DNA of 64,000 nucleotides from Spartobacteria bacterium (GTDB lineage: Bacteria > Verrucomicrobiota > Verrucomicrobiia > Chthoniobacterales > UBA10450): contig PMTM01000003.1 in the NCBI GenBank assembly GCA_003167365.1, positions 16,980 through 80,979 on the forward strand, written 5' to 3'. A model generated the notes under the pieces. The model was given only the letters and a program-made list of their open reading frames with translations. It had not been told where the DNA came from and searched no databases. A program made the position numbers and the translations under genes. This document shows positions 1-64,000 of the stretch, piece by piece (within the stretch, counting starts at the first letter, position 1; every line of letters begins with the position of its first letter).

Positions 1-70
1 CTGTAGTTCAGCTTGGTAGAACGCTTGAATGGGGTTCAAGAGGTCGTGGGTTCAAATCCCGCCAGCCCGA
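1..70 (+). tRNA. tRNA-Pro (GGG anticodon), 5' end cut off by window
   Basis: Cloverleaf tRNA missing its first four bases, which lie outside the window. The anticodon stem CTTGA/TCAAG closes the seven-base loop ATGGGGT, giving anticodon GGG and hence proline. The T arm (GTGGG TTCAAAT CCCGC) and the 3' acceptor strand CAGCCCG plus discriminator A are intact. No CCA is encoded. The sequence aligns closely with the complete tRNA-Pro at 4397-4470. Its last 30 bases recur exactly at 359-388, which marks a likely insertion target. Confidence 0.9.
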
Positions 71-388
71 TGTTTCCGAAAAACAGGCCGATAAATAAAG
101 GTATGTTTTATGTCTATGTTCTGAGGAGCCGCAAGACAGGTCGCCGTTATGTTGGATCCTGCGAGAATTTAGGTGATCGTCTTCAACGCCATAATGCCGG
201 CGAATCGAAAGCCACACGACACGGCACTCCGTGGACTCTGCTACACAGCGAAAGTTTTTCGACCCGTCGCGAAGCTGCCGGGAAGGAACGCTATTATAAA
301 ACAGGACGAGGACGCGACGAACTCGACCGGTTGGCCCTGTAACGGTCGCCGCGGCGACAGGTCGTGGGTTCAAATCCCGCCAGCCCGA
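41..388 (+). mobile_element. candidate tRNA-targeted GIY-YIG mini-element
   Basis: Positions 41-70 (3' third of tRNA-Pro) and 359-388 are identical over 30 bases in direct orientation. They bound a unit of 318 bp whose only gene is the GIY-YIG nuclease at 103-342. This is the geometry of integration into a tRNA 3' end with the target sequence duplicated. No integrase or transposase is present, so mobility would have to depend on the nuclease and host repair. The homing interpretation is inference; the direct repeat is seen directly. Confidence 0.55.
103..342 (+). CDS. small GIY-YIG family nuclease (UPF0213-like)
   Basis: A 79-residue protein that is essentially a lone GIY-YIG nuclease fold. 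VYVL near residues 4-7 and RYVGS near 14-18 supply the two signature strands, followed by the DRLQRHN helix with the expected Arg and a KERYYK segment with the catalytic-type Glu. Stand-alone proteins of this size occur widely in bacteria; their substrates are mostly unknown. Start chosen at ATG 103. The reading frame stays open upstream into the tRNA, but the extra residues (such as VVGSNPASP) are translated tRNA and not a real N terminus. The gene sits between tRNA-Pro and a second copy of that tRNA's 3' end, suggesting a homing-type element. Alternative start: ATG 70. Confidence 0.75.
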   Translation: MFYVYVLRSRKTGRRYVGSCENLGDRLQRHNAGESKATRHGTPWTLLHSESFSTRREAAGKERYYKTGRGRDELDRLAL

Positions 389-500
389 GATTTTTCTCCG
401 CCACCGATTAACACGGATGAAACACAGATGGCTGTGACGTAAAGCTGACAACACTTCCGATTCTTATCCGTGAAAATCCGTGTCCATCTCTGGCTAAAAC
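389..500. repeat. decayed intergenic palindrome (AACACGGAT/ATCCGTG family)
   Basis: Just after the tRNA fragment, AACACGGAT near 410 faces ATCCGTG and AATCCGTGT near 466-483, forming an interrupted inverted repeat. Related palindromes with GGATTACGCGGAT-like arms occur at 15588-15639, and half copies near 35985-36010. No gene is visible between 389 and 548. Confidence 0.4.
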
Positions 501-548
501 CTGCCTGTTGATTGCCAGCGTATTGGTTCCGCCTTACCGTCCGCGCCT

Positions 549-1727
549 ATGTTGAGCGCTGGAATTGTCGGTCTTCCGAACGTGGGAAAATCCACGCTCT
601 TTAATGCGATCACGAAGACGCACAAGGCGCCGGCCGAGAATTATCCCTTCTGCACGATCGAACCAAACCTCGGCGTTGTCACCGTGCCTGATCCGCGCCT
701 CGACAAACTGGCCGAGCTTTCGCACTCACAAAAGATCGTGCCGACTGCGATCGAGTTTGTCGACATAGCCGGCTTGGTCAAAGGCGCCAGCGCGGGCGAA
801 GGACTCGGCAATCAATTCCTAAGTCACATCCGCGAGGTGGACGCGATCGTGCAGGTGGTGCGCTGTTTCGAGAGCAGTGATATTCATCATGTTAGCGGCT
901 CGATCGATCCTGTTCGCGACATCGAAGTGATCAACACCGAATTGGTCCTGGCCGATTTAGCGGCCCTGCAAAAACGGCGCGATCGTTTGCAAAAAGAAAT
1001 CCGCGCCGGATCGAAGACCGCGAAAGCGGAAAGCGCTATCATCGAAAAGCTGCTGCCGCATCTCGACTCCGGAAAGCCGGCGGTCACATTTGACCTTTCG
1101 CCCGAGGAAAAAGAAATCGCGCGCGAATTGTTTTTACTCACCTCAAAATCGACGCTGTTCGCCTGCAACGTGGCCGAATCCGATCTCTCGGCGATTGCTG
1201 TAGCCGGGGTCGCTGACCCCGGCTCGCATGCGCAATTTGCCAAGACCGGGATCGACGATCCTGCCTACAACGCGGCGGCGAAACATGTCGAGGCCGTTCA
1301 GGATTACGCGCGAAACCATTTCGCGACCGAAGCGGTGGTGATCAGCGCACAGATCGAAAGTGAGCTTGTCGATCTTGGCGAAAAGGAAGCGCTGGAATAC
1401 TTACGCGGGATTGGAGTGGAAGACAGCGGTGTGAACGGGCTTATTCACGCGGTTTATCATTTACTGGGCTTGCGCACTTACCTCACCACCGGCGAAAAAG
1501 AAACGCGCGCGTGGACAATTCACGCTGGCGATAAAGCACCAGCGGCCGCGGGCGTGATTCATTCCGATTTCGAGCGTGGTTTCATCGCCGCGGAAACCGT
1601 CCACTTCGACGATCTCATGTCGCTCGGCTCGTTCGCGAAAGCGCGCGAAGCCGGCAAGCTTCGGATCGAAGGCAAGGAATACGTGATGCGTGACGGCGAC
1701 GTCGTCGAATTTCGCTTCAACGTCTGA
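549..1727 (+). CDS. ychF: redox-regulated ATPase/GTPase YchF (OLA1 family)
   Basis: A 392-residue Obg-like ATPase that binds ribosomes and takes part in translation and stress control. P-loop GLPNVGKS lies at residues 8-15, the switch segment NYPFCTIEPN near 31-40, and DIAGLVKGAS near 72-81. NVAE replaces the classical NKxD, as expected for this ATP-preferring family. A C-terminal TGS domain occupies roughly 305-392. It is about 30 residues longer than E. coli YchF (363). The excess sits just after NVAE, where a perfect palindrome (1203-1223) is translated in frame. Downstream lies only a repeat and a convergent gene, so it is probably monocistronic. Confidence 0.95.
   Translation: MLSAGIVGLPNVGKSTLFNAITKTHKAPAENYPFCTIEPNLGVVTVPDPRLDKLAELSHSQKIVPTAIEFVDIAGLVKGASAGEGLGNQFLSHIREVDAIVQVVRCFESSDIHHVSGSIDPVRDIEVINTELVLADLAALQKRRDRLQKEIRAGSKTAKAESAIIEKLLPHLDSGKPAVTFDLSPEEKEIARELFLLTSKSTLFACNVAESDLSAIAVAGVADPGSHAQFAKTGIDDPAYNAAAKHVEAVQDYARNHFATEAVVISAQIESELVDLGEKEALEYLRGIGVEDSGVNGLIHAVYHLLGLRTYLTTGEKETRAWTIHAGDKAPAAAGVIHSDFERGFIAAETVHFDDLMSLGSFAKAREAGKLRIEGKEYVMRDGDVVEFRFNV
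1203..1223. repeat. palindromic element inside ychF coding sequence
   Basis: Arms GCCGGGGTC and GACCCCGGC are perfect complements separated by GCT. The element lies within codons for about residues 219-226 of YchF and keeps the frame. Short palindromes of this style are normally intergenic in this window. Confidence 0.7.
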
Positions 1728-1824
1728 CCTCTGGAACGCACCCCTCGCGCGGTGGAATCTTGACGCGCCGCGAGAGCCACCGGTATCGAGCCGGGAGACG
1801 CACGCGGGAAGGTCGACATCTGTT

Positions 1825-1896
1825 GGTAGGGACGCACCTCCGGGGCGTCCGTAGATTTCATTCTATTGTCGGACGGCTCGGAGATCCGTCCCTACC
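1825..1896. repeat. intergenic palindromic repeat (GGTAGGGACG...CGTCCCTACC)
   Basis: A 72-bp inverted repeat with ends GGTAGGGACG and CGTCCCTACC plus inner arms GGGGCGTCCG / CGGACGGCTC. A second family member lies at 41910-41998. It sits between the convergent ychF and thpR genes and supplies the last codons of thpR. It may also act as a bidirectional transcription stop, although no T-tract is present. Confidence 0.7.
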
Positions 1897-2427
1897 TTCA
1901 ATCGTCAGCGCGCAAGTGTGGATTGGGCCTGCCGGAGTCAATTTACTGCAAAAAAGGTGAAACGCATCGACGCGGAACATTCCGGCATGAAATTCGGCGT
2001 TGGACTTGAGAAATTTCCCAAGGGCGCCACCCGTGACATCGCGGCAGCGCGCGAGGGTAACGTGCGGGTGCCACGGACGTAAGTCCGGCTCGAGACCAAT
2101 GGCGAGCGCGGCGTCTTGTACCCGTTTGTGAAGTTGGAACAGATGCGGATGTCCGGTCCCGACGCCAATCCAGACAATTTTCGGCGAACCCTTCGGCGGA
2201 AAGGCGCCGATGCCAGTGATGGGCAGAAAGAATGCGCCGAACTGAATGGCACCGAGCTTTTCACGCAGCGGAAGCTCAATATGTTCCGACACGTGGCCGA
2301 AGAAGCCGAGCGTAAGATGCATTTGATCCGGTTGGGTCCAATGCACTCCGTCGATGTGCGGATCAAGATCGACCAGTGCTTGCCGGATGGATAGCGGTGG
2401 AGCGATGGCGACGAAGACCCGTTCCAT
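1858..2427 (-). CDS. thpR: RNA 2',3'-cyclic phosphodiesterase / 2'-5' RNA ligase (ThpR family)
   Basis: A 189-residue 2H phosphoesterase. The two HxTx motifs are clear: HLTLGF near residue 36 and HVTLAR near residue 126. Family members hydrolyse 2',3'-cyclic phosphate ends of RNA and can join tRNA halves in vitro; the cellular role is poorly known. The start ATG at 2427 begins MERVFVAIAPP, the usual N terminus; the frame is open further upstream but overlaps the SDR gene. It follows the SDR stop by only two bases, so the two are probably co-transcribed. The last 13 or so residues (after TIEGRDGS) are encoded by the palindromic repeat at 1825-1896, so the native C terminus was probably extended by repeat insertion. 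Confidence 0.88.
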   Translation of the reverse strand: MERVFVAIAPPLSIRQALVDLDPHIDGVHWTQPDQMHLTLGFFGHVSEHIELPLREKLGAIQFGAFFLPITGIGAFPPKGSPKIVWIGVGTGHPHLFQLHKRVQDAALAIGLEPDLRPWHPHVTLARCRDVTGGALGKFLKSNAEFHAGMFRVDAFHLFCSKLTPAGPIHTCALTIEGRDGSPSRPTIE

Positions 2428-2429
2428 TT

Positions 2430-3386
2430 TTACGGCGTCCGATGAATCCCGGCATCCGGGCGAACATCGCTCTCGGCTCGCTCGATTGATGACGGCAAGA
2501 ACACGTTCACGATTTTCATCGCATAGCCAGTTAGATTTGGGAAGAGCGCATTGGCCGCGATCATAAGATACGCGGGCCAAGGCATGATCAGCGCGGGTTG
2601 ACCCTTGGCGCAGGCGGCAAGAATTTTTCGCGCGGCGCGCTCGGCCGAGATGGAAACGAACGGCAGCGCGTTCGATGCCGCGAACCATTTCTGCTCGGCG
2701 GAGTGGTCGCCTTTGAATTTGGCGTGAACCTGCGAACCGGTGCGCATCATTCCCGGCGTCACAGTCGTGACATGAATTTTATAGCGCGCGAGTTCAGCGC
2801 GAATCGCATCGGAGAAACCGGTGAGCGCGAATTTGCTCGCGGTGTATGGCGCCATATGCGGCACGGCGATCTTGCCGCCGATGGAAGAAATATTCACGAT
2901 GCGGCCGCCGCCGCCACTCCACATCTTTGGAACAACTTGCGAGACCAATTCGACCGGCGCCCAAAAATGCAATTGCATACTTCTCTCGAAATCTTCGCGC
3001 TGCATGTGCTCGAGTGGTCCGACATCGACGATGCCGGCGTTGTTGATCAAGATGTCGATCTTGCCAAAGCGTTCTAGGGTTTGTTGGACGGCGGATTGGA
3101 TCCGCGCGCGATCGAGCAAATCGCATTGGACGGGGAGCACGTCGCCGCCGCGGGCTGCGAGGCCGGCTTTTGCGCGCGCAAGTTCGTCGGCGTCGCGCGC
3201 TAAGATCGCGACGCGTCCGCCTTGTTCGCAAATTTGGCGCGCGATTTCCAAACCAAGCCCGCGCGAACCGCCGGTTATCAGCGCTACTTTGTTCCTGAAA
3301 GAGAAGCGCGACGTTTGGATGATGCGGGCAATCAGCCAAACGGCGATAAGCAATGCGCCAGCAAAGAAGATTACGCGAAGGATCAT
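2430..3386 (-). CDS. membrane-anchored short-chain dehydrogenase/reductase
   Basis: A 318-residue classical SDR. One N-terminal transmembrane helix (ILRVIFFAGALLIAVWLIA) precedes a Rossmann fold with TGGSRGLG near 38-45. NNAG follows near residue 116, then the catalytic Ser in NISS and the YTASK Tyr/Lys pair. A second hydrophobic stretch near the C terminus (PWPAYLMIAANALFP) suggests membrane association. The substrate cannot be told from sequence; lipid, ketone or sugar reduction with NAD(P)H is typical. Start ATG 3386 is preferred over codons further upstream, which fall in a repeat (3394-3436). It lies downstream of smpB on the same strand and directly upstream of thpR. Confidence 0.85.
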   Translation of the reverse strand: MILRVIFFAGALLIAVWLIARIIQTSRFSFRNKVALITGGSRGLGLEIARQICEQGGRVAILARDADELARAKAGLAARGGDVLPVQCDLLDRARIQSAVQQTLERFGKIDILINNAGIVDVGPLEHMQREDFERSMQLHFWAPVELVSQVVPKMWSGGGGRIVNISSIGGKIAVPHMAPYTASKFALTGFSDAIRAELARYKIHVTTVTPGMMRTGSQVHAKFKGDHSAEQKWFAASNALPFVSISAERAARKILAACAKGQPALIMPWPAYLMIAANALFPNLTGYAMKIVNVFLPSSIERAESDVRPDAGIHRTP

Positions 3387-3393
3387 CCGAACC

Positions 3394-3436
3394 GAACGCT
3401 CAACGCTCAACGTCCAACGCTCAACTCCGAATGATC
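3394..3436. repeat. CAACGCTCAACG tandem-type repeat ending TCCGAATGAT
   Basis: A run of CGCTCAAC/CGTCCAAC units closes with ACTCCGAATGAT. A nearly identical block lies at 53851-53893, again just upstream of a minus-strand gene. It is probably a dispersed repeat family; function unknown. Confidence 0.6.
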
Positions 3437-3465
3437 AATGCGGCCGGCACGGGCCGCCTCTACAA

Positions 3466-3927
3466 TTAGGAGTGTTTGCGGTTGAATCGGGCGACTTCTC
3501 GCGCGGTCTCGCGATCGACGGTTCGCTTCTTGAGATCGGCGCGCTTGTCGCGGGCGACCTTGCCTTGGGCGACACCGATCTCGGCCTTCAGTTTTCCGTT
3601 TTTCCAATAAAGCTTTAAAACAACCAGCGCGCGGCCGGCGACTTGCGTCTCGCCGTAGAGTTTGTCGATCTCCTGTCGATGCAGCAAAAGTTTGCGGGTG
3701 CGTTTCGGCGCTGGGATTTCATGGCTGGCCTGCGCGTACGGCTGAATGTCGGCGTTAAAGAGAAAGGCCTCGCCGTTTTCGATACGGGCAAAGGCATCGC
3801 CGATATTGGCTTTGCCGGCGCGGATGGATTTGACCTCGCTGCCTTTGAGCTCAATCCCCGCTTCGTAGCGCTCGAGGATATGAAAATCCCGGAGGGCTTT
3901 GCGGTTAAGGATCGATTCGGCAGCCAT
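3466..3927 (-). CDS. smpB: SsrA-binding protein SmpB
   Basis: A 153-residue tmRNA-binding protein needed for trans-translation and rescue of stalled ribosomes. The N terminus (LNRKALRDFHILERYEAGI) and GSEVKSIRAGKANI are family hallmarks, followed by the OB-fold core with RKLLLHRQEI. The basic C-terminal tail DKRADLKKRTVDRE enters the mRNA channel. Length is typical (about 150-160). Start ATG 3927. The gene is 28 bases after rpoZ and upstream of the SDR gene on the same strand. The partner tmRNA gene is not in this window. Confidence 0.96.
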   Translation of the reverse strand: MAAESILNRKALRDFHILERYEAGIELKGSEVKSIRAGKANIGDAFARIENGEAFLFNADIQPYAQASHEIPAPKRTRKLLLHRQEIDKLYGETQVAGRALVVLKLYWKNGKLKAEIGVAQGKVARDKRADLKKRTVDRETAREVARFNRKHS

Positions 3928-3954
3928 GCTCGCGTGCTGAGACGCGGCGGCAGT

Positions 3955-4170
3955 TTAGGCGCCGTCGGGTGAATTTTCTATCTGCTCGAACGTAAGCTTG
4001 CCCGCGATAATCTCCTTGAGCGCGATGTCACTAAGAGAGGCACGCGGACCGGCTTCCACCATCGGCCGATGTCCGAGCCCGAGCTGTCGCACGCGCTTGG
4101 AGACAACGTTGATCAGGACTTGCTGGTTTGGGATTACTAGAGCTGCTTCCTGAAGGAGTTGAGTCGTCAT
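3955..4170 (-). CDS. rpoZ: RNA polymerase omega subunit (RpoZ-like)
   Basis: A 71-residue protein beginning MTTQLLQEAALVIPNQQVL. The core VSKRVRQLGLGHRP and the ALKEIIAGKL segment match the conserved helices of omega, which helps assemble beta' into RNA polymerase. It is shorter than E. coli omega (91), consistent with compact omega proteins in Verrucomicrobiota. Start ATG 4170 is chosen because the upstream open frame lacks family features. It appears to lead a minus-strand operon rpoZ-smpB-SDR-thpR. Assignment rests on two short motifs, so some doubt remains. Confidence 0.75.
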   Translation of the reverse strand: MTTQLLQEAALVIPNQQVLINVVSKRVRQLGLGHRPMVEAGPRASLSDIALKEIIAGKLTFEQIENSPDGA

Positions 4171-4396
4171 ATTACGCAAGGATCGGACGGGGCGAAATGC
4201 TTCCGTCGGGAACTGAAGAATGGCCGTCGAACTGCCTGCGAGAACTGTGGGAGAAAGTAGTGGAGCAAGCATGGCAAAAACGAATATTAATTTTGCGAGT
4301 GACGGAAATGGTTGTCAACCGATTTGTTAAGCCTTGCGAAGGCCAGCGAAATACGCGAAGTAAGGCGCTCCGGATCGAAAAACGATCCTTTCAGCT

Positions 4397-4470
4397 CGGG
4401 CTGTGGCTCAGCTTGGTAGAGCGCCTGCCTCGGGTGCAGGAGGCCGTGGGTTCAAATCCCACCAGCCCGA
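4397..4470 (+). tRNA. tRNA-Pro (CGG anticodon)
   Basis: A complete 74-base cloverleaf. Acceptor strands CGGGCTG (4397-4403) and CAGCCCG (4463-4469) pair fully, with discriminator A at 4470. Anticodon stem CCTGC/GCAGG closes loop CTCGGGT, so the anticodon is CGG and reads CCG. CCA is not encoded. It is a close relative of the partial tRNA-Pro(GGG) at position 1 but has no GIY-YIG gene behind it. Confidence 0.95.
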
Positions 4471-4514
4471 TGATTTCTGAAGTCGGGGATTGACGCGCCT
4501 GCCACAATTTTCTA

Positions 4515-5195
4515 GTGAACGAAACCATTCTCACTACCATCGCGATCACCGGCTTCGGGGTCGCGTTTTTCCATGCGGCAATTCCAACTCACTGGCTGCC
4601 ATTCGTATTAGCCGCCCGCGTCCAGCGGTGGAGCAACGCGAAAACTTTGGCCATTACAGCGTTGGCCGGGACCGGCCACGTGCTGGTGACCGCGACACTA
4701 GGCTTTCTCGTCACTTGGTGCGGAGTCACGCTAAGCGACTCGATCGGCAGCTGGTTTCCGCGGCTCGCGGGAGGGCTCTTGCTGTTGTTTGGTTTGTACT
4801 ACATTTCTCGCCAGCTCCGCGGGAAAGGCCATGTTCATTTTGCGTATCCTCACGAGCATTTGCATGAAGGCGCGCACTCGCACAACAAAGCGGATGCCCC
4901 GCATCGCACTTCGGACCGGCTGGCCATCACCAGCCTGCTGGCGCTTCTCACGCTCTCGCCCTGCGAAGCTTTCATCCCGATCTACGTCTCCGGCATTCGG
5001 CATGGTTGGAGCGGCTTCGGTTTATTGACCATCATACTCTCGACCGGCACGGTGGCGGGAATGGTAATTTTCACGGGTCTCACCCTTGCGGGAACGAAAA
5101 AACTTCAGCTTGGGATACTGGAAAAATATGAGAGCGGCTTGATGGGTGTCTTGCTTTCCGCGGTGGGTGTGTTGATTCTTTTGTTTGAGAAATGA
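4515..5195 (+). CDS. His-rich integral membrane protein, probable metal exporter (NicO/RcnA- or UreH-like)
   Basis: A 226-residue protein with about six transmembrane helices. An early HAAIPTHWLPF motif in helix 1 is followed by a cytoplasmic or periplasmic loop loaded with histidines near residues 110-135 (HVHFAYPHEHLHEG, HSHNK), then LLTLSPCEAFIPIY in a later helix. Histidine loops and intramembrane His/Cys suggest Ni, Co or another divalent metal as substrate, as in the NicO and UreH-like families. Start is GTG 4515. Its stop overlaps the next gene (bcp) by four bases, indicating translational coupling with peroxide defence. Substrate is inferred only. Confidence 0.65.
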   Translation: MNETILTTIAITGFGVAFFHAAIPTHWLPFVLAARVQRWSNAKTLAITALAGTGHVLVTATLGFLVTWCGVTLSDSIGSWFPRLAGGLLLLFGLYYISRQLRGKGHVHFAYPHEHLHEGAHSHNKADAPHRTSDRLAITSLLALLTLSPCEAFIPIYVSGIRHGWSGFGLLTIILSTGTVAGMVIFTGLTLAGTKKLQLGILEKYESGLMGVLLSAVGVLILLFEK

Positions 5196-5683
5196 CGGCG
5201 CGCGAACTCAAGGTTGGTGACCCTGCTCCGGACTTCCGCGCCAGTGCGGTCGGTGGAAAGTATGGCTCCGGCCAGGAAGTAACGCTTGGTGACTTTCGGG
5301 GAACTCCGCTCGTTCTTTATTTCTACCCGAAGGACGATACGCCGGGCTGCACCACGCAAGCTTGCGGACTGCGCGACGCCTGGGGCGAGATCAAATCTCG
5401 CGCCACAATTTTTGGAGTGAGTGTCGACCCAGCGAAAAGCCACACCCGTTTCATCGAGAAATTTAAGCTGCCGTTTCCGCTGCTCTCCGATTCCGAGAAA
5501 AAAATGGTGAACGCTTACGGAGTGTGGGGAGAGAAGAGTTTCATGGGCAAGAAATACATGGGCACCGAGCGCAGCACATTTGTCATTGATCGCCAGGGCA
5601 AAATCTCAGCGATCTTCCGCAAGGTGAAGCCAGGGGAACATGTTGATCTGGTTAAAAGCGCGCTGAATAAAGATGAGAAGTAG
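5192..5683 (+). CDS. bcp: thioredoxin-dependent peroxiredoxin, PrxQ/Bcp type
   Basis: A 163-residue thiol peroxidase reducing H2O2 and organic hydroperoxides with thioredoxin. The active segment DDTPGCTTQACGLRD carries the peroxidatic Cys and a resolving Cys five residues later, the PrxQ arrangement. YFYPKDDTPGCT is diagnostic, as is the later STFVIDRQGKI strand. Full length for the family. It overlaps the upstream membrane transporter by ATGA, so the pair forms an operon. Confidence 0.94.
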   Translation: MTARELKVGDPAPDFRASAVGGKYGSGQEVTLGDFRGTPLVLYFYPKDDTPGCTTQACGLRDAWGEIKSRATIFGVSVDPAKSHTRFIEKFKLPFPLLSDSEKKMVNAYGVWGEKSFMGKKYMGTERSTFVIDRQGKISAIFRKVKPGEHVDLVKSALNKDEK

Positions 5684-5728
5684 TTGCGTCTTCGCGGATG
5701 AGATGCTTGGATGGCTGCTCCAATTGCT

Positions 5729-5833
5729 ATGGGTTCACTGAAGAAGCGACGGAAATCGAAGATTTCCAAACACAAGCGCCGCAAACGCATGAAGGCGAAC
5801 CGCCACAAGAAGCGTTTGCGCTATAAGGCCTAA
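5729..5833 (+). CDS. AURKAIP1/COX24-domain (bS22-like) small ribosomal protein
   Basis: A 34-residue extremely basic peptide: MGSLKKRRKSKISKHKRRK at the start and NRHKKRLRYKA at the end. This matches the short AURKAIP1/COX24-domain proteins known from Bacteroidetes and actinobacteria, where the actinobacterial form is ribosomal protein bS22. About 60% of residues are Lys or Arg. An in-frame ATG at 5711 would add six residues (MAAPIA); 5729 is preferred because family members begin MGS or similar. It stands alone between bcp and a TPR gene on the same strand. Confidence 0.75.
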   Translation: MGSLKKRRKSKISKHKRRKRMKANRHKKRLRYKA

Positions 5834-5911
5834 CACGCGCTCGCGCTTTCACGATTTGCTCCTGAGAGCTGCAGGTTTGCGCAGCGTCACAGCCGAAGGT
5901 ACAATCGCGAT

Positions 5912-7741
5912 ATGAAGGAACAGCAGCATCACGCCGCTTGTTTGCTTCGCTCCTTTTTATTCGCCGCGCTCGTTTTCGGTTCCGGTAACAGTTTGGAGGC
6001 ACGCCCGCGCCCGAGTCCCTCAGCCGCTCCAGCGCCAGCGAAGAAAACGGAGCGCCAGGACGATTCGACCAATCTCAAGCCGGCGAAAGATCTAATGCTT
6101 CGGCCGGAAGGCGAACATAAGGCCGAAGCGCTGGCGCATTTCGTCGAAGGGATAGCGTTTGAAGAGAACGGCGAGATGGAAAAGGCGCTCGAAGCGTATC
6201 GCAAAGTTCTCAATGTCGATCCCGGGCAGGCCGAGCTGGCCACACGCGTGGCGGCTTTGCTTGCGCGCCAGGACGATTTCCCTCAAGCGATCGATATTCT
6301 GAAGGACGCGATCCAGGCAAACCCAAAGGCATCGGAGCCGTTCCTGCAACTCGCCTTCATCTACGCAAAGTATCTGAAGAAGAACGACCAAGCCATCGAG
6401 TATGCGAACCGCGCGGTCGCGCTGGATCCGCGCAACATCGAAACTTATCAGCGGCTGTATGAAATTGAGATCGCGGCCGGAGATGAGAACAAGGCGCGCG
6501 AATCATTGGATCGAGCCGCGAAAATAACCAGCGACGATCCCTATTTCTGGAGCCGACTCGGGAAACTTTATGGCTCGCTTGTGTTTAAGCCCGATACGGA
6601 GCCGAAACCTGAAATCGTCGCCCGGGTCAACGAATTCTTCAAAAAAGCGGCGGAACACGCCGGCGACGATCCAGTAATCCTGAAAGATGTGGCCGATTAC
6701 TACGCTTCGTCGCGACAGACAAAAGAAGCGATTCCTCTTTATTTAAGAGTGCTCGAACTACAGCCCGACGACGCCACCGCGCGCGAGAGACTCGCCTCTG
6801 GTTTCATATTGACGAATCAGCACGACAAGGCGGTGGAGATGCTCGGCGAAATCATCAAACTCCATCCGGATAAGTATCAAGCGTACGAGTTGCTCGCCCA
6901 GTTGCTCGAGGATAACGGCCGCGCGTTGGAGCGCGCAAACCAGAAGGATCAAGCCAAGGCCGAGTTTGCAAAAGCAGCGGCGAGTTACGAACAGAGTCTT
7001 TTGATAAATCCGGGACGCGCTGCGATATCTCTGCGTCTGGCGGAATTGCTCATTGGCGCGGTAAGAGACAGCGAACGGGCCGTCGTAATTTTAACGGAAG
7101 GAAGGCGGCGTTATCCGGGCGCTCCCGAATTCACTTACCTCCTGGCGATCGCGCTTCGCGAGACCAAACATCCCCAGCAGGCGGTCGCCATGTTCGAAGA
7201 GGCGTTACACGAAGGCGAAAGCAGCGCCAGCGAGGTGGTCAATGCCCGCTTCTATTTCGACTACGGCGCGACGGCCGAACAAGCCGGCTTCTACGACAAA
7301 GCGGCGGATTTGTTTCGCCGATCAATCTCGCTCGATCCGGCGAATGCCGCCGACGCCTGCAACTATCTCGGTTATATGTGGGCGGAACAGAACACGCACC
7401 TCGATGAAGCGGAGGAGATGATCAAACGCGCACTGCAAGTCGACCCGAATAACGGCGCTTATCTCGACAGCCTGGGATGGGTTGAGTTCCGGCGAGGAAA
7501 ATTCGACCAAGCTTTGGCCGATCTCCTCCGTGCCACGAAAAATATGTCGCGCGACGACGCAGTTGTTTTCGAGCACATCGGCGATACTTACTTAAAATTA
7601 AACAAGGGACCGCAAGCCCTCGAAGCCTGGCAGAAGGCCGTGACTCTCGATCCGCAAAATAAAAAAGTGGCGGAAAAGATCGACAATATGAAAACGAAAA
7701 TGAGCAAAGGTCAGCCGGCCAACTCCAATCCGATTCAATGA
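5912..7741 (+). CDS. secreted TPR-repeat protein
   Basis: A 609-residue protein with an N-terminal signal-like segment (SFLFAALVFGSGNSLEA) and a Pro/Ala-rich linker (PRPSPSAAPAPAKK). Tetratricopeptide repeats then run from about residue 70 to the end. Several units carry the canonical A.....P pattern, for example EKALEAYRKVLNVDPG, QAIEYANRAVALDPRN and EAEEMIKRALQVDPNN. The arrangement resembles periplasmic TPR scaffolds for envelope assembly or secretion, but no catalytic domain is present and no specific function can be named. It is followed after 43 bases by an AI-2E-family gene on the same strand. Confidence 0.8.
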   Translation: MKEQQHHAACLLRSFLFAALVFGSGNSLEARPRPSPSAAPAPAKKTERQDDSTNLKPAKDLMLRPEGEHKAEALAHFVEGIAFEENGEMEKALEAYRKVLNVDPGQAELATRVAALLARQDDFPQAIDILKDAIQANPKASEPFLQLAFIYAKYLKKNDQAIEYANRAVALDPRNIETYQRLYEIEIAAGDENKARESLDRAAKITSDDPYFWSRLGKLYGSLVFKPDTEPKPEIVARVNEFFKKAAEHAGDDPVILKDVADYYASSRQTKEAIPLYLRVLELQPDDATARERLASGFILTNQHDKAVEMLGEIIKLHPDKYQAYELLAQLLEDNGRALERANQKDQAKAEFAKAAASYEQSLLINPGRAAISLRLAELLIGAVRDSERAVVILTEGRRRYPGAPEFTYLLAIALRETKHPQQAVAMFEEALHEGESSASEVVNARFYFDYGATAEQAGFYDKAADLFRRSISLDPANAADACNYLGYMWAEQNTHLDEAEEMIKRALQVDPNNGAYLDSLGWVEFRRGKFDQALADLLRATKNMSRDDAVVFEHIGDTYLKLNKGPQALEAWQKAVTLDPQNKKVAEKIDNMKTKMSKGQPANSNPIQ

Positions 7742-7784
7742 AGCACTCGGCTGGCAAAGTCCGCTTTACCCAGGAAAAATTCCG

Positions 7785-9179
7785 ATGAGCGACCACGTTA
7801 CGAAATATCCCACGTCGTGGCAGCAAAAGACGATGTGGGCCGCGCTTACGGCTCTCTTCGTCGTTTTTCTCATTGTCATTGCCTGCTCGGGCGTTTGGGC
7901 GGCGGCTAATGTCATCAGTTTTCTACAACCGATTCTAATTCCGGTCGCGATCGCGGCCATTCTAGCTTACCTGCTCGATCCGGTAGTGACGCGGATGTGC
8001 AAAGGCAGCCTGAGCCGGACCAAGGCGGTCGTTCTCTTGTTTGCCTTTGGCTTCCTGTTCCTGGCGGGTTTGATCGGATGGCTCGTTCCGACAATTTCAC
8101 TGCAAAGCGCAAGTTTCGCGAAGGAGCTTCCGGGTTATACCGAAAAGGCACGCGATCGCGTGGTCGATTTGATTGTCAAATATAACCGGACGTTCGGCAC
8201 TTCAGTCGGCACTCGCGGAAAGACCACATCGTCGGCCACAAGTTTCGTTAACTTTCTGCTCGGGTCACCCACTCCACATCCGCAGTCGACTCCTGCCGCC
8301 AGCGTTTCGCCATCGGTCAGTCCGGCGCCCGACGCAAATGCTCCGCCTATCGAAACGATCGCGCCGGCCTCTTCCAAAATCACTTCAGCCGATCGCCAGC
8401 GCATCCAGGCTGTCGTTGAAAAACAGATTCCGAACCTCGAACGCTACCTTCCCACTTTGACGGAGAAATTTTGGAATCTTCTCAAGAAGAGTATTGGCGG
8501 ATTTCTGGGCGTGACTGGTTTCATGCTCAGTCTGGTGCTGGTGCCGATCTATTTGTTTTTCTTTTTGAAAGAGAGGCCGCGCATCGAGGAACGCTGGAAA
8601 GAATATCTGCCGTTGCGCGCGTCACCGTTGAAAGACGAAGTGGCTGAGGTCCTGTCGCAAATCAACCGTTACGTCATCGCCTACTTTCGCGGTCAACTGC
8701 TCGTCTGTTTGGTTGATGGAACTCTTATCGGCAGCACGTTGACCATTTTCGTCGGCTTGAACTTCGCGCCGCTTATCGGACTGCTCGTGGTTGTCCTGAC
8801 CATGATTCCATATATTGGCATCGTGCTTTGCTGGGTGCCGGCCGTGCTCATCGCCGCTTTTCAATTCGGAGATTGGTGGCACCCAATCTTGGTGACAATT
8901 ATTTTTATCGTCATTCAAAACCTTGAAGGAATGTTCTACGCCCCGCGCATTGTCGGTAATTCCGTCGGTCTTCATCCGATGACCGTGATCGTATCGATCT
9001 TTGTCTGGGGCTTGTTAATTGGCGGACTCCTTGGTCCGATTCTGGCCGTGCCGCTGACCGCTACAATTAAAGTTTTAATGGCCCGTTATGTTTGGGGAAA
9101 ACGCTTGCGGAAACAACTTGAGGACAAAATCGACAATGTCCCGGTGGTGCGCGAATCAGAACGCGCGGCTGAAACCTAG
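7785..9179 (+). CDS. AI-2E family transporter (PerM-like membrane protein)
   Basis: A 464-residue polytopic protein. Two to three N-terminal helices (FLQPILIPVAIAAILAYLLDP is diagnostic) are followed by a soluble segment and then five C-terminal helices including LIGLLVVVLTMIPYIG and NLEGMFYAPRIVG. The family exports or leaks small molecules including autoinducer-2 in some members; most substrates are unknown. Unusual here is a Pro/Ala/Ser-rich low-complexity insert at about residues 158-205 (PTPHPQSTPAASVSPS) in the extramembrane loop. An AGGA ribosome-binding site lies about 11 bases before ATG 7785. Confidence 0.88.
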   Translation: MSDHVTKYPTSWQQKTMWAALTALFVVFLIVIACSGVWAAANVISFLQPILIPVAIAAILAYLLDPVVTRMCKGSLSRTKAVVLLFAFGFLFLAGLIGWLVPTISLQSASFAKELPGYTEKARDRVVDLIVKYNRTFGTSVGTRGKTTSSATSFVNFLLGSPTPHPQSTPAASVSPSVSPAPDANAPPIETIAPASSKITSADRQRIQAVVEKQIPNLERYLPTLTEKFWNLLKKSIGGFLGVTGFMLSLVLVPIYLFFFLKERPRIEERWKEYLPLRASPLKDEVAEVLSQINRYVIAYFRGQLLVCLVDGTLIGSTLTIFVGLNFAPLIGLLVVVLTMIPYIGIVLCWVPAVLIAAFQFGDWWHPILVTIIFIVIQNLEGMFYAPRIVGNSVGLHPMTVIVSIFVWGLLIGGLLGPILAVPLTATIKVLMARYVWGKRLRKQLEDKIDNVPVVRESERAAET

Positions 9180-9245
9180 GTGCCGGATCGGATCCAATCT
9201 ATCCTGAGTTGCAATCTCCTCCGTCGCGGGACATAGGAGACAGGA

Positions 9246-11192
9246 ATGCCGGAGAAGATAACGCGCGTCCGACGCCAACGGAAGATAAAGCCATTTCACG
9301 GCCTCGAGAGACTTCTTCGTCCGGCTACCCTGGCCATTCTCATTGGCTCGCTCGTTTTCGTCATTGCGCTGGGCCTGATCTTCTTCACCTACGGTTCGAG
9401 AGCTTATAACGATTGGCGCGAAGGACGCCTGCTCAACCTCGCGACCAAGCTATTGCGCGAGCAGAAATTCGATGAGGCCACGCGAGTTGCCGAAGACGTC
9501 TTGAATATCGATCCCGATTCGCTGCCCGCGTTTTACATTTTGGCTGAGGCCGCGGAAAAGCAGAGCGACGCCGACTCCCTGCCCACGTTCTATACCCTGG
9601 CTGAGACGGCGGAAAAACAAAACCGCGACGCGGCCATTGCCTGGCGTGCCCAAATCGCGCGGCTGCGTCATCACGATCTCGAAAGCCAGTTGAATCTCGT
9701 ATCGGCGGCGTTGCGATTTGGGCAGCTCGATTCCGCGCGCAAAGCTCTGGCCGAGATCGCTCCGTCCGATCGCGACAAAGCCGCGTATCATGTCGTCGCC
9801 GGCTGGCTGGCGCGCGCGGAAGGCAATTTGCCGGAACAAGAACGGCAGTTCGCCGCGGCCGTGGAAAAAGAGCCGCACAACGATCTCTACCAATTCAACC
9901 TCGCGGTCCTCCAGATTCGTTCTTCGAATGCGGAAGAGAGTTCCCATGCTCGCGACACGCTCGATCGCCTGACAAAAACCCAGGATTTTCGTGCTGGCGC
10001 TTTGCGCGCCCTGCTCAACGACGCCATTCAATGGAACGATTTCCCGCGCGCGGAGAAGCTTGCCCAGGATTTGCAGATGAGCGAGCAAGTCCGGTTCTCC
10101 GATTATCTACTCTGCCTCGATTTCTATCGGAAGCTCGACGAGAAAAAATTCAACGCCCTTCTGGAGAAGATAAAACCGCTGGCCGCCCGCAATTCGACTG
10201 ACGTCGCGCTCTTGATGGATTGGATGAATAGCAACGCTCTTTTCGCCGAAGTGTTGAAGTGGATGGACAAGCTGTCGCCGTCATTGACGACAAGTCCGCC
10301 TCCAGCTATCGCCATCGCCGAGGCTTTCGCTAATCTGAAGAATTGGTCGCGCCTGAAACGCTGGACGCGCAATGGTTCATGGGGCAACGCCGAATACTTA
10401 CGCCTTGCTTATCAAGCTTACGGATCGAAGCAATCCCGGCAGTCGGCCGCGGACGCGGAGTTCATCACCTTATGGCAGTCGGCCGAAAAATCCGCCGGCG
10501 GGCAGGAAGACCGGGAGACGAATCTCGCGCGCCTCGCCGCCAAATGGAATCTAACGACCGAAGCCGAACAGCTTTGGTTGCGCCTGGCGAAGCACCCGCC
10601 TACTCGACGCGAAGCTCTCGATAATCTTTTTCGGATTTATCGTTCGTCCAATGATTTGAAAAAGCTTCTCGATATTGCGCGGCAAATTCATAACAACGCG
10701 CCGGACGCCGTGCCCGCGAAGATTACCTTCGCCAGATTGGCCATGCTGCTCGAGCCGAACACAGCCGAAGGCCGGCAGCTTGCCAAAGAAGCTTACGAAC
10801 AAATGCCGGGCGACACCGCCTGCGCCGTGACCTATGCCTTCTCGCTCTACGAACAAGGGCGCACCACCGAAGGCATTGAGGTCCTGAAAAAATTGTCCTG
10901 GGAGCAATTGCACGATCCGCACGCCGCGGCTTATGTCGCCGTTCTCTTGCTCGATGACAATCAGACGGACGCGGCCAGGGAATACATCGAGGCAACCGAA
11001 GCCGGCCATCTCGATATCGAAGAAAAGAGGTTGCTCGACGATGCTCGCATCAAAGTGAGCACGAACGCGCCCAGCCCGCCGCCCGCCGCTTCTCCTTCTC
11101 CTTCCGCGAAACCGGCTCCGTCGCCAACAGCGCCCTCCAAACCCGCAGCCACTCCGACGGCCACACCCAGCGCGGCACAATCACCGCCTTAA
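9246..11192 (+). CDS. membrane-anchored TPR protein with Pro/Ser/Ala-rich tail
   Basis: A 648-residue protein. A basic N terminus precedes one membrane helix (LAILIGSLVFVIALGLIFF, about 30-48), then degenerate TPR units (LREQKFDEATRVAEDVLNID and similar). The last 50 residues are low complexity (SPPPAASPSPSAKPAP). A 57-bp tandem duplication at 9516-9629 repeats DSLPAFYILAEAAEKQ as DSLPTFYTLAETAEKQ. A GGAG-type site sits just upstream of ATG 9246. Probably a periplasm-facing scaffold; function unknown. Confidence 0.75.
   Translation: MPEKITRVRRQRKIKPFHGLERLLRPATLAILIGSLVFVIALGLIFFTYGSRAYNDWREGRLLNLATKLLREQKFDEATRVAEDVLNIDPDSLPAFYILAEAAEKQSDADSLPTFYTLAETAEKQNRDAAIAWRAQIARLRHHDLESQLNLVSAALRFGQLDSARKALAEIAPSDRDKAAYHVVAGWLARAEGNLPEQERQFAAAVEKEPHNDLYQFNLAVLQIRSSNAEESSHARDTLDRLTKTQDFRAGALRALLNDAIQWNDFPRAEKLAQDLQMSEQVRFSDYLLCLDFYRKLDEKKFNALLEKIKPLAARNSTDVALLMDWMNSNALFAEVLKWMDKLSPSLTTSPPPAIAIAEAFANLKNWSRLKRWTRNGSWGNAEYLRLAYQAYGSKQSRQSAADAEFITLWQSAEKSAGGQEDRETNLARLAAKWNLTTEAEQLWLRLAKHPPTRREALDNLFRIYRSSNDLKKLLDIARQIHNNAPDAVPAKITFARLAMLLEPNTAEGRQLAKEAYEQMPGDTACAVTYAFSLYEQGRTTEGIEVLKKLSWEQLHDPHAAAYVAVLLLDDNQTDAAREYIEATEAGHLDIEEKRLLDDARIKVSTNAPSPPPAASPSPSAKPAPSPTAPSKPAATPTATPSAAQSPP
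9516..9629 (+). repeat. 57-bp tandem duplication within TPR gene
   Basis: Copy one at 9516-9572 and copy two at 9573-9629 encode 19 residues each and differ at several third-codon positions, so the event is not brand-new. The frame is preserved. Confidence 0.8.
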
Positions 11193-11229
11193 CACGCGCG
11201 GCGTTTCTTTCGTGAGGCTCGGGGCCCGT

Positions 11230-13038
11230 TCAAGGCGCGTGTTCTATGCTTTCGCGAGGGGAAGATTCGTCCATCGCTTTTTCAACGATGATGGCTGCGA
11301 GCCGTTCACTCGCCTTGTCGAGCGCATCATTTGCCTTCTTCAAATGCGCGGTCTGACGAACCTCCAACGCTTCCTCCACCTTCAACACACACTGACGAAT
11401 CGTTTCTTTCTCCATCGCATCGAGCCGTTCGCCGGCAATCTTTAGACCGGACTCCACCGCCGCCAGCATTTCCTCGGCCTTGAGTTTCGCCTCGATCCAG
11501 ACCCGTTCGTTCACATCCTCGAAGGCGTGATCGAGAGATTCCGCCAGCATCATTTCCACGGCTTCATCGGAAACATCGACCGCGCTTTTCATCTCTAAGA
11601 TTTTCTCTTTTCCTGTTTTTGTATCGCGCGCCAGGACTTGCAGGATCCCATTCGCATCGATTGCAAATTGCACTCCGACACGCGGAACCCCTTTCGGAGC
11701 AGGCTCAAACTCAATTTCAAACTCGCCCAGCTTCCAATTGTCCCGCGCCATCTCGCGCTCACCTTGCAGCACTTTGATCGACATCGCGCGCTGGTTGTGG
11801 ACCGCCGTCGTAAACATCTCTCCGGCCTTCGTTGGGATGGTGGAGTTGCGCGGAATGATCACGTTCATCAATCCGCCAAACGTCTCGATGCCTAACGAAA
11901 GAGGCGTCACGTCGAGCAGCACCACATCGCGAATCGCGCCCGACAAAATTCCGGCCTGGATCGTTGCCCCGATCGCCACCGCTTCATCCGGATTCTGCGA
12001 AACGTTCGGCTCTCGACCGAAGAGTTCCCGAACGAACTGGCGCACCAATGGCATTCGCGTCACACCACCCACGAGAATAATCTCGTCCAGATCGCTCGGC
12101 TCAAGCTTTGCATCTGCCAGCGCTCGCAGACAGTGAACGCGTGTCCGATCGACGACCGGTCGCGCAATTTTCTCCAGCTCCGCACGCGAAAGATCGACAT
12201 GAAAACTTTCGGCGCCTTGGAAGAACGGGATGTCGATCCTAACTTCGCCTTCCGTAGAGAGCCTATGCTTCGCGTCCACGATCTCGTCGCGGAGCCTCGC
12301 CTTTTGTTCCGGCTTCCAATCTGACATCTGAAATCTGACATCTGAAATGATTGCTCGATCGATATCGTCCCCGCCGAGTCGCGTGTTTCCGCTTGTCGCC
12401 AGCACTTCAAAGACGCCGTTGTTCAATTCCAGGATCGACATGTCGAACGTGCCGCCGCCGAGATCGTAAACCGCGACTTTCGATTTACTTTTCAACTTAT
12501 CGAGACCGTAGGCGAGCGCGGCTGCGGTCGGTTCGTTCACGATTCGCTCAACCGAAAATCCCGCGAGTTCACCCGCCCGTTTCGTTGCGCGCCGCTGCGC
12601 GTCATTGAAATAAGCCGGCACCGTGATGACTGCGCGCGAGATCTCCCGGCCAAGAGCGCCCTCCGCATCCCGCTTCAGTTTTTGCAAAACGAACGCCGAA
12701 ATTTCTTCCGACAAGTATTCGCGCGCGCCAACTTTGATCCGCACCGGCTGGCCTCTTCGCCGCACCAACTCGTAATCAAGATCGACATCTTCCTTCGCAA
12801 AATCGTTAGCGCGCAGGCCGATGAGACGTTTTGCCGAGTAAATTGTGGATCGAGAATTCACCACGCGCATGCGCGCCGCGGCCCGACCAGCTATCGTTTC
12901 GCCATTTTCCGGAATATGAACCACCGAGGGCGTAAGACGCTGTCCATTCTCGTCGGCAAGTAACACGGGGAAACCCGCGTCCATGACTCCGATCAGCGAG
13001 TTCGTCGTGCCGAGATCGATTCCAACGATGTCCTCCAT
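11230..13038 (-). CDS. Hsp70-family chaperone (DnaK/HscA-like)
   Basis: A 602-residue Hsp70. The ATPase domain starts GIDLGTTNSLIGV (residues 5-17); VYDLGGGTFDMSI near 190 and ILVGGVTRMPLV near 320 are phosphate-binding motifs. The substrate-binding domain holds LLDVTPLSLGIETFGG and IPRNSTIPTKA. It is shorter than DnaK (about 640), nearer HscA or HscC in length, with a reduced lid and no Gly/Met-rich tail. No iron-sulfur cluster genes, dnaJ or grpE are adjacent, so it is probably an accessory Hsp70. Residues around 231-240 (SDVRFQMSDW) derive from a tandem 14-mer repeat. It follows rtcB by 69 bases. Confidence 0.9.
   Translation of the reverse strand: MEDIVGIDLGTTNSLIGVMDAGFPVLLADENGQRLTPSVVHIPENGETIAGRAAARMRVVNSRSTIYSAKRLIGLRANDFAKEDVDLDYELVRRRGQPVRIKVGAREYLSEEISAFVLQKLKRDAEGALGREISRAVITVPAYFNDAQRRATKRAGELAGFSVERIVNEPTAAALAYGLDKLKSKSKVAVYDLGGGTFDMSILELNNGVFEVLATSGNTRLGGDDIDRAIISDVRFQMSDWKPEQKARLRDEIVDAKHRLSTEGEVRIDIPFFQGAESFHVDLSRAELEKIARPVVDRTRVHCLRALADAKLEPSDLDEIILVGGVTRMPLVRQFVRELFGREPNVSQNPDEAVAIGATIQAGILSGAIRDVVLLDVTPLSLGIETFGGLMNVIIPRNSTIPTKAGEMFTTAVHNQRAMSIKVLQGEREMARDNWKLGEFEIEFEPAPKGVPRVGVQFAIDANGILQVLARDTKTGKEKILEMKSAVDVSDEAVEMMLAESLDHAFEDVNERVWIEAKLKAEEMLAAVESGLKIAGERLDAMEKETIRQCVLKVEEALEVRQTAHLKKANDALDKASERLAAIIVEKAMDESSPRESIEHAP
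12320..12347. repeat. two tandem copies of a 14-mer inside the hsp70 gene
   Basis: TCTGACATCTGAAA occurs twice in direct succession (12320-12333, 12334-12347) and is translated in frame within the ATPase domain of the Hsp70 gene. Such TCTGAAATCTGA-type runs look like dispersed simple-repeat elements. Confidence 0.75.
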
Positions 13039-13045
13039 GTTGAAC

Positions 13046-13107
13046 TGTAGTGGTGCTCTCTGAGCGCCGAAACTTGTTAATACCGCGGCCGCAGACCGCC
13101 GCTGCAG
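13046..13107. repeat. TGTAG...CTGCAG palindromic repeat
   Basis: An inverted repeat of about 60 bp with outer ends TGTAGTGGTGCTC and GACCGCCGCTGCAG and a central AT-rich spacer. It fills the gap between rtcB and hsp70. Related copies lie at 53092-53144, a decayed one near 15041-15085, and a half copy near 15529. Confidence 0.55.
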
Positions 13108-14290
13108 CTAATCCTTGTATGGATCGACAATGTCGCACCCGGCCATGGCCACGCCGAGCGGACGCAATGTGTGCAAAATGCGAATCGTGCCTTCGTGCGC
13201 CGCGAGAACATCCGGCAATCGCCGGTACGCTTGCGGCGCTTCATCCAGATCGCCGCCGCGCAGCACAACGCCTTTGTCCGCGACCCACTTCATCATTTCA
13301 TCGTGCCTGACAAGTCCGTCCTGACGGATCCGTTTATTACCTACTTTCACAAACCGTCCTTTCGCGGCCGTGCGCGACATAATTCGACCCGCGCCGTGCA
13401 CAGTCGAAAACAACGCCTCGCGCGAGGCCGGCGAATCGACGCCCTCGATAATTACCGCGTCATCGCCCATGCTGCCCCCGACGAAACCTTTTTGTCCAGG
13501 AAACGCAGGCGTCGCGCCTTTGCGAACGACCCAATACTCATCGCCGTTGTGTTTTTCGCGCCACGCGAAGTTGTGATGGTTGTGCACTTCTTCGAGGATC
13601 TGTCCGCCTAAAATCCCGCGCACAATATGGCGCGCCACGGCCTCGCGTCCGGCATAAGCGTAACGACCGGCAAGGTGCATCCCAGTCAGATAATCACGAC
13701 CGATCTCAGACTTTTCATCTACAACGGTTGGCGGAACATCCATTCCGTCCTTCCCGCCAGCCGCCTTTAAGAAATGCGTGGCCGTTTTATGCCCGAGACC
13801 GCGCGAGCCAAAATGCACACCCACCCAAACGCGCTCCTGCTTATCCGCGAAAAGATCGACATAGTGATTTCCTCCTCCCACCGTTTCCAAGCTGGTCCGC
13901 GGCCGTCGATTTCAGCCCGCGCATCGGTTGCAATTCCCACGCCGGATCGTCAAATAGCTCATGATCGACTCGCGTCTTGCTCTTGCGGCCGATGCCGAAT
14001 GAAATGTCGCGCACGATCTCGTCCATGATTCGTGCGATCGACAATTGGATCTGAGGAAGCGTTACATCAGTTAGGATGGCAAGGTTTCCGCAAGCGATGT
14101 CGAACCCAACGCCGCTCAGCGAAATTTTGTCTTTATAAGCCACAACGCCACCGATCGGTTGTGCGTAACCTTTATGACCGTCCGCGCAAAGCACCGCGCG
14201 CTCGCCGCCCGCCGCGACACAAGTTTCAATTTGTCTGATCGTCGCGTCGTCGTGCTGCCCAAACACTTTCGTTTTCGGCATCTCCTGCAT
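13108..14290 (-). pseudogene. rtcB: RtcB-family RNA-splicing ligase, interrupted by a one-base frameshift
   Basis: Two adjoining frames together encode a full RtcB, the GTP/Mn-dependent ligase joining 2',3'-cyclic phosphate or 3'-phosphate RNA to 5'-OH. The N-terminal frame (14290 to about 13886) carries GVGFDIACGN with the metal-binding Asp and Cys. The second frame carries GGGNHY, HFGSRGLGH, HNHHNF and the conserved HGAGR block. The frames meet at QLG/TVGGGNH; deleting one base from the TTT at 13884-13886 restores a continuous protein of about 393 residues. Either a real inactivating or recently acquired mutation, or a sequencing error. Start ATG 14290; ATG 14281 is also possible. Confidence 0.85.
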
Positions 14291-14381
14291 GTCGCCACCA
14301 ATTTAGACCAAATACAAAATCACGACACTCTCCGCACATTTTTCCACAACTTTACCTACCCGCGCGGGTTTTCCTCGTTAG

Positions 14382-14450
14382 ATGAGGATGAATGTTCCGA
14401 GCGCACGAATCTATCGGCGGAAACACGACGATCAGACGCAAGGACACTAA
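14382..14450 (+). other. possible 22-codon small ORF or part of a short RNA
   Basis: In the gap between rtcB and the 2H phosphoesterase gene, the plus strand has a short frame MRMNVPSARIYRRKHDD... ending TAA at 14448. It is Arg/His-rich with no strong ribosome-binding site. Its interest comes from the strong terminator 32 bases downstream, which implies a plus-strand transcript here. Coding status is unsupported otherwise. Confidence 0.2.
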
Positions 14451-14481
14451 CGCTTTTTTACGAGGGGAGAATAGACATGGG

Positions 14482-14518
14482 ACGCCGGAAGCAGAAATGC
14501 TTCCGGCGTTTTTCTTTT
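14482..14518 (+). terminator. strong rho-independent terminator with no known gene upstream
   Basis: Stem ACGCCGGAAGCA (14482-14493) pairs perfectly with TGCTTCCGGCGT (14498-14509) around a GAAA tetraloop, followed by TTTTCTTTT. Orientation is plus. Both flanking genes are on the minus strand, and on that strand the stem is followed by CCCATG, not T's. It therefore ends an unannotated plus-strand transcript, perhaps a small RNA of 100-200 bases. Confidence 0.8.
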
Positions 14519-15038
14519 AGCAATTAAGATTTTTCGCCGCCAGCACGCGCCACGATTCGACATCGGCACTCGTTTTCGTCGGCGCTGTGCAGCGGACCGC
14601 TTTGATTGAATCGAAAACGAGTTCGCGAAAGGGCAATTTGATCGCCGAAGCCAATTGCTTCTTCGAGGTCGCCGGCAGGTCCTTGTAGAGAAGGCTCACA
14701 TGCGGCTGAGCCGGCGGCTTGGCCCGAGATCCAGTAGCACGCGCAAGATCGGCAGCCAATTTTTCGAACGCTTTGCCAGTGGTGAATCGCACGAAGAGGC
14801 TCTCGGTAAATTTCGTTGAGAACGAAATGTCGCGAATCTTCAATCGGATGGGCGATGCCTTAATCGCCCGCAAAATCTCTCGTGGCGACTCCCGATCTTC
14901 CGGAGCCGCAATGATCGTCAGATGTGGTTCGAAGCGCGGCGCGTCGAATTGCTTGGCCAGAATACGAATGAGCTCGCGGAACAATTCGCGCTTCGGCGCG
15001 GCGGGAATAAGCCAATAAACAATCGCCCGCTTTTTCAT
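14517..15038 (-). CDS. 2H phosphoesterase (2'-5' RNA ligase / cyclic phosphodiesterase superfamily)
   Basis: A 173-residue protein with the two H-x-T/S-x motifs of the 2H superfamily: PHLTIIA near residue 46 and PHVSLLYK near residue 117. It is divergent from ThpR at 1858-2427 and closer to plant-type cyclic phosphodiesterases in pattern. The likely reaction is hydrolysis of cyclic phosphates on nucleotides or RNA ends. Start ATG 15038 (MKKRAIVYWLIPA). It lies upstream of rtcB on the same strand, so the two may act on the same RNA ends. Confidence 0.7.
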   Translation of the reverse strand: MKKRAIVYWLIPAAPKRELFRELIRILAKQFDAPRFEPHLTIIAAPEDRESPREILRAIKASPIRLKIRDISFSTKFTESLFVRFTTGKAFEKLAADLARATGSRAKPPAQPHVSLLYKDLPATSKKQLASAIKLPFRELVFDSIKAVRCTAPTKTSADVESWRVLAAKNLNC

Positions 15039-15040
15039 AT

Positions 15041-15085
15041 TACTGGTCTGCGACCGCGGCAAATTTCGACGCTCATAGAGGATCG
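15041..15085. repeat. decayed GACCGC palindrome copy
   Basis: TCTGCGACCGCGGC followed by TTTCGACGCTCATAGAGG resembles the repeat at 53092-53144 (TCTACGACCGCCG ... TTCGGCGCTCATAGGGAG). Nothing else is seen in the 15039-15174 gap. Confidence 0.45.
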
Positions 15086-15174
15086 CCTGCCATTCAGCGG
15101 TTCAATTCCATTCGGGTCAAGGCTAAAGGAGAGTCGCGCTTGAACGATCAATCGCTTGGACGCAGAGTGCTCCA

Positions 15175-15531
15175 ATGCCAACGAACGTTCTTGGAACAGA
15201 ATTGAAATGCTGCTGCCGCGATCCGATAACCGGATTCTATCGCGACGGGTATTGTCGCACCGGCCCCGAAGACACCGGTTTGCACACGGTTTGCGTTCAA
15301 GTCACTCGCGAGTTCTTGGATTTTTCCGTACTGGATGGAAACGATCTCGTTACCCCTCATCCCGAATGGGGATTTCCCGGATTGGAACCGGGCGATCGTT
15401 GGTGTGTTTGTGTCACACGCTGGAAAGAAGCGCTCAAGCGCGGCCGAGCCGCGCCGGTCGATCTTGAAGCCACGCATTCATCCGCGCTCGAATTCGTCAC
15501 GCTCGAAGAGTTGCAAGCGCACGCGGTGTAG
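15175..15531 (+). CDS. DUF2237 family protein
   Basis: A 118-residue protein matching the DUF2237 family: NVLGTELKCCCRDPITGFYR at the start, then GPEDTGLHTVCVQVT, GFPGLEPGDRWCVCVTRW and EATHSSALE. Conserved Cys, Asp, His and Trp residues suggest a metal- or ligand-binding fold, but no activity is established. Length is normal. Start ATG 15175 follows a weak upstream context. It stands alone between minus-strand RNA-processing genes and the LolC-like gene. Confidence 0.85.
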   Translation: MPTNVLGTELKCCCRDPITGFYRDGYCRTGPEDTGLHTVCVQVTREFLDFSVLDGNDLVTPHPEWGFPGLEPGDRWCVCVTRWKEALKRGRAAPVDLEATHSSALEFVTLEELQAHAV

Positions 15532-15587
15532 TAGCGGCGGTCAGAAGTAACCCCATAGCACGCTACTGTTTTCGCTTAAAGTTGTTA

Positions 15588-15639
15588 ACCGTGGATTACG
15601 CGGATAAAGACGAATAAAGCATCCGCGTAATCCGCGGTT
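15588..15639. repeat. long intergenic palindrome (ACCGTGGATTACGCGGAT family)
   Basis: Arms ACCGTGGATTACGCGGAT and ATCCGCGTAATCCGCGGT pair with one mismatch around a 15-base AT-rich loop. Partial relatives occur near 390-480 and 35985-36010, with short CTGCGGTTAAT-type pieces near 17228 and 19124. It lies between the DUF2237 and lolC-like genes. Confidence 0.75.
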
Positions 15640-15714
15640 GGCTTTTGAATCTTCACCGGTCTCCGCAGCTCTGCGGTTGAATAGCAACGAGTTTACCGCC
15701 ACGGTATCGGCGAA

Positions 15715-17007
15715 TTGAAACTGCCGTTTAGTCTTTTCCTCGCACTGCGGTATCTAAAACCGAAGCGCACCTTTCTCTCGATCATTACATTGATCTCGAT
15801 CCTGGGGGTGACGCTCGGTGTAACCGTGCTCATCCTCGTCATCTCGGTGATGACCGGGTTCGATCGCGAGCTGCGGCAGAAGGTGATCGATTTCGACGCC
15901 CACATTCTCGTGGGCAGCGAAGACATTTTGTACGACTGGCGCGCGCTCAAGACGAAGCTCGACCATACGCCCGGCGTGGTCGCGACCGCGCCCTTCGTTC
16001 AAGGTCCCGTTATCGTCGAATTCGAAAATCGCCGGCTCGCGCCGATGATCCGTGGCGTCGATCCTGAACAGGAAGAAAAAGTCATTCCGCTGCGCAAGTT
16101 CATTAAGCAGGGGAAACTGGATCTTGAAGGCGAGTCGACCGTGCTGGGCATTGAGCTTGCGCGAAAGTTGCGCGTCAAAGTCGGCGACAAGATCACGATT
16201 TATTCACCGGGAAATCTTAGCCAGGTCCTCGATGGAATTAAGAAACTCGAGAACGCGAAAGGCGATGAAGAACAAAAAGCGATCGATGGATTGCGCGACG
16301 TGATTTTGCCGAAAGAGCTGACCGTCACCGGCATTTTCGAGACCGGCCATTACGTTCACGACTCGGAATTCCTGCTGGTGCCGATTTATGTCGGACAAGA
16401 ATTATACGGTCTCGGCGATGCCTTGCACGGCATCACGGTGAAAACCGACAATCCCTACGGCGCCGAACGCGTGAAGAAATCAATCGAACAATTTCTCGAG
16501 CCGCCCGAGTTCGCCCAGACCTGGATCGACATGAACCACCAGTTTTTCGAAGCGGTCCGGCTGGAACGCACGGTCATGTTTTTTCTGCTCTTCTTCATCG
16601 TGGTCGTAGCTGCGTTTGGAATCATGAGCACGCTCATAACCGTAACAGTGCAAAAGACACGCGAGATCGGAATCATGAAAGCGCTTGGCGCAAATATTTC
16701 GCAAATCATTTGGATTTTCCTTGGACAGGGAACCGTCGTCGGCCTCTTCGGAACGCTCACTGGCCTCGGCCTCGGTATGACTTTGATTCGCTACCGCAAC
16801 GAATTTAGTCAATGGCTCGCATCGACCTTGCACATCGAGATTTTTCCGCGCGAGGTTTACCAGTTTTCCGAAATCCCGGCGCAAATCGTACCGCAGGATG
16901 TCTGGATCATTTGCGTCAGCGCGTTTTTCATCTGCTCATTTGCCGCGCTCATACCTGCGTACTTCGCCGCGCGCCTCGATCCAGTCAAAGCGCTGCGCTA
17001 CGAGTAG
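15715..17007 (+). CDS. lipoprotein-releasing ABC transporter permease (LolC/LolE family)
   Basis: A 430-residue permease with the MacB/FtsX-type layout: one N-terminal helix (SIITLISILGVTLGVTVLI), a large periplasmic domain (about 45-280), then three helices at the end. FLALRYLKPKRTFLSIITL is the LolC/E N-terminal hallmark, and QKTREIGIMKALGA the cytoplasmic coupling segment. The complex extracts lipoproteins from the inner membrane. Start is TTG 15715. The ATPase partner LolD is not adjacent. Whether it corresponds to LolC or LolE, or acts as a single LolCE-type homodimer, cannot be told. Confidence 0.9.
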   Translation: MKLPFSLFLALRYLKPKRTFLSIITLISILGVTLGVTVLILVISVMTGFDRELRQKVIDFDAHILVGSEDILYDWRALKTKLDHTPGVVATAPFVQGPVIVEFENRRLAPMIRGVDPEQEEKVIPLRKFIKQGKLDLEGESTVLGIELARKLRVKVGDKITIYSPGNLSQVLDGIKKLENAKGDEEQKAIDGLRDVILPKELTVTGIFETGHYVHDSEFLLVPIYVGQELYGLGDALHGITVKTDNPYGAERVKKSIEQFLEPPEFAQTWIDMNHQFFEAVRLERTVMFFLLFFIVVVAAFGIMSTLITVTVQKTREIGIMKALGANISQIIWIFLGQGTVVGLFGTLTGLGLGMTLIRYRNEFSQWLASTLHIEIFPREVYQFSEIPAQIVPQDVWIICVSAFFICSFAALIPAYFAARLDPVKALRYE

Positions 17008-17102
17008 ATACTGTCGAGACAGCCGTGTCGGTTGCGTTCTGCAGGCGGCACGCCTGCCACTACAGCTAAGAACTGCGCGCAATCAGAGGCAAGAAATTCA
17101 AT

Positions 17103-17178
17103 CTGGAAACCAGGAAGCCAAGATGATTGGCAAAGATTCGACTTCCCCCTTTAAAATTCCTGGATTCGTGGCTTCCAG
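17103..17178. repeat. palindromic repeat, copy 1 (CTGGAAACCAGGAAGCCA)
   Basis: Arms CTGGAAACCAGGAAGCCA and TTCCTGGATTCGTGGCTTCCAG enclose an AT-rich loop. A second copy lies at 17983-18050, on the other side of the yhhQ gene. The remainder of the 17008-17232 gap holds a short GCAGGCGGCACGCCTGCC hairpin (about 17040-17057) and no gene. Confidence 0.65.
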
Positions 17179-17232
17179 ATTTATTTCCTTTTTTCCTGCT
17201 TTCCTGATTCGATCTCTCCGTGTTCTCTGCGG

Positions 17233-17976
17233 TTAATCTGTACCTACGCGACTGCGCGCGAACGGGTTAAAATTCGTATTGCGATCGTAAACGTCGATCC
17301 CTTCCGCGCGCTTTAGGTTGTTTACGATCCAATACGTGATCGGGGTCGCGACCGTTTCGTAAATCACTTTGGCGAAATATCCGGAAACGATCAGATTCAA
17401 CATCGTCGACCATGAAGCGCGGCCGCCGAATGCAATCAGAATTACCGTCGTCGTATCGACGAACTGGCCACTGACTGTCGATCCAATCGTGCGCGTCCAA
17501 AGCCACCGGCCGTTCGTCCAAAGTTTCATTTTGGCAAGCGTGTAGGAATTGGTGAACTCGCCGAGCCAAAACGCGACAAGACTCGCGACAATGAATCGGG
17601 GCACAACGTAAAACACCGCCTCGAATGCTTTCTGGTTCGGCCAATCGGGCGCGGCCGGTACCCAGACGACGAAGAGTCCCATCAGCAGCAGGATCGTCGA
17701 TGCGAAAAAGCCCAGCCAGATCGCGCGGCGCGACGCACCGTAGCCGTACACTTCCGTAAAAATATCGCCGAAGATGTAAGTGATCGGGAAAAGTAATTGT
17801 GCGCCGGCGACCTTGGCAATAATCGGCTGTCCGTGAAAATGAAACAGTGGGATCGCGCAGATTTTTTGCCCGACCAAATTTGAGATCAGCAAGATCACCA
17901 CAAAGACGTGCACCAGCAGATCGTAATAACGAAAGTTGCTCAGTCGCGTATCGCGCGCGGTGAGTTTACGGATCAT
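17233..17976 (-). CDS. yhhQ: queuosine precursor transporter (YhhQ/DUF165 family)
   Basis: A 247-residue membrane protein with about six helices. The family imports 7-cyano-7-deazaguanine or 7-aminomethyl-7-deazaguanine for queuosine modification of tRNA. The diagnostic stretches are NLVGQKICAIPLF near residue 38, FPITYIFGDIFTEVYGYGASR in the third helix region, FWLGEFTNSYTLAKMK, and TIGSTVSGQFVDTTTVILIAF. Length is typical. Start ATG 17976. It is bounded on both sides by copies of the same palindromic repeat; no que genes are adjacent. Confidence 0.92.
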   Translation of the reverse strand: MIRKLTARDTRLSNFRYYDLLVHVFVVILLISNLVGQKICAIPLFHFHGQPIIAKVAGAQLLFPITYIFGDIFTEVYGYGASRRAIWLGFFASTILLLMGLFVVWVPAAPDWPNQKAFEAVFYVVPRFIVASLVAFWLGEFTNSYTLAKMKLWTNGRWLWTRTIGSTVSGQFVDTTTVILIAFGGRASWSTMLNLIVSGYFAKVIYETVATPITYWIVNNLKRAEGIDVYDRNTNFNPFARSRVGTD

Positions 17977-17982
17977 CTAGTT

Positions 17983-18050
17983 TGGAAGCCAGGAAACCAG
18001 AAACATTTTGATATCAATTCTTAGATCTTCCTGGATTCCTGGTTTCCAGA
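17983..18050. repeat. palindromic repeat, copy 2 (TGGAAGCCAGGAAACCAG)
   Basis: Arms TGGAAGCCAGGAAACCAG (17983-18000) and TTCCTGGATTCCTGGTTTCC (18028-18047) pair almost fully. It is the counterpart of the repeat at 17103-17178. Confidence 0.65.
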
Positions 18051-18069
18051 TTTTTTATTCCTGTTGCCC

Positions 18070-18177
18070 AATCGCTAGTTGGTACGATATCCGCGCGTTC
18101 GACCATCAGAATCACCGTTCGCTCCGGCGCGCGCGTGCGTTGCCTTATCCCTTTGGGGAACGACGAACCCCTGTTTG
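18070..18177 (-). pseudogene. remnant of the 3' end of a cupin gene
   Basis: This stretch aligns with 19160-19256, the 3' end of the cupin gene, at roughly 80% by eye. TCCGCGCGTTC-ACCATCAGAAT and GCTCCGGCGC-CGCGTGCG are shared. On the minus strand it would encode a degraded version of the cupin C terminus (RTRAPERTVILMVERADI region). No start or N-terminal half is present. It directly follows the stop of the gene at 18178-19014. Confidence 0.7.
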
Positions 18178-19014
18178 TTATTCCTCGTCCGCTTTATCCG
18201 CGGTTGGTTTCACTTGGACGTTTATCCCTACCAGCTTCCAGTTCTCATCCTCATAGACATACTTGAGTTGGAAAACGACCTTGCTCGGCTGCGTCGGGTA
18301 AGAACCCTTGATCACCAGAAGCCCGTCTTCGTTCACCGTTGGGGTTCCTTCAAAGGTCGGCGCCAGCTTCGCGATTGAGGCAATGTTTATTTCCTTGTCG
18401 ATGAAGGACTGGAAGATCTCCAACAGTTGTTCGGGAGTTGCCTCCTTCTGCCAGAGCTTGGCGATTTTGCCGTAGAAGTTTTCGAAGCTCTTCGTTTGGA
18501 TAGCAGCGTTGAACAGGAGAAGGGAATCGAGCGCGAGTGTGTTGAGCTCCTTATCTGTCGGCATCTTGCCCGTGTTCGCCACGAACGGCGTGGCCTTCAC
18601 ATTGAGGCCCAGAAGTCGCCAGGCCGACGATTCGTAAATATAGGTGAGGTCGAAGGTGACCTTGTTCGGTTGGGTCGGATAATGACCTTTCAGGACGAGA
18701 AGGCCATCGCTGTCGATTGCCGGCGGGACGTCGAAAACCGGTTCGGACTTGGCGATGTTCGAGATGTCGTAGCCCTTGTCGATAAACACTTGAAACGCCG
18801 CGGTGAATTTATCGAGAGGGACCTGCTTCTGAAACTCGGGCGAAAGTTGCTCCTGGTGGAATTGAGCGAAGTTCTTTGCCTGCACGGCCTTGTTGAACGC
18901 GAAGAGAGAATCGAACACGAGCGTTTTTAGTTCCTTGTCCTTCGGCAACTTCGAAGTCTCCGCCTGGAGGAGAAGAGGGATGAAAAGAAACGAAAGGATG
19001 ATTAGTTTGCGCAT
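18178..19014 (-). CDS. exported protein with two tandem homologous domains
   Basis: A 278-residue protein with a clean signal peptide (MRKLIILSFLFIPLLLQAE). The mature part is two copies of a domain of about 125 residues. Each copy has LPKDKEL or MPTDKEL, then an F.F..FIDK core, and ends GLLVLKGHYPTQPNKVTF... or GLLVIKGSYPTQPSKVVF... followed by YEDENWKL-type strands. The fold may be a small alpha+beta secreted module, but I do not recognise the family. The gene lies between an intact cupin gene and a cupin 3' remnant in the same orientation, suggesting arrival by duplication or insertion. Start ATG 19014. Confidence 0.7.
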   Translation of the reverse strand: MRKLIILSFLFIPLLLQAETSKLPKDKELKTLVFDSLFAFNKAVQAKNFAQFHQEQLSPEFQKQVPLDKFTAAFQVFIDKGYDISNIAKSEPVFDVPPAIDSDGLLVLKGHYPTQPNKVTFDLTYIYESSAWRLLGLNVKATPFVANTGKMPTDKELNTLALDSLLLFNAAIQTKSFENFYGKIAKLWQKEATPEQLLEIFQSFIDKEINIASIAKLAPTFEGTPTVNEDGLLVIKGSYPTQPSKVVFQLKYVYEDENWKLVGINVQVKPTADKADEE

Positions 19015-19150
19015 CGTCACGGAAATTGTGTGGTTACCCCCACGCCGTCAATTGCTTTGTTACCGTCGTCCGCAAACATAATTTGCGAGTTTTACCGCAA
19101 GTTCTTCGTGCCCTCGCCCGCCTTCGCGGTTAATTCTGTGTCGTTATTGC

Positions 19151-19525
19151 TTAGTCCCCCGTCGGAATAATGTCCGCGCGTTCCACCATCAGAATGACAG
19201 TGCGCTCCGGCGCACGCGTGCGGTGTCGCACGCCTTTGGGAACAACGAATCCCTGACGCGGCCCCAGATCAACCACGCGATCTTCGAGATCGATCAGGAA
19301 GCGGCCATCCACAACGTAAAAAAATTCGTCAAGCTCCTTGTGCTCGTGCCAGTGATACTCGCCCTCCACCACGCCGAGCCGCACGACTGAATCGTTCACC
19401 TGGCAAAGCGTTTGGTTGTACCACTTGTCTTTACATTCGTCCGCCAGCTTCCCGACATCGACGACCTCCAGTGGCTTGTGCAGAACGTTCAGAAATGTCT
19501 TATAAGGAAAAGGCTCGGATTTCAT
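19151..19525 (-). CDS. cupin-domain protein
   Basis: A 124-residue single-domain cupin. Motif 1 reads GEYHWHEHKELDEFFYVVDG, supplying the His-His-Glu metal ligands; motif 2 reads GPRQGFVVPKGVRHRT with the final His. It probably binds a metal and a small molecule, but the substrate is unknown. Start ATG 19525 is preferred over TTG 19531. It is divergent from thrS with about 50 bases between starts, so both promoters must overlap. A 3' fragment of a paralogue lies at 18070-18177. Confidence 0.85.
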   Translation of the reverse strand: MKSEPFPYKTFLNVLHKPLEVVDVGKLADECKDKWYNQTLCQVNDSVVRLGVVEGEYHWHEHKELDEFFYVVDGRFLIDLEDRVVDLGPRQGFVVPKGVRHRTRAPERTVILMVERADIIPTGD

Positions 19526-19575
19526 TTCCAAAAGATTTGCAGAATGGCAACCTCAAGACAACTCTGTGGCTTGCC

Positions 19576-21651
19576 ATGGCTGAAGATCGTAAAACACCCG
19601 AAATGCGCGCCCAGATGACGGAGATCGAACGTCTCCGTCACTCGGCCGCGCATGTTCTTGCCACCGCCATTCTGAAGATTTGGCCGGAAGCTCAGTTCGC
19701 CGCCGGCCCACCGGTCGAGAACGGTTTTTATTACGATGTCGATCTTCCGCACCGCATCTCACCCGAAGATTTCGAGAAGATCGAGGCGGAGATGAAAAAG
19801 GAAATCAAAGCCAATCACACGTTCGAGCGCATGGAAGTCTCGCGCGACGAAGCCTTGGAAATGGGAAAGAAAGGACGGCTCGCGGCGTTAAGCGATCGGA
19901 ACGATCCGTCCAAGTTCAAGCTCGACATCATCGAAAATATTCCCGCCAGCGAAACGATCTCGTTCTATCGCAACGGCGAGTTTATCGATCTTTGCGCCGG
20001 TCCGCACGTCATGCGCACCGGAAACGTCGGCGCGTTCAAGCTCACCCATGTCGCCAGCGCTTACTACAAAGGCGACGAAAAGAATCCGCAGCTCCAACGC
20101 ATCTACGGCACGGCGTTTAAAAACAAAACACAGCTCGACGAGTATTTTGCCATGCTCGAGGAAGCCAAGAAGCGCGACCATCGCAAGCTCGGCAAAGAGC
20201 TGGAGATTTACATCATCGACGACGAGGTCGGCCCAGGTTTGCCGCTTTGGCTTCCGCGCGGCGCCGCAATGATCGAAGAACTGGAGAAGCTCGCGAAAGA
20301 AACCGAGTTCGCCGCCGGTTATCAACGCGTCCGCTCGCCACACATCGCCCGCGAACAGCTTTACCTAAAGAGCGGTCATCTCCCCTACTACAAAGAATCA
20401 ATGTTTCCGCCGATGGAGCTTAGGGAAAGTCATCCAATAATCGAAGATTTTTTCTCGCAGTTCGAGAAGAAGGGACATCTACATCTCGGAGAGAACGAAG
20501 AATTGTTAATCAGTATTGAAGAAGAACTGTCCGATACTTTTCCAAAAGGGGCAATTATAGGTGCAAAGCTAGACGCCTTTCTGCAGAAGATCCCCGAAGA
20601 GCTTCGATCAAGGGTGACAAGAGCATCGCTCGAGAAGTTGGTGCGAGACTTGGAAGATCACCGACTGAGAAAACTCATTCCCCCAGCCGATCGCTACTAC
20701 CTCAAAGCGATGAACTGTCCGCATCATCACAAGTTGTTTGCGGCGGTACCGCACAGTTATCGCGATCTGCCGCTACGCTTCGCGGAGTACGGGACATGTT
20801 ATCGCTACGAACAGAGCGGCGAGCTGTTCGGACTCATGCGGGTGCGTTCGATGCAGATGAACGACGCGCATATTTATCTCACGCCGGAACAGTTCGAAGC
20901 GGAGTTCAACGCCGTGAACGAGATGTATCTGAAGTATTTCAAGCTCTTTGGGATCGAGAAATATTTGATGCGTTTCTCAACGCACGATCCCGCCAAACTC
21001 GGACAAAAGTTTGTCGATGAACCTGAGCTTTGGAAACAAACGGAAGAAATGACGCGCAACGTCCTCAAGAATTCCGAGATCAATTTTGTCGAGGTCCCAA
21101 ACGAAGCCGCGTTCTACGGACCGAAGATCGACGTGCAAGCCTGGAGTGCGATCGGCCGCGAGTTCTCCATCGCGACCAATCAGGTCGATTTCGCGCAGCC
21201 GCGCCGCTTCGAACTCGTTTACAAAGACAAGGACAACACGGAAAAGACGCCGCTCTGCATTCATCGCGCCCCGCTCGGAACGCACGAACGTTTCATCGGC
21301 TTCCTGATCGAACATTACGCCGGCAACTTCCCGCTCTGGCTCGCGCCCGAACAGGTCCGCATTCTGCCAATCGGCGATGAAGCTCCCCTGCTCGATTATT
21401 CCACCTCGATCCTAAACGAATTGCGCGCCCATCAAGTCCGCGCCGAGATCGACAAGAGTACTGACAAGATCAACGGCAAAATCCAGCGCGCCGAACAAAT
21501 GAAAGTCCACACCATGCTCGTCATCGGCAACCGTGACATGGAAGCCAACGCCGTCAGCGTCCGCATCCACGGCCAAGGCAACCTCGGAGCAAAACCTCGA
21601 GATGAGGTTATCGCAGATATCCTGCAATCGATCAAAGAGCGCCGTGCTTAA
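19576..21651 (+). CDS. thrS: threonyl-tRNA synthetase lacking TGS, with inserted segment
   Basis: A 691-residue class II synthetase charging tRNA-Thr. The editing domain comes first: HSAAH near residue 18 and CAGPH near 140 form the HxxxH/CxxxH site. The catalytic core has the KSGHLPYYKESMF motif, AMNCPHHHK (Zn-binding Cys), motif 2 in YRYEQSGELFGLMRVRSMQM, and the C-terminal anticodon-binding domain from about 590. The N-terminal TGS domain of E. coli ThrRS is absent. Between ESMFPPME and DRYYLKAMNCP, where only a few residues are usual, lie about 89 extra residues (282-370). Start ATG 19576; the open upstream frame overlaps the divergent cupin gene. Confidence 0.93.
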   Translation: MAEDRKTPEMRAQMTEIERLRHSAAHVLATAILKIWPEAQFAAGPPVENGFYYDVDLPHRISPEDFEKIEAEMKKEIKANHTFERMEVSRDEALEMGKKGRLAALSDRNDPSKFKLDIIENIPASETISFYRNGEFIDLCAGPHVMRTGNVGAFKLTHVASAYYKGDEKNPQLQRIYGTAFKNKTQLDEYFAMLEEAKKRDHRKLGKELEIYIIDDEVGPGLPLWLPRGAAMIEELEKLAKETEFAAGYQRVRSPHIAREQLYLKSGHLPYYKESMFPPMELRESHPIIEDFFSQFEKKGHLHLGENEELLISIEEELSDTFPKGAIIGAKLDAFLQKIPEELRSRVTRASLEKLVRDLEDHRLRKLIPPADRYYLKAMNCPHHHKLFAAVPHSYRDLPLRFAEYGTCYRYEQSGELFGLMRVRSMQMNDAHIYLTPEQFEAEFNAVNEMYLKYFKLFGIEKYLMRFSTHDPAKLGQKFVDEPELWKQTEEMTRNVLKNSEINFVEVPNEAAFYGPKIDVQAWSAIGREFSIATNQVDFAQPRRFELVYKDKDNTEKTPLCIHRAPLGTHERFIGFLIEHYAGNFPLWLAPEQVRILPIGDEAPLLDYSTSILNELRAHQVRAEIDKSTDKINGKIQRAEQMKVHTMLVIGNRDMEANAVSVRIHGQGNLGAKPRDEVIADILQSIKERRA
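20419..20685 (+). other. 89-codon in-frame insertion within thrS
   Basis: This segment encodes a charged, mostly helical stretch (EDFFSQFEKK, SIEEELSDTFPKGA, LEKLVRDLEDHRLRKL) absent from ordinary ThrRS. Its G+C is about 45% by hand count, against about 50-60% in neighbouring thrS. It inserts just before the strand carrying the zinc-binding Cys. It could be an appended domain unique to this lineage. Confidence 0.7.
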
Positions 21652-21693
21652 TTGCGCTGTGCGAAAGGGGCGTTGGCGGGGTAAAACATTGAG

Positions 21694-23502
21694 ATGAATC
21701 TCCCCGGCGCGCTTAAACAATATTTTGGCTACGATGCGTTTCGCCCGCTTCAGGAAGAAATCATCGTGGATGCGCTCGCGGGTCGCGATGTGTTCGCGCT
21801 GATGCCGACCGGCGGCGGCAAGTCGCTTTGCTTTCAATTGCCAGCCTTGTTGCGCGGTGGACTAACGATTGTGTTGTCGCCGCTGATCTCGTTGATGAAA
21901 GATCAGGTGGATGCGCTGCAAGCGAGCGGGATCGCGGCGACGTTCTTGAATTCTACACTCGACGGGAATGAAGCGCGCGCGCGTTTGCGCGGACTTTATG
22001 GCGGCGATTACCGGCTGCTCTATGTCGCGCCGGAGCGATTGATGCTGGAAAGCTTTTTGGAGAAATCGAAACAATGGAACGTCTCGCAGATTGCGATCGA
22101 CGAAGCGCATTGTATCAGCGAGTGGGGCCACGATTTTCGGCCGGAGTACCGGGAACTGGCGAAGCTTCGGACGCATTTCCCGGAAGTGCCGATCATGGCG
22201 TTGACCGCAACTGCGACCGAACGCGTTCGCACGGACATTCTCAAACAATTGAAACTGCGGGATCCGCGTTGTTATGTCGCGAGCTTTAACCGGCCGAACC
22301 TCAGTTATCGCGTGGTGCCGAAAGCAAAGCCGTACGAGCAAGTGCTGGCACTGATTCGCAGCCGGCCGAATGAAAGTGGGATCGTCTATTGCGCGAGCAG
22401 GAAGACCGCCGATTCGTTGGCGGCAAAGCTGAACGTCGATGGAATCAAGGCGAAACCATACCATGCCGGGCTCGAGACGGCGGATCGCGCCGGGCATCAG
22501 GACTCGTTTCTGCGCGACGATGCACGCGTGATCACGGCGACGATCGCTTTCGGGATGGGAATCAACAAGCCGAACGTGCGCTTTGTTGTTCATCACGACT
22601 TGCCGAAGAATATCGAAAGCTACTACCAGGAGACGGGCCGCGCGGGCCGGGACGGTTTGCCGAGCGATTGCGTGCTGCTTTTCAGTGCAGGCGACGTGAT
22701 GAAGCAACGGCGCTTCATCGACGAAAAGAGCGAGCACGAGCAGCGGGTCGCGCACGAGCAGTTGCGGGCGATGGTCGCGTATGCGGAAACACGAGACTGT
22801 CGAAGAGCAACATTGCTGCGCTATTTCGGAGAAGAATTCGGACCTTCGTGCGATGGCTGCGACAACTGCCTGAATCCGCGCGAGACATTCGATGGAACAG
22901 TGCACGCCCAGAAATTTCTATCGTGTGTCCATCGCATCCAAGCCAAGAGCGGATTCGGCTTTGGTCTGAATCACATTGTCGAAATTCTGACCGGAGGAAA
23001 CACGGAAGCGATTCGGCAGCGCGGGCACGATCAGCTTTCCACGTTCGGCATTGGACAAGATATGAACCGCAACGCGTGGCAATCGATCGGACGCGAGTTG
23101 TTGCGGCTGGGGCTGCTGGCCGCTGCACCCGGAAAATTCGCCACCCTGCAACTTACGGACGCGGGCATGGCGGCGTTGCGAGAACGGAAACCCATCACAT
23201 TGACAAAGCCCGTCGACGTCGAAGAAAGAAAACGGTCGAAACATCGCGCCGGAGAAATCGAATGCGACGAAGCGCTATTCGAACGGCTGCGCGTGTTGCG
23301 CCGCCGATTCGCCGACGAACGCGATGTGCCGGCCTATGTCATCTTCTCCGATGTTTCGCTTCGCGAAATGGCGCGCGATTATCCAACGACACCTGCTGCG
23401 TTCGGAAGAATCCCAGGTGTCGGCCAGCAGAAGCTGCGGGATTTTGGGGAACCGTTTACAGCTGCGATCGCTGATTATCTCGCAACTCATTCGCGCGCGT
23501 GA
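21694..23502 (+). CDS. recQ: ATP-dependent DNA helicase RecQ
   Basis: A 602-residue 3'-5' helicase of recombination and fork repair. Motif I MPTGGGKSLCFQLPA lies near 35-49, motif II IDEAHCISEWGHDFRPEY near 133-150, and TATATERV is motif III. Helicase motif VI reads QETGRAGRDG. The zinc site is supplied by Cys residues in CRRATLLRYFG and CDGCDNC; a winged-helix RQC domain follows and an HRDC domain (LRVLRRRFADERDVPAYVIF) ends the protein. All standard domains are present. It begins 42 bases after thrS on the same strand. Confidence 0.95.
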   Translation: MNLPGALKQYFGYDAFRPLQEEIIVDALAGRDVFALMPTGGGKSLCFQLPALLRGGLTIVLSPLISLMKDQVDALQASGIAATFLNSTLDGNEARARLRGLYGGDYRLLYVAPERLMLESFLEKSKQWNVSQIAIDEAHCISEWGHDFRPEYRELAKLRTHFPEVPIMALTATATERVRTDILKQLKLRDPRCYVASFNRPNLSYRVVPKAKPYEQVLALIRSRPNESGIVYCASRKTADSLAAKLNVDGIKAKPYHAGLETADRAGHQDSFLRDDARVITATIAFGMGINKPNVRFVVHHDLPKNIESYYQETGRAGRDGLPSDCVLLFSAGDVMKQRRFIDEKSEHEQRVAHEQLRAMVAYAETRDCRRATLLRYFGEEFGPSCDGCDNCLNPRETFDGTVHAQKFLSCVHRIQAKSGFGFGLNHIVEILTGGNTEAIRQRGHDQLSTFGIGQDMNRNAWQSIGRELLRLGLLAAAPGKFATLQLTDAGMAALRERKPITLTKPVDVEERKRSKHRAGEIECDEALFERLRVLRRRFADERDVPAYVIFSDVSLREMARDYPTTPAAFGRIPGVGQQKLRDFGEPFTAAIADYLATHSRA

Positions 23503-23581
23503 ATTGCGTTGCGGCAGCTAGTTTCCCGTCTCCCGAGGAAGGATTTTCTTTTTCGATAAGACTCGGAATCTGCCGCTGGAC

Positions 23582-23670
23582 GCGGCGTGACAGCCGATGG
23601 CTATCGGCTCAAGCGCGTCGCCGCAAAGACCCGGTAACTTCATTCGGCAGACGGTCGCGTGGGCGATGCC
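23582..23670 (+). promoter_or_regulatory. structured GC-rich leader of the OmpA-like gene (low confidence)
   Basis: GCGGCG (23582-23587) can pair with CGCCGC (23619-23624) around a 7-bp hairpin AGCCGAT/ATCGGCT (23592-23609). A later GGCA...TGCC pair (23647-23670) could form a third stem. CCGCAAAG recalls a riboswitch core, but its partner segments are missing, so no riboswitch class is called. Structure may be chance in a GC-rich leader. Confidence 0.25.
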
Positions 23671-23687
23671 AAACGATTCAGTTTCAC

Positions 23688-24305
23688 ATGAAGATTTTAT
23701 CGAAAACCACCGTTCTGTCCGTTGCACTGTCGATCCTGGCCGGTGTTTGCACGGTTCGAGCGCAAAACGATCCACAAACGGCGATTGCGAAGAAGCAGAC
23801 GGAGCTCGATCGGCAGCGGATTGAGTTGGAAAAGAAAAGCTTAGAATTGCAACAGAAGGAGATCGATCTCCAGAAGGCGCAGCAGGAATTCCAGGAACAA
23901 CAGAGCGGGCGTTCGCTCAGTATGAATCTCTCGGGGGACGTTCTGTTCGATTACGACAAAGCAGCCTTGAAACCGGAGGCGGAAGTAGCCCTTAAGAAAG
24001 TTGCGGTGGTTCTCTCGCAATTTCCGGAGAGCAAAGTGACCGTGGAGGGCTACACCGATTCCAAGGGAACGAAGTCTGTGAATATGCAGCTTTCGCGGGA
24101 CCGCGCTCAGGCAGTGAAGGATTGGCTCGTAAAAAATGGCGGCGTCGCCGTGACCAGCATCTCCACCAAAGGTTTCGGCGAACAATATCCGATCGCGCAA
24201 AATAAGAATGCGGACGGCACGGACAATCCGCTCGGCCGCGCGCTGAACCGCCGCGTCTCGATCATTGTGGAAAAGCCAGCCGTGCCTCAACCGCCGACGC
24301 CATAA
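23688..24305 (+). CDS. OmpA-family outer-membrane/peptidoglycan-binding protein
   Basis: A 205-residue protein. A signal peptide (LSVALSILAGVCTVRAQ) is followed by a coiled-coil (QTELDRQRIELEKKSLELQQ), then a C-terminal OmpA domain with LFDYDKAALKPEAE, VTVEGYTDSKGTKSVNMQLS, SRDRAQAV and NRRVSIIVEKP. The Asp and Arg that bind diaminopimelate are in TDSKG and LNRRV. It links envelope and murein, Pal-like without a visible lipobox. Start ATG 23688 is chosen because it begins the signal peptide. The 185-base leader contains a GC-rich foldable region (23582-23670). Confidence 0.88.
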   Translation: MKILSKTTVLSVALSILAGVCTVRAQNDPQTAIAKKQTELDRQRIELEKKSLELQQKEIDLQKAQQEFQEQQSGRSLSMNLSGDVLFDYDKAALKPEAEVALKKVAVVLSQFPESKVTVEGYTDSKGTKSVNMQLSRDRAQAVKDWLVKNGGVAVTSISTKGFGEQYPIAQNKNADGTDNPLGRALNRRVSIIVEKPAVPQPPTP

Positions 24306-24374
24306 GCCAGTAATAGCTCTGACGACTTGCAGACGAATACCAGTATTCGCACGATGTGCGCGAAACGGATTCGT

Positions 24375-25871
24375 TCAAGTTGCGCATTTGCGCCAGGAAA
24401 GGTAAACAGGCACTCCAGTCAGCACGATGGCAATTCCAATTCCGGAAGTTGCCGGCGCAATCCAGGCTAGATCGACAATTAACAGTGCTGCGAGCAAGAT
24501 CGAGATGATCGGCACAAGCGGATAGCCCCAAGTGCGATACGGGCGTTGTGCGTCGGGATTTTTGCGGCGCAAGACCATCACCGCGGCGACGAGCAGTATG
24601 TAAAAGAGCAGATCCGCGGACACGATGTACTCGAGCAGTTGGATGTAAACGTTTCCGTAAGCAACTGTTCCGGTCGTCGGATTTTTCGTCATCGTTCGCG
24701 GCAACGTTAAGAACGCGGTCCAGATTCCTTGCGCGACCAATGCCGCCGCCGGGACGTGAAACGCATTGGTCGTCGCAATCTTTCGGAAGAAAAGGCCATC
24801 GCGCGCCATGGCATAGTAAACCCGCGCCCCGGCCAGGATGAGTCCGTTGTTGCAACCGAAAGTCGAGATCATGATGGCGGCGGCCATGCACATCGCGCCG
24901 GGATGCCCGAAGACGGCATTCATCATCGCGACCGCGACGCGATTCTGCGGCGCGTGCTGGATTTCTGGAAACGGCAACACTGCGATGTAAGCGAGATTTG
25001 CCAGCAGATATAAGATCACGACGATTCCACAACCCCAAAGCAAAGCGCGCACAAGGTTTTTTCCCGGGTCGCGCACTTCACTGCCGATAAATGTGACGTT
25101 GGTCCACGCCGTTTGCGCAAAGAGCGGACCGACCATCGCTTTCCCAAAAAGCAACGCGAGCGCGAATCCGCCAACAATTGAAAGACCCGGTTGCGCGATT
25201 TGCGAGCTCCAGCCATTTGCCCACGAATCCCACCACGCGGCCGAGCGCACGGTGGAAATCGCGTTCCAGCCCAATACCAATCCGACAATGACAACACCGG
25301 CGAGCGCCGCCGTTTTCGCGAACGTAAACGTGTTTTGCACGATGCGGCCAATCTCGAGGCCGCGCGTGTTCGCCCAGGTGAGCAACGCTATCAATAAGAT
25401 CGCGACCAGCTGCTCGGTCGACAAACTGATTGCGTATCCCCCACCCAACGGCGCCGGCGCGATCAAATAGTTTTCTGGTGCGACTGATGAAACAAACACG
25501 CCGAGAAATTTGGCAAATGCGATCGCAACTGCGGCAATCGTTCCAGTTTGAACAACGAGGAACAATGTCCAACCGAAAAGAAATCCGAACGAGGGGCCGT
25601 AGGCTTCGCGCAGAAAAACGTAAACGCCTCCGGCGCGCGGCATCATCGTGGCCAGTTCAGAGCAGCAAAGCGCGCCGGTGATCGTCATTAGCCCGGCGAT
25701 CGCCCATGCCAGCAGCAACCAGCCCGGTGCACCAACCAAGCGCGCGGACTCCGCCGATGTGATAAAAATCCCCGAGCCGATCATCGACCCGATCACGATC
25801 ATGGTCGCGTCGAGCGGACCGAGAGCACGAACCAAACTGCTTGATGGCTGGCGGCTGGTGGTTTCGCTCAT
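24375..25871 (-). CDS. APC-superfamily amino acid permease
   Basis: A 498-residue, 12-helix permease. IVIGSMIGSGIFITSAE in helix 1 is the unwound substrate-binding signature of the LAT/APC families. A second family cue is EVRDPGKNLVRALLWG. The last gene of a probable operon pxpB-pxpC-pxpA-permease, overlapping pxpA by four bases (ATGA). From context it may import 5-oxoproline or a related amino acid, but sequence does not define the substrate. The cytoplasmic C terminus is short. Confidence 0.88.
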   Translation of the reverse strand: MSETTSRQPSSSLVRALGPLDATMIVIGSMIGSGIFITSAESARLVGAPGWLLLAWAIAGLMTITGALCCSELATMMPRAGGVYVFLREAYGPSFGFLFGWTLFLVVQTGTIAAVAIAFAKFLGVFVSSVAPENYLIAPAPLGGGYAISLSTEQLVAILLIALLTWANTRGLEIGRIVQNTFTFAKTAALAGVVIVGLVLGWNAISTVRSAAWWDSWANGWSSQIAQPGLSIVGGFALALLFGKAMVGPLFAQTAWTNVTFIGSEVRDPGKNLVRALLWGCGIVVILYLLANLAYIAVLPFPEIQHAPQNRVAVAMMNAVFGHPGAMCMAAAIMISTFGCNNGLILAGARVYYAMARDGLFFRKIATTNAFHVPAAALVAQGIWTAFLTLPRTMTKNPTTGTVAYGNVYIQLLEYIVSADLLFYILLVAAVMVLRRKNPDAQRPYRTWGYPLVPIISILLAALLIVDLAWIAPATSGIGIAIVLTGVPVYLSWRKCAT

Positions 25872-26629
25872 CCGGGAAATTGCCTTTCCGGAGCGCTGAC
25901 GGTCACGCCTTGCTTTTCCAGCTCCGATCGTAGAACACGGGCGAACTCCACCGCGCCAGGCGTATCGCCGTGAACGCAGATTGTCTCCGCGCGCAAAGCT
26001 ACATCTACGCCGTCAACACTGCGCACTTTGCCTTCGTTTAACATTCGGAGCACTCGCGCAGCGGCTTCCTCCGGATCGTGGAGCAACGCATCCAGTCGAG
26101 TTCGTGGAACGAGCGATCCATCGCTCAAATAATTCCGGTCTGCGAAAACTTCGCGCGCGATCTGCAAACCATGCGATTCACCGGCGTGAGCGAGTGCACT
26201 GTTGTCCGGAGCAAAGAGAATCAAGCTTGAATCGACAATTTTTGTCGCGCGTGCAATGGCACCCGCCAGTGTCTTATCGCGCGCCGCCATATTATAAAGC
26301 GCACCATGCGGCTTGATGTGATTGGGACGAACACCGGCTGCGTCGGCGATCGCCTGAAAAATACCGAGCTGGTAAGTCACGGCATCGAACACTTCATCGG
26401 GCGTAATCGGCAATTCTTTGCGGCCGAAGTTTTCACGATCGAAAAGACTTGGATGCGCGCCGACGGCTACTCCGCGCGCCCGCGCAGCGGAAACTGCCGC
26501 GCGCATTGTGTCGGCATCGCCCGCATGGAAGCCGGTTGCGACATTGGCGGACGTCACGAGCTCGAGAAGTTCATCGTCCTGTCCAGCGCCCTCGCCGAGA
26601 TCGGCGTTGAGATCAACGCGGAGATTCAT
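25868..26629 (-). CDS. pxpA: 5-oxoprolinase subunit A (LamB/YcsF family)
   Basis: A 253-residue protein whose N terminus reads MNLRVDLNADLGEGAGQDD, the family signature. ANVATGFHAGDADTM, GVAVGAHPSLFDRENFGR and HIKPHGALYN are conserved. It works with PxpBC to cleave 5-oxoproline to glutamate with ATP; PxpA is thought to open the ring of the activated substrate. Start ATG 26629 overlaps the stop of pxpC by four bases, and its own stop overlaps the permease start. Confidence 0.95.
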   Translation of the reverse strand: MNLRVDLNADLGEGAGQDDELLELVTSANVATGFHAGDADTMRAAVSAARARGVAVGAHPSLFDRENFGRKELPITPDEVFDAVTYQLGIFQAIADAAGVRPNHIKPHGALYNMAARDKTLAGAIARATKIVDSSLILFAPDNSALAHAGESHGLQIAREVFADRNYLSDGSLVPRTRLDALLHDPEEAAARVLRMLNEGKVRSVDGVDVALRAETICVHGDTPGAVEFARVLRSELEKQGVTVSAPERQFPG

Positions 26630-27612
26630 GGCGCGTGAAGTTGCAAACCGACTCTGAATTGTTCGAGATCGTGGTTGCGCTCCGCTAAGAGGCGGTACGC
26701 TTCTCCGAGGGAAACTTCGCGAAATCGCATCCGATCTCCGGGGCGCAGTTGCGCCGCAATCGGAAGATCGATCGTGATCACGTGCGCGATTTTCGGATAA
26801 CCGCCAATGGTTTGGCAATCTCCGAGCAAAACAATCGGCTTGCCGCTCGGTGGCACTTGAATTGTTCCGGGCGCAACCGCTTCAGAGACAAGATCGCCAT
26901 CTTCAATTCGCTTCAGTTCCGGTCCCTCGAGGCGCGCGCCCATCCGGTCGGAATCGGGCGAGACGTTAAATAGCTCGCTCGTTAAAACGCGATGCGTTGC
27001 AGCGCCAAAACGATTCCAATCCGATCCGCGGACGACGCGCAAGGTCGAATCAACTTTGGCCGTGCTCACCCAATCGTGCGACGCGGACACTCGAGCGATT
27101 TTTTCGCTGTGTAAGTTGTCGATCCAACCTTTGGCGCGCGCGGAGTTTTCTCCCAAAGGAACCGTGTCGCGATCACGCAGCGCACGACCATTAAATCCAC
27201 CGAATCCAGCGCGCAAATCGGTAGAGCGGCTCCCGAGAACAATCGGAACATCGATCCCACCGGAAATAGCAATCCAGGCCCGGCATCCAATTCTAGGTTT
27301 ATTGACAATCACCTCTTCGCCCGCGCGAACGAGAGCGAAATGACCGGAAGGAAGCGCGGTCGCTCCAATGTAAACATCGAAGTCGCCGCCACACCACGAC
27401 ACCAATCGTTCATCCTCGAAGCGAACACAGAATCCTCCCAGCGTGATCTCGAGGCCGGCGTCGGCTTCGTCATTACCGACCAACAAGTTCGCGACGCGCA
27501 ACCCGTGTTGATCGAGCGCGCCACCCGCCGAGACGCCAGATTCCCGAAAACCGAGTCGACCCAAATCCTGGACGCTCGTTAAAAATCCCGCGCTAAGAAT
27601 CTTTACAGTCAT
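26626..27612 (-). CDS. pxpC: 5-oxoprolinase subunit C (biotin-dependent carboxylase-like)
   Basis: A 328-residue protein of the KipA/PxpC family. SVQDLGRLGFRESGVSAGGA at residues 13-32 and NLLVGNDEADAGLEITLGG are diagnostic; SDRMGARLEGP and LLGDCQTIGGYPKIAHV occur in the second half. It acts with PxpB to phosphorylate 5-oxoproline. It is separated from pxpB by 95 bases containing a palindrome, and overlaps pxpA. Confidence 0.94.
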   Translation of the reverse strand: MTVKILSAGFLTSVQDLGRLGFRESGVSAGGALDQHGLRVANLLVGNDEADAGLEITLGGFCVRFEDERLVSWCGGDFDVYIGATALPSGHFALVRAGEEVIVNKPRIGCRAWIAISGGIDVPIVLGSRSTDLRAGFGGFNGRALRDRDTVPLGENSARAKGWIDNLHSEKIARVSASHDWVSTAKVDSTLRVVRGSDWNRFGAATHRVLTSELFNVSPDSDRMGARLEGPELKRIEDGDLVSEAVAPGTIQVPPSGKPIVLLGDCQTIGGYPKIAHVITIDLPIAAQLRPGDRMRFREVSLGEAYRLLAERNHDLEQFRVGLQLHAP

Positions 27613-27628
27613 GGCTCAAAGCAGACCA

Positions 27629-27700
27629 GACAGGATTAATCGGATTCGCAGGATTGTTTCGGCTTGGAACTCTTTCGAACTCAATCGAGTTAATCCTGTC
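27629..27700. repeat. intergenic palindrome between pxpB and pxpC
   Basis: GACAGGATTAA (27629-27639) faces TTAATCCTGTC (27690-27700) with a mixed loop. It belongs to the GACAGGATTAAT-type dispersed repeats. It may attenuate transcription between the two subunit genes. Confidence 0.55.
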
Positions 27701-27707
27701 CAGTGTT

Positions 27708-28415
27708 TCATTGTTCCAGGTGTTCAAACTCGCTCCGCGTAATCGAAAGAAATCGAACCCTGTCCCCTGGCCGCAAAAGCGAAGGCGGCTCCTTTTCTGG
27801 CCTGAAAAGCCGCAGAGGTGTACGGCCGACGATGTTCCAACCTCCGGGCGACTTTATCGGATAAATTCCCGTTTGCGCACCGCCGATCGCGACGGACCCC
27901 GCGGGAATTTCCTTGCGCGGCGTGACATGCCTGGGCGTTGCGAGTTTCTTTGGAAGTCCCGCCAAAAATGGAAAGCCGGGCGTGAAGCCGACGCAATTAA
28001 TCCGATACTCGGCCGCGTGATGAAGATCGATCACCTCCTTCGCGGAAAGTCCGGCGTGCCGCGCGACTTCATTCAAGTCGAGCGCAAACTCGGGATCGTA
28101 GCAGACGGGAATTTTGATCAACCGAGGCGTTCGCTTCGCGCTCTTCATTTTCCTGGAAACGGCTTTGTGAATTTGCTCGACCATCCAATCGAAAACCGCG
28201 ACGGGATCGGCGCCAGCAGACGTGACCTGCAGCGGATCAAAGAACACACCGATGGTTGTGTAAGCGGGCGCTAATTCCAAGAGGCCCGGAATCTGTGCGC
28301 TTTTTATTCTCTCCAGCGCATCGAGAACGGCGCGCAATGATTCATCGTCTGGATCAGCAGATATGTCTCTAACACGAACGACCAGCGCGGAATCTCCGAG
28401 GGGCGTAATCTCCAT
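27708..28415 (-). CDS. pxpB: 5-oxoprolinase subunit B (KipI family)
   Basis: A 235-residue protein beginning MEITPLGDSALVVRV. AAEYRINCVGFTPGFPFLAGL and IPAGSVAIGGAQTGIYP-type segments are the classic KipI/PxpB motifs. Kinase-type partner of PxpC in ATP-dependent 5-oxoproline hydrolysis. It is first in the operon; the promoter should lie in the ten-base gap or within the end of the upstream membrane-protein gene, so readthrough from upstream is possible. Confidence 0.94.
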   Translation of the reverse strand: MEITPLGDSALVVRVRDISADPDDESLRAVLDALERIKSAQIPGLLELAPAYTTIGVFFDPLQVTSAGADPVAVFDWMVEQIHKAVSRKMKSAKRTPRLIKIPVCYDPEFALDLNEVARHAGLSAKEVIDLHHAAEYRINCVGFTPGFPFLAGLPKKLATPRHVTPRKEIPAGSVAIGGAQTGIYPIKSPGGWNIVGRTPLRLFRPEKEPPSLLRPGDRVRFLSITRSEFEHLEQ

Positions 28416-28425
28416 TATTCAGATG

Positions 28426-30138
28426 CTACTTTTCCAGTGAGATGAGGGTCTTAGAAGAAGTGTCGCCAGCCAACACTAATTGTTGAGCCTGGGGCGGCAG
28501 CGCCTCGACGGAACGATAGCGAATCCCAAACTCCTGAAAGCGCCTTCGATTAAAAACGTAATCGCCGAAGGCCACTGGATAGATGCGGTCTTGGGCAGCG
28601 AGCCATTTCAGTTGTGAATTTAGAAGTCTAGTCTTCGCGTAGGACGTGCGAAAGCGCGGAACGGAAACCAGGGCCAGATTCGCGAGCATCAGAGCGATTA
28701 GAACGCTGCCGAGAATGTTAGGCAGCTTACTCTTGCTCAGATACAAGACCGCCGCCGCCATAACAGGCAGAAGCCATAGTTGCGGGACATAGCGCGCGTA
28801 CCATGGGTGTGGCATGGCGAAAATCGTGGTCAGAATGCAAAGTGTTAAGGCAACAACGATCCTGCGGTGTGCCCGCAGATCGTCTCTGGTTCCAAGGCAA
28901 AAGGCGACAACCGCGAAAAGCAATATGCCGCTGGTGAGCGGTCCCCAGCCGCATATTCGAATGTCGAAAGCATTATCAAACCATCTGGTTTCATCGGCGC
29001 CGACCGTGAAAGGAATTTTAAGAGGGCCGCCGGTAAATGTTTGAGATGAATTATCGTACTCGTTATTGCAACGCCCGAAAACAGATCGCAAAAATGTATC
29101 GAAACGGTTTCGTCCGCGAAAGGTGGTCGGCATTTGGTGAACGAGAAAATTTTCTTCGGTACCTCGCTTTGTCTGCTCAAGTGTAAAGGGAAAGAAAGGG
29201 TTGCCCGTCTCTTGAACATTTGTCACGTACGGGTTGTAGCCAACGGCCAATCCGATAAAGATCCCAATTGCATACGTGGCGGCAAGAGACGGTAGTGCCT
29301 TGAATTTTTTCAATGCGCAGACAGCGATCACGAACGCAACCCCGAACACGCTGACATACACGAGCGCCGTTAACTTGACGTTAACCAAAAGCACAATGGT
29401 CAATATCGTAAGGGCGATATTGATTGCGCGTCGCTCGCCTAACTGGAGACAACTGCCCAAGACCATGCACGTAAATAGCGCTGCGAGCTGTCCGTCTACA
29501 TAAAAGGTAAGGCATTGATTTAAACTTATCGGATTGAGCGCGACGAGGACGCTAAGGATGAGCAATTTCGCCGGACCGAGTTGCGAATATCTCAGACCCG
29601 CATGGAGCGCGATGAAAAAGCATGCAGCCATCGTAAGAAGCGTGGCGGCTTTCCCGGCTTCCACTTTGCCAACGAGCTCGCAGAGGGCTGCGGCAGAAAC
29701 CCAAGGCCCCTTGGCATAATGAATCATCACCTCGCGTTGCAGGGACTGCGGCGCGTCGGCGCGCCCAGGTTCACGAATTGGATTCCAGCCCTCCAATAAC
29801 TGAAGCATTCCAGTCCCGTGGTAGCCCTGACCGTCACAAGAGTCGTCGGCAAACGAAAAACCTATGAAGAGGGCTAACCCAAGTACAACGCTAAACGCCA
29901 GGGCGGCAAAAACCCTCAATCTAAGATCGAGGCGGACAAGTTTTCTTCCGAGCGTGATAGGCAGCAGGAGAGTAACGGCTAGAGCTAACAGCGGCTGCAC
30001 CCTTGTCAGGCGCCAGCCCGCGAGGAAACCCAGCCAGGTAAATCCAATCAAGGCTGCGACGAACGCGATGAAAAGAAAGGCCAGTAAAAGGGAGAACTCC
30101 CCGAGCTTCTCTCTGTTCTCCACTGCAGCGACGGGCAT
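28426..30138 (-). CDS. polytopic membrane protein, GT-C glycosyltransferase-like
   Basis: A 570-residue protein with about 11-13 predicted helices. After helix 3, an acidic loop reads FADDSCDGQGYH; an Asp-rich first periplasmic loop is where GT-C transferases bind the metal and lipid-phosphate sugar. A C-terminal soluble tail (about 510-570) follows. There is no clear Pfam-like signature beyond topology, so function is tentative: glycosyl transfer from polyprenyl phosphate, or an O-antigen-type role. Start ATG 30138 has AGGA five bases upstream; GTG 30162 would add eight residues. Confidence 0.55.
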   Translation of the reverse strand: MPVAAVENREKLGEFSLLLAFLFIAFVAALIGFTWLGFLAGWRLTRVQPLLALAVTLLLPITLGRKLVRLDLRLRVFAALAFSVVLGLALFIGFSFADDSCDGQGYHGTGMLQLLEGWNPIREPGRADAPQSLQREVMIHYAKGPWVSAAALCELVGKVEAGKAATLLTMAACFFIALHAGLRYSQLGPAKLLILSVLVALNPISLNQCLTFYVDGQLAALFTCMVLGSCLQLGERRAINIALTILTIVLLVNVKLTALVYVSVFGVAFVIAVCALKKFKALPSLAATYAIGIFIGLAVGYNPYVTNVQETGNPFFPFTLEQTKRGTEENFLVHQMPTTFRGRNRFDTFLRSVFGRCNNEYDNSSQTFTGGPLKIPFTVGADETRWFDNAFDIRICGWGPLTSGILLFAVVAFCLGTRDDLRAHRRIVVALTLCILTTIFAMPHPWYARYVPQLWLLPVMAAAVLYLSKSKLPNILGSVLIALMLANLALVSVPRFRTSYAKTRLLNSQLKWLAAQDRIYPVAFGDYVFNRRRFQEFGIRYRSVEALPPQAQQLVLAGDTSSKTLISLEK

Positions 30139-30186
30139 GTCCTGAAGCCTACCGGAAATCACCGCAAGAAGGCTAGCGCAGGTATT

Positions 30187-30768
30187 CTATTTGGATCGCA
30201 CGGCTTCGATGTCAATCTTGGGCACGACTTCCTGGCCAATCATCGAGACGGCTTCGAGACTTGGACTAAACATCAATCCGAAGTCGCGGCGCTTAATTGG
30301 ATCGGCTGTGACTTCCCACCGTGAGTGCTCGTCTCTTAAAGGCGTGACTAATTTTACGTGCACCGTAATCGGTTTGGTCACGCCATGCATGGTGAGGTCG
30401 CCGATAATGTCGCCGCTTTGCGCTCCGGTTTGTTTTACACTGCGACTTTTAAATGTGATCTCCGGATATTTTGCGACATCAAAGAGCTCAACGGAGCGCA
30501 GATGCTCGTCTCGTTTGTGGATTCCGGTGTCGATGCTGCTGGCCTGAATTCCGACTGTGACCGATGATTGCTGCGGATGTTCACGGTCGATATCGATCTT
30601 GCCCTCGAATTTGGTGAACGTTCCCACGAACTTGCCCATCATGTGACCGAGATGGAATCCGATCGAGGAATGGGTCGTATCAATCTTGTAGGTTTCATTT
30701 GCGGCCGCGGTGGAAACCATTGCGGCGAGCGCGAAGACAATTGCGCCGAGTCGGTTGGAAGATTTCAT
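30187..30768 (-). CDS. YceI-family periplasmic lipid-binding protein
   Basis: A 193-residue protein with signal peptide (IVFALAAMVSTAAANE) and a YceI lipocalin-like barrel: YKIDTTHSSIGFHLGHMMGK at the start, KRDEHLRSVELFDVAKYPEITF in the middle, and ITGDLTMHGVTKPI-type strand (GDLTMHGVTKP). The family binds isoprenoids or other amphiphiles. It follows recO by 12 bases on the same strand and may share its transcript. Confidence 0.93.
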   Translation of the reverse strand: MKSSNRLGAIVFALAAMVSTAAANETYKIDTTHSSIGFHLGHMMGKFVGTFTKFEGKIDIDREHPQQSSVTVGIQASSIDTGIHKRDEHLRSVELFDVAKYPEITFKSRSVKQTGAQSGDIIGDLTMHGVTKPITVHVKLVTPLRDEHSRWEVTADPIKRRDFGLMFSPSLEAVSMIGQEVVPKIDIEAVRSK

Positions 30769-30780
30769 GATGACTCCTGT

Positions 30781-31338
30781 CTATTTAGTCCCCGACGCCA
30801 GCGTCTTAAGCAGCGGAGTGCGGGACAGCGGTAATCTCCCGAACAAATTTCCGAGCGCAAAGGCGGGATTGCTTTTCAGGATCTTGGCGTCGTGCACGCC
30901 GGTGATTCGCGCCAGTTCGGTCTCGAAGTGCGCGACCGCGCGCAGGTTTGGCTCATTGGCATCGAGATAACCAAAGGCGCGGCGCAAAAGCCCGAACACC
31001 TCCGGCTCGTGATGATCGCGCTCGGTGCAAATCTCGATCAGCTCGACAAAATAGGCCGCGGTTTGGGTGCGAAGATAATTTTGCCGGATACCCGCGAAAG
31101 GATTGCGCAACGCGACTTCGGTAAGGGTATGGAGATTCGACTTCCGACTCGACACGATGGCGATGTCGGTTTCGAAAAACAAATCCAGCTTGCCGGCAAA
31201 CGGACTTTTCGCGCGGCGCGCGCCTTTGGCCATGGTTTGAATGCAGCCCAATGACTCCGTGCACCACGACACAATCAAGCTGGTGTCGCTGAACTTCCGT
31301 TTGCGCAAGAGAATGGCCGAAGTGCTTTGCACTTCCAA
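30781..31338 (-). CDS. recO: DNA repair protein RecO
   Basis: A 185-residue protein with the N-terminal OB fold (STSAILLRKRKFSDTSLIV, GCIQTMAKGARRAKSPF) and following helical domain (QTAAYFVELIEICTERD). RecO loads RecA with RecR and anneals SSB-coated strands. It is shorter than E. coli RecO (242) and lacks the zinc-binding Cys cluster and C-terminal part. Start is TTG 31338, supported by GGAG six bases upstream. Possibly a natural short form in this lineage. Confidence 0.85.
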   Translation of the reverse strand: MEVQSTSAILLRKRKFSDTSLIVSWCTESLGCIQTMAKGARRAKSPFAGKLDLFFETDIAIVSSRKSNLHTLTEVALRNPFAGIRQNYLRTQTAAYFVELIEICTERDHHEPEVFGLLRRAFGYLDANEPNLRAVAHFETELARITGVHDAKILKSNPAFALGNLFGRLPLSRTPLLKTLASGTK

Positions 31339-31402
31339 TTGTTACTCCAATTCTTCGCGCACGCACCCGGCATTCCCAGACCACGATGCCGGTTAAAACG
31401 AC

Positions 31403-31429
31403 GCTGGCCACGCACCCTGCGTGGCCAGC
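31403..31429. terminator. 12-bp perfect hairpin, possible bidirectional stop or REP element
   Basis: GCTGGCCACGCA and TGCGTGGCCAGC pair perfectly around CCC. There is no T-tract, so it may be a REP-type repeat rather than an intrinsic terminator. It lies between the outer-membrane protein gene (ending 31455) and recO (starting 31338). Confidence 0.5.
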
Positions 31430-31454
31430 CATCCAAATTTGAATTGTTTTCCGG

Positions 31455-32477
31455 TTAGTGACCGAAAAAGTGGGAGATCAAAATGTTAAATCTCAACGTC
31501 ACCTGGTTCGTATCCAAATCCACCTTGGTGTCTCCCGGAAAAATCACTTCATCGTTTGAAGCGAAATGATAGGTGTGACTGCCGTAGTCGGAATGCCGAT
31601 ATTCCACGCCCAGAGTCATCTTATCGTTGATGGCCCACTCGGCTCCGCAGCCACCCGTCCAGCCCATTTGCACATCGTCGCTAGTTTTGGAGAAGTTCGT
31701 ATCGGTCTGATTACCAATGAACCCATTTCCCCCTCGCGGATTTGCTGCCGCCGTCAGATCGGAATTGTTGAAGAAATCTGTGCTGGCCGTTTCCGTGGCA
31801 ATGACTTTCACGTCGGTCCAGGCAAGACCTGCGGTTCCATAAAAGAGGAAAGGCCCGGTCGCGTAACCGAAGCGCGCCCGCAGCGATGCCGTCCAATCCG
31901 TCTCGGCTTTACGCACTGCGTCGAGCGTGGTATCGGCGATTATTTCATTGCCTTGTTCGACAATAGCTCCTCCATCGTTGAAAGAAGAAGTCGTCTCGGC
32001 AAAGCCAGAAGAAAGCTGTTTCCCGCTCGCTGAGGTACCTTGGAAATCGCCTTCCACGCCGATCACCCAATGTCCGAATTGTTTGTTGTACCCGATCTGG
32101 CCGCCTCCAAGGAAAGACTGATTAGAACCACTGCCAAAATTGGAAAAAGCGGTGTCGGGGAAGAGAAAAGAGTCAGTACCAAAGTCTGTTGCTTCACCAT
32201 CACCTGAAACAGCATTCAGATGAGGGCCGGTTATTTTACCGGATGTCATCGCATTAAATTCACTGTATTGTGCATCGACATCCACCGTATCGGTGTACTG
32301 ACCGAAACCGTAGTTACTGGAGAGGCCGCCGATGTTTCCGCCGATATAAAAACCCGTCCAATTGAACGGTTCGGACTCGATTGCCATGGGTGAAGCCCCC
32401 GCATTCGCACCGGAGCTAAGGCACAAAGCCGCGGCGCAAAAAATTGCGTAAGTGAAAAGAAATTTGGTTGGTTTCAT
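31455..32477 (-). CDS. outer-membrane beta-barrel protein (Omp25/porin-like)
   Basis: A 340-residue protein. Signal peptide (FLFTYAIFCAAALCLSSGANA) precedes FNWTGFYIGGNIGG, the typical first strand of OMP beta-barrel family proteins. Repeated barrel strands follow, such as GYNKQFGHWVIGVEGDF, ARFGYATGPFLFYGTAGLAW and MTLGVEYRHSDYG, and the chain ends ILISHFFGH with a terminal aromatic strand. The role is structural or porin-like; no ligand can be named. It stands downstream of the big surface-protein gene, same strand. Confidence 0.85.
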   Translation of the reverse strand: MKPTKFLFTYAIFCAAALCLSSGANAGASPMAIESEPFNWTGFYIGGNIGGLSSNYGFGQYTDTVDVDAQYSEFNAMTSGKITGPHLNAVSGDGEATDFGTDSFLFPDTAFSNFGSGSNQSFLGGGQIGYNKQFGHWVIGVEGDFQGTSASGKQLSSGFAETTSSFNDGGAIVEQGNEIIADTTLDAVRKAETDWTASLRARFGYATGPFLFYGTAGLAWTDVKVIATETASTDFFNNSDLTAAANPRGGNGFIGNQTDTNFSKTSDDVQMGWTGGCGAEWAINDKMTLGVEYRHSDYGSHTYHFASNDEVIFPGDTKVDLDTNQVTLRFNILISHFFGH

Positions 32478-32618
32478 GTGGTTGGAGGAAATGCCAGAAA
32501 TTCAGAGTGTTGCCAAGAACAAAAGCTTCGACAGCGCCAAATTGGATTTTCCAGAGGTTATCGGCAACTCATGCGGGTAACATGAGCGGCGTTCCAGGCC
32601 GAATCTCCGTTGTTGTAA

Positions 32619-35600
32619 TTAGCTGCGCGTTTTGCGGCGCTGGTAGGCGACCAAGATCGACATTCCGCCGGCGAAACAAAGGGCCAACGTGCCGGGTTCC
32701 GGCACCACGCGGATTGTTCCGTCGGTCAGGAAGGTGGACGTATCCCAGGAGGTGTTGACCGGATCGGCCAATATCGCGTTCGTCAGGTTGAGTGTGGCGG
32801 AGCCGCTGAGCGAACTCCAATCAACCAAGTCGAAGGTGGCGCCAAGCGCTGCCGTGTAACCCCCGATGGTCACGATATTCCAAGTGCTGCTGCCGAGGGT
32901 TAGCAATCCGCCGACATTAATCTTGTCGGAGGATACCGCACTCCCAAGTTCCAAGGTTACGGCCGCGGTGGAAGCGAGCGAGAGCGAGGAACTGAAATTT
33001 GCTGTGCCAACAGAATTGCCGGGGCTCAACGTGCCGGCAATCGAGGTCGCGCCGCTGATGGTGAAGTTACCGCTCAGCGTGCTATTGGTGCCGATGGAAA
33101 CTGTGCCGGCGCCGGTGCCCGAGCCGGAGGAGTTATTAACGTTCAGCGTGCCGGCAGTGGTGCCGAGAACCGTGCCACCGGTGTAGGTATTGCCGGTCGA
33201 GCTATTGAGGGCGAGCAAACCAATTCCGGTCTTGGTGAGCGCGCCATTGGAAACCACGCCGCTGAAAGTTGTAGGCGCTGTGTTGGTAACGTTAACAGTA
33301 GCCGAGCCGTTCAGATTGACGCCGCCGGCGAAGTTCAAGGCTCCGGTGCCCCCGAAGGTTGGAGTCGCGCCTAGGAAGAGATTATTGTTAATGGTGTGGG
33401 CCGTCGCGCCATTGCTTTGGATCCCGCCAGTGCTGGAGAAATAAATTGTCCCCGTGCCGAAGGCCGTGTCGGATCCGGCCAGGTAAGTGCCGGTCGCGAT
33501 ATTCGTTCCGCCACTGTAAGAGTTATTACCGTTGAGTTGGACGAAGGTAGTGGCAATGGCGTTATCCGTGATGCTGCCGGCGCCGATGATGTTGCCATTC
33601 AAAATGAACGCGTTCGCGGCGGTGCCGCCGCCGGCGTTGTAGAGATCGAGCCGAGTATTGCTGGCAATGCTAATGCCGCCGGTGCCATCGCCGGGGCTAG
33701 TGCCGACGGTGAACGCGTAGGCGCCATTGAGGAGGAAGGCGGAACTAGTGGAGCTGCCGACGATACTGAGGCCGCGAGTCAACGTGGTCGCGGCGCTGGC
33801 GTAAAGCCCATTGAGATTGGAGTTATTGCTAGCGTTAATCACAATCGCAGAGGTGTCTGATCCAAAAATGCTGGGCGCGCCAGTAGCAATGGTACCGCTG
33901 ACGATCGTAAGTCCTCCGAGCAGCGTGGTAGTGCCCGTGTAGGTGTTGCCCGCGTTGGTCAACGCGATGTCCGAACCATTGATGGAATTCAATGTGACAC
34001 CGTTCGAACCGGTAATCAGGCCGCTGACGGTAAGGCCGGCGGAAATGCTATTGGGCGTTCCGCCCGTGCTGGAAATAACGCCCTCGGCGCCGCCGAAATT
34101 AATATTGGCGCTGACAGTACCTGCCGTGGTGGCCGTGCCTGATGCCGAATACATGAGTGCGCCGCTAGTGATGTTAAGCCCGCCGGTGCCGCTTAATAGC
34201 GTGCCCGTACCGGTGACCAGTACGGAATTGATCGTGGTCGCCGCGTTGATCGCAGTCGCTGCCGCCACGCTGGTATTGTTGGTATCGGATTCGCCAGAGG
34301 TCAGCGCGGAATATTCAGTGGTCGTGTTAAGAGGCCGGAACTGACCGGTCGTGGGATCCCAAGTGACGAAGCTGCTGCCGAGCGCCGTGGTCGCACTGAC
34401 GTTGCCCGCGGCAAATGGCAAAATACTAATGTTCGTGCTGCCAGCCGCTCCGCCGCCGCCGATGAGCGTACCAGGTGAAGCAGTCGATGTAATCTCGGCG
34501 ACGCCGGCACCGGCAGTGTTGCCCAGGTTGGTGCCACGCACAAAAAGCGTGGAGTTATTCTGCCGTGTGATGCTGGAGAAATTGAGGCTCGCTGCCTGCG
34601 CGGCATTGGGAGTAACGGTAATCGTGCTGACGCCGTTGGTGAGGTTAAGCGCCCCGGCAACTTCATTCGTCGCGGCCGTGGCATTTCCAGTCATGGCTAT
34701 CGTCGCGCCACGATCGGTGATGGTCCCGCTGTCGTAGAGACGGTCGGCGTTGTTCGTCGTTGTGTTACTAAGCGTGAGAGTGCCCGCAAGATCCATGCTG
34801 ACGCTTTGATTAATGCTGCCGTTGCCGCTCAAGGTGAGACCGCTGAAGCTTGAATTGAGGATAGTGGCGCCCTGGTAGGTATTCGTGTTGGTGAGCGTGA
34901 GCGTGCTGTTGTTGATGGTGAGGCTTCCGTTGCCGCTAACGACGCCGTTGATGGTTGCTGCCGTGAACAACAGAAATGTCCCGCCGCCATTGCCGAGACT
35001 GACGTTGCGCGCTGTGGTCCATCCACCGGTGATGTTATTGGCTATCGTCCCGCCATCGATGGAAATGTCATTGCCGGCTCCGCTTGCGCCGAGCACGGTA
35101 TCGCCAATCGCCGCCGTCGCGGAGAGGGCAAGCGTTCCGCCAACGACATGCGTACCACCGGTGTATGTATTGCCGCCGGCTGTGGTCGCGCCAAGAGTAA
35201 GCGTTCCGGGGCCATTCATGGTGAGGCCGGCGCTGCCACCGCCAGAGATCGTCGCCGTGATCGGTTCCGCTAAGAACGTCAGAGTCGGGGTGGACATGGC
35301 CGTCAAGTTCATATTAAAAGTCGCGCCGCCCGCATCCAAAGCGAGCCCGCCCGCGCCAGCCGCGAGCTGATAAGACCAGGGGCTATTGTAATTAATGCCC
35401 GTGAGGCTCGGAGTTACGTCCATCGTAAACACGGTCGTCCCGGGCACCGTGCCGATGGTCGTGTTCGTGACCGTATTGAAAGTAGCTACTCCACCACCAT
35501 CCGGATAAGTGCCTGCGCCAGCCGTGATATTCCACGGCGCTGTGCTCCAGCTTTGCGCAGTCTGTGTTGCAATGTTACCACTCGTTCCGGCCGAAAGTAA

Positions 35601-35771
35601 AGGATTTGGAAGTTGCGCTCCAGGGGCGGGGTTGTTCAGGTCGTCCCAGTCGGTCGGATCAAGTATTGCTGGCCTTGAGCGAGTAAGCTCCTGCGCCGAA
35701 ACGAGCGACGGGAAAGTGCAGGCACAGATGGACAAGGCAACAAGCGCGGATTTCTTAAAAGCAATCTTCAT
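32619..35771 (-). CDS. surface protein with autotransporter-associated beta-strand repeats and PEP-CTERM tail
   Basis: A 1,050-residue secreted protein. Signal peptide (SALVALSICACTFPSLVSAQ) is followed by many beta-helix repeats with NTYTGGTHVVGGTLALS-type units (PATR motif), rich in Gly, Thr, Asn, Ser and almost without Cys. The end reads RVVPEPGTLALCFAGGMSIL followed by YQRRKTRS: a PEP-CTERM signal with VPEP, transmembrane helix and basic cluster, recognised by an exosortase. Not a classical autotransporter because no C-terminal barrel is present. Start ATG 35771. Confidence 0.88.
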   Translation of the reverse strand: MKIAFKKSALVALSICACTFPSLVSAQELTRSRPAILDPTDWDDLNNPAPGAQLPNPLLSAGTSGNIATQTAQSWSTAPWNITAGAGTYPDGGGVATFNTVTNTTIGTVPGTTVFTMDVTPSLTGINYNSPWSYQLAAGAGGLALDAGGATFNMNLTAMSTPTLTFLAEPITATISGGGSAGLTMNGPGTLTLGATTAGGNTYTGGTHVVGGTLALSATAAIGDTVLGASGAGNDISIDGGTIANNITGGWTTARNVSLGNGGGTFLLFTAATINGVVSGNGSLTINNSTLTLTNTNTYQGATILNSSFSGLTLSGNGSINQSVSMDLAGTLTLSNTTTNNADRLYDSGTITDRGATIAMTGNATAATNEVAGALNLTNGVSTITVTPNAAQAASLNFSSITRQNNSTLFVRGTNLGNTAGAGVAEITSTASPGTLIGGGGAAGSTNISILPFAAGNVSATTALGSSFVTWDPTTGQFRPLNTTTEYSALTSGESDTNNTSVAAATAINAATTINSVLVTGTGTLLSGTGGLNITSGALMYSASGTATTAGTVSANINFGGAEGVISSTGGTPNSISAGLTVSGLITGSNGVTLNSINGSDIALTNAGNTYTGTTTLLGGLTIVSGTIATGAPSIFGSDTSAIVINASNNSNLNGLYASAATTLTRGLSIVGSSTSSAFLLNGAYAFTVGTSPGDGTGGISIASNTRLDLYNAGGGTAANAFILNGNIIGAGSITDNAIATTFVQLNGNNSYSGGTNIATGTYLAGSDTAFGTGTIYFSSTGGIQSNGATAHTINNNLFLGATPTFGGTGALNFAGGVNLNGSATVNVTNTAPTTFSGVVSNGALTKTGIGLLALNSSTGNTYTGGTVLGTTAGTLNVNNSSGSGTGAGTVSIGTNSTLSGNFTISGATSIAGTLSPGNSVGTANFSSSLSLASTAAVTLELGSAVSSDKINVGGLLTLGSSTWNIVTIGGYTAALGATFDLVDWSSLSGSATLNLTNAILADPVNTSWDTSTFLTDGTIRVVPEPGTLALCFAGGMSILVAYQRRKTRS

Positions 35772-36041
35772 AGGCGGAAGTGGATAAGAGCCCACTTTTT
35801 TGACGATTCGCACGCTTATAGTCAATACAATTATTGTCTATTTTTAGCGAAATGACATTCAGCCTTTTCAGGTAGGACTTCGGACACGTCAGTTCATCGC
35901 CGAGAGACGAGGATTTATCTTTCAGGGGCGGCACACTCCGCCGCTTTCATCTCTACTTTCCCGGCAATCCTCAGTGTCTTCGTACGCGGTATTCATGTAA
36001 TCCGCGGTTGAAATTTCTCCGCATAAACGGTGTGATGGCAC
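35772..36041. other. 270-base gap with repeat fragment, divergent promoters
   Basis: The gap separates divergent genes (32619-35771 minus; 36042 plus), so both promoters must lie here. AT-rich ATAGTCAATACAATTATTG near 35818-35836 could serve the minus-strand promoter. TACGCGGTATTCATGTAATCCGCGGTTGAA near 35985-36013 is a partial copy of the palindrome at 15588-15639. No coding sequence is seen. Confidence 0.4.
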
Positions 36042-38255
36042 GTGTCCTCGCACGCAGAATTTAAGAATTTGCGACTGAAACAGCCGCTACCACATCGTCC
36101 GAAGGCCACGATCGTTGCCATCTGCGTTTTCCTCGCGGCAATCACGTGGCTGGTCTTCGGCCAGACGCTCCGGCACGAGTTCATCAACTATGACGACGAC
36201 ACTTATGTATATAAGAACGCCGAAGTGATAGGTGGGCTGTCCCTGCACGGAGTCATTTGGGCGTTCACGCACAGTCATTCGAACAACTGGCATCCGCTCA
36301 CCTGGATTTCGCACATGCTGGATTGCCAGTTGTTTGGGCTCAACGCCGGCGGACATCATTTCACCAATGTTTTGCTGCACACGATTGCGGTGATCCTGCT
36401 CTTTCTCTTGCTCCGCCAAATGACTGGCGGTCCGAGCCGGACTGGCAGTATTTGGCGGAGCGCTTTTGTCGCAGCACTTTTCGCGATTCATCCTTTGCAC
36501 GTGGAATCGGTCGCCTGGGTGGCGGAGCGCAAAGATGTCTTAAGCGGTGTCTTCTTCATGCTCACGCTCGGCGCGTACGTGCGATATGTACGAAACCCTT
36601 CGCTCGTTCGTTACCTGACGATGTCGATCTTGTTTGCGCTTGGCCTGATGTCCAAGCCGATGCTGGTGACGCTGCCCTTCGTGCTTTTGCTTCTGGATTC
36701 CTGGCCGCTTCAACGACAATCGAGCTGGCGAAGATTGATCGTCGAAAAAATTCCGCTTCTCGCGCTCTCCGCTGGTTCATGCGTAGCCACGCTTCTTGCC
36801 CAGAAGGAAGCGATCGGCTTAATCGAGCGCTTGCCGCTATGGCAACGCGTCGGTAACGCCTTCGTCAGCTATGTTGTTTACATTTGGCAGATGCTCTGGC
36901 CAGCGAATCTGGCGCCTTTCTATCCACATCCCAAAGATCATCTGCCGATTTTGGAAATTATCCTGGCGAGCACGCTCCTGGTCGCCATTACAGCCGCGAC
37001 CTTTGCTTTGCGAAAAGAGCGCCCTTACTTCCTTACCGGCTGGTTGTGGTACCTTGGAATGCTCGTGCCGGTGATCGGCTTAATTCAAGTCGGAATGCAG
37101 GGACACGCCGATCGTTATACTTACCTGCCGCAAATCGGACTCTACTTCGCGCTGACTTGGGCGATTGGCGATCTTTCGGCGCTCTGGCATCGCCGTCGCG
37201 AGATCTTGACCGCCATGGCTGCCATCGTAATCGCCGGTTTGACCTGGTGCGCGTGGAAGCAGACTTCGTCCTGGCGCGACAGTGAGAAGCTCTGGACCCA
37301 TACGCTTGCCGTGACTTCAAACAACGATGTCGCGCATAACAATCTCGCCGGAGTTCGCCTTCAAAGAGGCCAGCTTGACGAAGCGATCGCTGATTACCAA
37401 AAAGCCCGGCAGTTGCGGTCCGAGCGCCGAAACGCGGATAATCTGGCAGAGACCGAATATAATCTCGGGGAGGCTCTTCTTCAGCAGGGATCGATGGACG
37501 AGGCGATGAGTCACTTCCAGAAGGTTCTTGAGATCTGGCCCGATCATGCGGAAGCGCATAATAATGTGGGCGGCATTTTGTTGCAGCAGGGTCAGGTGAA
37601 CGAAGCGATTGCTCATTTTGAGAAGGCCCTGGAAAAAGCGCCCGATCTTGCGAGAGCGCATAACAATCTCGGCAACGCTCTGCTTCAAAAAGGTGAAATT
37701 GACGAAGCGATCGTTCATTACCAGAAAGCGCTGGAATTGCCGTTCGATCACGGGGAAGCACATTATAATTTGGCCAATGCTCTTTTGCAGAAGGGTGAAA
37801 TCGATGAGGCGATCACTCACTACCGCACCGCGCTGGAGATGCGCCCCAATCACGCCAACTCTCATAATAATCTCGGCACCGCGCTTCGCCGAAAGGGACT
37901 AATGGAAGAGGCCATCCTGCAGTACCAGCGGGCCGCGGAACTGGAACCCGCTTCCGCACTGTTCCAAAACAATCTCGCCTGGATGCTAGCAACGTGCCCG
38001 GATGCATCGCTGCGCGACGGTGTCAAAGCCGTGGAGTTGGCCGAGCAAGCCAATCAACTTTCCGGCGGCAGCAATCTCATTGTTTTGCATACGCTGGCCG
38101 CGGCATATGCGGAAAGCGGACGCTTGGCCGAGGCTATCGCAACCGCTCAACGCGCAGTGGAATTGGTCGATGCGCAAGGCAACACCACTCTGAGCAAATC
38201 GCTTGAGCAAGAGATCGACCTTTACCAAAAGGGTTTGCCCTACCGCGAACGATAG
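36042..38255 (+). CDS. TMTC-like membrane glycosyltransferase with TPR tail (copy 1)
   Basis: A 737-residue protein. About ten helices in residues 25-400 carry the TMTC pattern: FINYDDDTYVYKN in the first loop (acidic, GT-C type), NNWHPLTWISHMLDCQLFG, and HPLHVESVAWVAERKDVLSG. Around seven or eight TPR units from about 415 follow (QGQVNEAIAHFEKALEKAPD, KGEIDEAIVHYQKALEL). Animal TMTC1-4 proteins of this design O-mannosylate cadherins; bacterial relatives are uncharacterised. Start GTG 36042. Seven bases separate it from a paralogue. Confidence 0.8.
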   Translation: MSSHAEFKNLRLKQPLPHRPKATIVAICVFLAAITWLVFGQTLRHEFINYDDDTYVYKNAEVIGGLSLHGVIWAFTHSHSNNWHPLTWISHMLDCQLFGLNAGGHHFTNVLLHTIAVILLFLLLRQMTGGPSRTGSIWRSAFVAALFAIHPLHVESVAWVAERKDVLSGVFFMLTLGAYVRYVRNPSLVRYLTMSILFALGLMSKPMLVTLPFVLLLLDSWPLQRQSSWRRLIVEKIPLLALSAGSCVATLLAQKEAIGLIERLPLWQRVGNAFVSYVVYIWQMLWPANLAPFYPHPKDHLPILEIILASTLLVAITAATFALRKERPYFLTGWLWYLGMLVPVIGLIQVGMQGHADRYTYLPQIGLYFALTWAIGDLSALWHRRREILTAMAAIVIAGLTWCAWKQTSSWRDSEKLWTHTLAVTSNNDVAHNNLAGVRLQRGQLDEAIADYQKARQLRSERRNADNLAETEYNLGEALLQQGSMDEAMSHFQKVLEIWPDHAEAHNNVGGILLQQGQVNEAIAHFEKALEKAPDLARAHNNLGNALLQKGEIDEAIVHYQKALELPFDHGEAHYNLANALLQKGEIDEAITHYRTALEMRPNHANSHNNLGTALRRKGLMEEAILQYQRAAELEPASALFQNNLAWMLATCPDASLRDGVKAVELAEQANQLSGGSNLIVLHTLAAAYAESGRLAEAIATAQRAVELVDAQGNTTLSKSLEQEIDLYQKGLPYRER

Positions 38256-38262
38256 TGATTCG

Positions 38263-40479
38263 ATGTGGCGATTCGACGATTCAAATAAGCTGCATCCAAT
38301 GTTGAAGACTCTCCGCCGCAATGATTCGGTCGTATCCCGCGCGAGCGTCGTCGGCATTTGCGTTTTTCTCGCGGCAATCACGTGGCTGGTTTTCGGCCAG
38401 ACGCTCCGATACGGGTTCATTAATTACGACGATAACAAGTATGTTTATGAAAATGCCGAGGTGACCGGCAATCTCACCCTCCACGGAATCGTTTGGGCGT
38501 TTACCCATAGTCACGCCAACAACTGGCATCCGCTCACCTGGATTTCGCACATGCTCGATTGCCAGTTGTTTGGCCTCAAGGCCGGTGGTCATCATTTCAC
38601 CAACGTACTCTTGCACACCATCGCGGTGCTCTTGCTCTTTCTTGTGCTCCGGCAAATGACCGGAGCACTTTGGCGCAGCGCTTTTGTCGCAACGCTTTTT
38701 GCCATTCATCCCTTGCGGGTGGAATCGGTCGCCTGGGTGGCCGAGCGCAAAGATGTCTTAAGCGGCGTCTTCTTCATGCTCACGCTTGGCGCTTATGTCC
38801 GTTATGCGCGCAAACAAACGCTCGCTCGTTACCTGATGGTAGCGCTGTTGTTTGCGCTTGGGCTGATGTCCAAGCCGATGCTGGTGACGCTGCCCTTCGT
38901 GCTCTTGCTTCTGGACTACTGGCCGCTCCAACGACAATCGAGCTGGCGAAGATTGATCGTCGAAAAAATTCCGCTTCTCGCGCTCTCCGCCGCGTCATGC
39001 CTCGCCACTCTTTCTGCGCAAAGAGACCTGATCACTTCGATCGAGCGATTGTCCGTCGCGCAACGCATCGGCAATGCTCTGACCAGTTGCGTCATCTACA
39101 TGTACCAGATGGCGTGGCCCACGCGGCTCGCGGTTTTTTATCCCTATCACGGAACGCCCCTCTTCTCCGTTGAAATCATTCTCGCGGCCATGCTGCTGAT
39201 CGCGGTTACGGCTATTGCCATCGCCGCCCGGCGAAAGTTTCCTTATATCATAACCGGCTGGTTTTGGTACCTCATCATGCTCGTTCCGGTGATCGGCGTG
39301 GTCCAGGTTGGAACCCAAGCGCACGCCGATCGTTACACTTACCTGCCCCAAATCGGACTCTCTATTCTGGTGACGTGGATGATTGTCGATCTTGCGGCGG
39401 CGTGGCGATTGCCGCGGAAGATTTTGGGCGCCGCAGCAGGAATAGTAATTTCCGCTTTAGCCTGGCGCGCGTCGCTTCAGGCCTCGTATTGGCGGGACAG
39501 TGAAGAACTCTGGCGACATACCCTCGCCGTGACCACGAATAACTCCATCGCCGACAACAATCTTGGGAACGCTCTTCTTCAGAAAAACAGGATCGACGAA
39601 GCGATGACTCAGTTTCAACAGGCCGTAGAAATCTCGCCAAACGACACCGACGTCCAGAACAGTTTAGGCAATGCTCTTTTTCGGAACGGGAAGGTTGCCG
39701 ACGCCATTACGCACTACCGGATGGCTTTGCAGTTGCAGCCAAATAATGCGGAAGTTCGCAATAATCTGGGCAACGCTCTTTTTCACACGGGGCAGATTGA
39801 TGAGGCAATCACCTATTTTCAGACGGCGCTGCAATTGCTCTCCCAGCAGAACGATGCTCGCACTGCAGAAGCTCATTACAATCTCGGCAACGCTCTTTTT
39901 CAAAAAGGTCAGATTGACGATGCGATCGTACAATACCGGAAAGCGGTGGAAGTAAATTCCGATTATACGGCCGAAGCTCATTATAATTTAGGCAACGCTT
40001 TTCTCCGGAAAGAGCAGCTGGACGAGGCGATCGCGCATTATCGGAAAGCGGTGGAATTGCGGCCCGAGCACGCTAACGCGCACAACAATCTGGGCAATGT
40101 TCTTCGTCAGAAAGGACTCCCGAAGGAGGCAATTCTCCACTTCCGAAAGGCCTTGATGAACGATCCCGGCTCGGTGCTGTTCCAAAACAATCTCGCCTGG
40201 ATGTTGGCGACCTCTTCCGATCCATCGCTACGCGACGGCGCCAAAGCTGTGGAGTTAGCCGAGCAAGCCAATCAACTTTCTGGCGGCAATAATCCCATTT
40301 TTCTGCATACGCTGGCCGCGGCCTACGCGGAAAGCGGGCGGTTTTCTGAGGCTATCGCAACCACCCAGCGCGGAGTGGAGTTGGCCGACGCGCAGAACAA
40401 CCCCGCGCTAGCGGAATCACTCAAACGCGAACTCGTCCTTTACCAGACAGGAATGCCCTATCACGAACCAATCGAGTAG
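38263..40479 (+). CDS. TMTC-like membrane glycosyltransferase with TPR tail (copy 2)
   Basis: A 738-residue tandem paralogue of the preceding gene. It keeps FINYDDNKYVYENAE, NNWHPLTWISHMLDCQLFG and HPLRVESVAWVAERKDVLS, and has eight or so TPR units with alternating YNLGNALFQKGQIDDAI-type repeats. A 62-base block (38929-38990) is identical to 36711-36772 in copy 1, where flanking sequence differs, suggesting gene conversion. DDD of copy 1 reads DDN here, a change in the presumed catalytic loop. Start ATG 38263; ATG 38299 is possible. Confidence 0.8.
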   Translation: MWRFDDSNKLHPMLKTLRRNDSVVSRASVVGICVFLAAITWLVFGQTLRYGFINYDDNKYVYENAEVTGNLTLHGIVWAFTHSHANNWHPLTWISHMLDCQLFGLKAGGHHFTNVLLHTIAVLLLFLVLRQMTGALWRSAFVATLFAIHPLRVESVAWVAERKDVLSGVFFMLTLGAYVRYARKQTLARYLMVALLFALGLMSKPMLVTLPFVLLLLDYWPLQRQSSWRRLIVEKIPLLALSAASCLATLSAQRDLITSIERLSVAQRIGNALTSCVIYMYQMAWPTRLAVFYPYHGTPLFSVEIILAAMLLIAVTAIAIAARRKFPYIITGWFWYLIMLVPVIGVVQVGTQAHADRYTYLPQIGLSILVTWMIVDLAAAWRLPRKILGAAAGIVISALAWRASLQASYWRDSEELWRHTLAVTTNNSIADNNLGNALLQKNRIDEAMTQFQQAVEISPNDTDVQNSLGNALFRNGKVADAITHYRMALQLQPNNAEVRNNLGNALFHTGQIDEAITYFQTALQLLSQQNDARTAEAHYNLGNALFQKGQIDDAIVQYRKAVEVNSDYTAEAHYNLGNAFLRKEQLDEAIAHYRKAVELRPEHANAHNNLGNVLRQKGLPKEAILHFRKALMNDPGSVLFQNNLAWMLATSSDPSLRDGAKAVELAEQANQLSGGNNPIFLHTLAAAYAESGRFSEAIATTQRGVELADAQNNPALAESLKRELVLYQTGMPYHEPIE

Positions 40480-40491
40480 TCACCGCCGCCA

Positions 40492-41898
40492 CTATCGATT
40501 TACGATGTGAAGCGCGCGTTTCTCGACCGCGAGCGCGGCTTCTTTGACCGCTTCACTCAAGGTCGGGTGCGAATGGCAAGTACGCCCGAGATCTTCGGAG
40601 CTGCCGCCGAATTCCATAACCGACGCGGCTTCAGCAATGAGTTCCGAGGCGGCGTGCTGCAGGATGTGCGCGCCGAGAATGCGATCTGTTTTCGCGTCGG
40701 CCACGAACTTGACCATTCCCTCCACATCTTCATTAGCAATCGCGCGACCGTTGGCGCGGAACGGGAATTTGCCGATGCGAAAGTCGATCCCCTTCTCTTT
40801 CGCCTGTTCTTCGGTGAGGCCGACGCCGGCGAGCTCTGGATTGGTGTAAATGATTCCAGGAATGACGTCGTAATTTACGTGACCGGATTTACCGGCAATG
40901 ATTTCGACGCAGGCAATACCTTCATCCTCGGCTTTGTGCGCGAGCATCGGCCCGGCCACGACGTCGCCAATCGCGTAAATGCCTTCGACGTTGGTGCGAA
41001 AGTGATTGTCGATCTTGACACGTTTCCGCTCGTCGAGCGCTACGCCAATTTTTTCAGCGCCGAGTCCATCGGAAAATGCGCGGCGTCCGACGGAAACAAG
41101 CACTTTGTCCGCATCGAACTTGAGCTCCTCATTTCCTTTGGTCGCGGTCGCGGTCGCACGTCCATTATCGATCTTGATCGCGGTCACTTTGGCCTCGAGA
41201 TGGAATGTCATTCCTTGCGCGGTCAGCGCGCGTTGAAGTTGGTTCGATAACTCGAGATCGAAGCCGACAGCGATGCGCGGCAGAAATTCGAGGAAGGTCA
41301 CTTCCGAGCCGAGCCGGCTCCAAACAGAACCAAGCTCGAGACCGATCGCGCCGGCGCCAATGACGAGGAGCTTTGGCGGCGGCTCGGTGAAGCAAAGCGC
41401 TTCCGTGCTGCTGACGATGGTCTTGCCGTCAAACTTCGCGAACGGCAATTCCATCGGCACGCTTCCGGTGGCAATGACGATGTTTTTCGTTTCGATCTCC
41501 TGCTTCCCGCCGTTCGATGATTGGACCGACACTTTTCCGGGCGCGGTGATCGTGCCGAGACCTTCGAACGTCGTCACCTTGTTCGTTTTCATCAGCGCGC
41601 GGACGCCGCCGGTGAGCGTTTTCACCACTTTGTCTTTGCGTTGCAGCATCTTGGTAAGATCGACATGGACGTTGTCGATCATGATGCCGTGTTTTTGTGC
41701 TTCCTTTTTCGCGAACATGAAATGATCGCTGGAAGTGAGAAGCGCTTTGCTCGGAATGCAGCCGATGTTCAGGCAAGTCCCGCCGAGCTCTTTATCTTTT
41801 TCGACAATCGTGGTCTTCAAACCGAGTTGGCCGGCGCGAATGGCGGCGATATAACCGCCCGGTCCGGAACCGATGATGACGACATCGAATTTATCCAT
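40492..41898 (-). CDS. lpdA: dihydrolipoyl dehydrogenase (E3)
   Basis: A 468-residue flavoprotein reoxidising dihydrolipoamide with NAD. FAD site GSGPGGYIAAIRAGQLG near 10-26; redox disulfide in GGTCLNIGCIPSKALL; NAD site GAGAIGLELGSVWSRLG; C-terminal His-Glu pair in HSHPTLSEAVKEAAL. Start ATG 41898. It follows sucB after about 100 bases filled by a palindromic repeat. It serves the 2-oxoglutarate dehydrogenase complex and probably other lipoyl complexes. Confidence 0.96.
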   Translation of the reverse strand: MDKFDVVIIGSGPGGYIAAIRAGQLGLKTTIVEKDKELGGTCLNIGCIPSKALLTSSDHFMFAKKEAQKHGIMIDNVHVDLTKMLQRKDKVVKTLTGGVRALMKTNKVTTFEGLGTITAPGKVSVQSSNGGKQEIETKNIVIATGSVPMELPFAKFDGKTIVSSTEALCFTEPPPKLLVIGAGAIGLELGSVWSRLGSEVTFLEFLPRIAVGFDLELSNQLQRALTAQGMTFHLEAKVTAIKIDNGRATATATKGNEELKFDADKVLVSVGRRAFSDGLGAEKIGVALDERKRVKIDNHFRTNVEGIYAIGDVVAGPMLAHKAEDEGIACVEIIAGKSGHVNYDVIPGIIYTNPELAGVGLTEEQAKEKGIDFRIGKFPFRANGRAIANEDVEGMVKFVADAKTDRILGAHILQHAASELIAEAASVMEFGGSSEDLGRTCHSHPTLSEAVKEAALAVEKRALHIVNR

Positions 41899-41909
41899 AA
41901 TTAAACTGT

Positions 41910-41998
41910 GGTAGGACGCGCCTCCGGCGTGTCCGACTATTTTTCCCTTCGATACATTACGCAGAATTCGACGGATGGCTCGGAGATCTGTCCCTACC
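41910..41998. repeat. palindromic repeat between sucB and lpdA
   Basis: Ends GGTAGGACGCGCCTCCGG and CGGAGATCTGTCCCTACC make this the sibling of the element at 1825-1896. It fills the gap between the stop of sucB and the start of lpdA and may tune expression of lpdA. Confidence 0.7.
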
Positions 41999-42001
41999 AA
42001 A

Positions 42002-43237
42002 TCAAAAATCAAGCGGCAACTTGCTCGGATCCTCGATGCATTCCTTCACTTTGATGAGGAATGTGACCGCTTCTTTTCCATCGACCGCGCGATGATCGTA
42101 GCTCAGCGCGAGATACATCATCGGACGGATGTCGATCTTGCCGCCAACCGCCATTGGCCGGTCCATGATTTTGTGCATGCCGAGAATCCCGCTCTGGGGC
42201 GGGTTTAAAATCGGTGTACTCAATAGAGACCCGTAAACGCCGCCGTTGGAAATCGTGAACGTGCCGCCCTGCAAATCTTCGATTTTCAATTTGCCTTCGC
42301 GTGCTTTCGCCGCGTAATCGGCGATGTCGCGCTCGAGCCCGGCGAAACTTTTCTTATCGGCGTCGCGAACAACCGGCACGACCAAACCGCGCTCGGTTCC
42401 AACTGCGACACCGATATCGTAAAAATGGTTCTCGATGAAATCTTCGTCTTCGATACGGCTGTTGAGCGTGGGCACGGCTCTGAGTCCCTCGATAGCCGCT
42501 TTAATAAAGAAGGACATGAATCCGAGTTTGAGGCCGTTCTTTTTTGTGAACGCCTCTTGCGACTTGGCGCGCAACTCCTGGACCGCGCGCATATCGCACT
42601 CGTTGAACGTGGTGAGAATCGCCGCCGTGTGCTGCGCCATGACGAGTTGCGCCGCGATTTTCCGCCGGAGCGGCGACATTCTTTTTCGCGTGAAACGGTC
42701 GCCGGCTGATTGCCGATCTTTTTGATCCTTGACCGGAGGCGCGCCTGACTCTCCGTCACCGGTTTGCTTTGCGCCGCGATTTTCCGCGGCGGCAAGAACA
42801 TCTCCTTTGGTCAGGCGTCCACCTTTTCCCATGCCACCGACACTAGCCGTGTCGATATGTTCCTCGTCGACGATGCGGCGAACCGCCGGCGATAGCGCTT
42901 GCGCGCCTGCCGCTCTTTCCCGCGGAGCCGCGGGCTTTTTTGTTTCATCGGATGCCGATGCTGTTTTCTTTTCGGCGGGCGCGGGCTTCGCTGGTGCAGC
43001 TTTTGAATCATCAATCGTGGCAACGACTTCGCCAATTTTCACTTCCTGCCCTTCGGGAACCAGAGTTTCAAGAACCCCGGCTTTTTCGGCAACGATCTCG
43101 GTGGAAACTTTGTCGGTCTCGAGAGTGAATAATGCGTCGCCGGCATCGACATGATCGCCAGATTTTTTATGCCAGACAGACACAACTCCGCTGGAAATCG
43201 ATTCGCCGACGGCGGGAATTTTCACTTCGATGCTCAT
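42002..43237 (-). CDS. sucB: dihydrolipoamide succinyltransferase, E2 of 2-oxoglutarate dehydrogenase
   Basis: A 411-residue E2. An N-terminal lipoyl domain carries the target Lys in LETDKVSTE near residue 43; an Ala/Pro linker follows, then an E3-binding domain ([19 protein letters not shown]) and the catalytic core with [12 protein letters not shown] near the end, holding the active His and Asp. Transfers succinyl groups to CoA. Start ATG 43237 gives [13 protein letters not shown]. The E1 gene lies upstream on the same strand but is separated by an opposite-strand pseudopilin gene. Confidence 0.95.
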
Positions 43238-43360
43238 GCCAGCGATATCTAAGCCCAAAAAATGGCGAGCCACCAATGAAAATGCGGAGATTGTCGGCGG
43301 AGCAACGGCTCTTGGCTGGAGATTTGCTAGCTACCTGCCAGCTACAGCAACGAGAAAGCC

Positions 43361-43759
43361 ATGACGCAAAAACGAAGCCACCGCCTGGCCGGGTTTACAT
43401 TGGTGGAAATCATGATCGTGACGTCGGTGATCGCGCTACTTGCGGCTATTGCCGTGCCCGGCTTTCTCCGAGCGAGAAAGCGATCTCAGGCAACGCGCGT
43501 GCTGGAAGATCTGCGAATCATTGATGGTGCGATGTCCCTGTATGCCATTGAAAAGAATAAAGCCTCTGGAGCGACCCTAGTTTTCAGCGATCTGCAACCG
43601 TATCTAAAGCGTTCAACTCCTCTCTACAACACCGGCAGAGACATTCTCGGACACCGCTATCGCAACTTTATCGTGGATCAATATCCGCAGATGTCCGGCC
43701 GGACCGCAACTGCGCTTTCGGATGTGGCGGACGCGTCATTCTGGTCGCCCTATCAGTGA
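43361..43759 (+). CDS. type II secretion/type IV pilus pseudopilin
   Basis: A 132-residue prepilin-like protein. The leader MTQKRSHRLAG precedes FTLVEIMIVTSVIALLAAIA with the +5 Glu, the prepilin-peptidase cleavage and N-methylation site after Gly11. The globular part contains TRVLEDLRIIDGAMSLYAIE and resembles GspG-like minor or major pseudopilins of Verrucomicrobiota. It is alone, on the opposite strand between sucA and sucB, with no other secretion genes nearby. Confidence 0.9.
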   Translation: MTQKRSHRLAGFTLVEIMIVTSVIALLAAIAVPGFLRARKRSQATRVLEDLRIIDGAMSLYAIEKNKASGATLVFSDLQPYLKRSTPLYNTGRDILGHRYRNFIVDQYPQMSGRTATALSDVADASFWSPYQ

Positions 43760-43777
43760 CTTATTATATATAATAAG
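43760..43777. repeat. perfect AT palindrome between convergent genes
   Basis: CTTATTATATATAATAAG is an 18-base perfect palindrome. It begins immediately after the pseudopilin stop and six bases before the 3' end of sucA. It is strikingly AT-rich for this genome; it may weakly terminate both transcripts. Confidence 0.6.
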
Positions 43778-43783
43778 AGCACT

Positions 43784-46534
43784 TCAGATTGAAAACGCTT
43801 CTGCGACGAGTTGAGCTTGCTCGCGTTTGTGAATGACGAGCGCACCGACGGCGGGACTGGCGCTCGCGTTACGACCGGCATAGGCGATTTCCCGCTTAAA
43901 CATCGCGCGCAAGCGCGGCTCCATGAAAGTCCAAGCGCCCATGTTCTGCGATTCCTCCTGGCACCAAATCAACTTCGCCGATTTCGGAAATGGTTTGAGC
44001 ATGGCGCGCAGTTTCTTTTCCGCGAGCGGGTAAAGCTGCTCCACGCGAATGATCGCGGCATTGTCGATCTTTTGCGCGGTACGGTAGTTCAACAAATCGT
44101 AATAGACTTTTCCTGAGCAAAGGATCACACGTTTAACCTTGCTGGCAGCGCCAGCCTTCGGTGATAGGAGAATCTCTTCAAAGCGGCCACTGGTAAAATC
44201 TTCCTGGCGCGAAGCAGCAAAGTCCGCGCGGAGCAGGCTTTTGGGAGTCATTAGTATGAGCGGCTTGATGAAATTGCGTTTCATCTGCCGCCGCAGAACG
44301 TGAAAATATTGTGCGGCCGTGGTGACATTGCAGACCTGGATATTATCTTCGGCGCACGCTTGCAGGAAACGCTCGAGCCGCGCGCTGGAATGTTCCGGCC
44401 CCTGCCCTTCGTAGCCGTGCGGCAGAAGCAGCACGATCCCGCTCGGGCGTTGCCATTTCGATTCCGCGGGAACGATGAATTGGTCGATGATCGTCTGCGC
44501 GCCGTTCGCGAAATCGCCAAACTGCGCTTCCCAAAGACAAAGCATGTTTGGGTAATCGAGTGAGTAGCCATAGTCAAAACCGAGGACGGCCGCTTCGGAG
44601 AGCAAACTATTATAAACGCAAATGCGCTCCTGTTTTTCCGACAAGTGCAACAGCGGGACGTAGGGCTCGCCCGTTTTCTCATCGTAAAGAACGGAGTGCC
44701 GTGTGCTGAAAGTTCCGCGCGAGCTGTCCTGGCCGGACAATCGAACAGGAATTCCCTCCAGGAGCAGCGATCCGAAAGCGAGCGTTTCGGCATAATGCCA
44801 TTCGTACGGTCCACCGTTTTCGAAAACCTTGCGCCGATGATCGAGCACGATCCTTTTAATTTTCGGCTGGAGATTGAAACCCTCCGGTACGCGCGTCAGA
44901 CCATCAACAATCGTCTTGAGCGTCTTCTCGCTAATCGCGGTGGAGGGCGACGAACTCGTGTACTCGGGCTGAAAGATGGCGGATGATTCTTTGAATTTGG
45001 CTTGCTTGCTCGCTTTCTTTTTCTCGATTGACTTTACTTCTTCCAGCGTCATTTCGAGCCGCAGCTCGAATTCGGTTTCGAGCGAAGCGGCATCGTCATC
45101 GCTTAAGACGCCGGACTCGAGCAGCTCGCGCTTGTAGAGCTGCGTTACGGAAGGTCGCTTGTCGATCTTGGCGTAAAGATCGGGCTGCGTGAACGCCGGC
45201 TCGTCGCCTTCGTTGTGGCCGTAACGGCGGTAACAGTACATGTCGATCACCACGTCGCGTCTAAATTCCTGACGAAAATCGAGCGCCATATCCGTGACCA
45301 ATTTCACCGCCAGCGGATCGTCGCCGTTCACGTGGAAAATCGGCGCCTCGATCATCTTGGCAACGTCGGTGGCATACATCGAGGAACGCGCGTCTTCGGG
45401 AACGGTGGTGAAACCGATCTGATTGTTCACCACCGCGTGAACGGTGCCGCCCGTCCCATAACCACGCAACTGCGACATATTCAGCGTTTCCGCCACCATT
45501 CCCTGCCCCGCGAACGCCGCATCACCGTGAATCAGCAGCGGCAAGACTTTGCGCCGATGTTCCGTGTCCCCGCGAATGCGTTGCCGCGCCCGGGCCTTTC
45601 CTTCGACGACCGGATCCACCGCTTCGAGGTGGCTTGGATTGGCCGCGAGCCGAATCTCCACTTCCGCGCCCGAACCAAGTTTCCTCACCGTGCGGTAGCC
45701 GAGGTGGTACTTTACGTCACCATCACCACCGACCAGTTCGGGAATGTAATTTTCCGTGAACTCGGTGAAGATCACCTTGAGCGATTTGCGCAGGAAGTTC
45801 GCCAGCACATTGAGCCGGCCGCGATGCGCCATGCCCATGCAAATCTCTTCGATCCCGCTACCCGGACATTTGTGCAGGATCGTGTCCAGGATTACCATGA
45901 GCGACTCCGCGCCCTGGAGCGAAAAGCGTTTTTGCCCGACGTAACGCGAGTGCAAGAAAATCTCGAACGACTCGGCTTCCAGCAACGCGCGCAGCAAAGC
46001 GATCTGCACCGGTCGCGGCGTCGCGCGTTTATCCGGCCGCGATTCCAGCCGATGCAGTACCCAATTGCGAATGCGCGTGTTCTGGATGTGCATGAACTCG
46101 GCGCCGATCGCGTCCGCGTAAATTTTCTCCAGTTCCGCCATCATCTCGCGCAGCGTCATCCGCCGGTTATCCATGAAAAACTTGGAGGAGACCGCAAGAT
46201 CGAGATCCTTCTCGCTGAAGCCGAGCTCGCGCAAAGTCAGCAACGGATTTTGCGGCCGCTTGTCCGCCAGCGGATTCACCCGCGCGACTGTGTGACCCAA
46301 AGTGCGATACGCGTAAACCAGACCGTCGATCCGCGTTTGCAGCGGACTCTCGCGCACGTCCGCGCTCGGCGCGGCAGCCACTGTGGCGCCATTATTTTGC
46401 GGCAGATTCCCCAGCTCAAAGCCTTCGAAAAACGCGGCCCAACCCGAATCGACCGCGTGCGGATCTTGCAGCCAGCGCCGGTAATTCTCCTCGATCAAAT
46501 CGAGATTTGCCCGAGCGGCGATCGAGGTTCGCAT
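43784..46534 (-). CDS. sucA: 2-oxoglutarate dehydrogenase E1 component
   Basis: A 916-residue thiamine-diphosphate enzyme decarboxylating 2-oxoglutarate and loading the succinyl group onto E2. The N-terminal segment AARANLDLIEENYRRWLQDP is the usual OGDH E2/E3-docking peptide. The TPP site includes GMAHRGRLNVLAN, GDAAFAGQGMVAETLNMSQL and NNQIGFTT. The C-terminal half has VLGFDYGYSLDYPNMLCLWE and LLPHGYEGQGPEHSSARLER. Length fits the family (about 930). Start ATG 46534 preferred; TTG 46552 adds six residues. Confidence 0.96.
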   Translation of the reverse strand: MRTSIAARANLDLIEENYRRWLQDPHAVDSGWAAFFEGFELGNLPQNNGATVAAAPSADVRESPLQTRIDGLVYAYRTLGHTVARVNPLADKRPQNPLLTLRELGFSEKDLDLAVSSKFFMDNRRMTLREMMAELEKIYADAIGAEFMHIQNTRIRNWVLHRLESRPDKRATPRPVQIALLRALLEAESFEIFLHSRYVGQKRFSLQGAESLMVILDTILHKCPGSGIEEICMGMAHRGRLNVLANFLRKSLKVIFTEFTENYIPELVGGDGDVKYHLGYRTVRKLGSGAEVEIRLAANPSHLEAVDPVVEGKARARQRIRGDTEHRRKVLPLLIHGDAAFAGQGMVAETLNMSQLRGYGTGGTVHAVVNNQIGFTTVPEDARSSMYATDVAKMIEAPIFHVNGDDPLAVKLVTDMALDFRQEFRRDVVIDMYCYRRYGHNEGDEPAFTQPDLYAKIDKRPSVTQLYKRELLESGVLSDDDAASLETEFELRLEMTLEEVKSIEKKKASKQAKFKESSAIFQPEYTSSSPSTAISEKTLKTIVDGLTRVPEGFNLQPKIKRIVLDHRRKVFENGGPYEWHYAETLAFGSLLLEGIPVRLSGQDSSRGTFSTRHSVLYDEKTGEPYVPLLHLSEKQERICVYNSLLSEAAVLGFDYGYSLDYPNMLCLWEAQFGDFANGAQTIIDQFIVPAESKWQRPSGIVLLLPHGYEGQGPEHSSARLERFLQACAEDNIQVCNVTTAAQYFHVLRRQMKRNFIKPLILMTPKSLLRADFAASRQEDFTSGRFEEILLSPKAGAASKVKRVILCSGKVYYDLLNYRTAQKIDNAAIIRVEQLYPLAEKKLRAMLKPFPKSAKLIWCQEESQNMGAWTFMEPRLRAMFKREIAYAGRNASASPAVGALVIHKREQAQLVAEAFSI

Positions 46535-46611
46535 TCCAAGTTTAATCTGCAACCATTACGTCCGGCGGCAAGTTGACAGTGCGGACGGTGCCTCGTTACT
46601 TGCTCGGCGCA

Positions 46612-47766
46612 ATGGGAAGATATCGAACACTGGCTCTCGGTCTCATCGGGATTTGCGGAACTCTCCTGGCAAAACCCACGTCTTCATTTGCGCAAGTCGA
46701 TCCCGCATCCGAGCCATCAGTGCTCGCGGTCGCGAAAGCTTTGCCCGCGGTCGTAAACATCAACGCCGAGCGAATCGTCCGCCGAACTGTGCGCGATCCG
46801 ATTGACGATTTTTACGCACAATTCTTCGGCAATTATCGGAGCCGTCCCCGAGAAATCCGGCAGAAGCAGCAGAGCCTAGGCTCGGGATTCATCGTCGATC
46901 CTGCGGGCTACATCGTGACCAACCAGCACGTGGTTGAGCGCGCGGCCGATCTGAAAATTCAAGTGACCACAAACGACGACAAGACTTACAACGCGCACTA
47001 CATCACCGGAGACGAGAAGAAGGATCTCGCTTTCATTAAGATCGATGCGAAGACCGATTTTCCATTCATCAGCCTGGAAAACATTTCGCCGAACTTGCTT
47101 GGCCAAACCGTGATCGTGGTGGGCAACGCGGTCGGATACGGCAGCTCGATTAGCCGGGGCGTGCTCAGTGGAACCAAGCGTGAGATCACTATCGACAACG
47201 TTGAATACAAGGACTTGCTTCAAACCGATGCGGCCATTAATCCGGGCAACAGCGGCGGCCCGGTCATCGATCTCTCCGGGCGGCTCGTCGGCATCAGCTC
47301 CGCCAAAATGGCATTCACGCCGCAAGGCATTCCGACGCAAGGCCTCGGGTTTGCCATTTCCGCCGAAGTTGTTCGCAATAGCGTCGCGCAATTCAAAAAA
47401 ATCGCGCAGAAACAACCCGCCGGAACCCAAGCCCCCGCTCCATCGCCATCGACATCAAACGCGGAACGTCTCTTCGGCATGCAATTGCAAGATTTAACCG
47501 AAGAACTTACTGACGCGCTCGGCTATGCTTCCGGCAGCGGCGTGCTGATTAGCGCGGTCGAACCGGACAGCCCGGCCGATCAAGCCGGAATCGAACGCGG
47601 GCTGGTTATTTATCGCATCGGCAAGTATCAGGTGAATTCGGTAAAACAAGTCGAGGGATTACTCGGTCGCGCCAATACCGGGACGAGCGTAGACTTCGCC
47701 ATCGGCATCATGCGGACCGGCGGAGCGGGACAACGGATTGAAACCGTAAACTTGACTGCGCGCTGA
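46612..47766 (+). CDS. periplasmic trypsin-like serine protease (HtrA/DegP family)
   Basis: A 384-residue protease. Signal peptide (LALGLIGICGTLLAKPTSSFA) precedes a trypsin fold with the triad His in TNQHVV, Asp in KKDLAFIKI and Ser in GNSGGPVIDL. One PDZ domain (about 310-384) follows a Pro/Ala/Ser linker. One PDZ domain makes it DegS/HtrA-like rather than two-PDZ DegP. Roles include periplasmic quality control or signalling. Start ATG 46612 fits the signal peptide; TTG 46573 is an alternative. Divergent from sucA. Confidence 0.92.
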   Translation: MGRYRTLALGLIGICGTLLAKPTSSFAQVDPASEPSVLAVAKALPAVVNINAERIVRRTVRDPIDDFYAQFFGNYRSRPREIRQKQQSLGSGFIVDPAGYIVTNQHVVERAADLKIQVTTNDDKTYNAHYITGDEKKDLAFIKIDAKTDFPFISLENISPNLLGQTVIVVGNAVGYGSSISRGVLSGTKREITIDNVEYKDLLQTDAAINPGNSGGPVIDLSGRLVGISSAKMAFTPQGIPTQGLGFAISAEVVRNSVAQFKKIAQKQPAGTQAPAPSPSTSNAERLFGMQLQDLTEELTDALGYASGSGVLISAVEPDSPADQAGIERGLVIYRIGKYQVNSVKQVEGLLGRANTGTSVDFAIGIMRTGGAGQRIETVNLTAR

Positions 47767-47826
47767 ATCGGGGAAAAAAAATTCAAACGCGATGATGGTT
47801 AGATTGTCTCATGGGATGTTCGCAAA

Positions 47827-48762
47827 ATGATCAAGGTTGAAAATCTTACCAAGCGTTACGCCGGTCATACCGCGATCAAGGATCTGAGCTTCGAGGTCGG
47901 GAAAGGTGAGATCATGGGATTTCTCGGTCCCAACGGGGCCGGAAAGACGACAACCATGCGAATCCTGGCGAGCTTTATGCCGCCGACGTCGGGACGCGCC
48001 AGCATCGCCGGATTCGACGTTTTCGAGCAATCGCTCCAGGCGCGGGCGCATCTCGGTTACATGGCGGAAAATGTTCCCCTCTATAATGATATGCGCGTAA
48101 CCGAATATCTCGATTACCGCGCGGCCTTGAAAGGCGTGGCGCATCGTCGCGTGGCCGAACGCGTGGGCGACGTGAAAGAACTCTGCGGCCTGAAAGAGGT
48201 CGAGAAAAAATTGATCGCGACGCTGTCGAAAGGTTATCGCCAGCGTGTCGGCCTGGCCGATGCGCTCCTGCACGAGCCTGATCTTCTTATTCTCGATGAG
48301 CCGACGATCGGCCTGGATCCGAATCAAATCCGGCAAGTGCGCGAGTTGATCAAGAACCTTGGCAAGCAACACACGATCCTGCTCTCGACCCACATTCTGC
48401 CCGAAGTGGAGATGACCTGCAGCCGCGTGACCATCCTTCACAAGGGACGAATCGAAGCGTGCGATACGCCGGAAAATTTGCTTGGCCAAATTCGGCGGGC
48501 CGGCGGCATGGTCCTCGAAGCGAAAACAGGAAAAGACAATGGCCCGGAAGAGCTTAAAAAAATTTCCGGCGTGCGCGATGTGACCGCCGAAGCGAATGGT
48601 GAATGGGAAATATTTTCACTGCGCGTCGAATCGGGCATTGATGTGCGCGAAGAAGTTTTTCAACTCGCAACGGCGCGGCGCTGGAGCGTGCGCGAACTCA
48701 GTCAACGTCGGGCGACGCTTGAAGATGTGTTCGTGGAGATTACGCACTCGGACGAAGCGTGA
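47827..48762 (+). CDS. ABC transporter ATP-binding protein (GldA/DRA-type)
   Basis: A 311-residue ATPase. Walker A GPNGAGKTTT near 34-43, Q-loop AENVPLYNDM, signature LSKGYRQRVGLADAL, Walker B LLILDEPTIGLDP and the switch His in LSTHILPEVE are all present. The C-terminal extension (240-311) is typical of exporters paired with ABC-2 permeases such as Gld and Nod types. It opens a four-gene cluster with a permease, a GldG-like and a DUF4340 protein. A repeat separates it from the permease. Confidence 0.92.
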   Translation: MIKVENLTKRYAGHTAIKDLSFEVGKGEIMGFLGPNGAGKTTTMRILASFMPPTSGRASIAGFDVFEQSLQARAHLGYMAENVPLYNDMRVTEYLDYRAALKGVAHRRVAERVGDVKELCGLKEVEKKLIATLSKGYRQRVGLADALLHEPDLLILDEPTIGLDPNQIRQVRELIKNLGKQHTILLSTHILPEVEMTCSRVTILHKGRIEACDTPENLLGQIRRAGGMVLEAKTGKDNGPEELKKISGVRDVTAEANGEWEIFSLRVESGIDVREEVFQLATARRWSVRELSQRRATLEDVFVEITHSDEA

Positions 48763-48789
48763 AACTGATGAATGTCGGAATGATCATTC

Positions 48790-48920
48790 CACGCAATTAC
48801 GCGTGTCATCCTGAGCGGAGCGAAGGACCTCCCATATACTGCGTCGATCCTGCCGTGATCTTTTGCGTAACTAAGCACCCATTGCGAGGTCCCTCGCCGT
48901 CTGCGCGGCACGGGATGACG
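48790..48920. repeat. GTCATCCTGAGCGGAGCGAAGGACCT-type inverted repeat
   Basis: GTCATCCTGAGCGGAGCGAA at 48807-48826 and its approximate complement GGTCCCTCGCCGTCTGCGCG...GGGATGAC at about 48892-48919 form an imperfect long palindrome. It is a repeat style known from several soil phyla. It lies in the 172-base gap between the ATPase and permease genes. Confidence 0.65.
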
Positions 48921-48934
48921 CGCATGTCTTGCGT

Positions 48935-49690
48935 ATGAAAAAATTGGGGGTTCTACTCGCACGCGAATTGCGCAGTTACTTCTACTCGCCGATCGCCTAC
49001 ATCGTTCTCGTCTTTTTTCTGCTCGTGAGCGGCGTCGATTTCTACTTCCAAATCGGCTACATGAACCAGCGCCCCGTGCAGTATTCGGTGCAGGAAGCGT
49101 TCTTCAATTCGATCTTTTTCTGGTTCGCGTTCATTCTGATTTTTCCGCTGATTACCATGCGGCTTTTCTCGGAAGAATTTAAACTCGGCACAATTGAGCC
49201 GCTCATGACGGCGCCGGTACGCGATTGGCAGGTGGTGCTTTCCAAATTTTTTGGCGCGCTCATTTTCTACGTCATCCTCTGGCTGCCGACGCTGTTTTAC
49301 TTCGCCATCTTTGAGAAGATCACGCATCAACCGGCCGGAAACTCAGTCGGAGCGTATTGGGGCTCGTATTTAATGCTGTTGTTGCTCGGGATGTTTTATC
49401 TCTCCGTTGGTTGTCTCGCGTCGGTGCTAACGAAGAACCAAATCATTGCCGCGATTATTTCTTTCTGCGCAATCACTCTGCTATTTTTCCTCGGTCTTGT
49501 TCAATTCATCCTGACCGAGGTCAGCGCCGAGATGCGGCAATCGCTCGGCTATTTTTCTTCGATCGAACACATGGGAACGTTCTCGCGCGGCGTAATCGAT
49601 ACCCGCCCGATCGTTCTTTACGTGAGCATGACGATCGTGATGCTGAGCTTGACGTATCAGGCGTTCCAATCGCGCAAGTGGAGGCTGTAA
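48935..49690 (+). CDS. ABC-2 type permease (GldF-like)
   Basis: A 251-residue, six-helix permease. ARELRSYFYSPIAYIVL at the N terminus and PLITMRLFSEEFKLGTIEPLMTAPV after helix 2 match ABC-2 permeases of the Gld/Nos/DRA class. The latter segment is the coupling-helix region. Partner of the upstream ATPase. Two bases separate it from the GldG-like gene, so translation is probably coupled. Start ATG 48935. Confidence 0.9.
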   Translation: MKKLGVLLARELRSYFYSPIAYIVLVFFLLVSGVDFYFQIGYMNQRPVQYSVQEAFFNSIFFWFAFILIFPLITMRLFSEEFKLGTIEPLMTAPVRDWQVVLSKFFGALIFYVILWLPTLFYFAIFEKITHQPAGNSVGAYWGSYLMLLLLGMFYLSVGCLASVLTKNQIIAAIISFCAITLLFFLGLVQFILTEVSAEMRQSLGYFSSIEHMGTFSRGVIDTRPIVLYVSMTIVMLSLTYQAFQSRKWRL

Positions 49691-49692
49691 AC

Positions 49693-51222
49693 ATGGCCGA
49701 CGAAAAGACCTCGCCGCTTCCGCCGAAAAAGATCCGCCGCGTCCAGATCGGCCTCAACGTCTTGGTGCAGGTAATTCTCGTCCTTTTTCTCGCTGCGATG
49801 GTGAATGGCCTCGCTTTCAAGCATTACAAACGCTGGGATTTTTCGCGCGATCAGAAATACGCGCTCTCGGATAAGACGAAGCGCTTTCTCGACACGATCA
49901 AGGGCAAGATGCGCGTCACCGTTTTCTTCGCGAACACGCCGATCACCCAGGATGTGCAAAGCTTGCTGACCGAGTATCAGTACGCGGCCAAGGGAAAGAT
50001 CGACATCGAGAACATCGACCCGGAGCGCAACCTTTCGCGCGCAAAGGAAATGTTCGAAAAATACAAAGTGGTCAGCGACGAGAGTCTGCTCGTAATTGAT
50101 TACCAAGGCCACAACAAGACAGTGAAGGCCTCGGAGATGGCCGAGATCGATCCCGGCAACCAAATGTTTGGCGAAGGGCCGCGCGTGACGGCGTTCAAAG
50201 GCGAGCAGGTAATCACGAGCGCGATGATGGATCTGGTCGAGGGCAAGAAGAACACTGTCGGTTACGTGCTCGGTCACAAGGAACCGCCACTCGCGGATTC
50301 GTCTCCGGTGGCAATGCCAACGGAAGCCACGACAAGCAGTCCCATCACAACCCTGAAAACGTTTATCGAGAATGAAAATATTAAGTTTCAGGAATTGAAC
50401 CTTTTCGATGTCGGCGCCATTCCAGCCGAAATGAAAATGATCATGATCGTCGGACCGCAATACGACTTTTCCGATCGCGAGATGAAATTGCTGCGCGATT
50501 TCTGGGAGAAACAAGGGCGCATCCTGCTGCTAGTCGATCCCGCGGCAAAAACACCGAAGCTGACCGCCTTTCTCAACGATCTCGGCGTGAAAGTGAACGA
50601 CGACCGCTTAATGGCGAATATCAAAACCGGGATCGAGGAAGTCGCGCGCGTGCGCGACGTTGTCGGCCGGTTTCTACCGGAGACGCCGATCACGAAGCAT
50701 TTGGCCGATGTCCGCGCGCCTTTTCTCGGCGGGACGTGTTCGCTGACGCTTGAGCCCGATCGCGTGCGCGCTGCGAACATTCAATTGCAACCGCTGGCGC
50801 AGGCCGAAAAAGGTTACTGGGGCGAAGTCGATTACAACTCCACCGACGAGGCGAAGTTGCAATTCGATCCGTCCCGCGATCACGCCGCGCCGTTGAACAT
50901 CGCCGTGTCGATCGAAAAAGGCGGAAGCGCCGACGAACGGGTGCAGATGAATTCCTCGCGCATGGTGGTAGTCAGCAATGCGACTTTCATCCAGGACAAC
51001 GCGATTACTCAAGAGCAACAAGCGCTCGATTTCATCTCCGGCGCCGTGAACTGGCTGCTCAGTCGCGAGCAACTCATCGGCATCGCGCCGAAAGTTCCAA
51101 ACCCGCTGACATTTAGTCTCAGCGAAAATGCATTGGGCAACCTGCGCTGGATCATTCTCGTGATGATTCCGCTCATTCCGGCTGTAATCGGCACAGCGGT
51201 TTGGTGGCGGCGGCGCGCTTGA
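49693..51222 (+). CDS. GldG-like ABC transport auxiliary membrane protein
   Basis: A 509-residue protein with one N-terminal helix (LNVLVQVILVLFLAAMVNGL, about 22-41), a periplasmic region with DFSRDQKYALSDKTKRFLD, the GldG/ABC_transp_aux domain (IVGPQYDFSDREMKLLRDFW, GRILLLVDP), and a C-terminal helix (WIILVMIPLIPAVIGTAVW) ending in WWRRRA. In Flavobacterium GldG belongs to the GldAFG ABC complex needed for gliding and secretion; here the role is unknown. Start ATG 49693. Confidence 0.85.
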   Translation: MADEKTSPLPPKKIRRVQIGLNVLVQVILVLFLAAMVNGLAFKHYKRWDFSRDQKYALSDKTKRFLDTIKGKMRVTVFFANTPITQDVQSLLTEYQYAAKGKIDIENIDPERNLSRAKEMFEKYKVVSDESLLVIDYQGHNKTVKASEMAEIDPGNQMFGEGPRVTAFKGEQVITSAMMDLVEGKKNTVGYVLGHKEPPLADSSPVAMPTEATTSSPITTLKTFIENENIKFQELNLFDVGAIPAEMKMIMIVGPQYDFSDREMKLLRDFWEKQGRILLLVDPAAKTPKLTAFLNDLGVKVNDDRLMANIKTGIEEVARVRDVVGRFLPETPITKHLADVRAPFLGGTCSLTLEPDRVRAANIQLQPLAQAEKGYWGEVDYNSTDEAKLQFDPSRDHAAPLNIAVSIEKGGSADERVQMNSSRMVVVSNATFIQDNAITQEQQALDFISGAVNWLLSREQLIGIAPKVPNPLTFSLSENALGNLRWIILVMIPLIPAVIGTAVWWRRRA

Positions 51223-51238
51223 TTTTTCAATTCGGTTT

Positions 51239-53086
51239 ATGAACTGGAAAACGACCATCGTCTTACTCGCAATTGCGATCGCCGGCGGCGCTTACATCAA
51301 GCTCTACGAAATTAAGCGACCGGACACCGCTGAGGCAAAACGCCGGGCCCAGAATGTTGTCAATTTCAATCCCGAGAAAATCAACGGCATTGTCATTTGG
51401 AACGGCGACGACAAGATCAATATGCGACGGGACAACAACAAATGGCGGCTCGACGCGCCGATCAAGGATCAAGCCGATAATGCTTTGATCGATAACCTGC
51501 TATCCCAGCTGGAGGCTTGGCAAAAGGACGCAGTGATTTCGGCGAAAGAGATCAAGGCCGACAAGAGCAAGCTCGACGAATACGGACTTAACAAACCGAA
51601 GCTGCGATTGAGATTGCAAGGCGAAGGCGAGCCGCGGCCGATTCTCTTCGGCAAAGACGCCGCGCTTGAGGGCAAGATGTATGTGCGCCTCGAAAACTCG
51701 AAGGAAACCTTTATTGCCTCGCAATCGATCAAGAAAGCGATCGAGAAAAAAGCGGACGAGTTTCGCGATCGGAAGTTGACCGACCTGGTCACGGCACAAG
51801 TCTCCCGCCTGATCATAAAAACGGCGGCGGGCGAGATGGAGCTCGAGAAAAAAGGCGAGCACTGGGAAATCGCGAAACCAATGCGCGCGCGCGGCGACGA
51901 TCAGAAAATCGGCGACTTGATCGCGCAAGTCACGACCGCGCGCATTCAACAATTTGTGGCCGACGATCGCGGCGATCTGCATCCCTACGGCTTGGCCGAG
52001 CCGCGCGGTTCGGTAACGCTATTCGGACAAGACGACAAGCAAGGGCAGGCGTTGCAAATAGGCGGCGTGCCCGAGAAAGAAAAAGACCAGGTCTATGTGC
52101 GGTCCGTCGCGCGCGGTTTCGTTTACACTTTGCCAAAAAAGGTCGAAGAGACCCTGAACGCCAAACCGAACGACTTGCGCGACCGGCACCTTGTTCGTTT
52201 CGAAACGAATATCCTCGATCGAATCACGGTCGACTCGCCGGGCAAAGGTAAAACGGTACTCGCCCGCAAGGAGGAGAACTGGACAATTGCGAGCCGAAAG
52301 AATTCGCCCGCGAATTCCGGCGAAGTGAATCGCTTGATCGACAAGTTGAAAGACGAACAGGTCGCGAAGTTCGTTGAAGACGTCGCCTCCAATTTGCCGA
52401 AGTTCGGTCTCGATAAACCGCAACTGCAAGTCACGCTTAGTTCGTTTGCTTCCGAAAACACCGCCGAAACGAAGGCCGGCGAACACCCGATCGCGACCAT
52501 CGCTTTCGGCAAAGTGGATGGCGACAATGTTTACGCGCGCCTCGGTGACGAACCATTTATTGTCGCGGTGCCGCGCAAGTTTCTCGACGAGATTCTGGTC
52601 GATCCGTTGCAGTGGCAGGAATTGTCGATCTTCAAGTTCAAGCCGGAACAGATTCACCGGCTCAGCGTCATGACGAACTCGGAGCAAACGTTTATGCGCG
52701 GCGCCAACAATGCGTGGATCTGGGCGAAAGGGAGCGGACCGATCAATCAAGTAAACGTGCAATCGCTCTTAAACACCTTGTCGAACTTGCATGCAGCTCG
52801 TTGGATTGGATCGACGACTCCGCAACATGGTTTCGACAAGCCGCAGGTCGTAATCGCGTTCACGACATCGCCGGATGATAAGACTTCATACAAATTGATT
52901 GTCGGCGGACCGACCGGCAATGGAATGTGGTTCGCGAAAGTGGATGGCCGCGAAGGCACATTTGTGATCAACAATCCGGACTTCAACGCGCTGAAATTGC
53001 CGCTGGTCGCGCCGCCTTCTCCATCGCCGGCGCCTTCAGCGAGCGTGAGTGCGTTGCCAATTCCCTCGACAAGCGCGAAGCCTTGA
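51239..53086 (+). CDS. DUF4340 domain protein of Gld-like cluster
   Basis: A 615-residue protein anchored by an N-terminal helix (TTIVLLAIAIAGGAYIKLY). Two to three repeated units of DUF4340 type follow: KWRLDAPIKDQADNALIDNL, HWEIAKPMRARGDDQKIGDL and NWTIASRKNSPANSGEVNRL share a W.-I..P or similar beginning followed by a helical DUF segment. The tail is Pro/Ser/Ala-rich. DUF4340 proteins regularly accompany GldG-like proteins in Verrucomicrobiota and Planctomycetes. It is the fourth gene of the cluster, 16 bases after the previous stop. Confidence 0.85.
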   Translation: MNWKTTIVLLAIAIAGGAYIKLYEIKRPDTAEAKRRAQNVVNFNPEKINGIVIWNGDDKINMRRDNNKWRLDAPIKDQADNALIDNLLSQLEAWQKDAVISAKEIKADKSKLDEYGLNKPKLRLRLQGEGEPRPILFGKDAALEGKMYVRLENSKETFIASQSIKKAIEKKADEFRDRKLTDLVTAQVSRLIIKTAAGEMELEKKGEHWEIAKPMRARGDDQKIGDLIAQVTTARIQQFVADDRGDLHPYGLAEPRGSVTLFGQDDKQGQALQIGGVPEKEKDQVYVRSVARGFVYTLPKKVEETLNAKPNDLRDRHLVRFETNILDRITVDSPGKGKTVLARKEENWTIASRKNSPANSGEVNRLIDKLKDEQVAKFVEDVASNLPKFGLDKPQLQVTLSSFASENTAETKAGEHPIATIAFGKVDGDNVYARLGDEPFIVAVPRKFLDEILVDPLQWQELSIFKFKPEQIHRLSVMTNSEQTFMRGANNAWIWAKGSGPINQVNVQSLLNTLSNLHAARWIGSTTPQHGFDKPQVVIAFTTSPDDKTSYKLIVGGPTGNGMWFAKVDGREGTFVINNPDFNALKLPLVAPPSPSPAPSASVSALPIPSTSAKP

Positions 53087-53091
53087 TCCTG

Positions 53092-53144
53092 TAGCGGCGG
53101 TCTACGACCGCCGAAGATTTAGATTCGGCGCTCATAGGGAGCCG
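53092..53144. repeat. TGTAGCGGCGGTCTACGACCGCC palindrome
   Basis: GGCGGTC-TAC-GACCGCC at 53097-53113 is a perfect hairpin. GATTCGGCGCTCATAGGGAGCCG follows, itself foldable. It lies between convergent genes (DUF4340, menG) and may stop both transcripts. Confidence 0.65.
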
Positions 53145-53867
53145 TTACAATTTTTCCGCGGTGTAAATCGTCACAATGCCACCGGTTAACGGATAAACAG
53201 ACGCTTGAGTTAGGCGACTCGACTCCATTAGCCGAATCATCGCGTCTCCACTCGGGAAAGCCTCGATCGAATCGCCCAGATAATCGTACGCGCTTTTCTT
53301 ACGCGTCAGGAACGACCCGAGAAACGGAAGGCATCGATGCAAATAAAAGCGGTAGACACCACGCAAGATCGACCTTGCCGGCAGCGAGAATTCGAGCACG
53401 AGCAAATGACCCTTCGACTTGAGTACGCGCGACATTTCGCGAAGCGCGTCGCCGTAATTCTCCATGTTGCGCAGGCCGAACGCGACCGTCACGCAATCGA
53501 TCGATCCATCAGCAAATGGCAATCGCATCGCGTCCGCCACCATGGTTTTGCGCACACCTTTGCGTTTTGCAATCGCCAGCATTTCTTCAGAGAAGTCCGC
53601 CCCGATAATCTCGGCTTCCGGTAAGTTTTTTTGCAGAACAAGCGCGAGATCCCCGGTGCCCGTGGCCAGATCGACAACTGATTTCGGCCGCCAGCTCGCC
53701 ACAATTTCAGCCGCGCACTTCCGCCAATAAAAATCGACGCCGCAGCTAAGCAGATGATTCGCGAGATCATAACGCCTCGCGATCGATCCAAACATTCCAC
53801 GAATCCGTTCGGGATGTTGATATGGAAGTAGTTCTTCTTGCAAACGAAGAGAACGTCCAACGCTCAA
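53145..53867 (-). CDS. ubiE: demethylmenaquinone/ubiquinone methyltransferase
   Basis: A 240-residue SAM-dependent methyltransferase of the MenG/UbiE family. VVDLATGTGDLALVL is the SAM-binding loop; FGLRNMENYGDALREMSRVLK is the family signature, and ARRYDLANHLLSCGVD the N-terminal motif. It makes the last step of menaquinone or ubiquinone head-group synthesis; which quinone is made is not shown here. Start is uncertain: TTG 53867 falls inside the repeat at 53851-53893, whereas TTG 53843 is also possible. No other men/ubi genes are adjacent. Confidence 0.92.
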   Translation of the reverse strand: MSVGRSLRLQEELLPYQHPERIRGMFGSIARRYDLANHLLSCGVDFYWRKCAAEIVASWRPKSVVDLATGTGDLALVLQKNLPEAEIIGADFSEEMLAIAKRKGVRKTMVADAMRLPFADGSIDCVTVAFGLRNMENYGDALREMSRVLKSKGHLLVLEFSLPARSILRGVYRFYLHRCLPFLGSFLTRKKSAYDYLGDSIEAFPSGDAMIRLMESSRLTQASVYPLTGGIVTIYTAEKL

Positions 53868-53893
53868 CGCTCAACGTCCAACTCCGAATGATG
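53851..53893. repeat. CAACGCTCAACG repeat, second copy
   Basis: CGTCCAACGCTCAACGCTCAAC then ACTCCGAATGAT, matching the block at 3394-3436. Both copies lie at the 5' end of a minus-strand gene and overlap the apparent start region. Confidence 0.65.
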
Positions 53894-53903
53894 AGTGAGG
53901 CCT

Positions 53904-55175
53904 CTAGAACCAGAACATTCCGATTGCCGCTCCGAACATCAACAACGTCGTAAGGCAAACTGAGGCGATGCTCAAAGGTGAGCTTGGCTGGTTGCGCATG
54001 ATTTTCCGATCGGTCGCGGTCAAAAGCACGCCGACGAGCAGGAAAGGCGCGAGGAGTCCGTTGATCACGGCGGTATAGAAGAGGGCTTTCACAGGACTAA
54101 TTTTAGCGAAGTCAAGAGCCATGCCGACCACGGTCGAACAAATGACGATGCCATAAAAACCCCGTGCCGATTTGAATTTCGCGTCCAGCCCCTGATGCCA
54201 GCCGAACGTCTCGGCACAAGCGTAGGCCGCCGAGCCGGCCAGCGTAGGGATTGCCAGAAACCCGACTCCTAAGACACCGACAGTGAAAAGGAGAGCCGCG
54301 AATTTTCCCGCGAACGGAATCAGCGCTTCGGCGGCCTGCCTTGAAGTTTCGATGTCAGTAATCCCATGTTTATGCAGCGTTAGCGCCGTTGTCAGAATGA
54401 TGAAGTACATCACGAGATTTGAAAACAGCGTGCCGACGCCGACATCCATTCCGCGCACACCCAGTTCGTGACGGCTGATGCCCCTCCGGGCAATCATTCG
54501 GCGTCCCGCTGCCTTTTTTTCTTCAACTTCCTGTGAGGCCTGCCAGAAGAATAGGTAAGGACTGATCGTCGTGCCGAGGATAGCGACGATCATCGCCCAT
54601 GCCGCATGTCCCTTCGGCAGCGTCGGAACGAAGGTGTCGTGAGCGACCGCGCGCCAATCCGGACCGACCACGAACGCAGTGATCACGTAAGCAAAGAGCG
54701 TGAGCGCGAGCCACTTCAGAATGCTCGCGATGCTGTGATACCGAAAGAAAACCGTCGCCAGCGCGATCGCAAGTCCGAACAACACCACAAGCCAATGCGA
54801 GTTAAATCCAAACAGCATTTGAGCTGCGTCGGCCATGCCGGAGAGGTCAGCACCGATATTGATTGTATTGGCGACGAGCAGAGCCGCCGCGAAGACCGTG
54901 ATCAGCGGCTTGGGCAGCTTGTGCTGGAATGCTCCCGCCAGCCCGCGGCCCGTCACCATCCCAATCCGCGCACACATCATCTGCACGCTGGCCATAAGCG
55001 GCCACGTAATTAACGCAGTCCAGAGCTGTCCTGTTCCAAGCAGCGCTCCCGCCGATGAGTAGGTTGCGATTCCGGACGGATCATCGTCGGCTGCACCGGT
55101 GATCACACCGGGACCGAGGCTCGAGAAGAACCATTTGATCAGGTTCTTGCGGCGTGGCGCTGGATCCTGCGGCAT
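53904..55175 (-). CDS. Nramp-family divalent metal transporter (DDDPSG subtype)
   Basis: A 423-residue, 11-helix protein. The first helix has GPGVITGAADDDPSGIATYS where classical MntH has a DPGN motif; helix 6 reads GTTISPYLFFWQASQE instead of a Met-containing MPHN motif. It belongs to the Nramp-related branch with altered metal-site residues, so Mn, Fe or Mg are all possible cargo. Start ATG 55175. It stands alone downstream of no other metal genes. Confidence 0.88.
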   Translation of the reverse strand: MPQDPAPRRKNLIKWFFSSLGPGVITGAADDDPSGIATYSSAGALLGTGQLWTALITWPLMASVQMMCARIGMVTGRGLAGAFQHKLPKPLITVFAAALLVANTINIGADLSGMADAAQMLFGFNSHWLVVLFGLAIALATVFFRYHSIASILKWLALTLFAYVITAFVVGPDWRAVAHDTFVPTLPKGHAAWAMIVAILGTTISPYLFFWQASQEVEEKKAAGRRMIARRGISRHELGVRGMDVGVGTLFSNLVMYFIILTTALTLHKHGITDIETSRQAAEALIPFAGKFAALLFTVGVLGVGFLAIPTLAGSAAYACAETFGWHQGLDAKFKSARGFYGIVICSTVVGMALDFAKISPVKALFYTAVINGLLAPFLLVGVLLTATDRKIMRNQPSSPLSIASVCLTTLLMFGAAIGMFWF

Positions 55176-55403
55176 TGCGGAGACGTAACGGAATAGCCGC
55201 TGCCAGGCAACCGCAAGTCAATTGCGGACTGTAATATATCCTGGTCCGGTGATATCCCCTAGACTATCGAAGGCCGCTATTATCGAGGTTTGGATCGATA
55301 CGCAACCTGGATTGGTGTGCAAATGCTGAGCGAAGCGATTCGCTGCCGCAGTTTTGTTTTTACACACACCATCTCACTCTAGCCCGTCGAGCTAGGAGCG
55401 CTT
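55176..55403. other. gap with no recognisable gene
   Basis: 228 bases between the Nramp gene (starts 55175, minus) and the end of the outer-membrane protein gene (55404, minus). It must hold the Nramp promoter. A small stem CTAGCCCGTCGAGCTAG near 55379-55395 may be a terminator remnant; nothing else is seen. Confidence 0.4.
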
Positions 55404-56378
55404 TTACCGATTGCGCGTTGAGGCCGGCGCTTCTCCTTGTTCGGTCTCGTGTGCTCCAGGCGGGCCGAAGAGCATTGAAAAAACGACAAAAACCGCGGCT
55501 CGCGGCGCATCGTCAGTTGCTCCGAAGAGCGGCGAGATATCCAACCGAGTGTTCTTGGTCGGTTTCCAGGCGATCGTAGGTCCGACGATCAAGCGATACG
55601 AAGGGCTGCCTCGGCTTCCGGCGTCCGTAAAAGTGCTTAATTGCATTTCAACACCGACTTTAAGTTGTTCGCGCGGCAGCAGAACCGGAACCACCGCACT
55701 TTGAGCAAAACCGTACTCGCGTCCACGATCGCCTCCGATTTCTTGTTCGAAGAAGGCGTTCAACGCCCATTCAATTTTCTCACAGAAATCCTGTGATAAG
55801 AGGAGTCGCAGCTCATAAGCGTCCGGAAGCGGCATGTGTTCGTTAATAAATGCTAGTGCTTCGCCGGGGCCGAGCGGCGCGGGCGGACCTTCGTCGTGCA
55901 GGATATTGCCGATGCCAAATTTGTACTCGGCAAAGAGAGTAGGATTAAGCGGAATTTTGTTCCAGTCGGCAAGAGCGTATCGGACTTCCAAACTAAAACT
56001 GCGGTCTTGTGTGTATCCGCGAAACCTCTCGACGGAGTTTTCCATCGCCACGCCAAAGCGATATGGCAAACCAATTTCAATTTCTTGGGTGAAAGTATGA
56101 TCCGGGCTATTGAAATGCAGTGCATCGCCCTCATAAATCAACCCGGCGTAAACCGCCCATGGCGGAAGCACATAGGCATTCGTAAGATTTGCAAAACGGC
56201 TGCGCGAAAAGCTAGCGGGCGCGCCGTACGCGCTTTCACTTTCGTCGTCGGTAACAACGACGTTTTCAGAGACAGCCGTCTGCGCTTGAATCGAGTGATT
56301 GATGACGAGAAAGGCGAGAAATTCAAATGACGTTGCCGCGGAAATCAGCCTATTCGAAAAATGAGATCGTAGTCGCAT
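55404..56378 (-). CDS. putative outer-membrane beta-barrel protein
   Basis: A 324-residue protein. A signal-like start (SFEFLAFLVINHSIQAQ) is followed by alternating strands: TQEIEIGLPYRFGVAMEN, RSFSLEVRYALADW, ALNAFFEQEIGG and QLKVGVEMQLS, ending with an ISPLFGATDD strand. It matches the general barrel pattern of transporter-like outer-membrane proteins but no named family. It is the last gene of the cluster with a histidine kinase and response regulator upstream, and is preceded by a perfect inverted repeat. A regulated porin or metal efflux barrel is a fair guess only. Confidence 0.6.
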   Translation of the reverse strand: MRLRSHFSNRLISAATSFEFLAFLVINHSIQAQTAVSENVVVTDDESESAYGAPASFSRSRFANLTNAYVLPPWAVYAGLIYEGDALHFNSPDHTFTQEIEIGLPYRFGVAMENSVERFRGYTQDRSFSLEVRYALADWNKIPLNPTLFAEYKFGIGNILHDEGPPAPLGPGEALAFINEHMPLPDAYELRLLLSQDFCEKIEWALNAFFEQEIGGDRGREYGFAQSAVVPVLLPREQLKVGVEMQLSTFTDAGSRGSPSYRLIVGPTIAWKPTKNTRLDISPLFGATDDAPRAAVFVVFSMLFGPPGAHETEQGEAPASTRNR

Positions 56379-56385
56379 GACCTCG

Positions 56386-56403
56386 CATTACAAATTCGTA
56401 ATG
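56386..56403 (-). promoter_or_regulatory. candidate operator CATTAC-N6-GTAATG
   Basis: CATTAC (56386-56391) and GTAATG (56398-56403) are perfect inverted half-sites separated by six bases, eight bases upstream of the outer-membrane gene's ATG. The layout resembles boxes bound by OmpR-type, CusR/CopR-like regulators, one of which is encoded at 57850-58521. No second copy is seen in front of the regulator itself. Confidence 0.45.
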
Positions 56404-56447
56404 TTCATGGCAAGGCGTTTTTTTGGGAGATTCGATTTGTCCGACCA

Positions 56448-57869
56448 CTAACCGTTTGATTCGAAACTGGGCTCATTCGGAAAAGTGAGGGTTACGATGG
56501 TTCCGCGATTAACTTCGCTATCCACTCTAGCCGACCCATCATGAAGATCAGTGATCGATTTCACCAGGGCCAGGCCCAAGCCTGTACCTGGAGAACTGCG
56601 CGATGAATCGGCGCGGTAGAAGCGATCAAATACCCATGGAACATGCACCGCGGCCATTCCGCAGCCGTTGTCGCGGACGGAGATTTCACAATGCGAAAAG
56701 TGTTTCACGATCGAGATCGCAATGGTGTCGCCTTCCGGAGTGAAGCGCAGCGCGTTTTCCACCAGATTGCTCACAGCTCGGCCAAACAATACAGGGTCGG
56801 CATATATCTGACCTTCGCCTGCGCAAGTGATAGCGACGTGCCGCTCTTCCGCGATCGTTCGATAATAAATCGCAATTTTTTCGATGGCGGCGCGTCCGTC
56901 GGATAATGTCCGCTCGATTTGCCCATCCGCTGCTTCGGCTCGGGCGAGGAATAGTAGATTGTCGATTATCCCAGAAAGCCGTTCGCATTCTCCGACGCTC
57001 GATTCGATTATTTCTCGATACTCATCAGGCGTTCGTGGCCGCCTCAAAGCGACTTCCGCTTCGCCACGAAGATTGGCAATCGGTGTGCGGAGTTCGTGCG
57101 CAAGATCGGCGGAGAATTGCGAAAGGCGGGTAAAGGAATCTTCGAGCCGGTCGAGCATGTCATCGAAGGCGTCGGCAAGCGGTTGGAGTTCCCGCGGCCA
57201 TCCGGCCGGCGATACTCGTTCGTTTAGGTGAGAAGGTCCGATGAGTTTTAACGAGCGAGTCATTTGTGCTAGCGGGCGCAGACCGCGTTTCGTCACCGTG
57301 ATCGCAATCAACGCCGACGCGAGAATGCCGAAGGCCATTACCACGGCCAGTAGGGCGCCATACTCCCTCGTGAACTCATCATCCTCCGAGCGGTCTTGCG
57401 CGACCTGGATTGTGTAACGCTCCCCGCCTGCCTCCTCCTTTGATGCGATCAGGGAAAATAGTTTACCATTTGTCCGATGATCCACCGGATGTTGAACAGA
57501 TCGACTTGAATTTTGCGCCGCGGGAAAAATGTTCGAAGGCAATAGGTCATTCATTCTCGAAGTCTCTGCCACACTGCGGCCTCTGGAATCGACAATTCGG
57601 ACCCAGTACGTCTCATGTTCGCCGCTCGCGCCCGTGTTCAGCTTTTCATTCAAGATCTCGGGTGCGCCGCGTTCATCCAAATCGGCGCGCAAAGCAGATA
57701 TCTTGTCCGCCAGAAAAGCATTATCTTCTTCGAAGGCGTGTCGAATGACGATCCAGTAAAACACTCCTAAGCCACAAAGGAGCAAGAGCGCCGCTGCGGA
57801 CGTGAAGAGCAAGACCAGTTGCGAAGCAATCGATTGCGGCTCGCGCCGTTTAATGGGCTTTGAGGACAT
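56448..57869 (-). CDS. sensor histidine kinase (CusS-like)
   Basis: A 473-residue membrane kinase. Two helices (LVLLFTSAAALLLLCGLGVF; AVVMAFGILASALIAITV) bound a periplasmic sensor of about 130 residues. HAMP follows, then the dimerisation motif FSADLAHELRTPIANLRGE with the phosphorylated His. ATP-binding motifs are N-box NLVENALRF, G1 VRDNGCGM and G2 GTGLGLALVK. Arrangement matches heavy-metal-type kinases, but the signal is unproven. Start ATG 57869; overlaps the regulator's 3' end by about 20 bases. Confidence 0.9.
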   Translation of the reverse strand: MSSKPIKRREPQSIASQLVLLFTSAAALLLLCGLGVFYWIVIRHAFEEDNAFLADKISALRADLDERGAPEILNEKLNTGASGEHETYWVRIVDSRGRSVAETSRMNDLLPSNIFPAAQNSSRSVQHPVDHRTNGKLFSLIASKEEAGGERYTIQVAQDRSEDDEFTREYGALLAVVMAFGILASALIAITVTKRGLRPLAQMTRSLKLIGPSHLNERVSPAGWPRELQPLADAFDDMLDRLEDSFTRLSQFSADLAHELRTPIANLRGEAEVALRRPRTPDEYREIIESSVGECERLSGIIDNLLFLARAEAADGQIERTLSDGRAAIEKIAIYYRTIAEERHVAITCAGEGQIYADPVLFGRAVSNLVENALRFTPEGDTIAISIVKHFSHCEISVRDNGCGMAAVHVPWVFDRFYRADSSRSSPGTGLGLALVKSITDLHDGSARVDSEVNRGTIVTLTFPNEPSFESNG

Positions 57870-58521
57870 AACCAACGCCGCGAATCGTTTGGATGAGTTT
57901 CGTCTCGAATGGATCGTCTACCTTCGCTCGCAATCGTCGTACCATTACGTCCACCACATTCGTGCCTGTATCGAAGCGAATGTCCCATACGTGCTCCGCG
58001 ATTTCTATGCGGGACACCACCTCGCCGGCCGAACGAGCCAACTGAGTAAGCAGCAGGAATTCCTTCGGCGTGAGATTAAGCGCGATGCCTGAACGCATCG
58101 CCTTTTGTCTTCGCGTATCGATTTCCAGATCGTTGATTCGCAATTGCTCTTTTTGCGGTGCGGAAGAACGTCGCAGCAATGAGCGCACGCGCGCAAGCAG
58201 TTCGGAGAATGCGAATGGCTTGACCAGATAATCGTCCGCCCCCAATTCAAGTCCCTTAACTCGATCGCGAACGCTATCGCGCGCAGTAAGAAACAAAATC
58301 GCCGTACGAACACCCCGGCCGCGTAATTCGGAGACGACGGCCCAGCCATCTTTTTTAGGCAGCATCACGTCGACGATAAGCAGATCGTATCGCTTCGCTC
58401 CAGCTAGCTCTAATCCTGCTTCGCCGTCCGTCACGCGATCCACGGTGTGCCCCTCTTCATGAAGGCCTTTTGCAAGAAAGGCCGCTGTCTTCTTTTCGTC
58501 TTCGATCAACAGGATTCGCAT
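57850..58521 (-). CDS. OmpR-family response regulator (CusR-like)
   Basis: A 223-residue regulator. Receiver: acidic pocket EDEKK at residues 7-11, phosphoacceptor Asp in DLLIVDVMLPKKDGW, conserved Thr/Lys in FLTARDS and YLVKPFAF. A winged-helix DNA-binding domain (LRINDLEIDTRRQKAMRSG ... LTPKEFLLL ... VDVMVRRLRAKVD) follows. It is encoded with, and overlaps, the histidine kinase. Probable target: the inverted repeat upstream of the outer-membrane protein gene. Confidence 0.93.
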   Translation of the reverse strand: MRILLIEDEKKTAAFLAKGLHEEGHTVDRVTDGEAGLELAGAKRYDLLIVDVMLPKKDGWAVVSELRGRGVRTAILFLTARDSVRDRVKGLELGADDYLVKPFAFSELLARVRSLLRRSSAPQKEQLRINDLEIDTRRQKAMRSGIALNLTPKEFLLLTQLARSAGEVVSRIEIAEHVWDIRFDTGTNVVDVMVRRLRAKVDDPFETKLIQTIRGVGYVLKAH

Positions 58522-58551
58522 CGGCGAATAATCTTAGACATCAGCCATCCA

Positions 58552-58980
58552 TTAATCAGTAGGAGGCGGCGTCGCGATGGCGATTCCGGCGAGCAGAAAA
58601 ACGATGGCGGCGGAGAACAAACAGTAACGGCAAAACGCATGGAGCAGGAACGCTTGAACGTACAAGAGCCAGAGCGTCATCGCACACATTGCGCACACGG
58701 TTAAAATGAAAAATTTGCGCGCAAGCTTGTAACCGAACGCGGCGAACGTGGCAAAGCTGAATGCGCCAAAGTATGCCAGCGCACCGAACGCGGCGATCGG
58801 TATGCCGGCGACGCGGGCATAGGGACTGCCCAGAACACGGAAACAGTCCGACGATCCTGAGCATACGACGGTTTCGCCGGTCAAGTATTGCACGGTCAGG
58901 TAAGTGGCGTCGGCGAGTCCAGCCAGTGAGATGATGGCCGCGATGGTGCAGGCAATGATTTGAATGCGTGATCGAGCCAT
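58552..58980 (-). CDS. vitamin K epoxide reductase family protein
   Basis: A 142-residue, four-helix VKOR. The loop Cys pair lies in VVCSGSSDCFRVLGSPYA, and the CxxC active site in AFCRYCLFS of the last helix region. VKOR uses quinone to oxidise a partner thiol-oxidase and so replaces DsbB. It is translated right behind the DsbA-like gene at 58998-59681, matching the usual VKOR-DsbA pair. ATG 58980 is chosen; TTG 59001 overlaps the preceding stop (TTGA) and adds seven residues. Confidence 0.93.
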   Translation of the reverse strand: MARSRIQIIACTIAAIISLAGLADATYLTVQYLTGETVVCSGSSDCFRVLGSPYARVAGIPIAAFGALAYFGAFSFATFAAFGYKLARKFFILTVCAMCAMTLWLLYVQAFLLHAFCRYCLFSAAIVFLLAGIAIATPPPTD

Positions 58981-58997
58981 TTCCGTGGATTTCCCAA

Positions 58998-59681
58998 TCA
59001 AGGCTTGCCTTCGACGGGTAGAGTTGCCTTCATCGCTGCGTCGATCGCTTTGTGCAAGCCTACCACGTTTAAATCTGGAGGAGGCACGGCGCGGCCGTTG
59101 ATGAATATGGTTGGCGTAGCGGTAACGCCAAGGGCGTTGCCGCGAAGCTGGTCGGCGTCAACCCGGGCTTTGACCTGCTCGCTCTCCATATCTTTTTCGA
59201 AACGATCAATGTTCAAACCGAGCATTCCGGCATAGGCGTTGAACAACAGCTGCGGATTGGACGTCGCGCTCCAAGTTGATTGTTCTCGATAAAGCAAGTC
59301 GTGCATTTCCCAAAAACGATCTTGCAAGCCGGCGGCTTCCGAAGCAAATGCGGCTTCGCGCGCGTGCGGGTGAAAAGCGGGAAGCGGAAACTGACGAAAG
59401 ATGACTCGTAAACGCGGACTGTAATCCTTCTCGATCTGGCTAATTGGCCCAGCGAGCCCGCCGCAAGGCGGACATTGGAAGTCGCCAAATTCCTCGAGAG
59501 TGACTGGCGCTTCAAAGGAGCCGAGAACGTGCATCTCCTCGATGCCGTCTTTTCCGGGCGCAATCTCGTCTTTAGGGATTGTAAGAACAGGAAGCCTCTT
59601 TGCGCGATAGAGCATTGTTCCGCTTCCGAGCGTGAGCAACCCGACCGAGACGACGATTAGGAAGGGCAGATAGCGTGTCAT
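58998..59681 (-). CDS. membrane-anchored DsbA-like thiol oxidoreductase
   Basis: A 227-residue thioredoxin-fold protein. An N-terminal helix (YLPFLIVVSVGLLTLGSGTML) anchors a DsbA domain with CPPC in LEEFGDFQCPPCGGLAG and the cis-Pro motif TATPTIFINGR. It oxidises or isomerises disulfides in envelope proteins, with VKOR as electron acceptor. First gene of the one-strand cluster DsbA-VKOR-response regulator-kinase-barrel. Confidence 0.93.
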   Translation of the reverse strand: MTRYLPFLIVVSVGLLTLGSGTMLYRAKRLPVLTIPKDEIAPGKDGIEEMHVLGSFEAPVTLEEFGDFQCPPCGGLAGPISQIEKDYSPRLRVIFRQFPLPAFHPHAREAAFASEAAGLQDRFWEMHDLLYREQSTWSATSNPQLLFNAYAGMLGLNIDRFEKDMESEQVKARVDADQLRGNALGVTATPTIFINGRAVPPPDLNVVGLHKAIDAAMKATLPVEGKP

Positions 59682-59753
59682 GGGTTCACGCTTTGGCAGA
59701 AAATCGAGGCGAGCGAAGACGCGTTTTGGATGATGAACGCTACTGCAACTACC

Positions 59754-60395
59754 CTAGCTTTGTCGTTTGCGGCGAACAAAGCGCACAGCGGCGGCGCCGA
59801 GTCCTCCCAAAATGAAGAGCGATGCGGCCGCTGGTTCGGGGACGACGGTGATGGTGTAAGTGGCCTGCGGAATTGCGAAGGTATGGCCCTGATCGTCAGT
59901 GATCACTGAAGTCTTGCCTCCGGTGGTCGTGTTTTCGATCACGTAGGTGCCTGGAGCAGCCGAAGGGCTGATCGAGACCGTTATATTAGCGATGAAATAA
60001 GATCCATTACCCAAGCCAGGGGTCGTGGGCAGCAGTGCGCCTAAATCCTTGACGTTTTGTGGTGTCATCGTTTGCGGATAGGTCAGACCGGGAGTTTGCA
60101 AATCGGTGAACTGGCTTCCGGTAACGTCCCGGAGCGTGATCGCGAAGTTAAAAGGCGCGTTCGGATTCTGCTGCTCGAACCAGTAGGAAAGTCCCTCCAG
60201 ATTTGCAATGGTGCCACCGGCCGTAAACGCAAGACTGATCGAGAAGGTAAAGCTCGATCCGGGAGTGTAAGTCCCGGCGTTGGGGACGACGTTGTGATCG
60301 TCATAGCTAAACACGGCGGTTTGCGCCGACGACACCGAAATGGCCGCGAACATGCAAGTGATTACCGCTGCCGCGGCCAAGAGGTGCTTTTTCAT
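59754..60395 (-). CDS. PEP-CTERM secreted protein (copy A)
   Basis: A 213-residue protein. Signal peptide (LLAAAAVITCMFAAISVSSA) precedes a beta-rich domain with no recognised enzyme motif (NAGTYTPGSSFTFSISLAF). The C terminus has VVPEPAAASLFILGGLGAAA then RFVRRKRQS: a VPEP motif, helix and basic cluster for exosortase sorting. It is nearly identical to copy B at 62846-63487 up to VVPEP but the tail is different. It follows the dockerin gene by 36 bases. Confidence 0.88.
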   Translation of the reverse strand: MKKHLLAAAAVITCMFAAISVSSAQTAVFSYDDHNVVPNAGTYTPGSSFTFSISLAFTAGGTIANLEGLSYWFEQQNPNAPFNFAITLRDVTGSQFTDLQTPGLTYPQTMTPQNVKDLGALLPTTPGLGNGSYFIANITVSISPSAAPGTYVIENTTTGGKTSVITDDQGHTFAIPQATYTITVVPEPAAASLFILGGLGAAAVRFVRRKRQS

Positions 60396-60431
60396 ATGGT
60401 CTTTATGGTCTTATCTTTTTATCACAAATGG

Positions 60432-62708
60432 TTACGGAAGGGAATCCCCAGATTTTGAGCGCACAACGGTGGCGTCGCCGACATTGATGAAGCCATCGAC
60501 GTTCACATCATACTGGAAATTGGTGGCGTCGAGCGTTGCCCCCGATTGATCGCGCACTTGGATCGTGTCGCCGGCGTTGACAGCTTTGTCCCCGTTGACG
60601 TCTCCGTTGAGGAAACCAACGTTTACGCTGGCCGAGGCAAGCGTTTGAGTGTTCGTGCCAGCAACGTTGTTTGCCGACACGGTGATGACTTGCTGGTCCG
60701 TAACACCGGTCAGAGTGACGATCATCTGGTTGCTATTGAAGGTCACATTACTGGCGCTGCCGCTGCCAGAAGTAACGCTGGCGGTCCCACCAGTGACTGG
60801 ATTGGTGAAGGTGAGGACGAGCGTGTAATTACCTGTGCCGTCGCTGCGCGGTTCAATACCGCTGCCGTTTAGCGGCAGAGGCATATCGAATGTTCCGGCA
60901 CCGCCGCCGTGCGTCATCCGCGAGGCTGCCTGCGTCAACGTTTGAATCGGGAATTTAAACGTGCCGATGCGCGTGTTCCAACTGGCGCTGCTCGAGGCCG
61001 AATAATATTCGTTCGTGTGCCAGAAAGTGGCGTTATCCGAGGGATCGACAAAGAGCGAACTGTAATCGCCCCAGCGCGGGGTGGAGTTGGTTTGAGCTCC
61101 GCCGCCCGCTTGCATCACCGCTTCGCCTTGACCAAGATCATTCGCCGGATCGCCGGCCAATCGCCCGGCATACCGGCTCGAAGCAAAGATTGAGCTGCCC
61201 GAAGTCGAGTAACCGATTGCCATGTTGCCCTGCCCGTCCACCGCGATGCTGGGCATCCAGCGCCACAACCCGTCGTTGCCATTATTCCAAGTTTGCTGCT
61301 GCGCCGGCGCGGCGGGAATAACGCCACCAGTAACATTGAACTGGTACCAGCGAACCGCGGTCGGGCCGGTGCCATTCTGGTTGTTGTTGATGGTTTGATC
61401 GGCCCACAAAGATTCCGTGCCGCCCAAGTTCTGGTAAACGAGCGGATACATGATCTTGTCGCCAAGGCTATCAAGCAGACGGGATGTCCCGCTTTGGGGC
61501 ACGATGTCTTCAGTTGAGCTCGTAAACGCGTCAACAAAGCCGTTGACCATTATCGCGCCATTCGCCGCGTGGTTGGCTCCAATACCGAAGGTGGAGTTAG
61601 CCGGGGTGACAAAGTCGACGTGAAACTGCCAGGCGAAGACTTGACTTTCAACCGTGCCCGCCACCGAGGAGCTGTTGACTGCCAGGAAATATTCTGCTGC
61701 GCCGGCCGGTGGCGCACTTCCGGTTCGGAAGCTCGCCGGTACCAGGCTGTAGACATCACCCAGAGTTGCAGGATCAATCGAGAAGGCGACCGCGCTGGCA
61801 TTGGGAGCGCCAGTCCCGTTAATCATGTCATTGCGCGGGAGTGCAAAAACGCGCACGCCATTGAATGTCGTATTATTCGAGAACAGGTTGACCGCGAAAT
61901 AGTAGGCGTCGGGCCACATGCCGAACTTGGGATAGTCGCCCAAATAGCTTGAATTGGACGAATCGACCTGCACGGCGTAAAGCCACCAACCGCCCGCGAC
62001 CGGGTCGCTGGTCTTGGATACGCCGATGCATTGATAGAAGGCTGTGCCAGGAAACCCGGGAAAGGCGAAATCGCTGACCACCCAGCGGTCGGCCAGATGA
62101 TCGTAGAAAGCGATTCCATCGCCGTCGTTGTTATTATTGCCGCAGGGATTAGCCGCACCCAAGGCGGAAAAGAACGAATTATAGGTGGTCGGGGCCAAAA
62201 GCTGGTTACCCGACTTATCGAGAATCTTGATGCGGGAGTTGACCGCCTGGATGTAGTGATTTGGACCCACATCACCGTCGGTGTCGGGCGGCAGGCAACC
62301 ACACCCACTCTGAGCGGACGTGATGCCCGGATAGGTCGCCGACGGCGTTGGCATCGCGACGGCCTCAAGCATTTTTCTAATAGTCCGAATTGGGTCGTTC
62401 GTCGCCGGTTTGCCCGGTCTTGGAAATGGATAGCGCCTCAAGGGTTGCTCGTTCTCCTCCTCCACTTGTGGAATCTCAGGGAGAGCGCGCAGATCGAGAT
62501 CTTGCGAGACAGGACCCACCATCGGCACCAGCTGTGGCGCGCCTCCGACCTTTTGATTTTGCTTTAGTCCCTGTGCCCAGACGGACGAACCGGGGAAGAT
62601 GCCAAACCCAAGCAACACCAGGAAAACGCCGATTGAGCCAAGAACAAAAGCGAGTAAGACGCGTAGATTGAAGAAGGCGGATTTAGCGGCGGAATTTTTT
62701 TTCTTCAA
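60432..62708 (-). CDS. secreted dockerin-containing protein (copy A)
   Basis: A 758-residue exported protein. A signal/anchor helix (VLLAFVLGSIGVFLVLLGFG) is followed by a domain with GCGCLPPDTDGDVGPNHYIQ and NNNNDGDGIAFYDHLADRW, which recalls bacterial beta-propeller-like secreted proteins, then a Gly/Ser/Thr-rich module. The end has two dockerin-type calcium loops, DVNGDKAVNAGD and DVNVDGFINVGD. Dockerins bind cohesins or act as surface modules; no cohesin is seen nearby. Start is TTG 62708, weakly supported. Copy B begins beyond the window edge. Confidence 0.8.
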   Translation of the reverse strand: MKKKNSAAKSAFFNLRVLLAFVLGSIGVFLVLLGFGIFPGSSVWAQGLKQNQKVGGAPQLVPMVGPVSQDLDLRALPEIPQVEEENEQPLRRYPFPRPGKPATNDPIRTIRKMLEAVAMPTPSATYPGITSAQSGCGCLPPDTDGDVGPNHYIQAVNSRIKILDKSGNQLLAPTTYNSFFSALGAANPCGNNNNDGDGIAFYDHLADRWVVSDFAFPGFPGTAFYQCIGVSKTSDPVAGGWWLYAVQVDSSNSSYLGDYPKFGMWPDAYYFAVNLFSNNTTFNGVRVFALPRNDMINGTGAPNASAVAFSIDPATLGDVYSLVPASFRTGSAPPAGAAEYFLAVNSSSVAGTVESQVFAWQFHVDFVTPANSTFGIGANHAANGAIMVNGFVDAFTSSTEDIVPQSGTSRLLDSLGDKIMYPLVYQNLGGTESLWADQTINNNQNGTGPTAVRWYQFNVTGGVIPAAPAQQQTWNNGNDGLWRWMPSIAVDGQGNMAIGYSTSGSSIFASSRYAGRLAGDPANDLGQGEAVMQAGGGAQTNSTPRWGDYSSLFVDPSDNATFWHTNEYYSASSSASWNTRIGTFKFPIQTLTQAASRMTHGGGAGTFDMPLPLNGSGIEPRSDGTGNYTLVLTFTNPVTGGTASVTSGSGSASNVTFNSNQMIVTLTGVTDQQVITVSANNVAGTNTQTLASASVNVGFLNGDVNGDKAVNAGDTIQVRDQSGATLDATNFQYDVNVDGFINVGDATVVRSKSGDSLP

Positions 62709-62845
62709 TGGTGCGTGTGTGGGGACGGGCTAAATTCTTCTGGCTTTATCGACGCGACCTTGGTCTTGGATAGCCAAGTGTATGTAACGCCCCCTTTTCT
62801 CCGATGCACCGTACCTGAAAGATCGAGGAAGAAGATGTCGAGATA

Positions 62846-63487
62846 TCAGTGACTGGATACGCGACGGCGGTAAACAAAAATACCCAAAACAACCAGACCA
62901 GCCGCAAACAAAGCCAGCGAAGTCGGCTCTGGGACAACGGTGATGGTGTAAGTGGCTTGCGGAATTGCGAAGGTATGGCCCTGATCGTCAGTGATCACTG
63001 AAGTCTTGCCTCCGGTGGTCACGTTTTCGATCACGTAGGTGCCTGGAGCGGTCGAAGGGTCGATCGAGACCGTTATATTAGCGATGAAATAAGATCCATT
63101 ACCCAACCCGGGGGTCGTGGGCAGCAGCGCCCCCAAGTCCTTGAGGTTTTGTGGCGTCATCGCTTGCGGATAGGTCAGACCGGGAGTTTGCAAATCGGTG
63201 AACTGACTTCCGGTTACGTCCCGAAGCGTGATCGAGAAGTTGAACGGCGCATTCGGATTCTGTTGCTCGAACCAGTAGGAAAGTCCCTCCAGATTTGCAA
63301 TGGTGCCACCGGCCGTGAACGCAAGACTGATCGAGAAGGTAAAGCTCGACCCAGGCGTGTACGTTCCGGCATTGGCCGTGCCCACGCCGTCGTTATAACT
63401 GAACACGGCGGTTTGCGCCGACGACACCGAGATGGCCGCGAACGTGCAAGTGAGTGCCGCTGCCGCGGCCAAGAGGTGCTTTTTCAT
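62846..63487 (-). CDS. PEP-CTERM secreted protein (copy B)
   Basis: A 213-residue paralogue of copy A with only scattered substitutions through the body (LEGLSYWFEQQNPNAPFNFS). It ends VVPEPTSLALFAAGLVVLGI then FVYRRRVSSH, a different but still valid PEP-CTERM tail. Coordinates are exactly 3,092 bp from copy A at both start and stop, so the whole cassette duplicated without indels. Same strand, upstream of dockerin copy A. Confidence 0.88.
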   Translation of the reverse strand: MKKHLLAAAAALTCTFAAISVSSAQTAVFSYNDGVGTANAGTYTPGSSFTFSISLAFTAGGTIANLEGLSYWFEQQNPNAPFNFSITLRDVTGSQFTDLQTPGLTYPQAMTPQNLKDLGALLPTTPGLGNGSYFIANITVSIDPSTAPGTYVIENVTTGGKTSVITDDQGHTFAIPQATYTITVVPEPTSLALFAAGLVVLGIFVYRRRVSSH

Positions 63488-63523
63488 ATAATCTTTATGG
63501 TCTTATCGTTTTATCACAAATGG

Positions 63524-64000
63524 TTACGGAAGGGAATCCCCAGATTTTGAGCGCACAACGGTGGCGTCGCCGGCATTAATAAAGCCATCGACATTCACGT
63601 CATACTGGAAGTTGGTGGGGCCAACCGTTGCCCCTGATAGATTGCGCACTTGGATTGTATCACCCGCGTTGACCACTCTATCCCCGCTGACATCTCCATT
63701 GAGGAAACCAACGTTTACACTAGGTGAAGTGCTTAGCGTATTCGTACCCGATACGCTGTTTGTTGACACGGCGAGGGTTTGCTGGTCGGTCACGCCAGTC
63801 AGGGCGATGATCATGCTGTTGCCGCTGAAGCTCACATTGTTAACGTTCCCAGTGCCAGAGGCAACGCTCGCGCTTCCGGAGTTAACCGCTTGGTCGAAGG
63901 TTAGCACAATGGTGTAATTGCCTGTGCCATCGCTGCGCGGTTCGATACCGGTAGCGCCGCTGAGCGGCAGATTGAGATCAAATGTCCCAGAACCACCGTG
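63524..64000 (-). CDS. dockerin-containing protein (copy B), 5' part beyond window
   Basis: C-terminal 158 residues only. SDGTGNYTIVLTFDQAVNSG aligns with SDGTGNYTLVLTFTNPVTGG of copy A, and the two dockerin loops (DVSGDRVVNAGD, DVNVDGFINAGD) and terminal RSKSGDSLP are conserved. The reading frame is open to position 64000; the start lies outside. It begins the second copy of the 3,092-bp cassette. Confidence 0.85.
   Translation of the reverse strand, partial: HGGSGTFDLNLPLSGATGIEPRSDGTGNYTIVLTFDQAVNSGSASVASGTGNVNNVSFSGNSMIIALTGVTDQQTLAVSTNSVSGTNTLSTSPSVNVGFLNGDVSGDRVVNAGDTIQVRNLSGATVGPTNFQYDVNVDGFINAGDATVVRSKSGDSLP

Follow-up and report, generated by a model that had tools for sequence, protein, structure and literature searches.

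The window, the whole stretch of 64,000 nucleotides that was analysed, begins with a tRNA-Pro(GGG) gene (positions 1–70; the features in this paragraph all lie on the forward strand), followed by a single small nuclease gene and a second, partial copy of the tRNA. The first bases of the tRNA gene, CGGG, are missing, lost to a scaffold gap of two Ns that immediately precedes position 1, and because of this loss the gene is missed by ARAGORN; a complete, identical tRNA-Pro(GGG) is present in a relative (locus L033). The 17-nt anticodon arm of the intact tRNA, CTTGAATGGGGTTCAAG, occupies positions 24–40, and the 3′ half, from the variable loop to the discriminator base, occupies positions 41–70. 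A spacer (71–102) separates the tRNA from a GIY-YIG nuclease gene (103–342), which has an ATG start and a TAA stop and encodes an Slx1/UPF0213-like protein of 79 residues. Overlapping its stop codon is a remnant of the D-arm (338–344), which reads TGTAACG where the tRNA has TAGAACG. This remnant leads into a perfect 14-nt palindrome, GTCGCCGCGGCGAC (345–358), and then into the right copy of the tRNA 3′ half (359–388). The second copy is a partial tRNA in which a hairpin stands in for the anticodon arm, and it is fused directly to the native 3′ flank, whose continuity is seen in sister loci. The native downstream neighbour, the ychF GTPase gene (549–1727), lies outside the element and serves as a marker for empty and occupied sites.

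The two copies of the 3′ half form an exact 30-nt direct repeat (41–70 and 359–388, spacing 318) that brackets the nuclease gene. Between the repeats the GIY-YIG gene stands alone, with no integrase gene and no gene for a tyrosine or serine recombinase. The original prediction had read the locus as a 318-bp unit without an integrase, in which an exact 30-base repeat of the tRNA 3′ end follows a lone GIY-YIG gene, and its coordinates are correct; the palindrome at 345–358, a left partial tRNA copy outside the window and a second (Met/Lys) subfamily go beyond it. This left partial copy carries the same palindrome, GTCGCCGCGGCGAC, and lies just outside the window (contig C9, approximately 16880–16950). 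Given the scaffold gap and this left half, the left side of the window copy is uncertain and not fully resolved. The tRNA gene that hosts the element appears to be single-copy, because a pattern search of the source genome finds the GGG-type T-arm at two places only, the tRNA at 1–70 and the right copy. One other tRNA-Pro gene, tRNA-Pro(CGG), has a T-arm that is one mismatch from this pattern. It lies approximately 4 kb away in the window (4396–4471), is unoccupied and has the same flanking motifs, and so provides a natural test of how targets are chosen.

The window unit is not a one-off, because its layout is repeated in the same genome at locus L005, where a tRNA-Met(CAT) gene is accompanied by a GIY-YIG gene 28% identical to the window gene and has its 3′ end repeated exactly over 37 nt. 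Two further GIY-YIG genes (L001, G000:C1:127684; L004, G000:C23:175538) have no tRNA linkage and lie between inverted copies of a dispersed repeat, GTCATCCTGARCGRAG. The source genome holds approximately 68 copies of this repeat (0 for the reversed-pattern control), one of them in the window at 48805–48820. The arrangement at these two genes suggests another pairing of nuclease and repeat, and the flanking GTCATCCTGARCGRAG copies fit the idea that nucleases of this kind are generally paired with palindromic DNA.

The window protein matches the GIY-YIG family (PF01541) with a score of 53.1 bits against a cut-off of 22.6. The catalytic residues Y5, Y16, G18, R26, H30 and E62 are conserved, and Y5, Y16, R26, H30 and E62 are invariant in 35 sequences. 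The AF2 model (pLDDT of 95.8) is nearest in fold to UPF0213 (1zg2) and Slx1 and then to the catalytic domain of I-TevI, the I-TevI alignment being limited to that domain; the solved relatives are 1zg2, 1ywl, 7cq3 and 6seh. The 79-residue single-domain protein has no separate DNA-binding domain and, with a TIGR01453 score below threshold (23.4 bits, cut-off 56), falls outside the I-TevI/group I intron type. A conserved C-terminal Asn is found in the UvrC/homing lineage, and the minimal GIY-YIG proteins of the Slx1/UPF0213 cluster are without it (PMC1564403). This residue is absent from the alignment of the window's Pro-type clade and, as judged from its absence and from the nearest solved folds of the model, the window protein is a member of the Slx1/UPF0213 cluster. 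The median dN/dS is 0.15 for the Pro type and 0.20 for the Met/Lys type, and the protein is therefore maintained under purifying selection. On the protein tree the target isoacceptor changes 8 times and the host label 20 times, counts that are used as a hint only, the protein being too short for a firmly resolved tree. No match to the window protein was found in 50,697 phage records, among plasmids or among viral contigs; no carrier of these kinds was identified, and a phage or plasmid origin was rejected on these searches. A defence system was rejected as well, the PADLOC models giving nothing beyond weak partial matches.

In 83 genomes of the same family as the source, approximately 29 close homologues with loci were found, and a tRNA-Pro gene lies immediately 5′ of every one that was checked. 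The three tRNA-Pro isoacceptors are all represented and most copies have the 3′ repeat; several are pseudogenes. The second subfamily comprises approximately 28 loci at tRNA-Met or tRNA-Lys, the source genome included, with the same layout as the Pro type and with consistent sequence differences between Met- and Lys-targeting proteins. Across the phylum, a profile search of 388 genomes, followed by checks of 88 loci, returned 106 GIY-YIG genes; 68 of these have a same-strand tRNA at most 600 nt upstream, a count that is not the fraction among all GIY-YIG genes, since the 106 were picked by similarity to a tRNA-linked profile, and 28 have a detectable 3′ copy. The chance expectation for a tRNA upstream, calculated from assumed tRNA densities, is approximately 0.3–0.5%. 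The targets in this survey are tRNA-Met, -Pro, -Thr, -Ser, -Arg, -Tyr, -Ala, -Asn and -Leu. A contig scan with the Pro-type profile found named relatives in MAGs of soil Verrucomicrobia, Planctomycetota (with the same hairpin and an identity of up to 76%), a MAG labelled Deltaproteobacteria, Bacteroidota and Balneolaceae. In the Bacteroidota sample, 110 of 297 genomes contain a match, and a tRNA with a 3′ copy accompanies 36 of the 78 genes examined, a few of which come from named non-Bacteroidota records. One relative, in Flavipsychrobacter stenotrophus RB1R16 (Bacteroidota, L237), is at tRNA-Val. The window unit is a member of a widespread class of tRNA-inserted single-gene elements.

Most of the hosts are MAGs and the window tRNA adjoins an N-gap, as would be the case were the architecture a product of assembly or binning; however, it is found in many independent assemblies and at many tRNAs, with intact reading frames under selection, and also in genomes of the search set that consist of one or a few contigs (G178) and in a named strain, RB1R16. 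An artefact of this kind is extremely improbable and in general already refuted, apart from the left side of the window copy, whose exact form the gap leaves uncertain. A remnant of a larger integrative element was rejected too: no larger form and no recombinase was found, and the tandem units and the tRNA-to-copy distances are approximately 300–430 bp across phyla.

Tandem arrays of near-identical tRNA-linked GIY-YIG units, with up to five units, are present in Bacteroidota and in other Verrucomicrobiota. They include five units of 315 bp at tRNA-Asp (L343), four of 322 bp at tRNA-Pro (L347), three of 358 bp at tRNA-Arg (L346) and three of 323 bp (L345), with further threefold arrays at tRNA-Arg (L243), tRNA-Thr (L244) and tRNA-Ala (L278).

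The hairpin of the leftover tRNA copy is a recurrent feature of the elements. In the Pro clade the right copy reads TAG(A/T)(G/A)CG-GTCGCCGCGGCGAC-AGG(T/C)CG..., comprising the end of the D-arm, the palindrome at the place of the anticodon arm and the 3′ half, and the Met and Lys elements have CCCCGAAAGCTTTCGGGG as their palindrome, with the arms CCCCGAAA..TTTCGGGG. A perfect stem of at least 6 bp abuts the right copy in 82% of 89 elements, which cover approximately 15 tRNA species, compared with 3.2% of control positions placed at random within the same loci. The arms vary between lineages with their complementarity kept (GCCGCC..GGCGGC at L018, GTCGCC..GGCGAC in others), and the type of hairpin follows the nuclease clade and not the tRNA, GTCGCC..GGCGAC being found in the Pro clade even in Planctomycetota. 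The right copy, in turn, matches the local tRNA at 29.5 of 30 positions, against 24.8 of 30 for other loci; two loci (L018 and L030) were mis-anchored by the script in this comparison, with no effect on the result. Usually a segment of the tRNA is replaced by the hairpin, and the anticodon arm is the commonest such segment. In tRNA-fMet-like and tRNA-Asn genes the hairpin takes the place of 8 nt located 3′ of the anticodon loop, and in tRNA-Ser and tRNA-Leu genes that of part of the T-stem; these pieces are not whole arms, and the breakpoint varies by lineage. The palindrome was also considered as an ordinary dispersed repeat and rejected as such, since exact copies of the 18-mer in the 83 genomes lie mostly in tRNA contexts (2 matches for the reversed control). 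Left half-copies upstream of the intact tRNA (L012, approximately 1296–1362; L027; L038; L110) have an extra 26–30-nt insertion in the D-loop, ..CCGCC..GGACGGA.TCGC..GGCGAG.., which is partly palindromic.

Sister genomes differ in the occupation of the same tRNA gene. At the tRNA-Pro(GGG)–ychF site, G016 and G013 are empty, G018 is occupied in a right-sided form and G017 on both sides, and both flanks align through. G073 has the left form only, with the native 3′ flank and no gene, where its relative G067 has the right form. At tRNA-Pro(TGG), G045 is empty, G044 has the left form only and G046 has both. Of 30 TGG loci for which tRNA similarity was the sole criterion of selection, 16 lack the element and 13 hold the gene or its remnant; gene-less relics are found in G011 and G060. 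Empty sites with preserved flanks prove that the element inserted, at a point inside the tRNA and usually in the anticodon arm, and genome comparison gives good support to its mobility. The original prediction of a self-sufficient unit that rebuilds the tRNA 3′ end stands as regards a self-contained, tRNA-targeted insertion with a rebuilt tRNA, and has to be corrected as regards the insertion point, which is at the anticodon arm inside the tRNA and not at the 3′ end. The tRNA, GIY-YIG gene and duplicated 3′ end that it proposed to seek in relatives are found together at Pro, Met, Lys and many other tRNAs, and strains with and without the insert at the same tRNA exist (occupied in G018, G017 and G046; empty in G016, G013 and G045). 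Two explanations that it had named as contrary do not describe the data: the gene is not at a fixed position in all relatives without tRNA duplication, its presence being patchy, and the sequence at 359–388 is not a chance or unrelated repeat, since a long exact copy of a tRNA 3′ half beside such a gene recurs at L005 and in dozens of relatives.

The promoters provide a further record of the insertion. The native promoter seen in G045 precedes the left half and not the complete tRNA in G044 and G046; there the complete tRNA is driven from another promoter, which is most similar to the promoters of other element copies. From these positions it follows that the native tRNA was split and that the complete tRNA and its promoter came with the element. 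Such transplanted promoters are at odds with a passive tRNA-linked repeat, that is, a domesticated repair nuclease beside repeats that owe their origin to illegitimate recombination and to tandem duplication and not to targeted mobility. The many pseudogenes would suit it, and the tandem arrays of identical units (L343, L347) indicate that unequal crossing-over probably occurs; but the patchy presence with clean empty sites, the independent occupation of approximately 15 tRNA species and the coupling of the hairpin to the nuclease clade across phyla all speak against it, and this already disfavoured reading is improbable. The carriage of a whole tRNA with a promoter by some elements, and the element boundaries within tRNA arms, would also be in keeping with a tRNA-directed toxin or addiction module, in which the protein cleaves the tRNA itself, as RNA, in an arm and the linked copy is the replacement. 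We hold this to be very improbable: GIY-YIG enzymes are DNases, the linked tRNA is identical to that of the host and hence would be cleaved as well, and the halves and hairpins at the DNA level are left without explanation.

Some loci have a more complex structure. At L018 (G020), two successive left half-units, each with a promoter, a tRNA 5′ half and the palindrome, lie 128 nt apart before the intact tRNA, as if a left-sided insertion had happened twice. The left and right halves at L017 (G071) come from different tRNA-Pro alleles, GGGCCG-type and CAGCCC-type, hinting at stepwise insertion or conversion. Upstream of ychF at L080 (G045), an extra insertion of approximately 850 bp separates the element from ychF; it holds a gene of its own and one more copy of the tRNA 3′ end.

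We propose that these units are minimal mobile elements of tRNA genes, and consider it reasonably likely that the predicted nuclease breaks a tRNA gene and that repair copies the element in. The element comprises, in order, the rest of the tRNA, a spacer, the GIY-YIG gene, approximately 7 nt of tRNA, the hairpin and the native 3′ part of the tRNA, inserted at a fixed point within the tRNA, usually in the anticodon arm. On one side the full tRNA is restored, and on the other a partial copy is left, with the hairpin in place of the broken segment; two-sided versions bring in both a whole tRNA and a promoter for it, and the native tRNA is reduced to two dead halves. The Slx1-like nuclease, acting on the cognate hairpin and/or the folded tRNA arm, would break an unoccupied tRNA gene, and homologous repair, templated by an occupied copy whose two tRNA halves serve as homology arms, would copy the element in. 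The four pairings of the broken ends with the donor tRNA halves would give exactly the empty, left-sided, right-sided and two-sided states, and all four are found. The nuclease-made break and its repair from the occupied copy are steps that we infer; a precedent for the break is SegB, a phage GIY-YIG homing endonuclease that cleaves inside tRNA genes and drives recombination and tandem amplification (PMC13096335).

The distribution, with the gene in some alleles of a fixed site and with other sites empty, is that of homing in the functional sense. Sister genomes with and without the element have the same intact tRNA, the leftover copy being the one disrupted by the hairpin, and because of this identity the self-protection of homing elements by site disruption is not visible. 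The weak point of break and repair is that occupation leaves the intact tRNA unchanged, so that its sparing by the nuclease is unaccounted for. Also against it are the unoccupied tRNA-Pro(CGG) gene (4396–4471), which shares a genome with the nuclease, the single-domain build of the protein with no separate DNA-binding domain, the fMet, Asn, Ser and Leu hairpins, which replace less than a whole arm, and the lack of any match to the window protein in the searches for a phage, plasmid or viral-contig carrier.

The sparing of intact tRNA genes would be accounted for by the main rival, in which the same mobile element moves through single-stranded DNA. The nuclease would cut its cognate hairpin in single-stranded DNA, at the replication fork or during natural transformation, and the tRNA-flanked strand would anneal into another tRNA gene, with no double-strand break in the intact gene. 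The conserved, covarying hairpins at the element boundary, the Slx1/UPF0213-like single-domain nuclease and the two other GIY-YIG genes of the genome that are flanked by an inverted repeat of approximately 68 copies are in line with such a route. Ssn GIY-YIG nucleases are reported to be site-specific for single-stranded DNA and to act on the Neisseria dRS3-type repeat, which arms of the TCCCGC..GCGGGA type resemble. At most tRNAs, however, the artificial hairpin is on one side only of the insertion, and we regard the single-stranded route as rather unlikely.

Several known systems come close to the elements. The Ssn systems likewise pair a small standalone GIY-YIG protein with a specific palindromic repeat, as the tRNA elements do with their cognate hairpin, but to our knowledge are not tRNA-inserted units. 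The standalone UPF0213 and Slx1 domains, the nearest solved folds, have the minimal domain in common with the window protein; Slx1 works with Slx4, and we know of no linkage of either to duplicated tRNA ends. Integrase elements and prophages in tRNA genes also insert in the tRNA, restore it through a carried 3′ segment and leave a direct repeat; unlike these, the GIY-YIG units have no integrase, measure approximately 300 bp, put a hairpin in place of a tRNA arm and can restore the tRNA from the 5′ side too, with a promoter. Free-standing GIY-YIG homing genes near tRNAs are already known, in phages. SegB and SegB-like genes of T-even and other phages likewise lie beside tRNA genes of a wide range of isotypes; SegB is phage-borne, and the accessible part of the source mentions for it neither a rebuilt tRNA nor half-copies of a tRNA nor a cognate hairpin (PMC13096335). 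The window protein, with 79 residues, no extra domain and no match in the phage collection, falls outside the SegB-like type. The REP/RAYT system shares with the tRNA elements a single nuclease-type gene and cognate hairpins, but RAYT is a tyrosine (HUH) transposase, not a GIY-YIG protein, and REPs are dispersed and not tRNA-specific (PMC3733652).

With slightly less than even confidence, we suggest that the elements represent a new class of mobile DNA, in which a putative structure-specific nuclease of approximately 80 residues and its cognate hairpin parasitize folded tRNA genes. The class would swap a tRNA arm for the hairpin, carry the missing part of the tRNA or a whole tRNA with a promoter, and span many tRNA species and several phyla with no integrase, transposase or DNA-binding domain. 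In the literature searched, which was partial in coverage and did not extend to preprints, no description of such tRNA-inserted units was found, and the novelty is provisional. If the proposal is correct, a single enzyme of 80 residues and a single hairpin form an element that ranks among the smallest autonomous ones known and resides in the tRNA genes of several bacterial phyla, and an element can live in a single-copy essential RNA gene by rebuilding that gene. The proposal would also account for many 'GIY-YIG nuclease' genes and fragments of tRNAs beside tRNA genes that have so far had no explanation, and would supply small nucleases together with their natural cognate hairpins. How a nuclease gene may home into tRNA genes while keeping the tRNA that is needed is thereby made a testable question.

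The leftover copies also bear on tRNA annotation. At L232 (Opitutales), ARAGORN calls the hairpin-bearing copy 3′ of the GIY-YIG gene a tRNA-Ile, and because pseudo-copies are called as tRNAs in this way, tRNA counts are possibly inflated in such genomes.
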